From IMG/VR virus record IMGVR_UViG_3300033291_000002, positions 1-45,327 of that record: 45,327 nucleotides of DNA; one strand, written 5' to 3'. Under the pieces are notes generated by a model, which was given only the letters and a program-made list of their open reading frames with translations, was not told the origin of the DNA and did not search any database. Shown here one piece after another: positions 1 to 45,327 of the stretch. The DNA comes from a virus. Position numbers and translations under genes: made by a program. Each line of letters begins with the position of its first letter. The first letter of the stretch is position 1.

Positions 1-88
1 ATTTCGGACCCCAATTTCTGGCCAGCTATTATGACCTATAACCATTTTATGGCGTACAGCCAATTCACCATAACCAAGAGGTTATAGA
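1..88. other. Left-end non-coding region before the terminase genes
   Basis: No gene is seen here. An 8-bp inverted repeat, CTATAACC at 36-43 and GGTTATAG at 80-87, brackets the approach to the small terminase, and its right arm lies just before the GTG start. The first nine bases (ATTTCGGAC) recur exactly at 45319-45327. In lambda-type phages the cos site sits directly upstream of the small terminase, so this stretch together with 45091-45327 is the likely packaging-initiation region. That role is inferred from position. Confidence 0.5.
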
Positions 89-646
89 GTGGGTGCACTT
101 AGAGCAGAAAGAATCCCCTCGGTTCGGATAAAGAATAAGGCCGAGGTCGCTGAATTCTTTGGTATTTCTTTGCCCACCCTGGACACCTGGATACGCAAGG
201 ATTGCCCATGCATCCAGCAAGGTGGCCGCGGCGTCCAATGGCAATTTGACATCCTGGAGGTCGCGAAGTGGAAATACGGAAGTCAGGACGAATATGGCCG
301 CGACAATCCGGAGGAAATGGCTCCAAAGGAGCGCCTTGACTGGTATCGCGGCGATCGGGAGCGTGATTCGCACGCCAAAGAGCGCGGAATGCTCATCCCG
401 TTCGACCTCGCGGAGCGGCTGATGGGCTCGGCATTTTCTGATATACGGGCCGGGCTTTTAGGTCAGCACAATATCATAGCCTCGGAATATCCGGAGATTC
501 CAGCCGATGCAATCCGTGGAATTTTGCGAAGAAACAAAGAACTTCTTGCGAATCTCGCTCAAACACGGCTACCTGATTCAGTTACAGGAGCATTGGACGC
601 GCTTAATGTCAGCGCTGACCCCGCCACCGGAGATGACAGTCAGTGA
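89..646 (+). CDS. terS: Terminase small subunit (Nu1-like)
   Basis: This 185-residue protein should bind the packaging site and recruit the large terminase. An N-terminal winged-helix-like DNA-binding region (residues about 10-60) follows the Nu1 pattern: a 'KAEVAEFFGISLPTLDTWI' helix-turn-helix, then an aromatic stretch ending 'AKWKYG'. The remainder is helical and charged, as expected for multimerisation and large-subunit contacts. The start is GTG, preceded by AGAGG at a good distance. The gene overlaps the large terminase start by 41 bp, typical of coupled terminase genes. Lambda Nu1 has 181 residues, so the length fits. Family and role are confident; the binding site is not shown by the protein itself. 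Confidence 0.88.
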   Translation: MGALRAERIPSVRIKNKAEVAEFFGISLPTLDTWIRKDCPCIQQGGRGVQWQFDILEVAKWKYGSQDEYGRDNPEEMAPKERLDWYRGDRERDSHAKERGMLIPFDLAERLMGSAFSDIRAGLLGQHNIIASEYPEIPADAIRGILRRNKELLANLAQTRLPDSVTGALDALNVSADPATGDDSQ

Positions 647-2468
647 GCATGCAGACGCATATGGACATCTAATCACTGGCACGGGGAGGTCCCGTCGCTG
701 GAAAACCCGGGAGCCTCAGAGGGCGATCCTTGATGCATTTGATCAGCCTGAAATCCACGAGATCAACGTCATCAAGAGCTCCAGGTTTGGGTGGTCGTCG
801 ATCTTGATGCAGGCGATGGATTATTTCATTTCTCACGACCCGAGCAAGATCCTCATGGTCCAGCCGCGAGGAAAGGATGCAGAGGAATGGAGCAAAGAGC
901 AGGTCCAGCCGACGATCGACGCGAGTAAAATCCTATCGAGCCTAGTGCCAAAGCAGCGGCAGGGAGGGAGCGGAAACACGATAGACAATAAAGAGTATCC
1001 GGGCGGGCCGCTCAGGTTGCGTGCGTCCAATAGTCCAGATGGATTCCGCCGATACGATGCTCGCGTAGCCATGAATGATGAGGTTGACGCATACCCAATG
1101 TCTGCAGGGAAAGAGGGCGACGTTATCAGCCTTATCTATTCGCGTGTGCAGGATTCCTGGAATTATATCGTGGCAAATGGGAGCACTCCTACCGAGGAGG
1201 ATATCTCCCTGATTGCACGTCTAGTCGCAGATTCGAGCACTGGCTATCCGTTTTTGCGCTGTCCGCACTGCGGAGATCCGCATATCAGAACATTCGAGAT
1301 TCCCGGCGAGGAGAATCAGCCAATCATTATCCGCGGAGAGGAGCAGCCAGTTTCGCCGCTCATTTGGGATGATGGTGCTCCGGAAACCGCCTGCTACGTC
1401 TGCCCATCATGCGGCGGGCAGATTACCCAGAAGCATCATGCGAAAATGATGGATTCTTGTTTTTGGGTTGGTGAGCATTGGGAATATATTGACCGCAAAT
1501 TCAAGTTTTTGCCGGGATTCAGGGCTCGAATGGGATTTGCTGGGATTTGGGCCGGATATGTGGTTAGCCCAAATACGACTCCAGCAAATATCGCCGATCG
1601 GTGGGAGCGCGATGCAAAATCCCCGGAGTCGAAAAAGGCTGCCGTCAATACGATGCTCGGTCGTGTCTGGCGTGAGCCTGGAGAAGAGATTCGCTCTGAT
1701 GCCCTGTACAGGCGTCGCGAGCCATTTGCTGCAGATGTCCCGATAGGCGCGGTCTATCTTTCGATGGGGATCGACGTGCAGGGGAATCGGTGGGAATTCG
1801 AGGTTGTTGGGTGGGGCTCCGGCGAGGAATCATGGTCTGTTGACTATCAGATCGTGGCAGGAGATCCGTCGCAGGAGGATGATTGGTGGGAGATTTTGCG
1901 GCCATATCTGCTCGACACCTATCGCCACGAGAGCGGGATAGATATTCCGATCTCAGTGGTCGGTATTGACCACGGCTTCCTCGGCAAGAGAGTGGATGCC
2001 TTCGTCAAGCGCATGGCTACCACAAGCGTCATGGCGTTTAAAGGCGTCGGATCTGAGGGGGTACCGTTCGTTGAGAGTGCAGAGGCGAGGTTGCGACGTC
2101 TCAGAAGACAAAAGGCGTCGAGGTCCCGTCCAGAGATCCTCGGGGACCACGAGGCAAAGCTTACGGTGCTCAAACGCCTTGCGGTCAAGGAGCCGGGGCC
2201 CGGATACTGCCATATCCCTGATGATAGAGATCGGTCGTGGTTCGAGCAGCTCACGGCGGAAAAGCTGGTAACAAAATACCGTCACATGAGGCCATATCGA
2301 GAATGGGTAATGCTCCAGCCGCGCAATGAGGCGCTCGACTGCAGAAAAATGGCTTATGCGGCCATGCTCCTGGCGTCTCCGGACCTAAACGCCTCTCTCG
2401 GAGAGTCGATATCTATGGGATCGCAGTCAAAACAGAATAGACGTGTACGGAATCGCGGATTGCGATGA
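606..2468 (+). CDS. terL: Terminase large subunit (lambda GpA family)
   Basis: ATP-driven DNA translocase and genome-maturation nuclease of 620 residues. The Walker-A-like segment is the variant used by GpA relatives ('KSSRFGWSS', about residue 55), and the Walker B region is 'MNDEVDAYP'. A zinc-binding stretch with CPHC and CPSC pairs lies mid-protein, as in lambda GpA. The RNase H-fold nuclease shows three acidic clusters: 'GIDVQGN', 'GIDHGF' and 'NEALDCRKMAY'. An in-frame start exists upstream at 507, but the ATG at 606 fits the family N-terminus better and gives a normal overlap with terS. The stop overlaps the next ATG, indicating translational coupling. Confidence 0.93.
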   Translation: MSALTPPPEMTVSEHADAYGHLITGTGRSRRWKTREPQRAILDAFDQPEIHEINVIKSSRFGWSSILMQAMDYFISHDPSKILMVQPRGKDAEEWSKEQVQPTIDASKILSSLVPKQRQGGSGNTIDNKEYPGGPLRLRASNSPDGFRRYDARVAMNDEVDAYPMSAGKEGDVISLIYSRVQDSWNYIVANGSTPTEEDISLIARLVADSSTGYPFLRCPHCGDPHIRTFEIPGEENQPIIIRGEEQPVSPLIWDDGAPETACYVCPSCGGQITQKHHAKMMDSCFWVGEHWEYIDRKFKFLPGFRARMGFAGIWAGYVVSPNTTPANIADRWERDAKSPESKKAAVNTMLGRVWREPGEEIRSDALYRRREPFAADVPIGAVYLSMGIDVQGNRWEFEVVGWGSGEESWSVDYQIVAGDPSQEDDWWEILRPYLLDTYRHESGIDIPISVVGIDHGFLGKRVDAFVKRMATTSVMAFKGVGSEGVPFVESAEARLRRLRRQKASRSRPEILGDHEAKLTVLKRLAVKEPGPGYCHIPDDRDRSWFEQLTAEKLVTKYRHMRPYREWVMLQPRNEALDCRKMAYAAMLLASPDLNASLGESISMGSQSKQNRRVRNRGLR

Positions 2469-2737
2469 TGACAAGTGATCGCCTGGCAGATGCGATCATC
2501 GATGCTGCGGATACGGAATTGCGTGAGATGGGTGTCCCAGACCATCGCGCCGCTGCTGAGAAAATACTCAGGCGCTTGCAGACTTCCGGGTGGGGCGGAG
2601 GGTCGCATTATTTGCATGCCGCGAAGCCTGCTCCCATCCCGCCCTCAGACGGGATGACGCAGCAGGAAATAGCCAATCAACTCGGCATCAGCATGACAAC
2701 AGTGTGGCGGCGCAGAGTCCGATCTGGCGGTATTTAG
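2465..2737 (+). CDS. Small helix-turn-helix protein, Mor-like
   Basis: A 90-residue protein with a 'GWGGGSHYLH' segment mid-protein and a clear C-terminal helix-turn-helix ('TQQEIANQLGISMTTVWRRR'). This arrangement resembles the Mor/C activator family of Mu-like phages, in which the dimerisation part carries a GG-x-x-x-Y/I-x-P segment before the HTH. It overlaps the terL stop by 4 bp, so it is co-translated with packaging genes. Its stop overlaps that of the converging leftward gene at 2734-2737. It could act as a late-gene regulator or as a DNA-binding packaging accessory; the sequence does not decide. Mor assignment is moderate, HTH assignment strong. Confidence 0.65.
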   Translation: MMTSDRLADAIIDAADTELREMGVPDHRAAAEKILRRLQTSGWGGGSHYLHAAKPAPIPPSDGMTQQEIANQLGISMTTVWRRRVRSGGI

Positions 2738-2940
2738 GTGTTTGCAAGACTGCTCAACTTGTCGAAAAGCCATTCAGGCCGATCTTCGTCAAGCCAGTTC
2801 CACTCAAGCGCCTCATTTATTGCATCTTTCAGCGGCTGTATTGTCCGTAGCAATTCCAGCACTTCTTCGATAGTCATTTGTTGACCGTCTTTGAGTATTA
2901 CTGCGCCATCGGCGCATATGCCTTGAGAAAATTCGCACAT
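2734..2940 (-). CDS. Hypothetical acidic protein, last gene of leftward cassette
   Basis: A 68-residue acidic protein with no family I recognise. It has a short N-terminal Cys-containing strand region (MCEFSQGICADG) and a helical middle ('MTIEEVLELLRTIQPLKDAI'), ending in a Trp-rich acidic tail. The ATG at 2940 was preferred over a longer reading because AGAGGCGAAG lies upstream and the longer N-terminus is arginine-rich antisense of the neighbouring gene. Its stop runs 4 bp into the convergent Mor-like gene. It is the distal gene of the cassette read from the promoter at 4100-4127. Confidence 0.6.
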   Translation of the reverse strand: MCEFSQGICADGAVILKDGQQMTIEEVLELLRTIQPLKDAINEALEWNWLDEDRPEWLFDKLSSLANT

Positions 2941-2957
2941 AATCTGTCTTCGCCTCT

Positions 2958-3143
2958 TTAGAATTCCCACCGCCTCAATGCCCGCCTGATACCCTCGGCA
3001 GCGTTCCCCTCGCCGATTCTCCGCGCCCGCTCCCATAGCTCCGGTGTTAGCTTCACGGACTTCATAACGGTTTTCAGCGCTACCGGCTTTCGTCCGGCAC
3101 CTTCCCTGGCGCCGCCATGCCCGGATTTACGACCACTTTCCAT
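2958..3143 (-). CDS. Small basic protein with GGAREGAGRKP motif, ribbon-helix-helix-like
   Basis: A 61-residue basic protein. The N-terminus carries 'GHGGAREGAGRKP', a motif common in small phage DNA-associated proteins, followed by a strand plus two helices ('MKSVKLTPELWERARRIG...EGIRRALRRW'). That pattern is what a ribbon-helix-helix DNA-binding fold looks like. The gene overlaps the upstream gene by 17 bp and uses GGGAGG about 12 bases before its ATG. It may autoregulate the leftward cassette, an inference from fold and position only. Confidence 0.65.
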   Translation of the reverse strand: MESGRKSGHGGAREGAGRKPVALKTVMKSVKLTPELWERARRIGEGNAAEGIRRALRRWEF

Positions 3144-3336
3144 CGGGCATTAGCCTCCCATTGGTGTAAATGTTTACGACATATCCGCACTGGCCCTTTT
3201 CCGTGCGCGCCTCGGCCACCTTGATTGCCGTATCTAGATCTGGCCCAATGTAGTCAACTGGTCCATAATCGATGTATCTGGCCCCTCTTGCGTCGGCGGT
3301 GTGGCGGGCCTCATAGCAATTTTCAGCTTTTTTCAT
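3127..3336 (-). CDS. Hypothetical protein
   Basis: A 69-residue protein with no recognised family. It is rich in Tyr and Gly in its central part ('ARYIDYGPVDYIGPDLDTA') and ends in a predicted beta hairpin ('GYVVNIYTNGRLMPDGKW'). A good ribosome site (GGAGAAAGAA) precedes the ATG. It overlaps the next gene by 17 bp and is part of the same leftward transcription unit. Confidence 0.6.
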   Translation of the reverse strand: MKKAENCYEARHTADARGARYIDYGPVDYIGPDLDTAIKVAEARTEKGQCGYVVNIYTNGRLMPDGKWS

Positions 3337-3363
3337 TTCTTTCTCCGGGTGGTCATTGGTTGA

Positions 3364-3606
3364 CTAGTTGATTCTTACACCAGGAGCCATGCGCCCAAAC
3401 TTGGAAGCCCGGAGTCGCCTGTGCTGCTCCTTTGTCAGATAGACCGTGCTGCCGTTGCTGTTGCGGTACGAGTAGCGCCGTGGTGCATACTTATTTGATT
3501 CGTGGATGAGGTGCATGATTTGCCTCTCTATTTTGATTGCCACGTTGGAGAGAAGGAGCCCGCCAATTACGACTGCGAGCCAAACAATGGTAAGTGCTGC
3601 GCTCAT
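3364..3606 (-). CDS. Small membrane-anchored protein
   Basis: An 80-residue protein with one N-terminal transmembrane segment (about residues 4-24, 'LTIVWLAVVIGGLLLSNVAI'), followed by a basic cytoplasmic-like tail rich in Arg, Ser and Tyr ('RRYSYRNSNGSTVYLTKEQHRRLRASKFGRM'). The ribosome site CGGAGAATATC is well placed. The function is unknown. Inner-membrane location is inferred from the hydrophobic segment. Such proteins in phage accessory cassettes sometimes affect superinfection, but nothing here shows that. Confidence 0.6.
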   Translation of the reverse strand: MSAALTIVWLAVVIGGLLLSNVAIKIERQIMHLIHESNKYAPRRYSYRNSNGSTVYLTKEQHRRLRASKFGRMAPGVRIN

Positions 3607-3654
3607 GATATTCTCCGGTTCGTGGTGCGTCCTTGCGCCTTGGTTATGTGCGGT

Positions 3655-3792
3655 CTAGCTGTAGTTCAGGGCTAAGCCATCCTCAAAGCCTTTTGAAATG
3701 TACTCTCCTAAGGTTGTCCGGTATGTTCGTACAAAGAACGTATCGCATGGGGATAAGGATATGGTGATCCAGTAATTTTGTTGATTTTCCAT
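3655..3792 (-). CDS. Short hypothetical protein (45 aa)
   Basis: A short ORF that fills the gap between its leftward neighbours. The ATG is preceded by GGAGACGAAA, as good a ribosome site as any in the cassette. The product is acidic and aromatic ('MENQQNYWITISLSPCDTFF' at the start, 'GEYISKGFEDGLALNYS' at the end) with no recognised family. Strand, spacing and ribosome site support it. It is short enough that chance cannot be fully excluded. Confidence 0.55.
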   Translation of the reverse strand: MENQQNYWITISLSPCDTFFVRTYRTTLGEYISKGFEDGLALNYS

Positions 3793-3809
3793 TTTCGTCT
3801 CCGAGTGGT

Positions 3810-3827
3810 GGCCGGCTTTCGCCGGCC
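3810..3827 (-). other. Perfect 7-bp hairpin with GAAA loop
   Basis: On the minus strand GGCCGGC and GCCGGCC pair around a GAAA tetraloop. It lies between two leftward genes, just before the ribosome site of the 45-residue ORF. There is no U-tract on the minus strand, so it is more likely an mRNA-stabilising or processing element than a terminator. Confidence 0.5.
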
Positions 3828-3835
3828 CTTGTCTC

Positions 3836-4051
3836 TTATAATGATTCCGCGAAGGCGATCAGGTTAGCGGCTTTCTGCTCTGGCGTGTCTGCGCGCAGCC
3901 CGTGCATGATGGCGCTAATGGCCGTGGACTTGTTGGTGTAGACTACTTCGCCGTCGAACTTTTCGGGTGCGAATTCCAGGATTTTCTGGAGGGCGATCTC
4001 CGGGTTGCTCAGGAGTTCGTTCACTTTCGCTTGGGCTTCTTTAAGGTTCAT
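3836..4051 (-). CDS. Hypothetical acidic helical protein, first gene of leftward cassette
   Basis: A 71-residue helical acidic protein ('MNLKEAQAKVNELLSNPEIA', then 'LQKILEFAPEKFDGEVVYTN' and a C-terminal 'TPEQKAANLIAFAESL'). No family is recognised. An upstream in-frame ATG at 4111 lies inside the promoter spacer, upstream of the expected transcription start, so the ATG at 4051 is chosen although its ribosome site (AAGAGACCAAAGAG) is only moderate. It is the first gene after the promoter at 4100-4127. Confidence 0.6.
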   Translation of the reverse strand: MNLKEAQAKVNELLSNPEIALQKILEFAPEKFDGEVVYTNKSTAISAIMHGLRADTPEQKAANLIAFAESL

Positions 4052-4099
4052 CTCTTTGGTCTCTTGGTGGGTCTGCCTTATTGCCTCCCCTTGATTATT

Positions 4100-4127
4100 A
4101 GTATACACCATCCAAGTTAGGAGTCAA
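4100..4127 (-). promoter_or_regulatory. Sigma70-like promoter of the leftward cassette
   Basis: On the minus strand TTGACT (4122-4127) and TATACT (4100-4105) are separated by 16 bp, one mismatch from consensus in each box. It points at the small leftward genes 4051 down to 2734, and lets them be expressed independently of the rightward head operon in which they sit. Confidence 0.7.
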
Positions 4128-4204
4128 ATGAAAGTCAGAAATAATTTACCATATTTCAGTTTTTCCCTAGTTTTGAAATGGTTAGGGATGATAATATTTA
4201 GCCA

Positions 4205-4459
4205 ATGGCCACAGCTACATACCAATCTCAGCTCGAAACCGTCCAATCTCTGATTGAGACGTACGAATCTGCTTTGGCGTCTGCTGTTGGTGCCAACGGC
4301 GTTCCGCAGGCTGTTACGGTCAACGGCGAGCAAACTTCGTACCAAGACGCAGCGAATCTGCTGAATACTCTCTATGATCGAGAGAAGAGGCTGCGTGCGC
4401 GCGCAATGTCCGAGTCGCGAGGCGGCATCCGGGTAAGAGGGGTCACGGTAATTCGATGA
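4205..4459 (+). CDS. gpW-like head-tail connector protein
   Basis: An 84-residue protein with two helices joined by a short beta hairpin ('QAVTVNGEQTSYQDA') and a basic C-terminus ('RGGIRVRGVTVIR'). Lambda gpW has this same plan: helix, hairpin with a V-x-x-x-G-R/E pattern, helix, basic tail. It lies immediately before the portal, as gpW does. Family members sit on the portal after DNA packaging and stop leakage before tail attachment. The stop overlaps the portal ATG (ATGA). Confidence 0.8.
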   Translation: MATATYQSQLETVQSLIETYESALASAVGANGVPQAVTVNGEQTSYQDAANLLNTLYDREKRLRARAMSESRGGIRVRGVTVIR

Positions 4460-6006
4460 ATCGCCGGGACCTTGCCCGTCTTGCTGAGAAGGCGAAGCCG
4501 ACCGCAATCGATCGGCTGATTGCTTGGCATAATCCGGAGCGTGGACTGCGTAGACAGCGGGCACGTCTTGCGATGGCGTTCGCCTCTGCCTACTCTGGTG
4601 CCAACCTCTCGCGCCGTACGATGTCCGGGTGGACTACAACGCGCGGAGACGCGGATTCAGACATCATCGCCGACCTTCCTACGCTGCGGAGACGATCCGC
4701 CGACCTGGAGAGGAACAATCCGATTGCACGTGGCGCGATAAATACCAAAGTTGCGCACACTATCGGCGTCGGACTCACGCCAAGACCGTCGATAGACAGA
4801 AAGATCCTTGGGCTGAGCGAAGATCGAGCGGATGAGATCGAGGAAAGCCAGAAGCGCGAATTTGCACTTTGGGCAGAAAGCGCCGAGTCGGATCACGCTA
4901 AGACGCTCAATTTTTATCAGCGCCAAGCCCTCCTTCTTAGAAACATGCTGGTTCGCGGAGATTGCCTGTCGATCATGGTCGACTCTGGCAATGGCCCCTA
5001 CTCACTCGCTGAGCAGCTCGTAGAGGCAGACAGAATCTCAAATCCTGGCAATGCGAGGGACACATCTACGCTTTGCGCCGGTATTGAGCGCACGGAATCA
5101 GGACAGCCAATCGCCTGTCACGTGGCTAGGGGCCATCCTGGGTCGTCTATTGCTGGGTATCGGCAATCCCAAACATGGGACCGCATTCCCTTTTTCTCTA
5201 AGAACGGTCGGCGCAACGCAATCCACCTGTTTCGGCAGCAGCGCATCGCGCAGACGCGCGGAGTACCGGACCTGGCTACGGTGATTGAGCCTCTGCGACA
5301 GCTCGGAGATTACTCTGATGCCGCGCTAACACAGGCCGTTGTTGCCGGACTTTTCACCGCCTTTGTGACCTCTGAGGGATCAGGTTTAGCCTCGATGCAG
5401 CCCACATCTGAGACCGGCGCGAAAAGCACTGATGATGATTTCAAGATGGGCGCCGGAGCTATCCTGGACTTGGCTCCAGGAGAGAGTGTTTCGTTTGCCA
5501 ATCCAGGCATCCCAAATGCTCAATTCGGCCCATTTGTACAGGCCATGGCGGAGCAGATTGGCGCCGGGCTTGAGCTGCCCTATGAGCTGCTGATGATGCA
5601 CTTCACGGCGAGCTTTTCGGCATCGCGTGCGGCCATCCTTATGGCGTGGGCATTTTTTGTCCAATTACGTACCTATTTCATCTCGATTTACTGCTCCGAG
5701 ATTCGCGCTGCGTGGATGGATGAGGCGGTGGCGAGTGGGAGATTGGTCCAGCCTGGGTATTTTTCCGATCCGCTGATCAGGTTTGCCTATCAGCAATGCA
5801 CGTGGAATGGCCCTGCAATGCCTGAAATCGATCAAGTAAAGGCGGTGACGGCGGCTGAGAAAATGGAGGATCGAGGCTACAAAACGGCGCAGCAAGCTAC
5901 CGCGGAATTGACTGGAGGCGATTGGGAGCAGAATATTGCGCAAATCGGGAAAGAGCAGCGGCGCCGGGCCGACAATAAGGTGCAAAATGAAACTCAGCAA
6001 AATTGA
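4456..6006 (+). CDS. Portal protein (lambda GpB family)
   Basis: A 516-residue portal forming the dodecameric DNA channel at the capsid vertex. Family-typical segments are the N-terminal 'RRRSADLERNNPIARGAINT', the stretch 'LVRGDCLSIMVDSG' and the 'GLELPYELLMMHFTASFSASRAAILMAW' region, which is a hallmark of lambda-type portals (given here as a region near residues 375-402). It is slightly shorter than lambda GpB (533). It overlaps both neighbours, 4 bp with gpW and 20 bp with the protease, in the standard lambda-like head order. Confidence 0.92.
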   Translation: MNRRDLARLAEKAKPTAIDRLIAWHNPERGLRRQRARLAMAFASAYSGANLSRRTMSGWTTTRGDADSDIIADLPTLRRRSADLERNNPIARGAINTKVAHTIGVGLTPRPSIDRKILGLSEDRADEIEESQKREFALWAESAESDHAKTLNFYQRQALLLRNMLVRGDCLSIMVDSGNGPYSLAEQLVEADRISNPGNARDTSTLCAGIERTESGQPIACHVARGHPGSSIAGYRQSQTWDRIPFFSKNGRRNAIHLFRQQRIAQTRGVPDLATVIEPLRQLGDYSDAALTQAVVAGLFTAFVTSEGSGLASMQPTSETGAKSTDDDFKMGAGAILDLAPGESVSFANPGIPNAQFGPFVQAMAEQIGAGLELPYELLMMHFTASFSASRAAILMAWAFFVQLRTYFISIYCSEIRAAWMDEAVASGRLVQPGYFSDPLIRFAYQQCTWNGPAMPEIDQVKAVTAAEKMEDRGYKTAQQATAELTGGDWEQNIAQIGKEQRRRADNKVQNETQQN

Positions 6007-6994
6007 CATCACTTCTCCGCTGGAGTTTGCGAAAGGCGAAGAAGGATCGCTGCGTGAATTTTCCGGCGTAGCAAATACCGGGAGACCGTTCCGCTATTGG
6101 GGGTCGCGGGTCGTTATTGACCTCGAATCTGCCAAGTTTGCAGAAAAGATCCCGGTGCTTATGCAGCATGACCACGACAAACGAGCTGGCGTCGGGTCAT
6201 TTGATCTTGGGGAAAGCGGTCTCGTTGTATCTGGATCTTTGCTCAGCAACGAGAATGGATCTGCTATTGCTGCTGATGCTGATGAGGGATTCCCATGGCA
6301 AATGTCGGTTTCGGCATACCCGGCACGGGTCGAAGAGCTTGCCGCGACCAAAAATGCAACCGTGAATGGTCGGCAGGTATCTGGTCCGGCCTACATTCTC
6401 CGTGGCTCTGAGATTGGCGAAGTCTCCTTCGTTGCTCTTGGCGCCGATTCGAAAACTTCAGCTAAGGTATTTAGCGCCATGAATGAAACCGATATCGCCG
6501 ATGTCATCGGCAATATGACGATCGCACAATTTCAGTCCGAAAATCCCGCCCTGCACGATGAAGTTTGGGCTCTCGGTAAGGCGAAGGGCTTCGAGGAAGG
6601 CAAGGCTGCGGGCGCCGCTGATGAGCGCTCACGCATCTCTAGCCTGCTGTCTCTGTCCATGGCCGACCATCATCGGCATGTCATCGAGGCGGCGATCAAG
6701 GACGGAAGCTCCCTGGAGCAGACAGCAGTCGCGCTGCTCGACGCCGAAAGCGCCATGCAGGCGCAGCAACTGGATGAGATCCGCGCTGGTCGGCAAAAGC
6801 CGATCGCGAGCCCGCCCGTTGCTGGCAGCTCCGATGATGGCAGCGATATCTCGTTTGGGGCCGCCGTACAAAATGCCATGAATGATGGGCTGTCGAGAGG
6901 AAAGGCCATCATAAAGATCGCCCGCGAGAACCCAGAGCTGCATAAGCAGTGGGTTGCTGGCGGAATGAAAACTCCCACTTCAGAGGTGAAGTAA
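5987..6994 (+). CDS. Prohead protease (HK97 GP4/U35-like) with C-terminal scaffold-like domain
   Basis: A 335-residue protein. The first 165 residues look like the HK97-type head maturation protease: a catalytic His in 'LMQHDHDKRAGVG', a Ser in 'WQMSVSAYP' and an acidic residue in 'GSEIGEVSFVALG'. The C-terminal half is helical and charged ('KAKGFEEGKAAGAADERSRI', then a region rich in Glu and Gln), like scaffold domains fused to phage proteases. The ATG at 5987 has AAGGTG upstream and avoids an extension made of portal antisense-like residues. Expected role: to direct capsid assembly, then cleave itself and the scaffold. No separate scaffold gene is present, which supports the fusion. Confidence 0.82.
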   Translation: MKLSKIDITSPLEFAKGEEGSLREFSGVANTGRPFRYWGSRVVIDLESAKFAEKIPVLMQHDHDKRAGVGSFDLGESGLVVSGSLLSNENGSAIAADADEGFPWQMSVSAYPARVEELAATKNATVNGRQVSGPAYILRGSEIGEVSFVALGADSKTSAKVFSAMNETDIADVIGNMTIAQFQSENPALHDEVWALGKAKGFEEGKAAGAADERSRISSLLSLSMADHHRHVIEAAIKDGSSLEQTAVALLDAESAMQAQQLDEIRAGRQKPIASPPVAGSSDDGSDISFGAAVQNAMNDGLSRGKAIIKIARENPELHKQWVAGGMKTPTSEVK

Positions 6995-7954
6995 ATGAGC
7001 GAAAACAGCGGGCTGCGAACCTTTATCGCAGGCGAAGATCTTGGTGAGAATATCCGAGTCAAGATCGAGAGCGGGACCACAATGGACCCGCCAGAGGTGG
7101 TTGCTGCCGGTGCTGGCGAACAGCATATCGGTGTAACTCAATTTGCGGTTGTTGACGGTACTCCAGTTACCGTCAAAATCACGGCAACTCCTGGAACGGT
7201 CGAGGTGGTTGCCGCCGACTCCTTCTCCCGCGGAGCTGTGCTTTACGGCGCTGCATCCGGCAAGGTCAGCGACACGGCTTCTGGCTCGTCGATCGGCATC
7301 GCTGTCGAGGCTGCTACGGCCACCGGAGACATCATCGAGATGGCCCCGTTTGCCGTACTGTCGAGCACTGCCGGCACGGTATCGGTTGCCGATTCGGGTG
7401 GCTTTACATCTGCGGCGACTGTAGAGGCGGCCCTAGCCGAAATCTACCAGGACCTGCTTACCGCTCAGGCCACCATCCCAGTCCCTCTTGGGTCGCTGAC
7501 CTATGAGGATGGCACGTACTTTACCAAGCAGACGAGCACGACCCCCGGTTTTGCTCAGCTGTCGAACAAGGAACTCGTGCTTGATATCCCAGTGAATGCG
7601 GCTGCAGAGACGTTCGCGTTTCAGGTTCCGGTTCCCCAGGATCTTGATGATTCTGCCGATGTGGTCATCCACGTCTTGGCCGGAAAGAGCGCCGATAACG
7701 ATTCGCTAACTCTGGATTGCGAGGTCTATCCGGTCGCGGCTGGCGATACCGGTAATGCGGACATTCAGGACACCGCCGCTCAGGCTATCACGCAAGCCGC
7801 CTCTGAGCTGACCTATACCTGCGGCAATGACGGTGTTTTGGCCGCGCCAGGGGCTCTTACCGCGATCTTTACGCTCGGTGGCACTAACGACGGCGATGCC
7901 GTTTACATCTACGGCGTATGGGTCGAGTACACCCGCGCCATTTTGACGGCATAA
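6995..7954 (+). CDS. Capsid decoration (cement) protein, DUF2190-like N-terminus
   Basis: A 319-residue beta-rich protein. Residues 1-115 follow the DUF2190 capsid cement pattern: repeated short beta strands with Val, Gly and Ala, including 'GVTQFAVVDGTPVTVKI' and 'GIAVEAATATGDIIEM'. After a linker, residues about 155-319 form a second beta domain with a hydrophobic, acidic composition ('AAETFAFQVPVPQDLDDSADVV'), unusual in length for a cement protein and perhaps a surface-exposed domain. It follows the protease directly (GAGGTGA ribosome site) and precedes the capsid, the usual place for decoration proteins. Confidence 0.75.
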   Translation: MSENSGLRTFIAGEDLGENIRVKIESGTTMDPPEVVAAGAGEQHIGVTQFAVVDGTPVTVKITATPGTVEVVAADSFSRGAVLYGAASGKVSDTASGSSIGIAVEAATATGDIIEMAPFAVLSSTAGTVSVADSGGFTSAATVEAALAEIYQDLLTAQATIPVPLGSLTYEDGTYFTKQTSTTPGFAQLSNKELVLDIPVNAAAETFAFQVPVPQDLDDSADVVIHVLAGKSADNDSLTLDCEVYPVAAGDTGNADIQDTAAQAITQAASELTYTCGNDGVLAAPGALTAIFTLGGTNDGDAVYIYGVWVEYTRAILTA

Positions 7955-7967
7955 GGAGGTAACGACA

Positions 7968-8924
7968 ATGCCTAGGCCAACTTCTTCGACTTCCGTCCAG
8001 CGCCCCGACCTCGGGAGCGTTGCTTATGAGTACATGATGGCAGAGTCCGAGCGCGGATTTATCGGGCTCGACATCATGCCTATTTTTGATGTATTGGATC
8101 AATCCGCTGACTACCCGGTAATCCCGATTGAGTCGCTGCTCAAGATCCCGGATGTGCGCAGGACTGCGCAGGGTGCCTATAACAGGGGCGACTGGAAGTT
8201 CGAGACCGGCTCTTACTCCTGCGAGGAGTATGGTTTCGAACAGCCGGTTGACGACGTTGAAGCGCGTCTCTACCAGCGGTTTTTCGATGCTGAGGTGATT
8301 GCTACCGAGATCGCCGTCGATAACGTGCTGCGAGCGCATGAGGCGCGAGTGCAAGCTCTCGTCCAGGCCAGCGCTGACTCGTCGGTTAGCATCGAGTGGT
8401 CTACCGCTGCTACTGCTAAGCCATACAATGATGTCAAGGTGGCAAAGCAGGCAATGCGCGCGGCATCCGGGCTCACCCCGAATGTTGGCGTATGCAGCCT
8501 GAAGGTTTTCGAGAACCTACTCGGCACGAAGGAGCTTCAGGACAAGCTGCAGTACACCACTCCGATTGAGCTGCTTCCAGTGGAAGCGCAGAGGAGAATG
8601 GTTGCTCAGTATTTCGGTCTCGACAACCTTCTCGTCGGTGGTGCCATCAAGGACAGCGCCAAGAAGGGCCAGAGCTTTTCGATCTCCGACCTCTGGGACG
8701 ACGAGTATTTCTCCTTGGTTCGCGTATCGAACGGTAGTCCGAGGCTGAAGGAGCCGGTATATGGACGGACGTTCCTGTGGGTTGAGGACTCTCCTCAAGA
8801 ACTCGTTGTCGAGCAATACCGAGAGGAAGCGATCAGGTCCGAGATTTACCGGGCTAGGCATCACGTCGATGAGGCTGTGATCTTCTCCGGCGCGCTGTAC
8901 ACGCTTGGCAATATCACCGCGTGA
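7968..8924 (+). CDS. Major capsid protein
   Basis: A 318-residue coat protein placed right after decoration protein and protease. It has features of HK97-fold coats: an N-terminal arm, the 'GDWKFETGSYSCEEYGFEQPVDD' region (near residues 77-98), a helical spine ('VKVAKQAMRAASGLTPNVGV') and C-terminal strands ('YGRTFLWVEDSPQELVVE'). The start has the strongest ribosome site in the window (AGGAGGT), in keeping with the need for many copies. A strong hairpin follows the gene at 8947-8972. Confidence 0.88.
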   Translation: MPRPTSSTSVQRPDLGSVAYEYMMAESERGFIGLDIMPIFDVLDQSADYPVIPIESLLKIPDVRRTAQGAYNRGDWKFETGSYSCEEYGFEQPVDDVEARLYQRFFDAEVIATEIAVDNVLRAHEARVQALVQASADSSVSIEWSTAATAKPYNDVKVAKQAMRAASGLTPNVGVCSLKVFENLLGTKELQDKLQYTTPIELLPVEAQRRMVAQYFGLDNLLVGGAIKDSAKKGQSFSISDLWDDEYFSLVRVSNGSPRLKEPVYGRTFLWVEDSPQELVVEQYREEAIRSEIYRARHHVDEAVIFSGALYTLGNITA

Positions 8925-8946
8925 TTCTGTGAAATGTCATTAATCC

Positions 8947-8972
8947 GCGCGGATTCATTTGCGAATCCGCGC
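8947..8972 (+). terminator. Strong hairpin after the capsid gene
   Basis: A perfect 10-bp inverted repeat (GCGCGGATTC / GAATCCGCGC) with a 6-nt loop lies 22 bp after the capsid stop. No clean T-run follows (TGGATTTG), so it may be a partial terminator or an mRNA-stabilising 3' end that raises capsid message relative to the lysis genes downstream. Confidence 0.55.
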
Positions 8973-9019
8973 TGGATTTGATCATATCCATCATTCGGAG
9001 AAGTAGAGGATATGTCCCG

Positions 9020-9331
9020 ATGTCTCGAGGCTTCAGGGAACGGCTCAAAGAGTTGCTCGAATGCTTCTACGAAAAGCACATTGAGAAGATCGCTTGGCTT
9101 TTTGCTGCCGCGATCTGGACTCTCGTTGTTTCGCACGGTGAGCTATGGCGCTGGCGCTGGACTACTGTTGATCCTGTCATCACACATATCCTTTCAAATA
9201 GTGAGAGACGCGATGGCGAGCTCGGTGCCATCGACTCAAGGTTACGAGCCGTCGAGGGAGAGGTATCAAGGATCGAGGGACATCTCGATGCCGAAAGAAA
9301 ACGCAGCCAATATGGTCTTGGTGGTTTGTGA
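9020..9331 (+). CDS. Membrane protein with C-terminal coiled coil, inner-spanin-like candidate
   Basis: A 103-residue protein. A basic N-terminus is followed by a transmembrane helix (about residues 24-40, 'IAWLFAAAIWTLVVSH'), then a charged helical domain with heptad-like spacing ('LGAIDSRLRAVEGEVSRIEG'). This N-in, periplasmic coiled-coil layout is that of inner-membrane spanins (Rz) and also of some small lysis regulators. The ATG at 9020 has AGAGG upstream; an overlapping ORF in another frame is judged a shadow. It is the first gene of the lysis block. Function is inferred. Confidence 0.55.
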   Translation: MSRGFRERLKELLECFYEKHIEKIAWLFAAAIWTLVVSHGELWRWRWTTVDPVITHILSNSERRDGELGAIDSRLRAVEGEVSRIEGHLDAERKRSQYGLGGL

Positions 9332-9371
9332 AGATATTTTATTTGATTACTGCTGGTATCGAGGCATCTAA

Positions 9372-9881
9372 GTGAATCTGATTAAGCTGATTGCTTCCGG
9401 GACTAAAGCGCTCAAGAAGGGCAGGATTATAGCCAATCCAGCGCGCGCAAAACGCCTACAGATCACCATTGTGAATTTTGTAGCATTCGGGATGGCCGCC
9501 AGAGAGTTCCTGTGCGCAGTCGACGACCAATGCTACGGCATAAGCCAATCACTCGCGGTCACGGTAATGACCGTCGCGGCATGGATTGCATTCGCCGCCT
9601 ATCACACCTGGAGCACCTGGGCCACCTCCCGTAAGGTCGGTTGGGGCAACGCCATCACCCAAGGGCTGGAGGACCTGCAGAATGATGCAGCAATCGACAC
9701 TACCGCCGATCCTTTGCCTTTGCCTGCTCATCCTATTGACGGGATGCGCGACCACGAGGGATCGTCTGACGCTAAGCAAATGCGCCCCGACAATCTCGGG
9801 AACGGGGGGCGCGCTGACCTCGGTAATCAAAGAGGTAGTCAAGAGCCGGGGAGTTACGAAAGATTCATGGGGATCGATTGA
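9372..9881 (+). CDS. Holin-like protein with two membrane segments
   Basis: A 169-residue protein: a basic amphipathic N-terminus, then two hydrophobic helices (about residues 31-50 and 60-80, 'LAVTVMTVAAWIAFAAYHTW') and a long polar tail. Two membrane helices with both ends in the cytoplasm fit a class II holin, and an endolysin follows three genes later. It starts with GTG after GAGGCATCTAA. From residue about 104 its coding sequence is also read in another frame as a lipoprotein (9682-9921), so the polar tail may be shaped by that overlap. Holin is the best reading, not proven. Confidence 0.55.
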   Translation: MNLIKLIASGTKALKKGRIIANPARAKRLQITIVNFVAFGMAAREFLCAVDDQCYGISQSLAVTVMTVAAWIAFAAYHTWSTWATSRKVGWGNAITQGLEDLQNDAAIDTTADPLPLPAHPIDGMRDHEGSSDAKQMRPDNLGNGGRADLGNQRGSQEPGSYERFMGID

Positions 9882-9921
9882 ATGGTCAGAGTTGCGTCCC
9901 GGTATCAAATGCACCTATTGA
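9682..9921 (+). CDS. Lipoprotein embedded in the holin-like gene, outer-spanin (Rz1-like) candidate
   Basis: A 79-residue ORF in the +1 frame, starting inside the upstream gene and ending 40 bp after it. It has a strong ribosome site (GGAGG, 9 nt before ATG). The N-terminus is a lipoprotein signal, 'LCLCLLILLTGC', with a canonical lipobox at about residue 22. The mature part is 58 residues with a further two Cys. An out-of-frame lipoprotein inside a lysis gene is characteristic of Rz1-type outer-membrane spanins, though Rz1 normally overlaps Rz rather than a holin, and this one is not notably proline-rich. Confidence 0.7.
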   Translation: MMQQSTLPPILCLCLLILLTGCATTRDRLTLSKCAPTISGTGGALTSVIKEVVKSRGVTKDSWGSIEWSELRPGIKCTY

Positions 9922-9935
9922 GAGGTAAGCAGACC

Positions 9936-10061
9936 ATGCACAGGCTCGGAGCAGCCCTTTTAGCCACGGCCTATGTGGCCTTCGCAGCGTGTTTGATTTA
10001 CGCTTTGGTGCTATTTCTTTTTGTCGCCGCAACCGTTGCAATGCACGTGATGGGGTATTGA
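9936..10061 (+). CDS. Tiny membrane protein (41 aa)
   Basis: A short ORF with GAGAGGT before its ATG. Most of it is one long hydrophobic stretch (residues 5-36, including 'CLIYALVLFLFVAATVA'), so it should insert in the membrane. Its place between the lipoprotein and the endolysin suggests a lysis role such as a pinholin, antiholin or lysis regulator. That rests on context only. Confidence 0.6.
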   Translation: MHRLGAALLATAYVAFAACLIYALVLFLFVAATVAMHVMGY

Positions 10062-10064
10062 TCG

Positions 10065-10349
10065 ATGCTCAAAAGCCTGCTCTTGTCCGTCCTCTACAAG
10101 ATCGCGCGTCAATATTTTGACCGTGACCTCTTCGACCGCGTCGAGAAGTTGGTACTCGACATGCTCAACAAGGACCTCAGCGGAGAAGAGAAGCGCCAGC
10201 GTGTGCGAGCAGCTGCTCTTGCCGAATTTCACGATCTGGCCTCCATTACCGGTGGAGTCGTAAAAAGCGAAGCTGGGGCAGTCTCTCCCCTGCTCGGGGT
10301 CGCCGTCGATACCATTATCCAGGTCGTGCTAATGAAGGTTTTGCGATGA
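10065..10349 (+). CDS. Hypothetical helical protein of the lysis block
   Basis: A 94-residue protein. The N-terminal half is amphipathic and charged ('KIARQYFDRDLFDRVEKLVL'); the C-terminal third is hydrophobic ('AGAVSPLLGVAVDTIIQVVLMKVL') and could associate with the membrane. No family is recognised. It starts 3 bp after its neighbour and overlaps the endolysin start by 4 bp (ATGA), so it is coupled to the endolysin and probably helps regulate or deliver lysis. Confidence 0.6.
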   Translation: MLKSLLLSVLYKIARQYFDRDLFDRVEKLVLDMLNKDLSGEEKRQRVRAAALAEFHDLASITGGVVKSEAGAVSPLLGVAVDTIIQVVLMKVLR

Positions 10350-11002
10350 GTGATCATCTCGAAGCAGAGAGCGCAATTTTTTATGCGCACGTTCGCGCCA
10401 CATTGTTCAGCGGGAGACTGAGTCAATCCCAGGTGGACGGTATCGGTCGTATCAGCGGCATGTGCGAAAGGGCTGAGCTATCCATTAAGCAGGCAGCTTA
10501 TGTGCTAGCAACCGTCTATCACGAGACCGGGCGGCGCATGCAGCCAGTGCGTGAGACATTCGCCGACAGCGATGATCAGGCAATCGCCCGGCTCGAGCGC
10601 GCTTGGGCCAAGGGCCAGCTCACCTGGGTCAAGCGGCCTTATTGGCGCCCTGATGCAAAGGGAAGGTCCTGGTTTGGCCGCGGAGACGTGCAGCTAACCC
10701 ACGAGTACAACTACGTGCGCCAGCAGGATAAGCTGGTACACCACCCTCTGCGCCCGACCCTCGTGCCCTACGCTGTGCATGACGATCCGAGCATGGTGCT
10801 AAACCCACAGACATCGGCTCTGATCTGCGTCTTGGGTATGCGCGATGGCGATTTCACAGGCAGATGCCTCTGCGATTATATCGATGGCTCCAGGGCCGAT
10901 TACATGCGCGCCCGACGCATCGTTAATGGCATGGACCGAGCTGCCGACATCGCCGGTTATGCGCGCGCATTCGAGTCAGCTATTCGATTTGCGTTCTCAT
11001 AA
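10346..11002 (+). CDS. Endolysin, GH19-like muramidase/chitinase fold
   Basis: A 218-residue cell-wall hydrolase. The segment 'LATVYHETGRRMQPVRETFA' (catalytic Glu about residue 60) and 'PYWRPDAKGRSWFGRGDVQLTHEYNY' (near residues 97-122) match the GH19-like lysozyme/chitinase fold used by many phage endolysins. There is no signal peptide or anchor, so it needs a holin for release. It overlaps the upstream gene by 4 bp, and is the last gene of the lysis block. Confidence 0.85.
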   Translation: MSDHLEAESAIFYAHVRATLFSGRLSQSQVDGIGRISGMCERAELSIKQAAYVLATVYHETGRRMQPVRETFADSDDQAIARLERAWAKGQLTWVKRPYWRPDAKGRSWFGRGDVQLTHEYNYVRQQDKLVHHPLRPTLVPYAVHDDPSMVLNPQTSALICVLGMRDGDFTGRCLCDYIDGSRADYMRARRIVNGMDRAADIAGYARAFESAIRFAFS

Positions 11003-11004
11003 TC

Positions 11005-11517
11005 ATGTCATCGCGATCACTCACCATCCAGCCATTCATCGACCCAGCAGATGTCGTGATTGATGTCGATATCACGATTGATTTGGTGGATCAATACAAC
11101 AGGCGCATTACAGGACTAACCGATCCGGACGGTGATCCGATCATGGATCGGGTGCAGGTCGCGATGTCTGGCGAGTCGCAGATCGTCAAGATTTGGCCTA
11201 ATGAGGAGATCGAGGGGATTGCTCCTGCTGGGTCATCTGCATCTGCGAATACCTATTATCTCGTCACGATCCTGCGTAGATCGACGAGGTTCCGAGAGAA
11301 ATTCCGCACGAATGTCGGCTCCGGCGAGTCGCTCGATTGGGCAACATTTCTCGCGGGCGGCGTTATCACGCCAGGATCATCTACTGCAGGCGCGATTAGG
11401 GATGATGTGCTAGCAGCGCTCGGCACTATTGTTAGCGCTCCGCCATCTGACGGAAGCTACTATGCATATAAGGATGGCGCGTGGGTGGACATAACCAAGA
11501 AGATTATCAATCCATGA
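11005..11517 (+). CDS. Fibre-associated or adaptor virion protein
   Basis: A 170-residue protein. The N-terminal 110 residues form a beta-rich domain ('VVIDVDITIDLVDQYNRRIT', then 'TYYLVTILRRSTRFREKF') of the kind found at the N-termini of phage fibres and adaptors. The C-terminus ends 'YYAYKDGAWVDITKK', a short segment common near the ends of fibre parts. Its stop overlaps the start of the large fibre gene (ATGA), so the two are co-translated and may bind each other. No precise family is recognised. Confidence 0.55.
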   Translation: MSSRSLTIQPFIDPADVVIDVDITIDLVDQYNRRITGLTDPDGDPIMDRVQVAMSGESQIVKIWPNEEIEGIAPAGSSASANTYYLVTILRRSTRFREKFRTNVGSGESLDWATFLAGGVITPGSSTAGAIRDDVLAALGTIVSAPPSDGSYYAYKDGAWVDITKKIINP

Positions 11518-14252
11518 AAAAGATTTTCTTTCTGCTGTCGTTGGTTCCCGGATTGGCTCTTGGGGCCGCTGGAGACATCCCGGTAGAGCAGGCTGATGGC
11601 ACCTTTACCACGCAAACGATTGGCGGCGATGCGAGTTTGGCTGCTGATGGAGCCCTGACTGTCTCTGGTGGCAGCGCAGATACAGCGGGGGCGCTTGCCG
11701 CGAACGGAGCGAATTGCTCGCCTGGTAATTCTCCTCTTGGAGTGGACACGGCAGGCGCCTCTGAAAATTGCTTTGACGTTTGGACCGAGGCCGAGAACAC
11801 CGCGGCTGGATATCTTTCCGCCGAGACTGATCCAGTTTGGGCCTTGAGCCCGAGCTATGGCATTACTGCCGACCAGGTAACTCATTGGGATACGGCTTAC
11901 GGGTGGGGTGCGCCGCCAGTAACTTCTGTGGCAGGGCGAACAGGTGAAATTACTCTTTCGCTAGGAGATGTTTCCGGGATTACTCCGGCAGCCATAGGAG
12001 CCGCTACTTCGGCTCAAGGGTCGTTAGCAGATAGCGCCCTACAGACAGAGACTGATCCGGTTTGGGCTCTAAGCCCGAGCTACGGCATCACTGCGACGCA
12101 GGTTACTCATTGGGATACGGCCTACGGCTGGGGGGATCATGCGTCAGCTGGATACTTAGATGCTGCGGATATCGGTGTATCTGTCCAGGCGTATGACGCT
12201 GACCTAACGACTTGGGCCGGGCTAACGCCATCGGCTAATGCTCAAAGCTTTGTCACCGCCGCTAACTACGCTGCGATGCAGGGGCTTTTGAGCGTTGACG
12301 ACTTAATAACGCTCTCAGGCGTGGCTGAAGGGTCCACTAACCTCGGTACGTTCACTGGCTCGACGATTCCTGATAATCAGACTACAAAGCAGGCACTTCA
12401 AGCGCTGGAATCAGTTGTAGACACGGCTGTCCAGACCGAAACCGACCCGGTTTTTTCTGCAGCTCAAGCTGCCAACATAACAGCCCAAAACATCACCGAC
12501 CTAGGCAATCTCTCCGGTACGAACTCCGGAGACCAGACCATCACCCTTACTGGCGATGTGACGGGGTCAGGCACCGGATCATTTGCTGCGACTATCGCGG
12601 ATAGCGTCACCGTGACAGGCTGGGAGCTTGGCTCTGCTACTGCAACCACTCCCAGTGCTGATGACAACGATACCAGCGTTGCGACAACGGCCTATGTGCA
12701 GGGAGAGATAAATGGAGCAGGAGGGACGAACCTCTCTTGCGCTAGTGGCTCGTGTGACGTAACTCCAGCTGGATCTGATACCGAGATCCAATACAACAAT
12801 TCTGGCGCTTTGGGTGCCGCATCTACATTCACTTACAACGACTCCACATATACATTCAAGTTGGGTTATGACGGCTCGAACTATTGCACTTGGGTCTCTG
12901 CTGCTGATGGCGCGCTGAATCTCTCCTGCCTTGGCACCGACGCAGATTTCAACATCGATCTTACTGGAGCAACGGATGGCGACTTTAGCGTAAATACAAA
13001 TGATCTGTTTGTCGATACGAGCACTGGAGCAGTTGGGATAAACACCACATCTCCGGATTCGTCTTCAAAGCTTGATGTGTACGGCAAGATTTATCAAAAC
13101 GGAGTGCAATCTCTCTACAACCCAAGCACATTTACCGGAACCATAGTGGTAGGAGATGGCGGAGGGAGTTTAAGTCATACATCGGGAAGCGAAGGATATT
13201 ACAACACGTTTGTGGGAATAGGAGCGGGAGGAGATGCAACGACACAAAGCAGAGTGACGGCAGGTGGGTATTTATCCGCCGCAGGCAACACTGGAACCAC
13301 TGTAACAGCAAATGGAGCGTATTCCGCCCGAAACAACACTGGAAGCGCTGTAACAACAAATGGATATTCTTCTGCTTACAACAACACTGGAGACTATGTA
13401 ACAGCAACAGGAAGGGATTCCACCTATTTCAACACTGGAAACTATGTAACAGCAACAGGAGCGTATTCCGCCCGAAACAACACTGGAAACACTGTAACAG
13501 CAAATGGATATGCTTCTGCCCAAAACAACACCGGAAACTATGTAACTGCGAATGGATATGCTTCTGCCCAAAACAATACCGGAACTGATGTATCGGCGAA
13601 TGGAGCATATTCTGCTAAATACAACACCGGAACTAATGTGGTGGCGAATGGAGCAGATTCTGTTCAATACAATAGCAAAGACAATGTCACCGCCCTCGGG
13701 TACGAAGCCTACAACACTTGGGTAAACGGTTCCAGTTATGCAATTTCTTCTGCCGATGCAGAGGCAGATACCGTGACCGTTACGGGGCACGGGATAACAA
13801 TCGGGACATACAAACCCCTTAAAGTAAGCGGAGCGGGAGTAGAAGGACTAATAAATGGTGGCGTGTATACCTTCAAAGCAGTAGACGCGAACACGCTTCA
13901 ACCATTAGGAGGAAATATCACTTCGGATGGAACGGCTACTCTTTACGATAACGCTAATGATTTCACCAATGTCACCGCTCTTGGCTATAACGCTGAGCCA
14001 ACCAAAGACAACCAGGTCATGCTTGGCGATACGAATGTTATTGAAGTTAAAACTTATGCCGAAATGCTCGATTTAGGCGGCGCCATAACCGCAAGAGAGC
14101 TTGGCTCAGATCCGGCAGATCCAGATGAGGGGAGTCATGTTTGCTGGCAGTCAGATGGCACCGGAACAGGAGATGATGGAGACATCATTTGCAAGATCAC
14201 TGCTGGCGGTACTACGAAAACCACTACCCTAATTGACTTCAGCGCTTTGTGA
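11514..14252 (+). CDS. Large repeat-rich fibre/adhesin-like protein with N-terminal signal peptide
   Basis: A 912-residue protein. It starts with a typical Sec signal ('MKKIFFLLSLVPGLALGA'). Next come two copies of a 'TDPVWALSPSYGITA..VTHWDTAYGWG' unit, stretches common in phage fibres such as 'GDVTGSGTGSFAATI' and 'NSGALGAASTFTY', and ten tandem 16-residue repeats (residues about 581-740) resembling YadA-type beta-roll heads. The C-terminus ('SDGTGTGDDGDIICKI...') matches fibre ends. No self-cleaving S74 chaperone is visible. The chosen ATG overlaps the previous stop. Probably a host-recognition or decoration fibre, but the signal peptide is unexpected for a virion part. Confidence 0.75.
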   Translation: MKKIFFLLSLVPGLALGAAGDIPVEQADGTFTTQTIGGDASLAADGALTVSGGSADTAGALAANGANCSPGNSPLGVDTAGASENCFDVWTEAENTAAGYLSAETDPVWALSPSYGITADQVTHWDTAYGWGAPPVTSVAGRTGEITLSLGDVSGITPAAIGAATSAQGSLADSALQTETDPVWALSPSYGITATQVTHWDTAYGWGDHASAGYLDAADIGVSVQAYDADLTTWAGLTPSANAQSFVTAANYAAMQGLLSVDDLITLSGVAEGSTNLGTFTGSTIPDNQTTKQALQALESVVDTAVQTETDPVFSAAQAANITAQNITDLGNLSGTNSGDQTITLTGDVTGSGTGSFAATIADSVTVTGWELGSATATTPSADDNDTSVATTAYVQGEINGAGGTNLSCASGSCDVTPAGSDTEIQYNNSGALGAASTFTYNDSTYTFKLGYDGSNYCTWVSAADGALNLSCLGTDADFNIDLTGATDGDFSVNTNDLFVDTSTGAVGINTTSPDSSSKLDVYGKIYQNGVQSLYNPSTFTGTIVVGDGGGSLSHTSGSEGYYNTFVGIGAGGDATTQSRVTAGGYLSAAGNTGTTVTANGAYSARNNTGSAVTTNGYSSAYNNTGDYVTATGRDSTYFNTGNYVTATGAYSARNNTGNTVTANGYASAQNNTGNYVTANGYASAQNNTGTDVSANGAYSAKYNTGTNVVANGADSVQYNSKDNVTALGYEAYNTWVNGSSYAISSADAEADTVTVTGHGITIGTYKPLKVSGAGVEGLINGGVYTFKAVDANTLQPLGGNITSDGTATLYDNANDFTNVTALGYNAEPTKDNQVMLGDTNVIEVKTYAEMLDLGGAITARELGSDPADPDEGSHVCWQSDGTGTGDDGDIICKITAGGTTKTTTLIDFSAL
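13254..13733 (+). repeat. Ten tandem 48-bp units encoding 16-residue beta-roll repeats
   Basis: Units begin every 48 bp at 13254, 13302, 13350, 13398, 13446, 13494, 13542, 13590, 13638 and 13686. The consensus product is V-T-A-x-G-x-x-S-A-x-x-N-T-G-x-x. Units are near-identical in the middle and diverge at both ends, as expected for recent internal duplication. They create a long antisense ORF that is an artefact of the repeats. Confidence 0.9.
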
Positions 14253-14260
14253 GATACGCC

Positions 14261-14683
14261 ATGAAAAAGCTAACAACTGTAATTTCGTATTTTTGGCTCA
14301 TGCTCGGCATGATTTTGCTTATGGCTGTTGCATATTCTTCAGCTTACGCCGAAACCTACACGCCTGAGAGTGGCATGAATAACCGCTACGGAGCGATTGT
14401 TGCTAATTTCAAAAACAGTACACTAGACGATACCGTGCAAGCCGACTCCGATAAACTTGACCGCATACGCGACCGAGTTTGCAATAACTTTTCTGGTGAG
14501 TGTGCGAGCATAGCTTCAGATCCAGACAATATTACAAACTCGGAGAAGAGCAAGTTCTTCATCCAAAAGCTCAAGGATATTTGGCGGGGGTGGCTAAAAA
14601 ATCAAGGAATCAAGGAGTATATAACGACACAGGCTGGAGGGATTGAAGCAGCTGGAAATTCCGCAGCAGCGGATGCGAATTAA
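14261..14683 (+). CDS. Secreted or periplasmic small protein with signal peptide
   Basis: A 140-residue protein with a clear Sec signal (residues 1-30, hydrophobic core 'WLMLGMILLMAVAYSSAYA' and an AYA cleavage site). The mature part is polar and helical with a Cys pair seven residues apart ('CNNFSGEC') that could form a disulfide in the periplasm. No family is recognised. The ATG at 14261 is preferred over a GTG at 14249 because it begins the signal peptide directly. It follows the fibre gene closely, so the two may be exported together. Confidence 0.6.
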   Translation: MKKLTTVISYFWLMLGMILLMAVAYSSAYAETYTPESGMNNRYGAIVANFKNSTLDDTVQADSDKLDRIRDRVCNNFSGECASIASDPDNITNSEKSKFFIQKLKDIWRGWLKNQGIKEYITTQAGGIEAAGNSAAADAN

Positions 14684-14713
14684 CGAATAATAGCGAAACA
14701 GCTAGCCAAGCAT

Positions 14714-15019
14714 ATGTACAGCATAATGCAAGCAGCCATCCGTGATGGTATCAGGGTCGCTGGAGATGCGATAACGTTCTCTGGATATGCTGGCGATGTT
14801 TCGACGTATGCGGTTATCAAGCGCGATGTGGGGATTACCATTTCAGCCGTGACGATTAGCGCGCCACGTATCGTCGCTACGCTGATCGTTGATGATGTTG
14901 GCTCGCCATATAGGGGTGACAAGATTACACGCACAGTTGACGGCACGTCTTGGTCCCTACAAGAGCTTGTCGAGCCAACAAACGAGCACATGCAGACGTG
15001 GACAATTGAGCCGGTATGA
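14714..15019 (+). CDS. Head-tail joining protein (gpFII-like)
   Basis: A 101-residue beta-rich protein placed at the head of the tail genes. The segment 'GSPYRGDKITRTVDGTSWSLQELVEP' resembles the family of small neck proteins that form the surface to which the tail attaches. Lambda FII has a similar size (117) and the same place before gpZ. The stop overlaps the next start (ATGA). The assignment rests on position and general pattern. Confidence 0.6.
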   Translation: MYSIMQAAIRDGIRVAGDAITFSGYAGDVSTYAVIKRDVGITISAVTISAPRIVATLIVDDVGSPYRGDKITRTVDGTSWSLQELVEPTNEHMQTWTIEPV

Positions 15020-15705
15020 GCTGGTCACTGAAAATACCAGACGTGCAAATCGAATCCGTCAAGGCTGCGCTTGTCGGTATTGGTGGTGGATTGCCTTATG
15101 CGATCGCCAAGGGCCAAAATAGCACCGCGTATCTCCTTCGCCAGGGGGAGCAATTCGAGATGCAGGCGGATCTCGACCGGCCAACTCCGTGGGCGATGGG
15201 CTCTTTGACTTACACTAAGGCAAACGTGTCAACAGGAGCAAAAGCTAAAGTCTATTTCGAGGATCGCTTCGGCGGTAGGCCCGGAGAAGACGATAAGGGG
15301 TATCTCGGCGTCCAGATTTTTGGCGGGACTAGGGCGAGGATGCGAAGGTCGGAGAAGATTTTCGCGCGAGCCGGTCTTTTGCCTCCAGGATGGACGTGGG
15401 TTCCTGATAAGAATACTCCGCTTGATGCATACGGAAATGTCCCCGGTGGTATAATTAGTGCTGCGACAGGCGGTTATGAAGGTAACACCGCTGGCAATTA
15501 CATGTACCTGGAGGCGGATGATAAAAGATGGCGCGGCATATTTAGAATCGAAGCCGGAGAGTTTGTTCCGGTTATCTGGTTTGTTCCTGCGCCAAACTAT
15601 TCGAAGCGCTTTGAGTTTTATGAGAGGGCGCAAAAGGAGGTTGACATTAATCTCGTTAGGGAGACGGAAAAAGCGATTGATGTTATGCTTGCAAAATACA
15701 AATGA
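15016..15705 (+). CDS. Tail completion/neck protein (gpZ-like)
   Basis: A 229-residue protein. It begins with a helix that recurs in gpZ/HK97 gp10-type proteins ('IESVKAALVGIGGGLPYAIAKGQN'), then a beta-rich middle with Gly and Arg ('FGGTRARMRRSEKIFARAG'), and ends with a helix 'RETEKAIDVMLAKYK', typical of the C-terminus. It sits between the FII-like and terminator-like genes, each overlapping by 4 bp, as in lambda-type tails. Confidence 0.65.
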   Translation: MSWSLKIPDVQIESVKAALVGIGGGLPYAIAKGQNSTAYLLRQGEQFEMQADLDRPTPWAMGSLTYTKANVSTGAKAKVYFEDRFGGRPGEDDKGYLGVQIFGGTRARMRRSEKIFARAGLLPPGWTWVPDKNTPLDAYGNVPGGIISAATGGYEGNTAGNYMYLEADDKRWRGIFRIEAGEFVPVIWFVPAPNYSKRFEFYERAQKEVDINLVRETEKAIDVMLAKYK

Positions 15706-16181
15706 GTTACCTGCGCACACAGATCACGGGACGCATCAAATCGATGCTTGGGCAGATTACTGTTGCCGGTGGCTATCGGACCGACATCGGGTCAATCGTC
15801 AGTGTCGGTTTGTTGCGCGGGAATCCGGATGAGGTCCCGTCGATATTTGTTGTTCCGGGGTCCGAGTCAGGCTCCGCGAAATACGGCGAATCGCTTACTG
15901 AGGCGAAATACAGCATCGTTGGCGCGGTCAACCGCAACGAAACCACTGTCGATTATTCTGAGTCAAACGCCGAATGGGCAATCATTGACGCGATGATCGC
16001 TGATATCCGACAAATTATGGAGGGTAGGGATACAACGCTCGAGGGCCTAACCCAGGGGATCTCATACCAGGGCTCGAATCCTCAATACCACGAGGAGGCG
16101 AAGGAAATCGTCTCCGTAGAGGTCAACTATCTCGTGAAATTTTCTATCGCCAGAGGCGACCCAGAAAACGCTCCGTCATAA
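15702..16181 (+). CDS. Tail terminator protein (gpU-like)
   Basis: A 159-residue protein in the gpU position. A long N-terminal helix ('LRTQITGRIKSMLGQI') leads to beta strands ('VPSIFVVPGSESGSAKYG', 'AKYSIVGAV') and ends 'IVSVEVNYLVKFSIARGDP', the strand pattern of tail terminators that cap the tube and bind the neck. It overlaps the previous gene by 4 bp and is followed by the tube protein. Confidence 0.7.
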   Translation: MSYLRTQITGRIKSMLGQITVAGGYRTDIGSIVSVGLLRGNPDEVPSIFVVPGSESGSAKYGESLTEAKYSIVGAVNRNETTVDYSESNAEWAIIDAMIADIRQIMEGRDTTLEGLTQGISYQGSNPQYHEEAKEIVSVEVNYLVKFSIARGDPENAPS

Positions 16182-16199
16182 CCATACCAGGAGAACAAG

Positions 16200-17189
16200 A
16201 TGCCAACTGCATCAGAAGCCAGGCTCAAATACGAAGCCGCCCAAACGTCCCATGCAATGGGGACCCTCACCGATTCTGGTGATCACACAACATTTACCTC
16301 AAGCAATGCCTATTGGTCTCAGCGGTCCGGATACTCGCCGGAAGTGCTCCCGAATGGGATCGTCAATGGCGGTGAGGTTTCTATTGCTGCGTCCGGAAGC
16401 AACAATGTGGTCGATGCTGCGGCGGCACTAGTCAATCTCAACGGCGTAGAGACAAGCGTTGCAGCTGATACCGATCTATCGATCACGCGACCGGCAACTG
16501 CGGTCAGCAAAATCAATTCGATCACCATCAATAGCTCCGGCGCCTATGCCGTGGTGGCCGGGACTGATGGAGCCACGACTGCATTTTCGTCTACGCGCGG
16601 CGGTGCCGGTGGCCCTCCTTACATTCCGGTGGACAGCGTCGAGGTCGCTCAGATCAGAGTTACTAGCGACTCGGATGCAGCGATTACCGCGAGCGAGATT
16701 TTCTCTCTTCCGGGAACGCATAGAGAGGAGTCCAATTACCCAGCCATTGACGTTGTCGATTACCGTTACGGCAAGGTCACGTTGGCCGATGCCCTCCCGC
16801 TCGCTCATACCGGCGACTTGCCCAAGCGAGTATACGCCAGCTATGCTGTGGCCAGTATGGCAAACGTGCAGAAGTGTGTGGATTTCGTGCCCCCCGGGAA
16901 TAGTGCCTCCGTCAACTCCAAGCAGATTTATGGGCAGACGATTGCAGCAACATCTGTTTCGCTTGGTCAAGGCTCGTTCAAGAGTTATCCCGAGGATGGC
17001 GTTACGGATGGCCTGGTCTCTTTATCTGGCGAGACACTGTGGTTCCAGTTTTATCCTGACAGGCTCAAGAACCCCTTCCATGCCGTACAGGGGAGGCTTG
17101 ATTTCTCACGGACGTTTCCGGCCGATGACCAGATTGAGCTTGCATGCACGATCTCCGCGGAGACGATTGGCTCCGACCACGCATCATGA
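16200..17189 (+). CDS. Major tail tube protein
   Basis: A 329-residue protein that should polymerise into the tail tube. It sits between the terminator and the chaperone pair, the fixed place of the tube gene. It is Gly/Ser/Ala-rich and beta-rich, with a central stretch resembling an inserted Ig-like domain ('SINSITINSSGAYAV' region), and ends 'DQIELACTISAETIGSD'. CAGGAGAACAAG precedes the ATG. At 329 residues it is longer than lambda gpV (246), so an extra surface domain is likely. Confidence 0.75.
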   Translation: MPTASEARLKYEAAQTSHAMGTLTDSGDHTTFTSSNAYWSQRSGYSPEVLPNGIVNGGEVSIAASGSNNVVDAAAALVNLNGVETSVAADTDLSITRPATAVSKINSITINSSGAYAVVAGTDGATTAFSSTRGGAGGPPYIPVDSVEVAQIRVTSDSDAAITASEIFSLPGTHREESNYPAIDVVDYRYGKVTLADALPLAHTGDLPKRVYASYAVASMANVQKCVDFVPPGNSASVNSKQIYGQTIAATSVSLGQGSFKSYPEDGVTDGLVSLSGETLWFQFYPDRLKNPFHAVQGRLDFSRTFPADDQIELACTISAETIGSDHAS

Positions 17190-17641
17190 TCAACCTATCA
17201 GCACTGAGAGGGCGCGAGTGGGCTCAGCGCACCAGATCGATACCAGCGCCAACGCTCGCCATGGACGGCGACGAGAGCCCGACCTGGACGGTAAGGGCGC
17301 CAACAGCTAACGAGCTTGCGATAGCCAACGAGTCGCGAGAAAGGCGCGCCCAGATGGACGGGCTTGTAGAGGCGCTGGCTAAGGGCGGTAAAAGCAAGAT
17401 CGTCTCTGAGTTCAGAGAGAAATTTGGTCTCTCTGGCGATCTCAGGCCGGACATTGCCAGGCGCATGGACCTGCTCGTGCTTTGCTCCGTCGATCCGGTA
17501 TGCGAGGAACAGGATGCTGTTTGGCTCGCCGAGCATCATCCCGTGCTGTTTTATTCTGTCACCAACGCAATCATGGAGCTTGCCGGCGATGGCTCGGAGG
17601 TAAAAAAAACGCCGTCAGACTCTACGCAGACCAATCCATAA
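17186..17641 (+). CDS. Tail assembly chaperone, short form (gpG-like)
   Basis: A 151-residue chaperone that should coat the tape measure during tail assembly. It begins by overlapping the tube stop (ATGA). The helical middle ('ANELAIANESRERRAQMDGL') and the region with a metal-like 'CSVDPVCEEQD' are typical of gpG-like proteins in GpG/TP901-type modules. Near its 3' end is an A8 run at 17602-17609 that allows a -1 shift to the longer GT form. Without that shift the 150 bp up to the tape measure would be untranslated. Confidence 0.8.
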   Translation: MINLSALRGREWAQRTRSIPAPTLAMDGDESPTWTVRAPTANELAIANESRERRAQMDGLVEALAKGGKSKIVSEFREKFGLSGDLRPDIARRMDLLVLCSVDPVCEEQDAVWLAEHHPVLFYSVTNAIMELAGDGSEVKKTPSDSTQTNP

Positions 17642-17790
17642 GGGCATCGCTGGCGCTGTGCCGATTGCAGGGCGGTCTCCTCTATGAGAGGAGGCCGGAT
17701 ATTTTTCCACAGGGGCGGCTAACAGAAACCGAGCAGGAGCTGTGGGCAATGCACTATCAGGATAATCCGGTGTCCGGAGCGCGCAAATAA
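17186..17790 (+). CDS. Tail assembly chaperone, -1 frameshift form (gpGT-like)
   Basis: Ribosomes reading the short form slip back one base at A-AAA-AAA (17602-17608) and continue 'NAVRLYADQSIRAS...', giving 201 residues (141 from G, 60 from T). The T part ends at 17790, two bases before the tape-measure ATG, and contains 'YERRPDIFPQGRLTETEQEL', a credible protein segment with normal codons. Lambda-like phages need both forms in a set ratio for tail-length control. The CDS is joined as 17186-17608 and 17608-17790. Confidence 0.82.
17602..17608 (+). promoter_or_regulatory. Slippery heptamer for -1 programmed frameshift
   Basis: The in-frame heptamer A-AAA-AAA sits inside an A8 run. Both P- and A-site Lys codons can re-pair after a -1 slip. 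The new frame starts with AAC at 17608 and stays open for 61 codons up to the stop next to the tape-measure gene. Confidence 0.85.
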
Positions 17791-17792
17791 CA

Positions 17793-20492
17793 ATGGCCGA
17801 CCTGCAAAAAATCATCGAGATTGTATTCGACGCGACTGACAACACATCGAACGCTATCGGTGCAATCACGCGCAATCTCGATAACCTCTCTGGCGGGCTT
17901 GAAAAGGCCACGCAGCCGCTCGCAGACATTACCACCGGTTTACTCAAGTTCGAGGCAGGAGTTACTGCTGCCGGAATCGCTGTAGCTGCACTTGCGCTCA
18001 AGCAGGCTGTAGAACTAGAAACGGCGCTATCTGATCTCGGCAAGCAGCTTAGTGATGGGGAGGGTAGCGCGGAGCAGTACAAGGAAGCTTTTGCCAAGAT
18101 CGGCGACACCTACGGAATCACGACTACAGCCGCAATAACGGCTGGAGCTGAATTCCGTAAGAGCGGGCAGGATATTGCTGATTCGCTCACCCTCACGAGT
18201 GATGCGCTTCTCGCTACCCAAGTTTCCGAGCTTTCGCTGGACGATGCCACGCAATTTCTGATTAGGAGCATGCAGGGATTCGGGCTCTCGGCGGATGATA
18301 TGCAAGGCAAGCTCGACGCCATCAATAGCGTAGCTGACAATAGCGGCGCATCGTTCGAAGAGCTTGTCCAGGGTATGGAAAAGCTCGCCCCAGCCGCCAA
18401 GCAAAGCGGGCTATCGTTTGAGGAGATGCTCTCCTGGCTTGCCCCGGTCGTCGAGGCAACTGGATCTGGTGAAGAGGCGGGACGCGCTCTTACCACGTCG
18501 CTGAATAACCTCATTGTTCCAACCAAGAAAGTCTCCGAGGAATTATCATCGCTCGGTATTGCGCAGAAAGACGCCAATGGCGCGATGATCCCGGCCAAGG
18601 ACATCATCATTGCGTTGGCGCAAAAATGGCCTACCCTCACGGCAGAGCAGCAGGGATTTACCGCAGCCGTTGTTGCTGGGTCTAACCAAAGCAACCGATT
18701 TTCGGCGCTCCTCAATAATTGGCCGGGAGTCATGGATGCCTATAAAAACGCGACCGAAAAGAGCAAGTCGGCGACAGATGAATTCGCCAGGAAAATTGAG
18801 ACGGGGCAATTTAAGGCGCAATCGTTTTCCGCGCAGATGAAGGATTTGGGCGCGTCGATAGGGACCGAATTTCTTGCAAATATGAAGGGTGCGGTAGATG
18901 CGGGGACGAATCTCGCCGGATCTTTCGATAAGGTAGTTGCCTCGGGTGGGCTCGCCCCCCTATTCGACTTATTGCGTCCGCTCATGGATGCTTTCTCGGA
19001 GCAGCTCAACACAATCTCCAAAAACCTTCCCGCCGCATTCGAGGGTCTTGACTGGGGGCCTATAGTCCAGGGATTCAAGGACATAGCCGGCGCGGTCTCA
19101 ACGATATTCGATGGTGTCGATCTATCCACTCCTGAGGGTCTCCAGAAAGCTCTTCAGAGCATCGTCAACGTTGGCGGGGCATTGCTCGAAGTAACCGCAG
19201 GGATAGTTAAGCAAATAGGGCCGCTGATAAATCAATTCGCAGCGTGGGCTTTATCTGCCGCTGACTCAGATTCAGAAATCCAGAAATTGGTCGGGGAGGT
19301 TCTTGGATTTAGCACAAACATCAACATCCTGTCCGGCTATCTTAGCCCTGTAATCTCTGCCATTCAGGGCCTTGGCGGAGCGCTCGGAGCTATTGCCGGG
19401 GCAAAATATCTCACCACGCTTGCCGGTGGACTTACATCTGTATCTGGAGCTGCGGCACTCATAGTTAATCCGTTTACTGCTGCCGCTGCCGCGGCTGTAG
19501 CGCTAGGCTATGGAGCAACCGAACTCGTTAAAGCGCTCGACCCCATGGAGGAGCGCATTAAGGCGCAAGGAGATGCGGCCGACCAGTTCTCGTATAACTC
19601 GGACAAAATGACCGAGGCTCTGAAGCGAGTAACAGAGCAAACTGGGATTGGCATATATAGTTATGAGGATTTTCAGGGCGCGCTAAAGGATGGGAGCATT
19701 GCTCTTGATGAGCAAACAGGCAAATGGTACGCAGTAACTGACGGAATAGATAAGACTTCTAAGGCAATGATTGACGCTGCCGATGTAGCGCAAGGAGTTG
19801 CCGAGGCATCGAAGCTTATCAATGAGCAATTTGTTAATCAGGCGAAAAATGCTGATGCTGCAGCAGGAGCGCAAAAAAATCTAGTCGTCGTAATGAATGA
19901 GACGACTGGCGAGTTTGGCGCCGCTATCGATTTGAGCAAAGATTATGACGCAGCAAATAGGAGTATCGTACAATCAGAAGAAGCCAAGGTTGATGCAATA
20001 AAAAAGGACGTTAATGCCCTCGTCGAATACGAGACGAAAATGGAGGAAATTGCGTCAAATGAGAGAATAAAGACGCTGGAGCTTGCTGTTGAAATAAATG
20101 TGGCGCAAATAGAGGCGGACGCTAAAAAAGTTGTCGCAGCATTTGAAACCATAGGAAGCACCTACGCGGAAACCACGCAGCTGATTGGGGATCTGGTTGG
20201 TGCACTTACTCAATCGGATAACTGGTATGACAAATTTCAAATAGAAGACATTTTAGATAAACAAATAAAACTGCAGCAGGAGCAATGGGAAAAAGAAAAA
20301 GAACTGCTTGATGCGCAGATCGAGAACATGAAAGCAAAAACTGATAAATTAAATTCTAGCGACCCGCTAATTACCATTAACACCGATGGGTTAGAGCCAA
20401 TATTGGACGAGCTTCTTTATACCGTACTTGAAAAAATCCAGCTGAGAGCAAACGAGGAAGGCCAACAATGGCTGCTTGGGTGTGCGGTATGA
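17793..20492 (+). CDS. Tail tape-measure protein
   Basis: An 899-residue protein that sets tail length and is injected or released on infection. The N-terminal core ('TALSDLGKQLSDGEGSAEQY' to 'EEAGRALTTSLNNLIVPTKK', residues about 75-250) is the TP901-type tape-measure domain. Hydrophobic stretches lie near residues 520-590, including an Ala-rich run, suitable for membrane insertion. The C-terminus is helical and charged. At about 1.5 angstrom per residue it predicts a tail near 135 nm. The C-terminal end is more AT-rich than the rest. Confidence 0.93.
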   Translation: MADLQKIIEIVFDATDNTSNAIGAITRNLDNLSGGLEKATQPLADITTGLLKFEAGVTAAGIAVAALALKQAVELETALSDLGKQLSDGEGSAEQYKEAFAKIGDTYGITTTAAITAGAEFRKSGQDIADSLTLTSDALLATQVSELSLDDATQFLIRSMQGFGLSADDMQGKLDAINSVADNSGASFEELVQGMEKLAPAAKQSGLSFEEMLSWLAPVVEATGSGEEAGRALTTSLNNLIVPTKKVSEELSSLGIAQKDANGAMIPAKDIIIALAQKWPTLTAEQQGFTAAVVAGSNQSNRFSALLNNWPGVMDAYKNATEKSKSATDEFARKIETGQFKAQSFSAQMKDLGASIGTEFLANMKGAVDAGTNLAGSFDKVVASGGLAPLFDLLRPLMDAFSEQLNTISKNLPAAFEGLDWGPIVQGFKDIAGAVSTIFDGVDLSTPEGLQKALQSIVNVGGALLEVTAGIVKQIGPLINQFAAWALSAADSDSEIQKLVGEVLGFSTNINILSGYLSPVISAIQGLGGALGAIAGAKYLTTLAGGLTSVSGAAALIVNPFTAAAAAAVALGYGATELVKALDPMEERIKAQGDAADQFSYNSDKMTEALKRVTEQTGIGIYSYEDFQGALKDGSIALDEQTGKWYAVTDGIDKTSKAMIDAADVAQGVAEASKLINEQFVNQAKNADAAAGAQKNLVVVMNETTGEFGAAIDLSKDYDAANRSIVQSEEAKVDAIKKDVNALVEYETKMEEIASNERIKTLELAVEINVAQIEADAKKVVAAFETIGSTYAETTQLIGDLVGALTQSDNWYDKFQIEDILDKQIKLQQEQWEKEKELLDAQIENMKAKTDKLNSSDPLITINTDGLEPILDELLYTVLEKIQLRANEEGQQWLLGCAV

Positions 20493-20854
20493 TTAGACGC
20501 GCATGGCTCACGACACCAACGTATTCTCCGGTGGGGGCAATTGAGCTCAAGATCGGGTCTGACGCTGACATTGACGCTGTTGACCGAAGATCTCAACGCA
20601 CACCCACGCTCGATGGCGGAGCATCGGTCTATGACTCTGGGTCTTCCGCCGCTGACAGGACGTTTGACCTGTCGCTCGTCGACCTCCCTCTCGCGTCAGT
20701 GGATACAATAAAGAGCTGGGTCGCGCTATATGCGCGCCTATGGCTCTACACATCCGGGTCGGCGTGGGAGGTCTCGCCGGCTTCATTCCGCATGGGCCGC
20801 GGTGGTGGCCAGCTGCGGCTCTTGGTTACTGCCGACCGCACAGAGGCATCCTAA
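20489..20854 (+). CDS. Minor tail protein
   Basis: A 121-residue beta-rich protein directly after the tape measure, overlapping its stop (ATGA). It contains 'YSPVGAIELKIGSDADID' and 'FDLSLVDLPLASVDTIKSW', a pattern seen in small tail proteins between tape measure and tip. The position equals that of distal-tail or hub-adaptor proteins. No exact family is recognised. Confidence 0.55.
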   Translation: MIRRAWLTTPTYSPVGAIELKIGSDADIDAVDRRSQRTPTLDGGASVYDSGSSAADRTFDLSLVDLPLASVDTIKSWVALYARLWLYTSGSAWEVSPASFRMGRGGGQLRLLVTADRTEAS

Positions 20855-21249
20855 TGGCTCAGCAGCATTTCTCAAATAACGCGCAGACAACTCTCAATAC
20901 GGCGCTGACTACCGCCGCAACATCTGTCGTGGTGGCGGATGGGTCGGTCTTCTCGTCGCCCTCTGGCGGAGCCTACGAGCTTTTGACCGTCACTGATGGC
21001 ACTAACATCGAGATCGTCAAAATGACGGCTCGATCTGGGAGCACCCTAACGGTAGAAAGGGAGCAGGAAAGCACCACGGCGCCAACATCGTTTGCCGTCG
21101 GGTCGTCAGTATCTGCGTACCTTACTGCGGGAACGCTTGATAGACTATCGGCATGGGAGGCTCTACCGGACGCTGATGATAGAGTCTATGCCTGGCGCAA
21201 TAATGAGATAATCGACATCACGGATAATCTGGTGGGGACTCCTGCGTAA
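20854..21249 (+). CDS. Minor tail protein with beta-rich fold
   Basis: A 131-residue protein beginning 'MAQQHFSNNAQTTLNTALTT' with a central 'YELLTVTDGTNIEIVKMTAR' beta unit and 'LTVEREQESTTAPTSFAVGS'. This module, which mixes tail and fibre-like strands, is widespread in phage tail regions, often as an N-terminal attachment part of tail fibres. It overlaps its neighbours by a single base at each end (TAATG), so the three tail-tip genes are translated as a chain. Confidence 0.6.
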   Translation: MAQQHFSNNAQTTLNTALTTAATSVVVADGSVFSSPSGGAYELLTVTDGTNIEIVKMTARSGSTLTVEREQESTTAPTSFAVGSSVSAYLTAGTLDRLSAWEALPDADDRVYAWRNNEIIDITDNLVGTPA

Positions 21250-21842
21250 TGTTGATCAATGGCGCGCTGATCAATGGCTCGCTGATAAACGGGCCGCCAG
21301 CCCAGGCGACAATCTCCGTCGAGGCAGCATACTCTTCGCGCTATACCTGCATTCTTACTGGCACGACGGGCCTCGCGCTTCCGATTTCATCTTTCCAGGC
21401 CAGATACCGATCAGGCAGGCCCACCTATTTGTCTGTGACGGTTCCGAGCGGTGCAGATTACTACGATGAGATTTCAGACAGGTCCGATGGTCAGCTAGTA
21501 TTGACGCGGACGATCTACGGAATAGACGGGACGGAGCTATCCTCGGGCGAGGTAATGCGCGTTGATCTTGAGGACATTGAGCTATACCAGGGGAGCAGTA
21601 GCTATTCAATAACTCTCACAGGGCATAGGACGACTTCGAACGGAATACCGCATACCGTTGAATTGTCGGGGGCAAGTTATCGAAGCGTCAGGAACGGCTC
21701 GAGGCGTTATCGCTGCTCTCCGCATAATCAGCTAAGGCCAGGGGATACCGCTCAGATTTATGGAGATGAGTTTGTGGTGGACTCGGTAAGCTGGTATGCC
21801 AACTCTAGATCCGAGACATTTGAGGTTGTTGAGGCGGAATGA
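21249..21842 (+). CDS. Tail-tip protein with LING repeats
   Basis: A 197-residue protein. It opens with three copies of a short unit ('LINGALINGSLINGPP'), often found at the N-terminus of small tail proteins, then a beta-rich domain with Ser, Tyr and Arg ('FQARYRSGRPTYLSVTVPSG', 'YSITLTGHRTTSN'). A Cys in 'RRYRCSPHNQLRPGDTAQ' is followed by a compact C-terminal barrel ('GDEFVVDSVSWYANSRSETFEV'). Probably part of the tip or hub. Overlaps the next gene by 4 bp. Confidence 0.6.
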   Translation: MLINGALINGSLINGPPAQATISVEAAYSSRYTCILTGTTGLALPISSFQARYRSGRPTYLSVTVPSGADYYDEISDRSDGQLVLTRTIYGIDGTELSSGEVMRVDLEDIELYQGSSSYSITLTGHRTTSNGIPHTVELSGASYRSVRNGSRRYRCSPHNQLRPGDTAQIYGDEFVVDSVSWYANSRSETFEVVEAE

Positions 21843-23872
21843 GCAAAGCAACGGTATCTGGCGGCGGAAGCGATGGGCTGTATACCATAGTTCTGTATCC
21901 GGACAATTCTAAAATCGATGAAAAGATTGATTATCTCGAAAAAGAAATCTTAAAGCTTGAGCAAGAAATTGAGGACAAACAGCTTGAAGTAGACGATTTA
22001 GACGCAGATCTGGTTCAGCTCAGGAAAGATGTTGATGATGCAATTCACAATCTCGAAATCGCAAGAGATAGTCTCGGCGACAACGCGACTCAGTATATAA
22101 CTGACAACATCTCCACGATAAACTCAGCCATTTCCGCCCTAAGCAGCAAGGCGGACCCACTGTACGGAGCCACGCAGGACTTCTCAGTCGTTACCAAAAA
22201 CAACACAACAACGCTCGGCGAAGATCTTGCTGCCAAGGATTCGGGTGGTCTTATTTCTGGTAAAATTTCCGCATTGCAAGCTGCATCTGACGCATTGGTC
22301 TCGCAAGCTGAGAGTAATAGCGCTGAATTTACGGACGGAATCACTCAAAGCCTTAGCGCATCTTCCACGCTACAGGATGTGGTGACGGCAAGAAAAAAGA
22401 CTGTAAGCCTTGAGAAAAATGACTTGGCTCAAAGCATAAGCGGTCTTGAGACCGATAAAGCTGCAGGGATGTGGGAGATGTATGACCGTACAAATGCGCT
22501 AGAATCTGCTATGTCTGATCTAATCACAGAAATACGCAACATCGATCCCCAATGGGAGCAAGATCTATCCAGCGAAATTGCTAACGTTAATACATCAATT
22601 GATGAGCTAAGGACATCGATTAGTCGCGGAGATGATGATCTCAGTGATGAAATTGGTAACATTAAGAGCGCAATGGACAAGCTCGACAAGTCAATTAAAA
22701 TTCGTGATGGAGAAGCAAAGGACGAACTTGAGGCGGCAAACGCTGCTGTGCTAGAGCTTGCTAAACAGTCTCAAGCTTGGCGTAAGGCGAAATATGAGCT
22801 GCAGCTTTTCAAGGCTCAAAAGCTAAGCAAAGAAAAGAAAATACCCGTTCTTGAGCTGGCAAAATTGCCGGAGGACGAGGTTTCCGCGTGGTGCACTGAT
22901 CTAACTGAAGATTTATCGGGAAATGTAGGAATAATTGAAATCGATGGCCAAACAGAGGAAAACAGAATAATACAGCCAGGGTATTCTGGAGCTGCCGTAT
23001 ATAATCAATCAAGAGACGGATGCTTGCAATCTCCATATTCACTGACAGTTGCCGGTGCATTTGCTAATTGGGCTATGTTCCCGGGCTGGCAGAAATGGAA
23101 GCCAACCTATAAGATTGGAGAGATAACCAGCCTTAACAAGAATGCAAACACATGCTCGGTAAAGATTGCCAAATCATATTCAAATTGCCAGTATTTCGGG
23201 ATAGCGTCTCACCTACCAACATATTACAAGGACTCTTATGACAACGTGCCAGTATCATATATGACCTGTAACGCGAATGCGTTTGATGTTGGAGACGATG
23301 TTGTAGTCAAATTCACGGGGCAAGACAAAGACTCTCCAGTTGTTGTTGGTTTTGTTGATCATCCCAAAAGATGCATATTCACGCTTGATGGATATAGTTT
23401 TTTGTATGATCAAGGCGTTCCGACAGCTCCATCTACTTACACATATTTTAAAAAAGAGACTACTTATGATGAAGTTGTTCAATCTGGAATCTTTGAACAT
23501 GATTTTCAAGTATATGCCCAAGCGGATGGGTATCCGGAGTTAGAGCTAAATGCACTGCCGTATTCAACGATATATCAGCGCGTGTTCGTTGGGCAATATT
23601 ATCCTGGTGACGGAGGAGTAGTTTCTTACACCATTCATTACAACATGTCAAATGTTAACCCGAGGGTGGTTACGTTGTATCTTAATGTGACGGTTGTCAG
23701 CGCATCCGGTGCCACTGTTGTCCCTAGAGTTGATTATAGGTTTACCGCAACTGGAGTGGATACAAGGTTTTCCGTTACTCCGGTATCCGAGAATTCTGCC
23801 ACCTTTGACCAGGTATTGAGCGGAGAGTCTTTATTTCAGCTCGTCGATGGCGACGGCTTAACAGAAGAGTAA
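21839..23872 (+). CDS. Tail tip / central fibre protein with long coiled coil
   Basis: A 677-residue protein. Residues about 20-330 are strongly helical with heptad spacing and many Glu, Lys and Ser, indicating a long trimeric coiled coil. Residues about 420-510 look like a small beta-barrel of the kind seen in hub proteins ('[20 protein letters not shown]' to '[20 protein letters not shown]'). The C-terminal 150 residues are a separate beta domain. The final third has a lower GC content than the neighbouring tail genes. The best reading is the central tip or fibre connecting the tube to receptor-binding proteins. Confidence 0.6.
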
Positions 23873-23876
23873 TGCC

Positions 23877-25919
23877 ATGAAAAGAAAATTCGTAAAATTC
23901 GCGGCGATTGTCCCGCTGTTTGCGACTAGCTTGTTTGCGCACGCTGCGTGCGACCAGTGGGATATAGCCTATCGGTCTGCGTCCGGGTCAGGCCCGATCG
24001 ATTGCGGCCCTGTATCCGACCTAACAGACGAGCCGGCTCCGGCTGCCGGTGATTCGCTGCTCTGCGCTCTCTCCACGGGAGAGCTGCGAAAATGCGATAT
24101 CGGAAATCTCCCAAGTGGAGACGTTTCCAAGGTGGGCACTCCTGCAGACGGCCAGGTTGCGGTCTGGACTGGGGACGGGACGATCGAGGGGTCGTCAGAG
24201 CTGACTTATGACGGTCACACTCTTACGATAGAAGACGCTGGAATCACGATCCCCAGGACCGGGATTACAAATACTTGGTTCCAGATTTATGAGTGGGGTA
24301 ACGGAGGAGCAGCAATAGGGTCGCATGTCGAGGATGACGATAGCGCGCTGTATTGGTATGGGTTTACCGGAAGTGCTGCGCCAACTAACCCCGTGTTTCT
24401 CTGGGAAGCATCTAAATCAGATGGCGCGACTAGCTATGCTGATTTGGCGTCTAATGAGATCGCGTGGAGACTCACCAACAATGGATCTTCAAATTTGCTC
24501 ACCATATATGGCAATGGAGATCAAGAGATATCTGGCGGTCTGACTGCTGCTGGTGGCACCCTAACTGACGAGTTGGTAGTCGATGATCTCGGCGTCGAGT
24601 TTACAGCAGGAGACACACTAACTGACTGCTCCACCTTTTCCGCAACTGGCGGTGGGATCTTCTTTGACGACTCTGAGGGAGTCTTCAAAAAGTGTCAAGA
24701 CAACGTTCTGACCGACCTGGACACTGGTGGTGATGTTGTAAGCGATACGACTCCGCAGCTTGGCGGCGACCTTGATGTAAACGGACACTCCATTGTCTCT
24801 GTGTCTGCTGGCAACATTGCCATCACTCCAGACACCACTGGGGATATCGTTCTTGACGGGCTTAATTGGCCGCAGGCAGATGGGTCTGCTGATCAGGTTC
24901 TGAAAACAAATGGCTCTGGCCAGCTTGCTTGGGTAGATCCTCCAAGTGGCACTGCTACAGACATCGATCAGTACGACATTGCCTGCCGGATGTCTGCAGG
25001 TACTGGGGCCTATGCTGGGTGCGCACCAGGAGATCTGTCTGCGGATGGCTCGCCTGGATCGGGGCACTACCTGCTTATCTGGGACGGCTCTGGGGTACTC
25101 AGCAAGATTGATTATGCCTCCTTGCCTAGTGGCAGTGCTGCGCCTGGCGGGTCGAGCGGCGACTTGCAGACGAATGATGGTGCTGGCGGCTTCTCTGCGA
25201 TAACCCCCGGTACAGGGGTGGCGACCGCCCTTGCGGCGAATGTGACTGGCTCGGGCGGGATTGTTCTCGACACATCACCGACGCTAACGACCCCTGCGCT
25301 CGGGACTCCGTCCGCGATTACGTTAACCAATGCTACTGGGCTTCCGTTGTCCACCGGCGTTACAGGCAATCTTCCTGTAGCTAATCTCAATGGCGGGACC
25401 TCTGCAAGCTCATCGACGTACTGGAGAGGTGATGGGACGTGGGCAACTCCTGCTGGCGGTGGTGGCGGCGGCGGATCATATGCGATTATTGTTGATCAAA
25501 AAACAAGCGGTACCAAAGGCGGGGCAACAACAGCGACCACGACACATACTAGAGATCTGAACACAGAGAGATATGATCCTGATGATATTGTTTCAATATC
25601 ATCGAACCAATTTACATTAGGAGCAGGAACATATCTTATTGGTGTCAGCACGCCAACTGAACGGACAAATTTAACGCGCCTTACAGTATATAATGTTTCT
25701 GATTCAACTACGGACATAATTGGAGAATCAACTTTTCTTACATACAATTATGAGCAAGGCGGGCATGCTTTTCTTGCCGGCGTAATAACCATTGCATCTA
25801 GCAAGACTTTTGAAATTCGACAGTATGTAGAACACTATTATACCTATGGTTTTGGACACCCAGTGTCTGATGGAAATCCAGAGGTATACACAGTGGTAAA
25901 GATAGAAAAGCTTAATTGA
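23877..25919 (+). CDS. Receptor-binding tail fibre with signal peptide and C1q/TNF-like C-terminal domain
   Basis: A 680-residue protein. It begins with a Sec signal ('[18 protein letters not shown]', cleavage near residue 24). The middle carries typical phage fibre pieces: '[20 protein letters not shown]', '[20 protein letters not shown]' and '[16 protein letters not shown]'. The C-terminal 145 residues ('[15 protein letters not shown]...', '[14 protein letters not shown]', '[14 protein letters not shown]') match the jelly-roll C1q/TNF-like domain used for receptor binding. It is the last gene of the late operon. The export signal is unusual for a fibre that is expected to assemble in the cytoplasm. 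Confidence 0.78.
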
Positions 25920-25933
25920 TGTGAGGTGATAAG

Positions 25934-25969
25934 GTGCCCAGTGGCCGCAAATGATTGACCACCGGGCAC
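25934..25969. terminator. Hairpin between convergent operons
   Basis: GTGCCC-A-GTGG (25934-25944) pairs with CCAC-C-GGGCAC (25959-25969), a 10-bp stem with one mismatch and a 14-nt loop. It lies between the end of the rightward late operon and the end of the leftward operon. No T-run on either side, so its role as bidirectional terminator is inferred from position. Confidence 0.5.
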
Positions 25970-25976
25970 GGACGCT

Positions 25977-26156
25977 CTATTGGTTAATCTCGTCTGCTAC
26001 CGCTTCTCCATCTGAGTCATAATGATACAGCCTTTTGGTCTTATCGCTGTTTGCCAGCATTTCCCACGCAAGGTCCTTTGCCTCTCGCTCACTCCCAGCA
26101 TCGACCGTGACTAGGTAGCTTTCGATTGTTCGTAATGTAACTTCATATTTTGGCAT
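25977..26156 (-). CDS. Short hypothetical protein (59 aa)
   Basis: A short acidic protein ('MPKYEVTLRTIESYLVTVDA' start, then 'EREAKDLAWEMLANSDKT', ending in an acidic tail). The pattern of beta strand, helix and acidic tail resembles small phage or plasmid proteins of the DpnD type, but I cannot name a family with confidence. Its ATG follows GGGGAACTGAAA and overlaps the upstream gene by 14 bp. It is the last gene of the leftward operon. Confidence 0.6.
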   Translation of the reverse strand: MPKYEVTLRTIESYLVTVDAGSEREAKDLAWEMLANSDKTKRLYHYDSDGEAVADEINQ

Positions 26157-26481
26157 TTTCAGTTCCCCTTGTAGACACGCAGGACTCCCTCCCGCTGCAT
26201 TTCCTGCACTCGTCTGCGTCCACGGTCACATCAAGATTGTTGCTCTTGATGAACTGCATGATGTGATCGAAAGCATGCGGATTCGTCTCCCAGAATCGCC
26301 TGCCGATCCAAACCTCTATTCCAACGTCGTCTTCTGCGCCAGCAATGGCAACCTCACCCGTGCCAAGGTATCCATAGGCTAGGCGCCAGGCCCAATGCTC
26401 CATCATGTCAGAGGACCCTGACGGGCGCATTTTGGAGCCATCTGTGTGATGGTCGTGTATCCGAATACAGCTTGTGAACAT
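26143..26481 (-). CDS. Hypothetical protein with C-terminal Cys cluster
   Basis: A 112-residue protein of unknown family. The middle is Trp-rich ('DMMEHWAWRLAYGYLGTGEV' and 'VGIEVWIGRRFWETNP'); the C-terminus has a Cys-x2-Cys and a further Cys ('DECRKCSGRESC') that could bind metal. AGGAAG precedes the ATG. Belongs to the operon read from the consensus promoter at 28480-28508. Confidence 0.55.
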   Translation of the reverse strand: MFTSCIRIHDHHTDGSKMRPSGSSDMMEHWAWRLAYGYLGTGEVAIAGAEDDVGIEVWIGRRFWETNPHAFDHIMQFIKSNNLDVTVDADECRKCSGRESCVSTRGTENAKI

Positions 26482-26493
26482 TTTTGATTCTTC

Positions 26494-26769
26494 CTAGCAA
26501 AGGATTGAGTTTCTAAGTTTCTTGCTGAAGGAATCCGCATCGGGCGGAGGCTGTCGAATAGCTTCCTGTCCAACAGCGATCGAGCTTGTTTGCGACCTCT
26601 CTCTGCTGGAGAGCTTTAGGCTGATTCCGTCGATACCCCATTTCTTGTGCGCGATGTTAGCTTGCCGCAAAGTAACCATAAGCTGACCAAGATCGATTCC
26701 TTCGCTGATTGTTCCCGCACGGACTACAAGAGCAGGGCCGTCCGCGTGCTTTTTAAACTCGATGATCAT
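26494..26769 (-). CDS. Hypothetical protein
   Basis: A 91-residue protein. The start at 26769 has a perfect AGGAGG-type site (TTAGGAGGTATCAA), which decides it against a longer reading. It opens with a strand and helix ('MIIEFKKHADGPALVVRAGT', 'GIDLGQLMVTLRQANI') and ends in a polar, basic tail. No family is recognised. Its ribosome site overlaps the end of the tiny membrane ORF upstream. Confidence 0.55.
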   Translation of the reverse strand: MIIEFKKHADGPALVVRAGTISEGIDLGQLMVTLRQANIAHKKWGIDGISLKLSSRERSQTSSIAVGQEAIRQPPPDADSFSKKLRNSILC

Positions 26770-26779
26770 TTGATACCTC

Positions 26780-26860
26780 CTAACAAATGATAAGGTAGAT
26801 TGCGAGCGCCCACGCAAGAGCGTTGGCGACCATTACAGCTCCGAAAGGAGTGAGATACAT
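26780..26860 (-). CDS. Tiny membrane peptide (26 aa)
   Basis: An ORF of only 26 codons: 'MYLTPFGAVMVANALAWALA' and then a hydrophobic end. It has AGAGGATT before the ATG and is almost entirely one membrane segment. It ends at the ribosome site of the next gene, which would couple the two. Small size keeps confidence low, yet strand, spacing and hydrophobicity agree. Confidence 0.45.
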   Translation of the reverse strand: MYLTPFGAVMVANALAWALAIYLIIC

Positions 26861-26879
26861 GAGTGTAATCCTCTTGTCG

Positions 26880-27194
26880 TTACATGCAGTGAGTCGTGTT
26901 GCCAGTTGTGGTGCAGTTGACCGGTAGATCCGTCCCGAACTGGTACGAATGAGACGATGATTGCACCGGCTGAAGCTGTGGAGGTCTCATGCCAGGGGCC
27001 CAACCAGCACCAGTGCCAAGCCCCGCAGTGAGGAGAGCGCTGATACCACCTCCACCTTGGGCTCGCACGGCCTGGAGCCTGTCCCAATAATTGGGCGCGG
27101 AACCTTGAGCGGAGTATCCTGTATCCGCGGTTCGTAATTGCGGGCCAGCGCAGCCAGCAAGGGCGATTGTGGTGACGATCAATAGCTTTTTCAT
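26880..27194 (-). CDS. Small lipoprotein
   Basis: A 104-residue protein starting 'MKKLLIVTTIALAGCAGPQ', a canonical lipoprotein signal with an LAGC lipobox (Cys at residue 15). The mature part is polar with Gly, Gln and Ser ('LQAVRAQGGGGISALLTAGL'), ending in a Cys pair ('VNCTTTGNTTHC') that may form a disulfide in the periplasm. A phage lipoprotein outside the lysis block can act in superinfection exclusion or lysogenic conversion (T5 Llp and phi80 Cor are known cases), but there is no similarity that proves it here. Confidence 0.65.
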   Translation of the reverse strand: MKKLLIVTTIALAGCAGPQLRTADTGYSAQGSAPNYWDRLQAVRAQGGGGISALLTAGLGTGAGWAPGMRPPQLQPVQSSSHSYQFGTDLPVNCTTTGNTTHCM

Positions 27195-27196
27195 GA

Positions 27197-27358
27197 TTAA
27201 CCCCGTGCGTGACTGTGGCACCTGACAAATGTCGGGTACACTTCTTGGCCTAAAAATCGGGCCACTGTTTCGATGGCCCTCGGGTGCTTGTCCCACAGCT
27301 CGCTGTCCACGAAAAGTGTTTTCACGACTATGATTGAGACTAGGTAATTTCTGATCAT
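27197..27358 (-). CDS. Hypothetical protein (53 aa)
   Basis: A 53-residue protein ('MIRNYLVSIIVVKTLFVDSE' then 'WDKHPRAIETVARFLGQEVY'). It overlaps the nuclease stop by 4 bp and has CAGGAG upstream, so it is read together with the nuclease. The DELW-x-KHPRA part hints at the same small family as the 112-residue protein downstream, which has 'FWETNPHAFDHIMQFI': both place a Trp, His/Asn, Pro, Ala motif before a helix. That similarity is visual and weak. Confidence 0.5.
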   Translation of the reverse strand: MIRNYLVSIIVVKTLFVDSELWDKHPRAIETVARFLGQEVYPTFVRCHSHARG

Positions 27359-27852
27359 TTTTTCACAAGCTCCTGGATTAGGCGCTTTGTTTCTTGCACG
27401 TCGCGCGCAACCAGCACACGTCTCTGATTTTCCTTTAGCCAACTGAGCGCTCCAGGACGAACGCCGTCACCCAGAACAATCAGAAGGGGTTTGACATTTT
27501 CTGGAAGTTCCTGAAGCGTAAGGAGCCAGAACACAAGCTTCTCATCGACACTTCCAGCCGATGCCTGCCATTTCATCTCGATCAGGCCAAACTGATCTTT
27601 GTTCAGGCGTATCATAAAGTCAGCCTTGAACGGCACCCGAAATATGCTGTTGAACGCTGGCAATTGTCGATAAACGATGCCTGGTAACACTGCATCTTTA
27701 AGGTCAAATGCAGCCCTCACCATTGCGCGGGAAGCTTGTTTCTCGGCCTTTGTTTCTTCACGGAAGCCGTGCGATACAAGCATATTTAGGATCAATTGCT
27801 CTCCCGTTGCTCCAGCTGCATTGGCGGTAGCGCCACCTTGCGGACGGTTCAT
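27355..27852 (-). CDS. PD-(D/E)XK nuclease, restriction endonuclease-like
   Basis: A 165-residue protein. The core motif reads D78 ('FKADFMI') then E92-M-K94 ('GLIEMKWQ'), the D...E-x-K triad of PD-(D/E)XK nucleases, followed by 'ASAGSVDEKLVFWL', a segment of the sort seen in restriction-type and repair-type members. It overlaps the methyltransferase by 4 bp (ATGA) and has GGGAGAG upstream. Gene coupling with a DNA methyltransferase suggests a restriction enzyme or a modification-guided nuclease. Superfamily call is good; the restriction role is inference. Confidence 0.7.
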   Translation of the reverse strand: MNRPQGGATANAAGATGEQLILNMLVSHGFREETKAEKQASRAMVRAAFDLKDAVLPGIVYRQLPAFNSIFRVPFKADFMIRLNKDQFGLIEMKWQASAGSVDEKLVFWLLTLQELPENVKPLLIVLGDGVRPGALSWLKENQRRVLVARDVQETKRLIQELVKK

Positions 27853-28430
27853 GACCACACTCTCCCGATTGCCGGACTGTTGAATTTTCGCCCAAATTGT
27901 TTTCGGGCATCCCGGCGTTCTTGTGAAGTACCAGCCTGAAACAAAACAAAGGCTTGCCCGCGAGTGTTGCTCGATATGGTTTTTCCATCTGCGTTTTCGA
28001 AACCGATCCTTCCATGCGTCAAGCAAAGCGCAACGCATCCTGGGTGCCCGGTCAATGCTGCCCACCAGGTTGTATCGGTTGCATTGTTCACAAGCACAAT
28101 GCCACGTCTGAACTTCCCTTGATCAAACGCTGTAGTAAACGCTTGAACCGCGAGAGCACACATCCCCTTTGAATACGGCGGATTCATGAAAACGGTACTG
28201 ACTACCGGCCACGTGGTTGTTAGGGCATTGTCAGAGACCGTGAAGTAATGTTCAGCTTTTACTGTGGCTTGTGCCGCATCGGAGGAAAAAGGGTCCAGTC
28301 CTATGGTGCCACCAAGCGCCTCTCGCACCAGCGAAAGGTATTTTTTTGGCGTGAACCATGCGTCGGAATCTCGCTCGCCACCTGGCTTGGAGCCGATATA
28401 CGCAAGCTTGTTTCTGTCTGCAGTCGTCAT
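27849..28430 (-). CDS. Phage DNA N6-adenine methyltransferase (Dam, T1-type)
   Basis: A 193-residue enzyme that would transfer a methyl group from S-adenosylmethionine to adenine in DNA. Hallmarks: 'DAWFTPKKYLSLVREALG' at the N-terminus, the SAM-binding 'GLDPFSSDAAQA' (about residues 44-55) and the catalytic 'MNPPYSKG' (N83-P-P-Y86), as in the Dam family of phage T1 (PF05869). Length (about 170-200) is normal for the family. The ATG follows GAGGATTTCGAA and lies 50 bp downstream of a perfect promoter. Methylation may protect phage DNA against host or phage-encoded restriction. The target site cannot be read from sequence. Confidence 0.88.
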   Translation of the reverse strand: MTTADRNKLAYIGSKPGGERDSDAWFTPKKYLSLVREALGGTIGLDPFSSDAAQATVKAEHYFTVSDNALTTTWPVVSTVFMNPPYSKGMCALAVQAFTTAFDQGKFRRGIVLVNNATDTTWWAALTGHPGCVALCLTHGRIGFENADGKTISSNTRGQAFVLFQAGTSQERRDARKQFGRKFNSPAIGRVWS

Positions 28431-28479
28431 TTCGAAATCCTCGATTAATCTTACCTGCTCCCGAACGGGAACGGGTATG

Positions 28480-28508
28480 ATTATATTTCAGGAAACAATC
28501 CTTGTCAA
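28480..28508 (-). promoter_or_regulatory. Perfect-consensus sigma70 promoter
   Basis: On the minus strand TTGACA (28503-28508) and TATAAT (28480-28485) are exactly 17 bp apart, matching the consensus in all 12 positions. It is the strongest promoter I can see in the window and drives the methyltransferase/nuclease operon independently. A short dyad (CCCG/CGGG, 28461-28476) lies just downstream in the expected leader. Confidence 0.88.
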
Positions 28509-28559
28509 GACAAAGCCGCCATACAGAGCGTAGTGGGCGATTCCAGGAGCGGCCTGCTG

Positions 28560-28829
28560 CTAGTCATGCTCAACATCACAGCACATTGTTGCTTGAGATG
28601 CGCCTACCAGAAGCACACCTCTGCGTTCTTTCGGTAATCGCAGCCACTTCCTGAAACATCTCGTTAACGCTTCTTCTTCTGAGTCTGATGGAGGGATGCC
28701 CAACACCGTATCCTCTAAGCTGTCAGACGTGGTTGACCGGAGGTATCCGTACAAGTGCGTAGCCTTTATGTCATCCTCGTCGTAACAGCTCGCCCAACAA
28801 TGCCAGATTGGGTAACCGTTAATGTGCAT
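28560..28829 (-). CDS. Hypothetical protein
   Basis: An 89-residue protein of unknown family, with a Trp/Cys-rich N-terminus ('MHINGYPIWHCWASCYDEDD') and a charged C-terminal part ('EEEALTRCFRKWLRLPKERR'). Starting at 28829 it overlaps its upstream neighbour by 11 bp. It is the last gene before the methyltransferase promoter. Confidence 0.5.
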   Translation of the reverse strand: MHINGYPIWHCWASCYDEDDIKATHLYGYLRSTTSDSLEDTVLGIPPSDSEEEALTRCFRKWLRLPKERRGVLLVGASQATMCCDVEHD

Positions 28830-29121
28830 CTTGCTCACCCAATATCTCAGCAGCATACTTGCGTGCACGACGCGGCATAGCCTCGATCAAAACGTGTGCG
28901 AAAATCTTGCACAGCTCTTCTTCAATTTCGTCTCGCACTTCCGTGCCCTGGGATTCCGCAATAGACGCCAGCCCCTCGTACATTCTCACCTTGGATTGAA
29001 GCAGCGTGTATTCCAGTAAGCCCAAGTCGCTCCACGTTCTGTGGAATCTGTACTCCGTTACCCCATTGTTTTTAAGGATGCTCTGCGCGTTGTGATATGC
29101 GTTGTTTGCTTGTGTGTTCAT
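28819..29121 (-). CDS. Hypothetical helical protein
   Basis: A 100-residue, mainly helical protein ('NAQSILKNNGVTEYRFHRTW', then 'LIEAMPRRARKYAAEILGEQ'). AGGTGACAAG precedes the ATG at 29121, which decides against a longer start. Overlaps the next upstream gene by 4 bp. No family is recognised. Confidence 0.55.
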   Translation of the reverse strand: MNTQANNAYHNAQSILKNNGVTEYRFHRTWSDLGLLEYTLLQSKVRMYEGLASIAESQGTEVRDEIEEELCKIFAHVLIEAMPRRARKYAAEILGEQDAH

Positions 29122-29477
29122 CTTGTCACCTGTTGATCTGCCCATAACCAATAACCATTCCGCCCTGCCGGCGCAGGCCATTGACTCGTCAGTTTGTTGT
29201 ACTCGGCAATACATGCGTCGGTCGATTTCCATAACCGCAGGCGATCCGAGTCTCCATATTCGAGCCCGTCTTTCGTGTATTTACGATGCGAGCACGTAGG
29301 GCAACCACTGGAGTTCCTTCGCTGCACATCCAATAGCGCACCTTGGTTGATCTCGCGCTCGTGGCCACATCTATTACATTCGACCAGATACCGCCAATCC
29401 CTTCCTAGCTTATACACATCGAGGACGCTGTATTGAGCGACTGTCTGCCAAATGTCAAATATTGGTTGGCGTATCAT
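29118..29477 (-). CDS. Zinc-ribbon protein
   Basis: A 119-residue protein with two Cys-x2-Cys pairs ('VECNRCGHERE' and 'SGCPTCSHRKY') about 30 residues apart, which should bind one zinc. The rest is Trp/Tyr-rich. It overlaps its upstream gene by 4 bp (ATGA). The small ribbon may bind DNA or another protein. No family name is recognised. Confidence 0.6.
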   Translation of the reverse strand: MIRQPIFDIWQTVAQYSVLDVYKLGRDWRYLVECNRCGHEREINQGALLDVQRRNSSGCPTCSHRKYTKDGLEYGDSDRLRLWKSTDACIAEYNKLTSQWPAPAGRNGYWLWADQQVTR

Positions 29478-29764
29478 GATGTTATGGCGATCCCGTTGAC
29501 TCGCGTGCCTTGGAGCTTTTCAGCGCTGTTAGTACGTGCGAGCGGATGTTCAGGAATGCGCGGTGAAGATGGAATGAATCCACTTCCTCTTGTAGCCCCT
29601 ACCACCCGCAGGTATTCAGTTTCGGCTTTGGCTGAATTGATGATGACTTGGGCCACATCAGCCACTGCCTTGGCGCGCTCGATGTCCATTGGCTTTTCAT
29701 CATCCTGCAGCGCTTCGATCGCTGCAAACAGGTGATCTCTCAAGTCTTCTATTTTATTCTTCAC
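29474..29764 (-). CDS. Conserved small phage protein of unknown function
   Basis: A 96-residue protein with a GTG start overlapping the HNH gene by 11 bp. The N-terminal 53 residues ('KIEDLRDHLFAAIEALQDDE', 'DIERAKAVADVAQVIINSAK') follow a pattern I recognise from many phage early regions as an unnamed conserved helical protein. The C-terminus is variable. Often found next to HNH-like or clamp genes; the function is unknown. Confidence 0.6.
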   Translation of the reverse strand: MKNKIEDLRDHLFAAIEALQDDEKPMDIERAKAVADVAQVIINSAKAETEYLRVVGATRGSGFIPSSPRIPEHPLARTNSAEKLQGTRVNGIAITS

Positions 29765-30407
29765 GTTCTTTCATCCTCATGTTGATTTGGCGCTGCAAAA
29801 CGCCTTTGAGTTGGCACAATTTGGCCAGTTCTTCTGGGAGGCGATGTACGCTGTTGCGAGCGAGCTGCTCGCGTTTTGTGATCGCCTCTAGGTTTTCAAT
29901 TCTGATGTCGGTTTTGTCGCCGTTGCGAAATACGATATAGCGCCCCTCTGGGATCTGGCCATAGTGCTCAATCCATATGAGTCGGTGGACGCCGACCCAG
30001 TCTTTGCACGTATGCCCGGTATCTGCTTCCTTGCGCTCAAGGTATCCGCCATCATTTATTCGCTCGGCTCCAACTGGGAGCCAGTTGTGCGGTTTTGATC
30101 CAGGCTTGAACTGTGCTGCCCGTGCTCGGCCGCCTGGGTCAAAGCCCTTTTTGCCCTTATTATGAGGCGTGCTCCCTTTCTTAAATTGTGTTGCGCGTCC
30201 AGGGTTATTACCTGACTTCCAACCTGGGCCATTTGGGCCGGCCATGTACTCTGCGCTCTTGTGCAAACCAAGATCAAAAGCTTTCGTGCATACGCTTTTA
30301 ATCGTGCGTCCGAAGCGCTCGGCCAGCTCATTGGTCGGCGTGTCCTGGTAATCCCTTATCAGGTCAGAGACTTCGCTTTGCGTCCATGGTTTGCGGGACA
30401 TGGTCAT
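29754..30407 (-). CDS. HNH homing-type endonuclease with N-terminal helix-turn-helix
   Basis: A 217-residue protein. Residues 5-50 look like a Myb/HTH DNA-binding unit ('WTQSEVSDLIRDYQDTPTNE', 'RFGRTIKSVCTKAFDLGL'), a central basic stretch repeats 'FKKGSTPHNKGKKGFDPGGR', and residues 130-200 hold an HNH-like fold: 'GVHRLIWIEHYG' and 'NGDKTDIRIENLEAI'. The second His of the classical motif is missing ('IVFRNGD'), as in some phage HNH relatives. It overlaps the clamp stop by 4 bp. It may be a free-standing homing nuclease beside dnaN or a packaging/repair nuclease. Confidence 0.7.
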   Translation of the reverse strand: MTMSRKPWTQSEVSDLIRDYQDTPTNELAERFGRTIKSVCTKAFDLGLHKSAEYMAGPNGPGWKSGNNPGRATQFKKGSTPHNKGKKGFDPGGRARAAQFKPGSKPHNWLPVGAERINDGGYLERKEADTGHTCKDWVGVHRLIWIEHYGQIPEGRYIVFRNGDKTDIRIENLEAITKREQLARNSVHRLPEELAKLCQLKGVLQRQINMRMKEREE

Positions 30408-31498
30408 AACCTCATTGGCATAACAACCGCGAATACGTTCACGTCATCATCTTGAGGATCTCCAGGCTCGACCAATAAGCTCACATTCGAGTCGGTTATT
30501 CCGATGCGCGCAACGTCGCCAATTGTGGCAAGTGCTTCTGTCATATAGGTCGAGTTTACTCCGATGACAACGGTCTCACCTTCGTATTCGGCTTCTACGC
30601 GATCAGATGATTCGCCCATATCAACGCTGCTTGATGCAATCTCAATATGGCTAGGGTTAAACTCGAGTCGTATTGATCGGTGCTGGTTTGCTGTCAGGGC
30701 TACCCTGCCGACTGCTTTTATCAGCACTTTTCCGTCTACTCGACAGGTGCCGTTGGGGCTCGGAATGGTTCTCCTCCACTCCGGATAGCGTCCATCGAGC
30801 AGTTTGGTTTCGATGGTGCAGCCTGGATACGACACGCGCGCGCTCCCGGAGCCATAAGCAAAGATAACATCGCCATCTACAGGTAGTGCAGACTCGATTA
30901 TCTGCGCTGAATGGCGCGGTAATATGATGCTGATTCCGTCTTGGTAATCACCGATCGCCTCGGCGGCATGTAGCCTATGGCCGTCCGTGCCACATGCCGT
31001 GAGCTTTCCGTCCTGTGACTCTAGATTGATTCCATTCAGGAAGTACCTTGCGTCATTTTTCGCGGCAGCAGGAAGCGTTGCCGCAATCATTCTCCGCAGC
31101 GTTTTTGCTCCGACTGAGATCTCCTGCATGCCGCTACGGTCCCGACTCTCTGGCCATTGCTCGGAGGGTAGGGTCGGCAAGCGCCAGCGGCTAGATCCGC
31201 TCGTAAGCGTGAGGCTGTTCTCGCCCACGCTGCACGTGATCTCCTCGCTCGGCGCTGCGGCGGCGATGGCCTTGAGTTTGTGAGCCGGTGCAGTCCAAGG
31301 GTGGGCCTGCTCAATGCCATCCAACTGGATGTCAACCGCCTGGGTGGTCTCAAGGTTGCTGCCGGAGATCCTCAGCGCTCCCTGAATCGGCTCGATTAGG
31401 GCATAGTCGAGGATCTGTAACGTGTTAGCGCGTGCGACGCAGGCAGTCACTTTGTCGAGCGCCATCCGTAGTTGGGATTTTGGGATACGCAGCTTCAC
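30404..31498 (-). CDS. dnaN: DNA polymerase III beta subunit, sliding clamp
   Basis: A 364-residue full-length clamp (E. coli DnaN has 366). It encircles DNA and holds the polymerase on its template. Signs: 'LRIPKSQLRMALDKVTACVA' and three repeated clamp domains, 'ARYFLNGINLESQDGKLTAC', 'GTDGHRLHAAEAIGD' with the 'DGHRL' segment of the beta-clamp pocket, and the C-terminal 'VFAVVMPMRL', the classic end. GTG start with GAGG upstream; it overlaps the helical-protein gene by 4 bp. Phage-encoded clamps are uncommon, and here no phage polymerase accompanies it, so it may redirect or stabilise host Pol III. Confidence 0.92.
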   Translation of the reverse strand: MKLRIPKSQLRMALDKVTACVARANTLQILDYALIEPIQGALRISGSNLETTQAVDIQLDGIEQAHPWTAPAHKLKAIAAAAPSEEITCSVGENSLTLTSGSSRWRLPTLPSEQWPESRDRSGMQEISVGAKTLRRMIAATLPAAAKNDARYFLNGINLESQDGKLTACGTDGHRLHAAEAIGDYQDGISIILPRHSAQIIESALPVDGDVIFAYGSGSARVSYPGCTIETKLLDGRYPEWRRTIPSPNGTCRVDGKVLIKAVGRVALTANQHRSIRLEFNPSHIEIASSSVDMGESSDRVEAEYEGETVVIGVNSTYMTEALATIGDVARIGITDSNVSLLVEPGDPQDDDVNVFAVVMPMRL

Positions 31499-31779
31499 GA
31501 CATCAATCCTCTTCCTTTTTTGGCCAGCGCCGTCTTGAACAACGCAACCTTGGCCCGCTCAAGCTGCGCGTTGACCTGATCCAGCTCAAAATATGCAGAC
31601 TTCAGCCTCATTTTGAGGGTCTGGACCTGAGATTTAGCGTCGATAAGCTCATCTGCGCCTTTGATTAGATTGGAAATTAGTGCTTCCATAACATTTTCGG
31701 ATAATGGGTTACTCCATGCCGAATTAAGCTCGCAGATTGTTTCGTCTAAAGTGAGGTTTCTGGCGTTTGCAAGATTCAT
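31495..31779 (-). CDS. Hypothetical coiled-coil protein
   Basis: A 94-residue protein. Residues 40-85 show heptad spacing ('GADELIDAKSQVQTLKMRLK', 'YFELDQVNAQLERAKVAL'), so it should form a coiled coil. Good ribosome site AAGGAGACAAAA. Read just ahead of dnaN and overlapping its start, so it may be a clamp or replication accessory; that is inference. Confidence 0.55.
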   Translation of the reverse strand: MNLANARNLTLDETICELNSAWSNPLSENVMEALISNLIKGADELIDAKSQVQTLKMRLKSAYFELDQVNAQLERAKVALFKTALAKKGRGLMS

Positions 31780-31795
31780 TTTTTTGTCTCCTTAA

Positions 31796-32164
31796 TTATG
31801 CCGCTGTCGGTGGCTCAGGTAGCTTGGCTCGTTTGATTTGCCCGCGATATCGTGGGAAGCGGACGATCCCTTGGTTGCTCTGCGCCCCCCTTCTACGTCG
31901 CTCGAAGGTTGGATGCATGAGAATCTCCGCTGTCTGCACCTGCTCCTGCTCAGGCTCGCCTGCGAGGCCGAACAACAGGTCACGCGTGCTTGTGTAGAGC
32001 TGCTCGACAAGCGATTGAGAGTCATAGCTCTCGGGGTAAGCCCCGGTCTGCTCGCGCCAGCTATCGGCCCATGTCCGGAGCCGCTCGACATTGCGCACGA
32101 TTTGGTCGGCGTACAGGACCTCTTCGGTGTGCGCGGCGATGGCCGCTGCAGTCAGCTCGTTCAT
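31796..32164 (-). CDS. Hypothetical helical protein
   Basis: A 122-residue protein: helical and acidic in the N-terminal 80 residues ('AIAAHTEEVLYADQIVRNVE', 'QSLVEQLYTSTRDLLFGLAG'), basic at the C-terminus ('PTFERRRRGAQSNQGIVRFP'). GGGGGCTGAC precedes its ATG. No family is recognised. Located in the clamp/dNMP kinase operon. Confidence 0.55.
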   Translation of the reverse strand: MNELTAAAIAAHTEEVLYADQIVRNVERLRTWADSWREQTGAYPESYDSQSLVEQLYTSTRDLLFGLAGEPEQEQVQTAEILMHPTFERRRRGAQSNQGIVRFPRYRGQIKRAKLPEPPTAA

Positions 32165-32165
32165 G

Positions 32166-32378
32166 TCAGCCCCCGTATTTGTAGCTATCTCTTTCGTGTC
32201 TGCGGGCTATCGCTGCGAGAAAATCCATTTCGGCGCACGTTTTACGGTCGTCATAGACGATCATCATTTTTGCGCCGAAGAGACCGGATGACACCAGGTC
32301 CCATCGTCCCAGCGATCCATATACATCCCACAGGCTTTCCAACAGAAAATCCACGCGACTGCTTAAGTTCTTATCCAT
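32166..32378 (-). CDS. Hypothetical protein
   Basis: A 70-residue protein ('MDKNLSSRVDFLLESLWDVY', ending basic 'ARRHERDSYKYGG'). CAGGAG is placed 10 bases before its ATG, and it overlaps the kinase gene by 16 bp. No family is recognised. Confidence 0.5.
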   Translation of the reverse strand: MDKNLSSRVDFLLESLWDVYGSLGRWDLVSSGLFGAKMMIVYDDRKTCAEMDFLAAIARRHERDSYKYGG

Positions 32379-32917
32379 GACGATATGCTCCTGTGGTGGC
32401 AGAGTAGCTTCCGTCGAAGCCCACTGACCGAGCCGTAGTTGTTGATCAATTCATCTCCAGGCTGAGGATAGATCCGCATTTCGGTCGGGTGGTCGGCGCG
32501 ATATCTCACCCCGTCACGCTTAAGGTGGATAATCCTACCGCCGTACTCACGCATCCAGTTTGCTTCCTGTTCTGTTCGCAGATCGTGGATAACGACTCCT
32601 GGAACTCCCTCCTCGCGTAACGTTAAAATTCTGCGCTCGGCCCTGCGTATGTAGATGTCCCACTGCAAGCCGCGTGCGTGGTCTCCGATGATGCGCATCA
32701 GGTCGCGCGGAGACCGATTCAAAAGTGAATTCCTGATGTCTATGCCATCCTCTATGTTGCAGTCATCCCATGTGGGGATGAGCTTCAGCACAGTCTCGCG
32801 GATCGGGTCTGCGAATCCGAGCATGCGGTATCCAAGCTCCGCACTAAGGATTGTTGCGGCGGTGGTTTTTCCGACATTTACTGGACCGCAAAATCCAACC
32901 AAATCAAACTTGTACAT
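32363..32917 (-). CDS. Deoxynucleoside monophosphate kinase
   Basis: A 184-residue P-loop kinase that would phosphorylate dNMPs toward dNTPs. Walker A is 'GPVNVGKTTA' (about residues 11-20), followed by 'MLGFADPIRETVLKLIPTW', and the later 'SPRDLMRIIGDHARGLQWDI', the usual order in phage dNMP kinases of the T4 gp1 type. GGGAGAATAGA precedes the ATG. It complements the reductase and dCMP deaminase encoded at the other end of the genome in raising dNTP supply. Confidence 0.8.
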   Translation of the reverse strand: MYKFDLVGFCGPVNVGKTTAATILSAELGYRMLGFADPIRETVLKLIPTWDDCNIEDGIDIRNSLLNRSPRDLMRIIGDHARGLQWDIYIRRAERRILTLREEGVPGVVIHDLRTEQEANWMREYGGRIIHLKRDGVRYRADHPTEMRIYPQPGDELINNYGSVSGLRRKLLCHHRSISSWIRT

Positions 32918-32932
32918 TCTATTCTCCCATTT

Positions 32933-33127
32933 CTATACCTTAACCACGGGAACGGACCTTTCAGGCTCGTATGTGGTCAATTGCCCCTTGTAGCGGATGT
33001 GGCGATGCGCCAGCTCCGGGCCTATGTGATCGCGTACATCGCCGCTGTTCGTTAAGCGAACCACTTCAATGTCACCGTGCTCGCTGTAGATCTCATTCAA
33101 GGTCTCAATGAATTGTGCTAAGTGCAT
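32933..33127 (-). CDS. Hypothetical protein, first gene after second early promoter
   Basis: A 64-residue acidic protein ('AQFIETLNEIYSEHGDIEVV', ending 'ERSVPVVKV') of unknown family. GGGGAGTTGAC precedes the ATG. It sits directly downstream of the promoter at 33170-33198 and so begins this part of the leftward operon. Confidence 0.55.
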   Translation of the reverse strand: MHLAQFIETLNEIYSEHGDIEVVRLTNSGDVRDHIGPELAHRHIRYKGQLTTYEPERSVPVVKV

Positions 33128-33169
33128 GTCAACTCCCCTTTCGTTTGGTCGTTTCTGTGTGTTGAGTTA

Positions 33170-33198
33170 AGAGTACAACCTGGGTTAGGCCCTGTCAA
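33170..33198 (-). promoter_or_regulatory. Second leftward early promoter with conserved operator-like dyad
   Basis: On the minus strand TTGACA (33193-33198), 17 bp, TACTCT (33170-33175). Inside the spacer is a dyad AACC-TG-GGTT (33177-33186). About 48 bp around it closely match the promoter at 35463-35491, including the upstream AACTAAAGTG. The repeat suggests one regulator controls both. The promoter call is good, the operator inferred. Confidence 0.7.
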
Positions 33199-33251
33199 CA
33201 CTTTAGTTGTATTTTATTTGTCGTTGTAGTGATAACAGGGCGAGGTTGTTA

Positions 33252-34112
33252 TCAGCGCTCGACCTGCGGCTCCGGCTCTGGATCAGCCTCGTTTGTTGCT
33301 TGTTGCTTGCGGGCTGCGCTCATGATGTCCTCCGCCTGTCCAGATGCGGCTTGCTCAAACCAGTCGCCAGGCGATGACATTCCCTCGCGGAGAGAGTTGT
33401 AAATCTTTCTGAGGCCGATGACTTGCGCCGGCAGGATCGATTCCATCCTGCGCTGGATACGCTTTTCGATCTGCGCTTTTGTGACTCCGAGCGCTGAAAA
33501 TGCCTCCAGTAGACGCTTGATGGAGTCAGGAGATGTGTCTACGTTTGCGTTGAGGGTTTCCTCGCATTGCTGGACGGCGGCTTCCGTAACGTCTCCCGGG
33601 ATAATTGCCAGGATGCATGATCGCAGCCGCCGCGCGCCTACATTTGCAACCACTTCGTATATATCGCGCGGGTCGGTTAACTTCGTGTTCCCCTTGTTAC
33701 GCGAATGTCGCACGTGCGGAACCTGGAACGTGACCTCCCTTCTCGAGTTGGTCTCTACGTCCCAACAATATGCCTGTACGGTGCTCTCGCCGTTGGATTG
33801 ATCAAGCTCGCGAATCCCAAATTGGACATTACCCCACGACTGCGCGATCGTCTCTGCGAGTCTTATTGACGGCCCGGTGATCTGCGTGCCGCCACGCGCA
33901 TAATCATAGGTGGCGGAGCTTGCCAACGTTGGTCGCGAGCAAGCGTTGATGATGCGATCCATTGCTGCGCTCTGGTCACGTGGATTTGCTCTTGCGACCA
34001 GCATTGCCGCCTGGACCTCTGCAATTGCGCGTTGCTGGTCGGTTTGCGGGAGTGACCGCTGCTCTATCTTCTGAAGTTGATTTGATGCGAATGGATTTGT
34101 TATATGTGACAT
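33252..34112 (-). CDS. Single-strand annealing recombinase (RecT-like role)
   Basis: A 286-residue protein. The conserved parts 'AEVQAAMLVARANPRDQSAA', 'GGTQITGPSIRLAETIAQSW' and 'LTDPRDIYEVVANVGARRLR' belong to a widespread phage family found next to RecE-like exonucleases. Its neighbour at 34122 is such an exonuclease, so it probably anneals the single strands that the exonuclease creates, as RecT or Red beta does. I cannot place it surely in a named annealing family (RecT, Erf, Rad52). AGGT precedes the ATG. Confidence 0.7.
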   Translation of the reverse strand: MSHITNPFASNQLQKIEQRSLPQTDQQRAIAEVQAAMLVARANPRDQSAAMDRIINACSRPTLASSATYDYARGGTQITGPSIRLAETIAQSWGNVQFGIRELDQSNGESTVQAYCWDVETNSRREVTFQVPHVRHSRNKGNTKLTDPRDIYEVVANVGARRLRSCILAIIPGDVTEAAVQQCEETLNANVDTSPDSIKRLLEAFSALGVTKAQIEKRIQRRMESILPAQVIGLRKIYNSLREGMSSPGDWFEQAASGQAEDIMSAARKQQATNEADPEPEPQVER

Positions 34113-34121
34113 TGTGTTACC

Positions 34122-35072
34122 TCAAAGTGCCCATTTTGGCAGGCTTAAACTCTCTATGCGATATTCTCGCTCGGTGTAGTCGTATCCAATCCCTGGCCAA
34201 TATCCGCCCTCCTCGCACTGCGCCCAGATATTTAGGGCGCGGCGGACCTTTCTCTCCCCAGACTCCAGTGCCTCCTGATCCAGCTCATAGACGGCGCAGT
34301 CATATGGAGGCTCATTCTCGACGACAACGTGCAGGAATGGCGGTCGTTTTTGCCCCATAACTAGACGATAAATCTCTCGATAGAGAGCAGCTTGGATCGC
34401 GTATCCATACCGCGCTGCAGCTCGCGAGAAATCTTCGAACGATGCCGATGCCGCCGTCTTCAGGTCAACTATGACCTCGTGGCCATCTGGCAGCCAGTCC
34501 GGCCTAATCTTGCAAAGCGCTCCGCTTTGAGGTTCATGGGCTATCATCGTGGTCTCAGGCTTTCCTGACGCGAAGATCACGCGCCCGATATCCTTTGAGA
34601 GCACGCTCTCTACCATCCGCTCTGCAATCGGCACCTTATTTGCGGTCACCGCGTCTTTTCCGGTTTCCGCGAGCATCGGCTCAAGCGCTTGGATCATGGA
34701 GTCATAGTGTTTTCCGGTCATCTTGGCGACAAGAAATTGCTCAACCGCATCGTGGCCTGGGCCTCCAAGTATGCCAAGCATCCATTCGACTAGCTCCGCT
34801 TTCCCGGCATTGGTCGTCCGATTGACCTGCGGCTTGATCAGCACCTCATCACGCCATGCGTCAGGAGTGAGCAACATTGCGTGCGTGAGGGTCCCCAGGC
34901 TCTTCGCCTCGCTCGTTTTGTTCGTTGCTGTCTTGGCATGCAAAGGACTCTTTTCCAGGAGCGTCTTTAGCGCATGCGAGGATGCAGCTGGGAGCGCCAG
35001 ATAATCCGCAAATGGCAAATCATAGAGCACACACGGCGGCTCGAACGGGTCTGTTTTTTGCTTAGTGATCAT
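34122..35072 (-). CDS. RecE-like exonuclease (PD-(D/E)XK, DUF3799-like)
   Basis: A 316-residue 5'-3' exonuclease candidate. The signature includes 'PAASSHALKTLLEKSPLHAK', 'SLGTLTHAMLLTPDAW' (the helix that carries the His/Glu part), then 'IRPDWLPDGHEVIVDLKTAA', which holds the D...D-x-K core, and 'YGYAIQAALYREIYR', the Q-x3-Y motif. This is the RecE C-terminal/lambda-exo-like superfamily. The ATG at 35072 has GCGGAAAAAG upstream, and overlaps the tiny membrane gene by 4 bp. It pairs with the annealing protein downstream for recombination and concatemer formation. Confidence 0.85.
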   Translation of the reverse strand: MITKQKTDPFEPPCVLYDLPFADYLALPAASSHALKTLLEKSPLHAKTATNKTSEAKSLGTLTHAMLLTPDAWRDEVLIKPQVNRTTNAGKAELVEWMLGILGGPGHDAVEQFLVAKMTGKHYDSMIQALEPMLAETGKDAVTANKVPIAERMVESVLSKDIGRVIFASGKPETTMIAHEPQSGALCKIRPDWLPDGHEVIVDLKTAASASFEDFSRAAARYGYAIQAALYREIYRLVMGQKRPPFLHVVVENEPPYDCAVYELDQEALESGERKVRRALNIWAQCEEGGYWPGIGYDYTEREYRIESLSLPKWAL

Positions 35073-35215
35073 CTTTTTCCGCCGAGCCAGTCGGCAAGCC
35101 AGCATGCGCCCCAGATCAGGGAGACCGTAACGGCGACACAGACCGCTGCAGCTGCTGCCGTGCAGAGTGTCATGAGGATTCCGACAATAATGCTGAGGAT
35201 TAGGCTTGTGCTCAT
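35069..35215 (-). CDS. Small membrane protein (48 aa)
   Basis: A short ORF with GGAGGAACGAACC before its ATG, overlapping both neighbours by 4 bp (ATGA type). The product is very hydrophobic: two helices ('LILSIIVGILMTLCTAAAAA', 'VCVAVTVSLIWGACWLADW'), Ala/Val-rich, followed by a basic end. Function unknown. Tight coupling in the early operon suggests it is really translated; early membrane peptides of phages can act on the host envelope. Confidence 0.65.
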   Translation of the reverse strand: MSTSLILSIIVGILMTLCTAAAAAVCVAVTVSLIWGACWLADWLGGKR

Positions 35216-35436
35216 GGTTCGTTCCTCCAAACGCCTGATTCAACGATCAATTCAGCGGCATTTCCGATCTGATCCTCGATCAGAGATCGTATTCTCATGG
35301 CCGAAATTTGCAGATCGGGCCTCTTGCGCTTGGCTGCAGAGAGCAGTGCAAACACATCGTTTATCGGCTTCTCGCAGAGCCATGCTGCGTATAGATTGAT
35401 GTCATCGTCTGAGATTTCTTGGTTACTTTCAATCAT
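35212..35436 (-). CDS. Hypothetical protein, first gene of the leftward early operon
   Basis: A 74-residue acidic protein ('MIESNQEISDDDINLYAAWL', 'KPINDVFALLSAAKRKRPDL') with no recognised family. It is the first gene after the promoter at 35463-35491; AGGAGCAGCTGAA precedes the ATG. Leader position in a phage early operon is often held by host-take-over or recombination accessory proteins, but nothing here decides. Confidence 0.6.
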   Translation of the reverse strand: MIESNQEISDDDINLYAAWLCEKPINDVFALLSAAKRKRPDLQISAMRIRSLIEDQIGNAAELIVESGVWRNEP

Positions 35437-35462
35437 TTCAGCTGCTCCTGCGTGTTAATGTA

Positions 35463-35491
35463 AGAGTACAACCTTGGTTTCTTACCGTCAA
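35463..35491 (-). promoter_or_regulatory. Leftward early promoter with operator-like dyad
   Basis: On the minus strand TTGACG (35486-35491), 17 bp, TACTCT (35463-35468). The spacer contains a perfect palindrome AACCTTGGTT (35470-35479). It is a near copy of the promoter at 33170-33198. It lies back to back with the rightward promoter at 35525-35553; the two -35 boxes are 33 bp apart, as in a lysis/lysogeny-type switch. Confidence 0.7.
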
Positions 35492-35524
35492 CACTTTAGT
35501 TATATTTTTTCATGATCCTCGTGC

Positions 35525-35553
35525 TTGACAAGACGCGACCACCGTTGTAGTAT
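35525..35553 (+). promoter_or_regulatory. Rightward promoter of the YdaS/Cro-like gene
   Basis: TTGACA (35525-35530) and TAGTAT (35548-35553) are 17 bp apart. The expected transcription start, about 7 bases after the -10, falls at the ATG (35560), so the mRNA would be leaderless, as for lambda cI made from PRM. A CGCGA/TCGCG dyad (35535-35539 and 35552-35556) overlaps the -10 region and could be an operator. Confidence 0.72.
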
Positions 35554-35559
35554 CGCGGT

Positions 35560-35787
35560 ATGACTACACCTGTACAAGAAGCAATCAAGATCGCTGGGAG
35601 CCAGCAGGCTCTCGCGACAGCCTGCGGTGTATCTCAATCCGCAGTCTCTAAGTGGGCGCTAGGTGGTGGGATAAGCGTTGAAAGCGCCATCCTAATCTCA
35701 CAGGCGACATCGGGACAGGTCTCCGTGGCTGATTTGCGCCCTGATATTTTAGATGGACTCAAGCAGGCGCTGAAGGAGCTGGCGTGA
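35560..35787 (+). CDS. YdaS/Cro-like DNA-binding regulator
   Basis: A 75-residue protein made of one helix-turn-helix domain: 'GSQQALATACGVSQSAVSKW' is the classical HTH, then 'GGISVESAILISQATSGQVS'. This matches the YdaS family (Cro-type regulators, sometimes listed as antitoxins). It faces the leftward early operon across a divergent promoter region, so it should bind operators there. There is no ribosome site; the message appears leaderless. No CI-like partner with a cleavage domain is present. Confidence 0.75.
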   Translation: MTTPVQEAIKIAGSQQALATACGVSQSAVSKWALGGGISVESAILISQATSGQVSVADLRPDILDGLKQALKELA

Positions 35788-35793
35788 GCTTTG

Positions 35794-35930
35794 CGAGAAC
35801 CGTATCTGCAACCATGCTGCGCGTGGGCGGCTGATGCCGATCGCGATTGGAGGTGCGGTTCTCGGAGTGCTTGCGCGGGTCCCCTCCCCACACCGGCAGG
35901 TGGTCCCCGGTACGACAGCGGAACTGTCGT
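35794..35930 (+). ncRNA. Candidate structured RNA region
   Basis: Downstream of the YdaS-like gene lies a GC-rich stretch without a convincing gene. An exact 9-bp inverted repeat (CGAGAACCG at 35794-35802, CGGTTCTCG at 35856-35864) encloses about 53 nt, and a second stem (ACGACAG/CTGTCGT, 35912-35930) follows. Two further stems, ending in a terminator, come next. This could be a regulatory RNA, an antitermination signal or simply a long 3' end. Small ORFs (for example 35834-35930, 32 codons) lie inside but none stands out. Confidence 0.35.
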
Positions 35931-35932
35931 GA

Positions 35933-35956
35933 CCGCCAACCCCCCCCATTTGGCGG
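35933..35956 (+). other. Hairpin before the main terminator
   Basis: CCGCCAA (35933-35939) pairs with TTGGCGG (35950-35956) around a C-rich loop, followed by TAATTTT. It may be a weak terminator that backs up the strong one eight bases later. Confidence 0.5.
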
Positions 35957-35963
35957 TAATTTT

Positions 35964-35994
35964 GCCTGCCCCACCCCGGGGCGGGCTTTTTTTT
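35964..35994 (+). terminator. Strong intrinsic terminator
   Basis: GCCTGCCCC (35964-35972) pairs with GGGGCGGGC (35978-35986), nine base pairs with one G-U, loop ACCCC, then eight T residues (35987-35994). It should end rightward transcripts from the YdaS-like promoter, so the genes beyond need the promoter at 36193 or antitermination. Confidence 0.88.
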
Positions 35995-36005
35995 GGAAAA
36001 AGGCA

Positions 36006-36185
36006 TTGAATATAAGCGATATACCCCTCGGAGACACCCGCCGCGAAGGCTGCCTGTATTGCAGGCATTACCGCGACATGCAGTGCAACCACCCTAAGCT
36101 AAAAATCCCCGTCGATTTTTTTGTAGCACGAGGTTGGGATTATCCCTGCGGTCCTACTGCGTCTCTGTGGGAGAGTTGCGAGTAA
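36006..36185 (+). CDS. Short Cys-rich protein, possible zinc-binding
   Basis: A 59-residue reading with a TTG start (AAAAAGG before it). The product contains 'GCLYCRHYRDMQCNHPKLKI' followed by 'CGPTASLWESC': five to six Cys and His that could hold zinc. This looks like a genuine small phage protein, but the start is uncertain, since the open frame reaches back through the terminator region and no promoter is obvious between terminator and start. Confidence 0.4.
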   Translation: MNISDIPLGDTRREGCLYCRHYRDMQCNHPKLKIPVDFFVARGWDYPCGPTASLWESCE

Positions 36186-36192
36186 CACGACG

Positions 36193-36221
36193 TTGCAAAA
36201 CATAAAAGCTTAGCGTAGACT
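36193..36221 (+). promoter_or_regulatory. Rightward promoter of the AlpA-type regulator operon
   Basis: TTGCAA (36193-36198), 17 bp, TAGACT (36216-36221). It lies just after a strong terminator and before a 155-nt leader leading to the regulator and primase-helicase genes, so it probably drives replication genes. Confidence 0.6.
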
Positions 36222-36376
36222 TGTCCTACTTACCTTGTTCGGTGGGTAGGATCAGAGTCGCCAAGGATGGATAGCCAAATCGCCAGTTACTGGCGAACCA
36301 GCCGAACAATACAGTAAGAGGTCCCCAACGCCAGTTGGCTGGGGTTATCTATCTATCGTTTTGTTCGAGTCTCATA
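36222..36376 (+). promoter_or_regulatory. Structured leader with palindrome before the AlpA-like gene
   Basis: A leader of about 150 nt without a gene. It holds a 15-bp palindrome CGCCAGTTACTGGCG (36281-36295) and a second hairpin (CCCCA...TGGGG, 36323-36344) that repeats CGCCAGTT inside it. These could be an operator for the regulator encoded downstream, or RNA stems that limit its translation, since only a weak ribosome site precedes the ATG. Confidence 0.5.
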
Positions 36377-37036
36377 ATGTCTTCACTTCTCAGATTTACC
36401 GCTGTCTCTGAACGACTCGGCCTTAGCCGGTCCGCAGTCTACGCGCGTGTTCGCGATGGGCGCTTTCCTCAGCCAATTTCCGTTGGGCCGCGCGTTGTCG
36501 CCTGGCCGGAAAATGAGGTTGCCACGTGGCTTGATGCCACTATCCACGGGGCTACCGAGGACGAGCTGCGTGAGCTTGTCAAAGCCATTCACGCGAAGCG
36601 TGGTCACATGGAGCAAGACCCTGAGCGAAAAGCTTTCTATGACCGCCTGACCTCCACGCGTATGGAGCGCCGCAAGGAGCGCAAGGGGCATGCTCGCAAG
36701 GAGCAAGAGCAGGAGGGGCTGGAAGGCATAGCGCTGTGTGCCGAGGCTGTCAGCAGCCAAGGAGGCCGTACGAGAGAGTACTTGATTAGGCGCGTCTTAT
36801 GTACCGACCTTCCCGCTCACCTGAAACTTATCGTCGTCAGCATCGCCAATGCTGCGAATGATAAGGGCTTCGCTCTTACTATGCAGAACCGAATAGCAGC
36901 CCAACTCGGACAGAGCGACGGGCAGATAACGAGCAATATCGGTGAGCTTCAGGATCGAGGAATCTTGTCGGTAGCGCAATATGGATACCAGATCCATCTC
37001 GGTGCACTGCCGTATCCGAGGCGCAACCAAGCATGA
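36377..37036 (+). CDS. AlpA-family DNA-binding protein fused to a winged helix
   Basis: A 219-residue protein. Residues 1-55 are AlpA-like: 'LRFTAVSERLGLSRSAVYAR' and 'GRFPQPISVGPRVVAWPENE', the excisionase-type HTH with its wing. A highly charged linker (about 70-115, repeats of Arg, Lys and Glu) leads to a C-terminal winged helix ('LPAHLKLIVVSIANAANDKG', 'TMQNRIAAQLGQSDGQITSN', 'ELQDRGILSV'), of the type seen in replication initiators and MarR-like regulators. It sits just before the primase-helicase. It may regulate that operon or help to open the origin. AlpA call is strong, overall role uncertain. Confidence 0.7.
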   Translation: MSSLLRFTAVSERLGLSRSAVYARVRDGRFPQPISVGPRVVAWPENEVATWLDATIHGATEDELRELVKAIHAKRGHMEQDPERKAFYDRLTSTRMERRKERKGHARKEQEQEGLEGIALCAEAVSSQGGRTREYLIRRVLCTDLPAHLKLIVVSIANAANDKGFALTMQNRIAAQLGQSDGQITSNIGELQDRGILSVAQYGYQIHLGALPYPRRNQA

Positions 37037-37050
37037 GCGCCACAAAAGAA

Positions 37051-37074
37051 AGCGCCCGGTGGTGGCCGGGCGCT
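37051..37074. terminator. Perfect 9-bp hairpin between regulator and replication genes
   Basis: AGCGCCCGG and CCGGGCGCT form a perfect stem with a 6-nt loop. On the plus strand it is followed by AAGGAGG, not T-rich. On the minus strand it is followed by TTTCTTTT, so it would terminate antisense transcription. On the plus strand it may protect the message or partly hide the AAGGAGG ribosome site. Confidence 0.5.
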
Positions 37075-37115
37075 AAGGAGGTCGTCTACGAGAGGTCAAA
37101 CAAGTGAATTATAAC

Positions 37116-37241
37116 ATGCCAATTCTTGAATTTCTAGACCGTTTGCAGAAAGTCAGCCCTGCCGGCCATGACCGGTGGACCGCCTTATGCCCGGCACATG
37201 AGGGTCGGCGCCACGCCGAGAGGGAGGCGCGAGCCACATGA
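37116..37241 (+). CDS. Truncated primase zinc-finger-like ORF
   Basis: A 41-residue ORF ending by overlap with the primase-helicase start (ATGA). Its 'FLDRLQKVSPAGHDRWTALC' followed by 'PAHEG' is the start of a CHC2-type primase zinc finger (usual form: R-L-x-x-V-x-x-x-G-x-x-R-W-x-A-x-CPAH-x-D/G-R), which then stops after the first Cys/His pair. The remaining zinc ligands are missing. It may be a remnant, a split domain or a coupling ORF. Confidence 0.5.
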   Translation: MPILEFLDRLQKVSPAGHDRWTALCPAHEGRRHAEREARAT

Positions 37242-39268
37242 GCGATCAAAATGAAAATGCCCAAGTCGAAGGCGTAGGCCCTGCATATTCGGGATGGATG
37301 GGCATCGAGCCTGGATTCGACGGTATTCCTACTTCGATGATCGCTGTCGATCAGTGGGTGCTGTTTAAAGCAGAGCCCAAGCCGAACGGCGGCATGAACA
37401 AGATCCCCTACCAGCCGACAGGACTCAAGGCCAGCAGCACTAACCCTGCTACCTGGTCGGACTACGGAGCCATCCGGAGCGCCTATGAGGAGGGCGGGTA
37501 CGCGGGTATTGGGTTCGTCGTTAGCGATAGGGATGATTTCATCGCCGGCGACCTGGACCATTGTCGCAATATAGAGACGGGAGAGTTGACCCCGCTCGCC
37601 TCCAGGATTGTGGACGGAATCTCGACCTATTGGGAAATCACGCCATCAGGGACTGGGCTTCGATTCTTTGGTTACGGCGACCAGGTGCGCTCGTTCAGAG
37701 GCAACGGGGTCGAGGTTTATACGACCGGGCGCTTTTTGACCGTTACCGGCGAGCGCCTAGGTTGCATCACCGATCCGGGGCCTATCGAGACCGCGCACCT
37801 TGACCGGCTCCACGAGCTGGCCACGGGAAAGAAGGCAGGCACGGAGGCGCAGACCAAAAGCACCGACCTCGTGGTGACCGCGCTCAAGGCCAGAAGCCTA
37901 TACCAGCACGAATTGAAGGACGGACGCCACCAAATCACATGCCCCTGGTGGAAGGAGCACACGGGAGGCGACCTGAGCGGCACGGTTTACATGGAGGCGC
38001 ACCACAACGGACACGGGCATGCCTCCTTCGTCTGCCAGCATTCGCACTGTGGCGATAAGCGCCTCGGCGATCTGCTCAGCTTCCTCGGCGTGCACGCTCC
38101 GGGTGACGCGCAGCAACCTACTGATGTTACGCGGCCCCCACCTCGGCTCGACTTAGTCCCCTCGGCATCCGAGATCGATGCAGCGCAGCTCACCCCCACC
38201 TGTTACGTTAGCGATTACCTCTACGCCGATGTGGCGCTACTGATCGCGCCGGGCGGCACCGGCAAGACCACGATGATGCTCGCGGAGGCCGCGTCCCTGG
38301 CCCTCGAGCGCCCCATATGGGGATGCCCAGTAGTAACCCCAGGATGGACTCTCATAATTTCCGCTGAGGACGCGCGCGAGCGTCTCATTGCCCGGCTCCG
38401 CGAGATCGTTGCCGAGATGGACCTGTCCGCCAGCGAGAGGGATGCCGTCTACCAGTCGGTCCTAGTGTGGGATGTTGTCGGATCGGGTGTTCGGCTTGCG
38501 CAGGTCGCGGACGGCAACCTATTACTAACCGATCTGGCAGACCATATCGTCGACGCCTATGCGGACAACCCTCCCGCGGTAATCGTCTTCGACCCACTTG
38601 TCTCGTTTGGCGCAAGCGAACAGGCGGTTAACGATAACGAGCAGGCAATCGTTACTGCCGCTAGGCGCATCGTGCGTGGGCTCGGGTGTTGCGTCCGGCT
38701 CGTGCACCATACGGGGAAAGCAAACGCCAGAGCTGGCGCGCTCGACCAGTATGCAGCCCGAGGCGGGTCTGCCCTGTCCGATGGCGCGCGCATGGTCACG
38801 GTGCTCCAGAACTATGACAAGGACAGCCCCCTGCGCCCACCACTTGGGTGCGACCTTGGCGCGGATGCTAGCGTGTCCATCCTCGCGCGGGCCAAGCTCA
38901 GCTATGCGCCGCCCAACCTCCCACGAATCTGGATAACACGCACGGGATATAGCTATGCCTCCGTGGTGGAGATGGCGATCCCAGAAGACGTGGCAGCCGG
39001 GGAGCGCGCCGATCAAGTCGAGCGCTATCTAGCATCTCAGATTGGGGCGGAGCGCTACTGGACACGTCGCCAATTAGATGGCGCCACAACAGAGCTTAGC
39101 ATGACCAGGACAGAGATCCGCCGTGCCATCGACGAACTCATGATTTCCAGCAGGGTGATCGAGGTCCCACTCCCTCCAGGGCTCCGGCAAGGCAGCAGGA
39201 CCACGTACCTATGCCCGCGCTACTGCGCCGAGAAGCATGGCGCAGTAGCCCTGAATGAGGCCTCCTAG
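37238..39268 (+). CDS. Primase-helicase replication protein (RepA-like AAA helicase)
   Basis: A 676-residue multidomain protein. Residues about 35-190 match the primase-polymerase-like domain ('FKAEPKPNGGMNKIPYQPTG', 'FIAGDLDHCRN', 'YWEITPSGTGLRFFGYGD', with the D-x-D and Gly-rich segments). Residues about 215-290 hold a Cys/His cluster ('ITCPWWKEHTGG', 'FVCQHSHCGDKRLGDLLSFL'). Walker A is 'APGGTGKTTM' (about 337-346), with Walker B 'VIVFDPL' (about 448-454), as in hexameric RepA-like helicases. A C-terminal winged helix ends the protein. The iteron cluster begins in the last codons. It should prime and unwind at the origin. Confidence 0.85.
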   Translation: MSDQNENAQVEGVGPAYSGWMGIEPGFDGIPTSMIAVDQWVLFKAEPKPNGGMNKIPYQPTGLKASSTNPATWSDYGAIRSAYEEGGYAGIGFVVSDRDDFIAGDLDHCRNIETGELTPLASRIVDGISTYWEITPSGTGLRFFGYGDQVRSFRGNGVEVYTTGRFLTVTGERLGCITDPGPIETAHLDRLHELATGKKAGTEAQTKSTDLVVTALKARSLYQHELKDGRHQITCPWWKEHTGGDLSGTVYMEAHHNGHGHASFVCQHSHCGDKRLGDLLSFLGVHAPGDAQQPTDVTRPPPRLDLVPSASEIDAAQLTPTCYVSDYLYADVALLIAPGGTGKTTMMLAEAASLALERPIWGCPVVTPGWTLIISAEDARERLIARLREIVAEMDLSASERDAVYQSVLVWDVVGSGVRLAQVADGNLLLTDLADHIVDAYADNPPAVIVFDPLVSFGASEQAVNDNEQAIVTAARRIVRGLGCCVRLVHHTGKANARAGALDQYAARGGSALSDGARMVTVLQNYDKDSPLRPPLGCDLGADASVSILARAKLSYAPPNLPRIWITRTGYSYASVVEMAIPEDVAAGERADQVERYLASQIGAERYWTRRQLDGATTELSMTRTEIRRAIDELMISSRVIEVPLPPGLRQGSRTTYLCPRYCAEKHGAVALNEAS

Positions 39269-39411
39269 ATGGACTCGGCAAATACCCTTCTAACTACTGC
39301 GCCGGCCTATAGGGATTTGGCGCACGGCGCAGTTGCTGCGCGCCGTACGCATATCCCCTCCCGGCACTGCGCCGCGAGCGGTTGGCGCAGTACGGCGCAG
39401 TTGGCGCAGTA
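39221..39411. repeat. Iteron cluster, probable replication origin
   Basis: Eight exact copies of the 8-mer GGCGCAGT occur within 191 bp in both orientations: reverse at 39221-39229, 39295-39303 and 39366-39373, direct at 39239-39247, 39326-39334, 39384-39392, 39394-39402 and 39403-39411 (most followed by A or T). The first two form an inverted repeat with 9-bp arms (TACTGCGCC/GGCGCAGTA), and the last three are packed at 9-10 bp spacing. Location right after the replication gene is typical of phage origins. The binding protein is probably the 37238-39268 product. Confidence 0.8.
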
Positions 39412-39575
39412 CCAGCAATCCACGCAGATAGGCAACCCCCCGAGGTCAAAAATGATTGTCGAGCCAAAACTACATACCGCCATCTCCGCACTCGACGGAC
39501 AGGCTAGTCACGCCACGGGCCGACTGGTGAGGTCGAGCTGCATTTCGATGGCCCTACACTGAGATTTTTTGAATC
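39412..39575 (+). other. Non-coding or weakly coding part after the iterons
   Basis: The stretch between iterons and the zinc-ribbon gene holds only one modest ORF (39452-39562, 36 codons, GAGGTCAAAA before ATG) and a short AT-rich tract (TGAGATTTTTTGAATC, about 39560). The AT-rich tract could be an unwinding element of the origin, but it is short. Confidence 0.4.
39452..39562 (+). CDS. Possible 36-residue peptide downstream of the origin
   Basis: ATG with GAGGTCAAAA before it. The product 'MIVEPKLHTAISALDGQASH' continues for 16 residues and has no recognised family. A longer reading in the same frame from 39269 covers the iterons and has repeat-driven composition, so the shorter form is preferred. 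Could be chance. Confidence 0.3.
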   Translation: MIVEPKLHTAISALDGQASHATGRLVRSSCISMALH

Positions 39576-39926
39576 ATGAGTATCTTCCACACGGTAACTA
39601 GCATCGACGCAGCAAGGCCGCATGATAAATCTCTAATAGCATGCAAAGGCTGCGGGCATAAATGGGTCGCCGTATACCCAACGGGAACCAAAGCGTTGGA
39701 GTGCCCAGGATGCCATAACGCGGTTAACAAGTACGGCACCAGGGTCGCGATCAGAAGGTGCAAAACATGCGGAGCGGAATTCACTGTTTGCCCCGCTCCG
39801 CCACCGGAAAAGCTCGACCAGTGGCAACACTGCCTGTCCGAAGCGTGCGATAGCTACGACGATAGTAGGGACGCCGACAAGCTGTTCGACGCCGGCCTAG
39901 TGGAGCGCGACGATGACGGCTCCTAA
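39576..39926 (+). CDS. Zinc-ribbon protein
   Basis: A 116-residue protein with two Cys-x2-Cys knuckles in the first half ('IACKGCGHKWVAVYP' and 'LECPGCHNAVN'), then a third ('RRCKTCGAEFTVCP') and a Cys in 'WQHCLSEACD'. The C-terminus is acidic. Such ribbons bind DNA or protein partners in replication. It overlaps the next gene by 14 bp. Confidence 0.7.
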   Translation: MSIFHTVTSIDAARPHDKSLIACKGCGHKWVAVYPTGTKALECPGCHNAVNKYGTRVAIRRCKTCGAEFTVCPAPPPEKLDQWQHCLSEACDSYDDSRDADKLFDAGLVERDDDGS

Positions 39927-40395
39927 CAGATCAATGACTGCAGCACAGCAACTAGCCAAAGCCAAAGCAAGGGCGAACCGCGACAAGCACGAGAAACCCT
40001 TTGCGATCCAGATCTCTGCGCTTGGGCTCCCGCCGTGCTGTAGAGAGTACAGATTTGCTGCGATCAGCGTAGGCTGGAGCTGCTCCCCAGGCGAGAAAAA
40101 CAAGGGGATGCCACTTCGGAGCAGGCTGGCAGAAGCCGGGCTACAGGATTGGCGGTTCGACTTCGCGTGGCCAGAACTCCTCGTTGCGCTAGAGATCGAG
40201 GGGGCCCCTGGACGAGGAAGGCATACCAGGCCCAAGGGATTCGCTGATGACTGCCGGAAATACAACGCGGCGACCCTGCTTGGATGGCAGGTCTACCGGG
40301 TTACTGGCCCAATGGTGAAGAGCTTGTATGCGGTTAATCTTGTCGCCAGAGCGCTAGAGATTGCGCATCAGGCGCCACACAGAACGGAGAAGTGA
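39913..40395 (+). CDS. Endonuclease-like protein (VSR/DUF559-like PD-(D/E)XK fold)
   Basis: A 160-residue protein with a nuclease core: 'WRFDFAWPELLVALEIEGAP' (D and E-x-E/G line), 'GRGRHTRPKGFADDCRKYNA' and 'LLGWQVYRVT', the layout of small Vsr/DUF559-type endonucleases found in phage replication regions. Holliday-junction or nicking activity is plausible. 'CCREYRFAAIS' carries two Cys. Start ATG at 39913 overlaps the upstream stop by 14 bp. Confidence 0.72.
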   Translation: MTAPNRSMTAAQQLAKAKARANRDKHEKPFAIQISALGLPPCCREYRFAAISVGWSCSPGEKNKGMPLRSRLAEAGLQDWRFDFAWPELLVALEIEGAPGRGRHTRPKGFADDCRKYNAATLLGWQVYRVTGPMVKSLYAVNLVARALEIAHQAPHRTEK

Positions 40396-40396
40396 A

Positions 40397-40717
40397 ATGA
40401 CTGATTCAGCAACGTGCGTATGGACCGAGGATGAAAATGGAATTTACCAGACCGAATGCGAGGATGCGTTTGAGTTTAACGATGGAGCGCCAGCCGATAA
40501 TGGCATGGTGTATTGCTGCTACTGCGGCAAACGACTAGTTGCTAAGCGATTTACTCCAGCGCAGTGCCCGAAGGGTGAAACCTGGTTTGTCAATGGCGGT
40601 CGCTGCGGATTTGCGCATGCCTGTGACGACTGTACTGGAGAGCCGGTGTGGCGAGTTGCATTCACACGAAAGCAAATCGCTGAGGTGGAGAGGAAGTTGG
40701 CTGGAAAATTTTGTTAG
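40397..40717 (+). CDS. Small Cys-rich (zinc) protein
   Basis: A 106-residue protein with 'GMVYCCYCGKRL' (Cys-x2-Cys with a third Cys) and 'RCGFAHACDDCTGEP', so at least one zinc site. The start at 40397 is chosen because GGAGAAGTGAA precedes it; the upstream extension is basic and absent from the pattern. No family name. Last gene before the internal promoter at 40736. Confidence 0.65.
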   Translation: MTDSATCVWTEDENGIYQTECEDAFEFNDGAPADNGMVYCCYCGKRLVAKRFTPAQCPKGETWFVNGGRCGFAHACDDCTGEPVWRVAFTRKQIAEVERKLAGKFC

Positions 40718-40735
40718 GTTTCTTTGCGAAAAGGC

Positions 40736-40768
40736 TTGACGTTACCAGTAACGTTGTCATACTATAAC
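40736..40768 (+). promoter_or_regulatory. Rightward promoter overlapping a 16-bp inverted repeat
   Basis: TTGACG at 40736-40741 is followed by candidate -10 boxes TACTAT (40760-40765, 18 bp) and CATACT (40758-40763, 16 bp). The inverted repeat ACGTTAC-CA-GTAACGT (40739-40754) lies between the -35 and -10, where a bound regulator would block the promoter. Drives the dNTP/SSB operon. Confidence 0.65.
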
Positions 40769-40772
40769 CCTA

Positions 40773-40976
40773 GTGGTTAAGTCATCAAATGATCTCCCAA
40801 ATGACGTGGCGCATGCGAAACTGGCAAGCCTAGCACCAGACCTTGCGGATGCGTTAAATGATTTGGTTATAGCTGTCGAGGCGAAGAATAACGGTGATTA
40901 TTCTGGTAGCATTTGTGTCTCCAGAGCTGTTTCCCTGCTGAAGCAAATTGGTTTATATGATGGTTCGCCAGCATAA
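40773..40976 (+). CDS. Hypothetical protein
   Basis: A 67-residue helical protein with a GTG start only about 10 bp after the -10 box, so its message is nearly leaderless. 'DVAHAKLASLAPDLADALND' and 'CVSRAVSLLKQIGLYD' form the core. No family is recognised; the helical layout resembles small phage proteins of the SSB-linked early operons. Confidence 0.55.
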   Translation: MVKSSNDLPNDVAHAKLASLAPDLADALNDLVIAVEAKNNGDYSGSICVSRAVSLLKQIGLYDGSPA

Positions 40977-41301
40977 CGACAGCGACCTAAAAACTGAGAT
41001 AGAGGTCCTCAAGGAACGGACTCGTGGGATGGAGATGGCTCTCGCTCTTCAGGCTGAGGAATACGCTCGTCGCCTTGAAGAGCTTAACCATGCCCACGCC
41101 AGGGCGCAGGAACGGAATGCTAATTTCCTTGGTATGGAAGCCTACGAAGAGCACAAAAAGCAGCTTGAGCAGTGGCAGCGAGCAGTGGACTCTTTCATTA
41201 GCGAGTCGCGCGGGAGCAAGACCAGCATAATATCCATGTTCAGCGCAGCTCTCAGCGTTGGCGCCCTGTCCCTGGCCCTGCTGAAAATACTGAGACCTTG
41301 A
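40957..41301 (+). CDS. Coiled-coil protein with C-terminal membrane anchor
   Basis: A 114-residue protein. Residues 10-85 are a charged coiled coil ('KTEIEVLKERTRGMEMALAL', 'RRLEELNHAHARAQERNANF', 'EEHKKQLEQWQRAVDSF'); the C-terminus is a membrane helix ('MFSAALSVGALSLALLKIL') with basic ends. The tail-anchored coiled-coil layout resembles XhlA-type haemolysin/lysis-related proteins, but the location in the early operon does not support lysis. Function unknown. Confidence 0.6.
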   Translation: MMVRQHNDSDLKTEIEVLKERTRGMEMALALQAEEYARRLEELNHAHARAQERNANFLGMEAYEEHKKQLEQWQRAVDSFISESRGSKTSIISMFSAALSVGALSLALLKILRP

Positions 41302-41303
41302 AT

Positions 41304-41534
41304 ATGAAAGAGTTTGGTGTTAGCAGCCAGGTACATCACCCCAGCCACTACACAAGCCACCCAAGTGGAGTGGAGTGCATAACGATAACAGAGCACATGG
41401 GGTTTTGTCTTGGGAATGCCATCAAATACATCTGGCGGGCAGACTTGAAGGGCGATGCCATCGAAGATCTGGAAAAGGCCCGATGGTACATAGAGCGAGA
41501 GATTGCAAAACGGAAGACGGCCATTAGTCACTAA
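41304..41534 (+). CDS. DUF3310-family protein
   Basis: A 76-residue protein with the DUF3310 signature: 'HHPSHYTSHPSGVECITITE' then 'MGFCLGNAIKYIWRADLKGD' and 'DLEKARWYIEREIAKR'. This small nucleotide-metabolism-linked family is common in phage genomes; its activity is still unclear. A TTG start at 41298 is possible, but the ATG at 41304 is the more usual. Lies between a membrane gene and the Tad2-like gene. Confidence 0.88.
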   Translation: MKEFGVSSQVHHPSHYTSHPSGVECITITEHMGFCLGNAIKYIWRADLKGDAIEDLEKARWYIEREIAKRKTAISH

Positions 41535-41535
41535 C

Positions 41536-41733
41536 ATGCGCATAGCGGAAGCAATAGCTGCAATTGAAGCGGGAATGAAGGTTAAACGAAAGGATGCCAC
41601 ATTCTGGTTGGAAACCGACGCCAAAGGAAGGCCGTGCCTTATGATTGCGCCACGTAGTAACGACTGGGTAATTAAACACGCTGTGATCAGCAGCGAGCAT
41701 TTTGGATCGGACACATGGGAAATCGTATCCTAA
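41536..41733 (+). CDS. Tad2-like (DUF2829) protein
   Basis: A 65-residue protein with start and end that fit DUF2829: 'MRIAEAIAAIEAGMKVKRKD' opens with the family helix A-x-x-A-x-x-x-G-x-K-V-R, and the end 'FGSDTWEIVS' matches the terminal D-W-E-V/I pattern. Family members include Tad2, which sequesters the cyclic nucleotide signal of Thoeris defence. The W/G-rich middle typical of Tad2 is less clear here. Assignment moderate; anti-defence role is an inference from family. Confidence 0.5.
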   Translation: MRIAEAIAAIEAGMKVKRKDATFWLETDAKGRPCLMIAPRSNDWVIKHAVISSEHFGSDTWEIVS

Positions 41734-41775
41734 AGGCCGCTGTTGAAAATTTAACAACTTATGTACAATAGTTAT

Positions 41776-43731
41776 ATGGAAACTACAGCAGACAAACTGA
41801 TGAGTGAATACATTCATCTATCAAAATATTCGAGGTGGTTGGCTGAAGACGTAAGGAGAGAGGTATCTTTCGCGGAGTCTGTAGATAGGCTTCGTGAATT
41901 CTGGAAGAGTAGATTACCAAGCTCACTTCTCAAAGATCTCGACGAAGCCTGTGACAGTATGGTTAAACTGGAAGTCATGGCGTCCATGAGAACTCTCATG
42001 ACAGCAGGACCAGCCCTTGAGAAGGAAAATATGGCAGGGTTCAACTGTGCGGCACATCGGATCGATTCAGTAATGTCGTTCGCGGAGATGTTTTACATCC
42101 TGATGTGCGGGACCGGAGATGGGTTCTCGGTTGAACGTCAGTACATTACAAAAATGTTACCTGATTTACCCGAAGCTCTGTTCCCGACCGAAACAACTAT
42201 TGTAGTTCATGACAGCAGGATTGGATGGGCTAAAGCCATTAAGCAGCTCATGACTATGCTCTATTCTGGTGAAATCCCAAAGTGGGATCTGTCTAAAGTA
42301 AGGCCAGAAGGGGCGCGATTGAAAACTTTTGGCGGTAGGGCATCAGGACCAGGGCCACTTAATTTGTTGATGGGCTTTATCGTATCGGTATTTAGTAATG
42401 CAGTGTCCGAAGGTAAAAACAAGCTCAACTCACTGGAATGCCATGATATCTGTTGCATGATATCAGATACTGTTCTCGCTGGCTCTGTAAGGAGGGCAGC
42501 TACGATTTCCTTCAGTAACCTAACTGACCAGCGGATGGCGAAGGCTAAGCGAGGTGACTTTCCCAAGTATCGCCACCTGGCAAACAACTCTGTGGCATAT
42601 ACAGAAAAACCTGATATGTCGGCGTTCCTGTTGGAGATGCTCAACTTACTGGAAGGGAAGAATGGCGAAAGGGGTATTGTCAATAAAAATGCCCTACATC
42701 GTAAAGCCGAGGCAACAGGACGTGAGCATAAAGGAGATTACCTACTTAACCCATGTGGGGAAGCTATACTCCGAGACACCGGAGGATTGTGCAATCTGTC
42801 GGAAGTTGTTATAAGACCAACAGATAATTTCGAGACTGTACTTCAAAAGGTTAAGCTAGCCACGTTCTTCGGTACAATACAAAGCACTCTGGAAAATTTT
42901 AACTTTGTTCGCAAAGTCTGGACAGATAATCAAAAAGAGGAGCGACTACTTGGAGTATCTCTTACTGGCATTCAGGACCATCCTTTTTTTTCCGCAAGAT
43001 CAGAGCTACTCGGACATGATGATGCTAGAGTCTTCCATGAATGGTTTGGCCACAGTGACCTTCGTGCAGCTCTAGTCCAAATGAAACTTAAGAGTATCGA
43101 AGAGAATGCGAGGGTGGCTGACATTATTGGAATAAACCATTCCAAGCAACGGACACTTGTTAAGCCGTCAGGTACAGTTAGCCAACTGGTTGGGTGTAGT
43201 TCTGGCATTCATCCTCGCTACTCGCCTTATTATCTACGAAGAGTTACGCAAGATCCGAAAGATCCGCTGACCTATGCCATGATCGACGCAGGTATACCCT
43301 ACGTTGAGAAATACAGCAAATACTATTTCAGCTTTCCAATCAAGTCTCCAGAAGATGCGGTTACAGTTAAAGATGTAACGGCACTTGAGCAGTTGGAGCT
43401 TTGGAAAATCTACCAAGAACATTGGTGTGAAGGGAACCCAAGCTGCACAATATATTATCACGGTGATGAATTCCTTAAGGTAATAAGCTGGGTTCATAGT
43501 AACTGGGATATTATAGGTGGCTTGAGTTTCTTCCCTGTTGATGATTTCGATTACGACAAAGACATTACACCTTACCTGGAGATAACTCAGGAAGAGTACT
43601 ATAAAGCCTTGCAGGTATTCCCTACCAATGTTGAATGGGAGTCGCTCCTTTCTAGGTACGAGGTTGATGACGGGTTCGATTTGTCAACTGGAAGAGAGAT
43701 CTCTTGTGCAGGAGGTAAGTGTGAATTTTAA
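41776..43731 (+). CDS. nrdJ: Adenosylcobalamin-dependent ribonucleoside-triphosphate reductase (class II)
   Basis: A 651-residue monomeric class II reductase that converts ribonucleotides to deoxyribonucleotides. The redox Cys are C91 ('GFNCAAHRI') and C339 ('LCNLSEVV'), the radical Cys is C327 in 'LNPCGEA', and the C-terminal shuttle pair is 'SCAGGKCEF'. The mid-part 'GTVSQLVGCSSGIHPRYSPY' is typical. Enzymes of this type in Lactobacillus have about 740 residues. Class II enzymes need vitamin B12 and no oxygen. It is AT-richer and less tightly packed than its neighbours; ribosome site before ATG is weak. A TTGAAA box upstream (41749) hints at a promoter. Confidence 0.9.
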   Translation: METTADKLMSEYIHLSKYSRWLAEDVRREVSFAESVDRLREFWKSRLPSSLLKDLDEACDSMVKLEVMASMRTLMTAGPALEKENMAGFNCAAHRIDSVMSFAEMFYILMCGTGDGFSVERQYITKMLPDLPEALFPTETTIVVHDSRIGWAKAIKQLMTMLYSGEIPKWDLSKVRPEGARLKTFGGRASGPGPLNLLMGFIVSVFSNAVSEGKNKLNSLECHDICCMISDTVLAGSVRRAATISFSNLTDQRMAKAKRGDFPKYRHLANNSVAYTEKPDMSAFLLEMLNLLEGKNGERGIVNKNALHRKAEATGREHKGDYLLNPCGEAILRDTGGLCNLSEVVIRPTDNFETVLQKVKLATFFGTIQSTLENFNFVRKVWTDNQKEERLLGVSLTGIQDHPFFSARSELLGHDDARVFHEWFGHSDLRAALVQMKLKSIEENARVADIIGINHSKQRTLVKPSGTVSQLVGCSSGIHPRYSPYYLRRVTQDPKDPLTYAMIDAGIPYVEKYSKYYFSFPIKSPEDAVTVKDVTALEQLELWKIYQEHWCEGNPSCTIYYHGDEFLKVISWVHSNWDIIGGLSFFPVDDFDYDKDITPYLEITQEEYYKALQVFPTNVEWESLLSRYEVDDGFDLSTGREISCAGGKCEF

Positions 43732-43789
43732 CGATCTTGACGAAAAGCTCGGGACATGTTCGGAAAGAATAATTGGAAGAACTGTATGA
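43721..43789 (+). CDS. Possible 22-residue coupling ORF
   Basis: Overlaps the end of the reductase. A strong AGGAGGTAA site precedes GTG; the ORF (22 residues, 'NFNDLDEKLGTCSERIIGRT') ends with a TGA that overlaps the ATG of the dCMP deaminase. Its function could be to bring ribosomes to that start. The strong site might instead reflect the Gly-Gly-Lys codons of the reductase tail. Confidence 0.35.
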   Translation: MNFNDLDEKLGTCSERIIGRTV

Positions 43790-44331
43790 TAACAAAATGG
43801 GATAATCGATTTCTGGGCCTGGCCAAGCATATTGCAGAATGGTCAAAGGACCCGAGCACACAGGTTGGCGCAGTGATCGCCGACAGACACAACAGGATTG
43901 TCTCTCTTGGGTATAACGGGCTGCCGCGCAAGATTGCTGACGACCCGTCAAGACTGCAGGACAGGGAAACAAAGCTGGCTCTAACGCTGCATGCCGAGCA
44001 GAACGCTATCCTGTTTGCACAAGGCCGTGCATGGGGCGGGACAATCTACACTTGGCCGCTTCCGCCTTGCGCTCATTGTGCTTCTCAGATAGTCCAGGCT
44101 GGCCTATACCGCGTTGTTTCTCCGCCACCCGCCCAGGAGCACCTTTCTCGCTGGGCAGAATCGCTGCGGCTCGCGGCTTACGTTATGCGTGAGGCTGGAG
44201 TTGTGGTCGAGGAGTTGTATGAGGATACAGGCAAAAACATCGCAACCTCACCATTGGTAGAGGAAATGTCATGTGAGGATCTTTTGGCTGTAATTGATAT
44301 GGAGCTAAAAAGCAATGGTTACGATGTCTAG
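43786..44331 (+). CDS. dCMP deaminase (zinc-dependent)
   Basis: A 181-residue deaminase that turns dCMP into dUMP, feeding dTMP synthesis. The zinc site is H69-A-E71 ('LTLHAEQNAILFA') and the C95-x2-C98 pair ('PLPPCAHCAS'), the standard dCMP/ComEB pattern. 'STQVGAVIADRHNRIVSLGYNGLPR' occupies the substrate part (near residues 24-48). The start at 43786 is supported by GGAAGAA and by overlap with the short ORF. Co-operates with the reductase and dNMP kinase. Confidence 0.88.
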   Translation: MITKWDNRFLGLAKHIAEWSKDPSTQVGAVIADRHNRIVSLGYNGLPRKIADDPSRLQDRETKLALTLHAEQNAILFAQGRAWGGTIYTWPLPPCAHCASQIVQAGLYRVVSPPPAQEHLSRWAESLRLAAYVMREAGVVVEELYEDTGKNIATSPLVEEMSCEDLLAVIDMELKSNGYDV

Positions 44332-44602
44332 AGTTCCAGATCTCACCCCCGAGGACCTCGAAGATGCAGCTGAAGCCATCGAAGAACGAGCAGCGATCCG
44401 AGAGTTTGACGGAGGCGAGACCAGGGAGGTTGCAGAGCGGAATGCACGTTCTACAATGAGGATCTTCCGCTACTTGCTTGCCGATAAGCCACGCTCATGG
44501 CGGACATGGGTCGCTCCGTGTTGCGACCTGGCAGAGGCGCGTCGCCACCTTAAGTACCGGTTCAGTAAGCGGCTGCTGGATGTGGTTGAGTATCGGCCCT
44601 GA
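44315..44602 (+). CDS. Hypothetical protein
   Basis: A 95-residue protein overlapping the deaminase stop by 17 bp. It has an acidic helical N-terminus ('TPEDLEDAAEAIEERAAI') and a Trp/Arg-rich C-terminal part ('ADKPRSWRTWVAPCCDLAEA', 'RFSKRLLDVVEYRP'). No family is recognised. Confidence 0.5.
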   Translation: MVTMSRVPDLTPEDLEDAAEAIEERAAIREFDGGETREVAERNARSTMRIFRYLLADKPRSWRTWVAPCCDLAEARRHLKYRFSKRLLDVVEYRP

Positions 44603-44667
44603 AGATTGTCAGGCGCCGACATTTCCCCAACACTAATCAATGTTGTAAGAGCTAACAGAGACTAAAG

Positions 44668-45090
44668 ATGATCATAGCAAACATTCATGGACGCGCCGCC
44701 AAAGATGGCGAATTGAACCAGAGCCAGAACGGCAAGAGCTGGTGCAAAGTGTCGGTTGCCTGCTTGGCTGGGACCGACAGGAAGAGCGGCGAGAGCTTGA
44801 CCCAATGGGTAAGAGTGGTCGCATTTGGTCGTGTGGCGGAAGATCTGGCCCGGGTGCGAAAGGGTGAGGCCATATCTGCCATTGGACGGGTGGAGCTGTC
44901 TCGCTGGACCACCCAGGACGGTACGGAGCGCGAGGATATGCAGCTGATCGCCGAGATCGTTATGACTATTCGGAGCGCTCGACCTGCAGGCGGCAAGGCC
45001 AAGAGCGGCAGACAGGATGATTATTCCAGCAGTCATCGGGCGCAGGCCCCAGTGGACGAAGCTCCGTTCAACGACGATATTCCGTTTTAG
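44668..45090 (+). CDS. ssb: Single-stranded DNA-binding protein
   Basis: A 140-residue SSB. The OB fold covers residues 1-105 ('GRAAKDGELNQSQNGKSWCK', 'VRVVAFGRVAEDLARVRKGE', 'GRVELSRWTTQDGTEREDMQ'). A flexible Gly/Lys/Ser-rich linker leads to the acidic tip 'FNDDIPF', the canonical C-terminal hook for polymerase and repair partners. Weak ribosome site AGAGACTAAAG. Last gene of the rightward early operon. Bacterial-type SSB tails bind host proteins too. Confidence 0.93.
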   Translation: MIIANIHGRAAKDGELNQSQNGKSWCKVSVACLAGTDRKSGESLTQWVRVVAFGRVAEDLARVRKGEAISAIGRVELSRWTTQDGTEREDMQLIAEIVMTIRSARPAGGKAKSGRQDDYSSSHRAQAPVDEAPFNDDIPF

Positions 45091-45110
45091 CAGACCACCC
45101 CTGTAGTTGT

Positions 45111-45125
45111 ATAAGCTGTGCTTAT
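45111..45125. repeat. Palindromic repeat copy 1
   Basis: ATAAGC-TGT-GCTTAT: a perfect 6-bp dyad around three bases. It shares its arms with copies at 45143-45157 and 45240-45254. Confidence 0.85.
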
Positions 45126-45142
45126 GTGTACGGCGGCTGTTG

Positions 45143-45157
45143 ATAAGCTATGCTTAT
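45143..45157. repeat. Palindromic repeat copy 2
   Basis: ATAAGC-TAT-GCTTAT. It begins 32 bp (about three helical turns) after copy 1, which would put bound proteins on the same face of the DNA. Confidence 0.85.
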
Positions 45158-45239
45158 GAATGCGGCATGCTCAGCTGTCAAAAAATTTTCCTGTTGGTTT
45201 GATTAAGATAGTGATGCAACTCGTTGATATCTCTATGTA

Positions 45240-45254
45240 TAAGCTGAGCTTATG
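45240..45254. repeat. Palindromic repeat copy 3
   Basis: ATAAGC-TGA-GCTTAT. It begins 97 bp after copy 2, with the AT-rich, possibly bent stretch between. The 3-site arrangement recalls lambda cosB (R sites and IHF site), although lambda R sites are not palindromic. Confidence 0.85.
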
Positions 45255-45318
45255 GGTGCTGGAGTGTGGACGTAAGTCTTTGATTTATGGGTCCTTTCGT
45301 ACCACCCCTCGAGCTACT

Positions 45319-45327
45319 ATTTCGGAC
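45319..45327 (+). repeat. Nine-base terminal direct repeat
   Basis: ATTTCGGAC here is identical to bases 1-9. It could be a cohesive-end overhang written at both ends, an assembly overlap of a circular map, or (about 1 in 260,000) chance. Confidence 0.7.

Follow-up and report, generated by a model that had tools for sequence, protein, structure and literature searches.

Restriction-modification (R-M) systems that read GATC, as typified by DpnII, MboI and LlaDCHI, place adenine methyltransferases of the D12 family, the N6_N4 family or both beside a PD-(D/E)XK-like restriction endonuclease (PF04556) of about 300 aa. DpnII cuts only unmethylated GATC (PMC4081073). Complete virus-borne R-M systems with a GATC methyltransferase have been described in chloroviruses (CviAI) and Marseilleviridae (mel_015/016) (PMC7248222, PMC7253447); the chlorovirus system is thought to recycle host DNA, and the Marseilleviridae one to act against competing viruses (PMC7253447). 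Orphan adenine methyltransferases of the PF05869 family, among them those of phage T1 and the Vibrio phages JSF10 and K300, are common in phages and have no adjoining nuclease gene.

We analyzed an IMG/VR contig of 45,327 bp, the whole of which we call the window, in which a phage methyltransferase of this last family does have an adjoining nuclease, coupled to it by a gene overlap. As in DpnII-type systems, an adenine methyltransferase sits next to a PD-(D/E)XK-like endonuclease, but the window nuclease is only 165 aa long and PF05869 is unrelated to the DpnII-type methyltransferases. The chlorovirus and Marseilleviridae systems occur in viruses of eukaryotes and, as far as described, use a different endonuclease family, whereas here the carrier is a tailed phage and GATC is a predicted site. 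The contig encodes a terminase (phrog_15), portal, tape measure, sliding clamp, primase-helicase and nucleotide-metabolism proteins, and no integrase was present among the ORFs scanned in a non-exhaustive survey. Its 41761-43731 and 30404-31498 ORFs correspond to a class II (B12-dependent) ribonucleotide reductase-like protein and the phage’s own DNA polymerase sliding clamp.

The gene pair and its operon

The first gene (27849-28430, minus strand, ATG start) encodes a 193-aa N6-adenine DNA methyltransferase of the T1-Dam family (PF05869, phrog_111). It matches the Pfam Dam profile with 62 bits (E=7.4e-17; gathering cut-off 28.1), is homologous to T1 Dam by direct comparison (E about 4e-6) and contains LDPFSS and NPPY, the latter in the (D/N)PPY form of N6-adenine motif IV, supporting the T1-Dam-type assignment that a sequence-only reading of this DNA had made from these motifs. 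As it scores 61.1 bits against the NCBIfam TIGR01712 equivalog model, below the cut-off of 97.05, we class it on its profile scores as a PF05869 family member and not as that equivalog. Related methyltransferases in three Vibrio phages (JSF10, K300 and PS25B.1) have no such nuclease adjoining; because these relatives stand alone, the nuclease is not ordinary baggage of PF05869 phage methyltransferases.

The second gene (27355-27852, minus strand, ATG start) encodes the 165-aa PD-(D/E)XK nuclease, a predicted type II restriction endonuclease, which matches PF20472 (PDDEXK_11) with 69.7 bits (E=2.9e-19; gathering cut-off 23.7). All 63 homologues also match this family above its gathering score. 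Its catalytic residues are D78, E92 and K94, accompanied by Q96. E92, K94, Q96, G100, S101, E104, K105, G128 and W138 are invariant in the 63 aligned nucleases, and position 78 is E in 68% and D in 31% of them. The active site read earlier from the translation (D78, E92-x-K94) is therefore borne out by the residues themselves, the family match and the invariance of E92 and K94. Searches with the window nuclease of PADLOC (including its REase_II models), NCBIfam and PHROGs returned no match, and of the family’s 63 members two match a PADLOC REase_II model and none has a match in NCBIfam. Our literature search found no paper naming PDDEXK_11 or PF20472; members may still figure in REBASE, perhaps as putative entries.

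Neither protein has a match in the PDB by sequence. An AlphaFold2 model of the nuclease (family alignment as input; pLDDT 92.2, pTM 0.86) has a helix and a three-stranded core bearing D78 and E92/K94, followed by helices and strands with no extra domain, a bare PD-(D/E)XK core as modeled. Compared with the PDB by fold, the model has no match at E<=0.001, and its weak matches are mixed: a NucS-like repair endonuclease, SfsA, FANCM, MspJI, AspBHI and PspGI. Foldseek against viral models returned distant PD-(D/E)XK proteins only. The sequence-only reading had held that a fold placing the nuclease in a repair family would speak against it, and no such placement emerged.

MspJI and AspBHI are modification-dependent, in keeping with a type IV-like enzyme directed at methylated DNA of the host or of rivals, the methyltransferase then having some other role, a variant also raised by the earlier reading. 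We consider this most improbable, because a nuclease needing its own operon’s mark would attack its own genome: an m6A-dependent enzyme co-expressed with an m6A methyltransferase is self-destructive unless the two sites differ. Moreover, the 165-aa model has no modification-sensing domain, and DpnII, the recognized kin, acts on the unmethylated site.

The two genes overlap by exactly 4 bp at an ATGA (27849-27852, minus strand) that holds the methyltransferase stop and the nuclease start, as first noticed in the sequence-only reading. Upstream, on the same strand, a TTGACA -35 hexamer (28503-28508) and a TATAAT -10 hexamer (28480-28485) are separated by a 17-bp spacer. This promoter (28508-28480) agrees with the sigma-70 consensus at 12 of 12 positions, is the sole such match in the 45 kb and was reproduced in 0 of 100 shuffles, so its description as a perfect-consensus promoter stands. 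Possible ribosome-binding sites, read from the sequence, are GAGG (28439-28442, minus strand), 8 nt upstream of the methyltransferase ATG, and GGGAGAG (27860-27866, minus strand), in the 3' end of the methyltransferase gene and 7 nt upstream of the nuclease ATG. Downstream of the nuclease lies a weak possible intrinsic terminator (27259-27279, minus strand) with a 7-bp stem, five of its pairs GC, followed by GATTTTTAGG (fold z=-1.52). A CCCG/CGGG dyad is present in the leader, but its proposed role as an operator or control site is not supported, the leader folding no better than chance (z=-0.43). Consistent with the earlier remark that no controller protein is visible, a Pfam scan of the two flanking ORFs (28560-28868 and 26880-27296) and of 28819-29121 found no regulator.

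Linkage of PDDEXK_11 nucleases to adenine methyltransferases

Relatives of the nuclease were absent at E<=0.01 from the 50,697 phage records of INPHARED, a single plasmid (Alicyclobacillus p1) proved to encode one, and viral contigs probed with the single-sequence nuclease or the clamp gave no match. A family search with an alignment of three nucleases as probe yielded 58 bacterial and 21 viral loci. One viral locus, on a 9.4-kb phage contig (L003) that carries a helicase and a terminase of phrog_38, against phrog_15 in the window, has the same gene pair with the same 4-bp overlap (564-567). When the window ORFs were compared with 6.6 kb of this contig, the pair alone matched, with 71% identity for the methyltransferase and 57% for the nuclease. 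Across both genes, 67-85% of first and second codon positions agree, while agreement at third positions (42% and 33%) is close to random, from which it follows that both proteins have been under purifying selection. This comparison of sequences shows that the pair was transferred as a unit between unrelated phages, and that the association of methyltransferase and nuclease is not accidental.

To count neighbors across the family we used non-redundant loci in which the nuclease gene has 900 bp or more of flanking sequence on either side, and scored a partner within 300 bp. The loci were chosen by nuclease sequence alone, so the neighbor counts are unbiased. An adenine methyltransferase lay within this distance at 35 of 39 bacterial genome loci, at 9/10 loci in an unbiased sample (369 genomes from a single class), and at half of the viral loci (3/6), against a background of 1/113 for other ORFs of the same bacterial loci. 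The family is patchily distributed (11 of the 369 sampled genomes), and plasmids and phages also carry members. On the Alicyclobacillus plasmid p1, for example, only 2 bp separate the nuclease gene from the Dam methyltransferase gene upstream of it, whose family is unrelated to PF05869, and two further contigs with terminase genes (L086 and L095) carry the nuclease with a D12 partner.

The partners come from three unrelated families: D12 (PF02086), CcrM-like N6_N4_Mtase (PF01555; E=6e-58 against CcrM) and PF05869. Mapped on the nuclease tree, the partner state changes at least nine times, with 'none' counted as a state, and PF05869 partners occur at three places (the window with L003, L025 and L094). 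The methyltransferase gene mostly comes first; the order is reversed in L025 and L094. Adjacency and joint inheritance of endonuclease and methyltransferase, by which type II R-M systems are recognized, were thus both found, and to judge from the sequences the varied partners and varied order are the mark of an exchangeable R-M pair. A housekeeping nuclease would not readily show this kind of swapping between unrelated partners, whereas an R-M system would be expected to.

Some members have no adjoining methyltransferase (L048, L061, L073, L075, L101 and the phages L078, L083 and L090), and searches of the two larger phage records, L078 (82.7 kb) and L091 (67.7 kb), for a set of methyltransferase families gave no match; for these reasons PDDEXK_11 proteins may also do something other than restriction. 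In phages, genes without an adjoining methyltransferase (L078 4818-5318, L083 4860-5339 and L085 805-1305) lie between exonuclease/UDG or ThyX genes on one side and a family A DNA polymerase gene on the other, which may point to a further role of PDDEXK_11 besides restriction. Two cyanobacterial loci, L048 and L056, encode near-identical nucleases; a D12 methyltransferase lies 182 bp from the L056 gene, on the opposite strand, and L048 has none nearby, possibly by recent loss or rearrangement of the partner. The genome shared by L101 and L025 holds a second, divergent PDDEXK_11-like ORF (L101 1438-1830; IECKSQ..GSAEEK); a methyltransferase was not detected within 1 kb of it, and a similar ORF in L104 adjoins a D12 methyltransferase.

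The phage copies beside DNA polymerase A, ThyX and SbcCD-like genes, the repair endonuclease and FANCM among the weak fold matches, and the frequency of orphan PF05869 methyltransferases in phages would all suit a replication or recombination enzyme, for instance a Holliday-junction or branch nuclease, that lies beside a protective orphan methyltransferase by chance. We judge this unlikely. Chance would not readily account for the excess of adjoining methyltransferases over background in both bacterial samples, for three unrelated partner families, or for a second phage fragment that has only the pair in common with the window, and the methyltransferase-less phage copies lie across a supported tree split from the window nuclease.

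Predicted recognition site

Three lines of comparison bear on the site of the pair, which on balance we predict to be GATC. The first concerns the D12 partners. The partner on the Alicyclobacillus plasmid shares about 55% of its residues with E. coli Dam (E=3e-96), which in Dam-DNA structures contacts GATC through K9, Y119, N120, L122, R124 and P134. Among 53 D12 partners aligned over the DNA-reading region, N120, R124 and P134 never vary, 51 have L122, and all have Y or F at position 119; K occupies position 9 in 53 of 54. In sequence the D12 partners resemble Dam, GATC-reading residues included.

The second links these enzymes to the window’s own family. The nuclease of the bacterial locus L025 is nested (support 99/97) with those of L045 and L102, two loci where the partner has 52-54% identity to Dam, and the L025 methyltransferase is itself a PF05869 enzyme, 47% identical to that of the window. 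Because the halves of an R-M system share a site and the L025 nuclease lies among Dam-partnered ones, the simplest reading of these relationships is that the window-type PF05869 subfamily marks GATC. The T1 enzyme, to which the window methyltransferase is distantly related, is GATC-specific. For the window nuclease, transfer of specificity from Dam-partnered relatives is weak because a very long branch, of 3.5 changes per site, leads to the pair it forms with L003.

The third is kinship to DpnII. PF04556 is matched by 11 of the 63 family members (best 4e-9), the window nuclease itself giving no match, and the PDDEXK_11 and DpnII profiles align over the catalytic core with hhalign (E=2e-5, probability 77%), with D/E78, E92, GS and DGxG colinear. 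These profiles make the GATC-specific DpnII family the closest named endonuclease family, a remote relative of which the window nuclease is not a member. Most PDDEXK_11 relatives use the same two partner families as the DpnII type, D12 and DpnA/CcrM-like; the active site differs in having E-x-K where DpnII has E-x-N. In an alignment of the DpnII family (L119 and L124-L129), E225-x-N227 is invariant, asparagine replacing the usual catalytic lysine.

Small enzymes tied to a methyltransferase by function or gene order include MutH and Vsr, and the Dam-like partners with their GATC-reading residues would also fit a methylation-directed repair module that nicks un- or hemimethylated sites as MutH does, or a mismatch like Vsr beside Dcm. 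That reading seems to us very unlikely, given the patchy distribution with plasmid and phage occurrence, the interchange with CcrM-like partners and a Pfam kinship to DpnII rather than to MutH.

PDDEXK_11 nucleases are paired with CcrM-like N6_N4 methyltransferases at L028, L031, L037, L038, L039, L043, L046, L055, L057 and L060, in Treponema, Brocadia and others. This partnership suggests GANTC, not GATC, as the predicted site of these members, and one nuclease family may therefore read two sites. The phage enzymes phiLM21_p027 and phi3LM21_p21 are GANTC-specific (PMC5537653); the window methyltransferase has no detectable similarity to either, and we rejected GANTC for it. GATC shows no depletion in the phage (274 sites against 295 expected), a count that is uninformative if the DNA is methylated. 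The lowest of the 64 six-mer palindromes in the window are GGATCC (0 against 9.8 expected) and GAGCTC (3 against 17.4).

Proposed action and meaning of the pair

The family-wide linkage with partner swapping, the pair shared with a second phage and the remote kinship to DpnII all back the original proposal of a phage-borne R-M pair: with these comparisons in hand, the two genes are in all likelihood a compact type II R-M system of a tailed phage, most probably acting at GATC. We propose that the methyltransferase, driven by a strong promoter of its own, would be the first product and would methylate adenine within a short palindromic site, GATC being the most probable, on phage DNA and perhaps on host DNA too. 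The nuclease, a small PD-(D/E)XK restriction enzyme, would be translated by coupling at the 4-bp overlap and would cut the same site when unmethylated; strong promoter, gene order and coupling together would put protection before cutting.

During infection, unmarked DNA would be destroyed, whether of a superinfecting rival or of a host without Dam methylation, with the phage protected. In a Dam+ host only unmarked incoming DNA would be cut; in a Dam- host the chromosome would be cut too unless marked in time. By analogy with the chlorovirus and Marseilleviridae systems, recycling of host DNA or attack on rivals could be the role of the pair.

From its sequence relationships PDDEXK_11 looks like a widespread restriction enzyme missed by annotation pipelines, which now label its members merely 'PD-(D/E)XK nuclease'. 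The broader picture, for which we see about even chances, is of largely unannotated minimal type II restriction enzymes, broadly distributed and repeatedly exchanged among three unrelated adenine methyltransferase families, with a self-promoted two-gene cassette that passes from one phage to another, unrelated one and arms phages against the DNA of rivals or hosts. If true, this would mean one more restriction-enzyme family, a minimal one, to include when R-M systems are counted, and would provide a phage counterpart to virus-encoded GATC R-M, so far best known from chloroviruses and Marseilleviridae. Three unrelated methyltransferases swapped around one nuclease would also offer a natural test of how the halves of R-M systems keep matched specificity.
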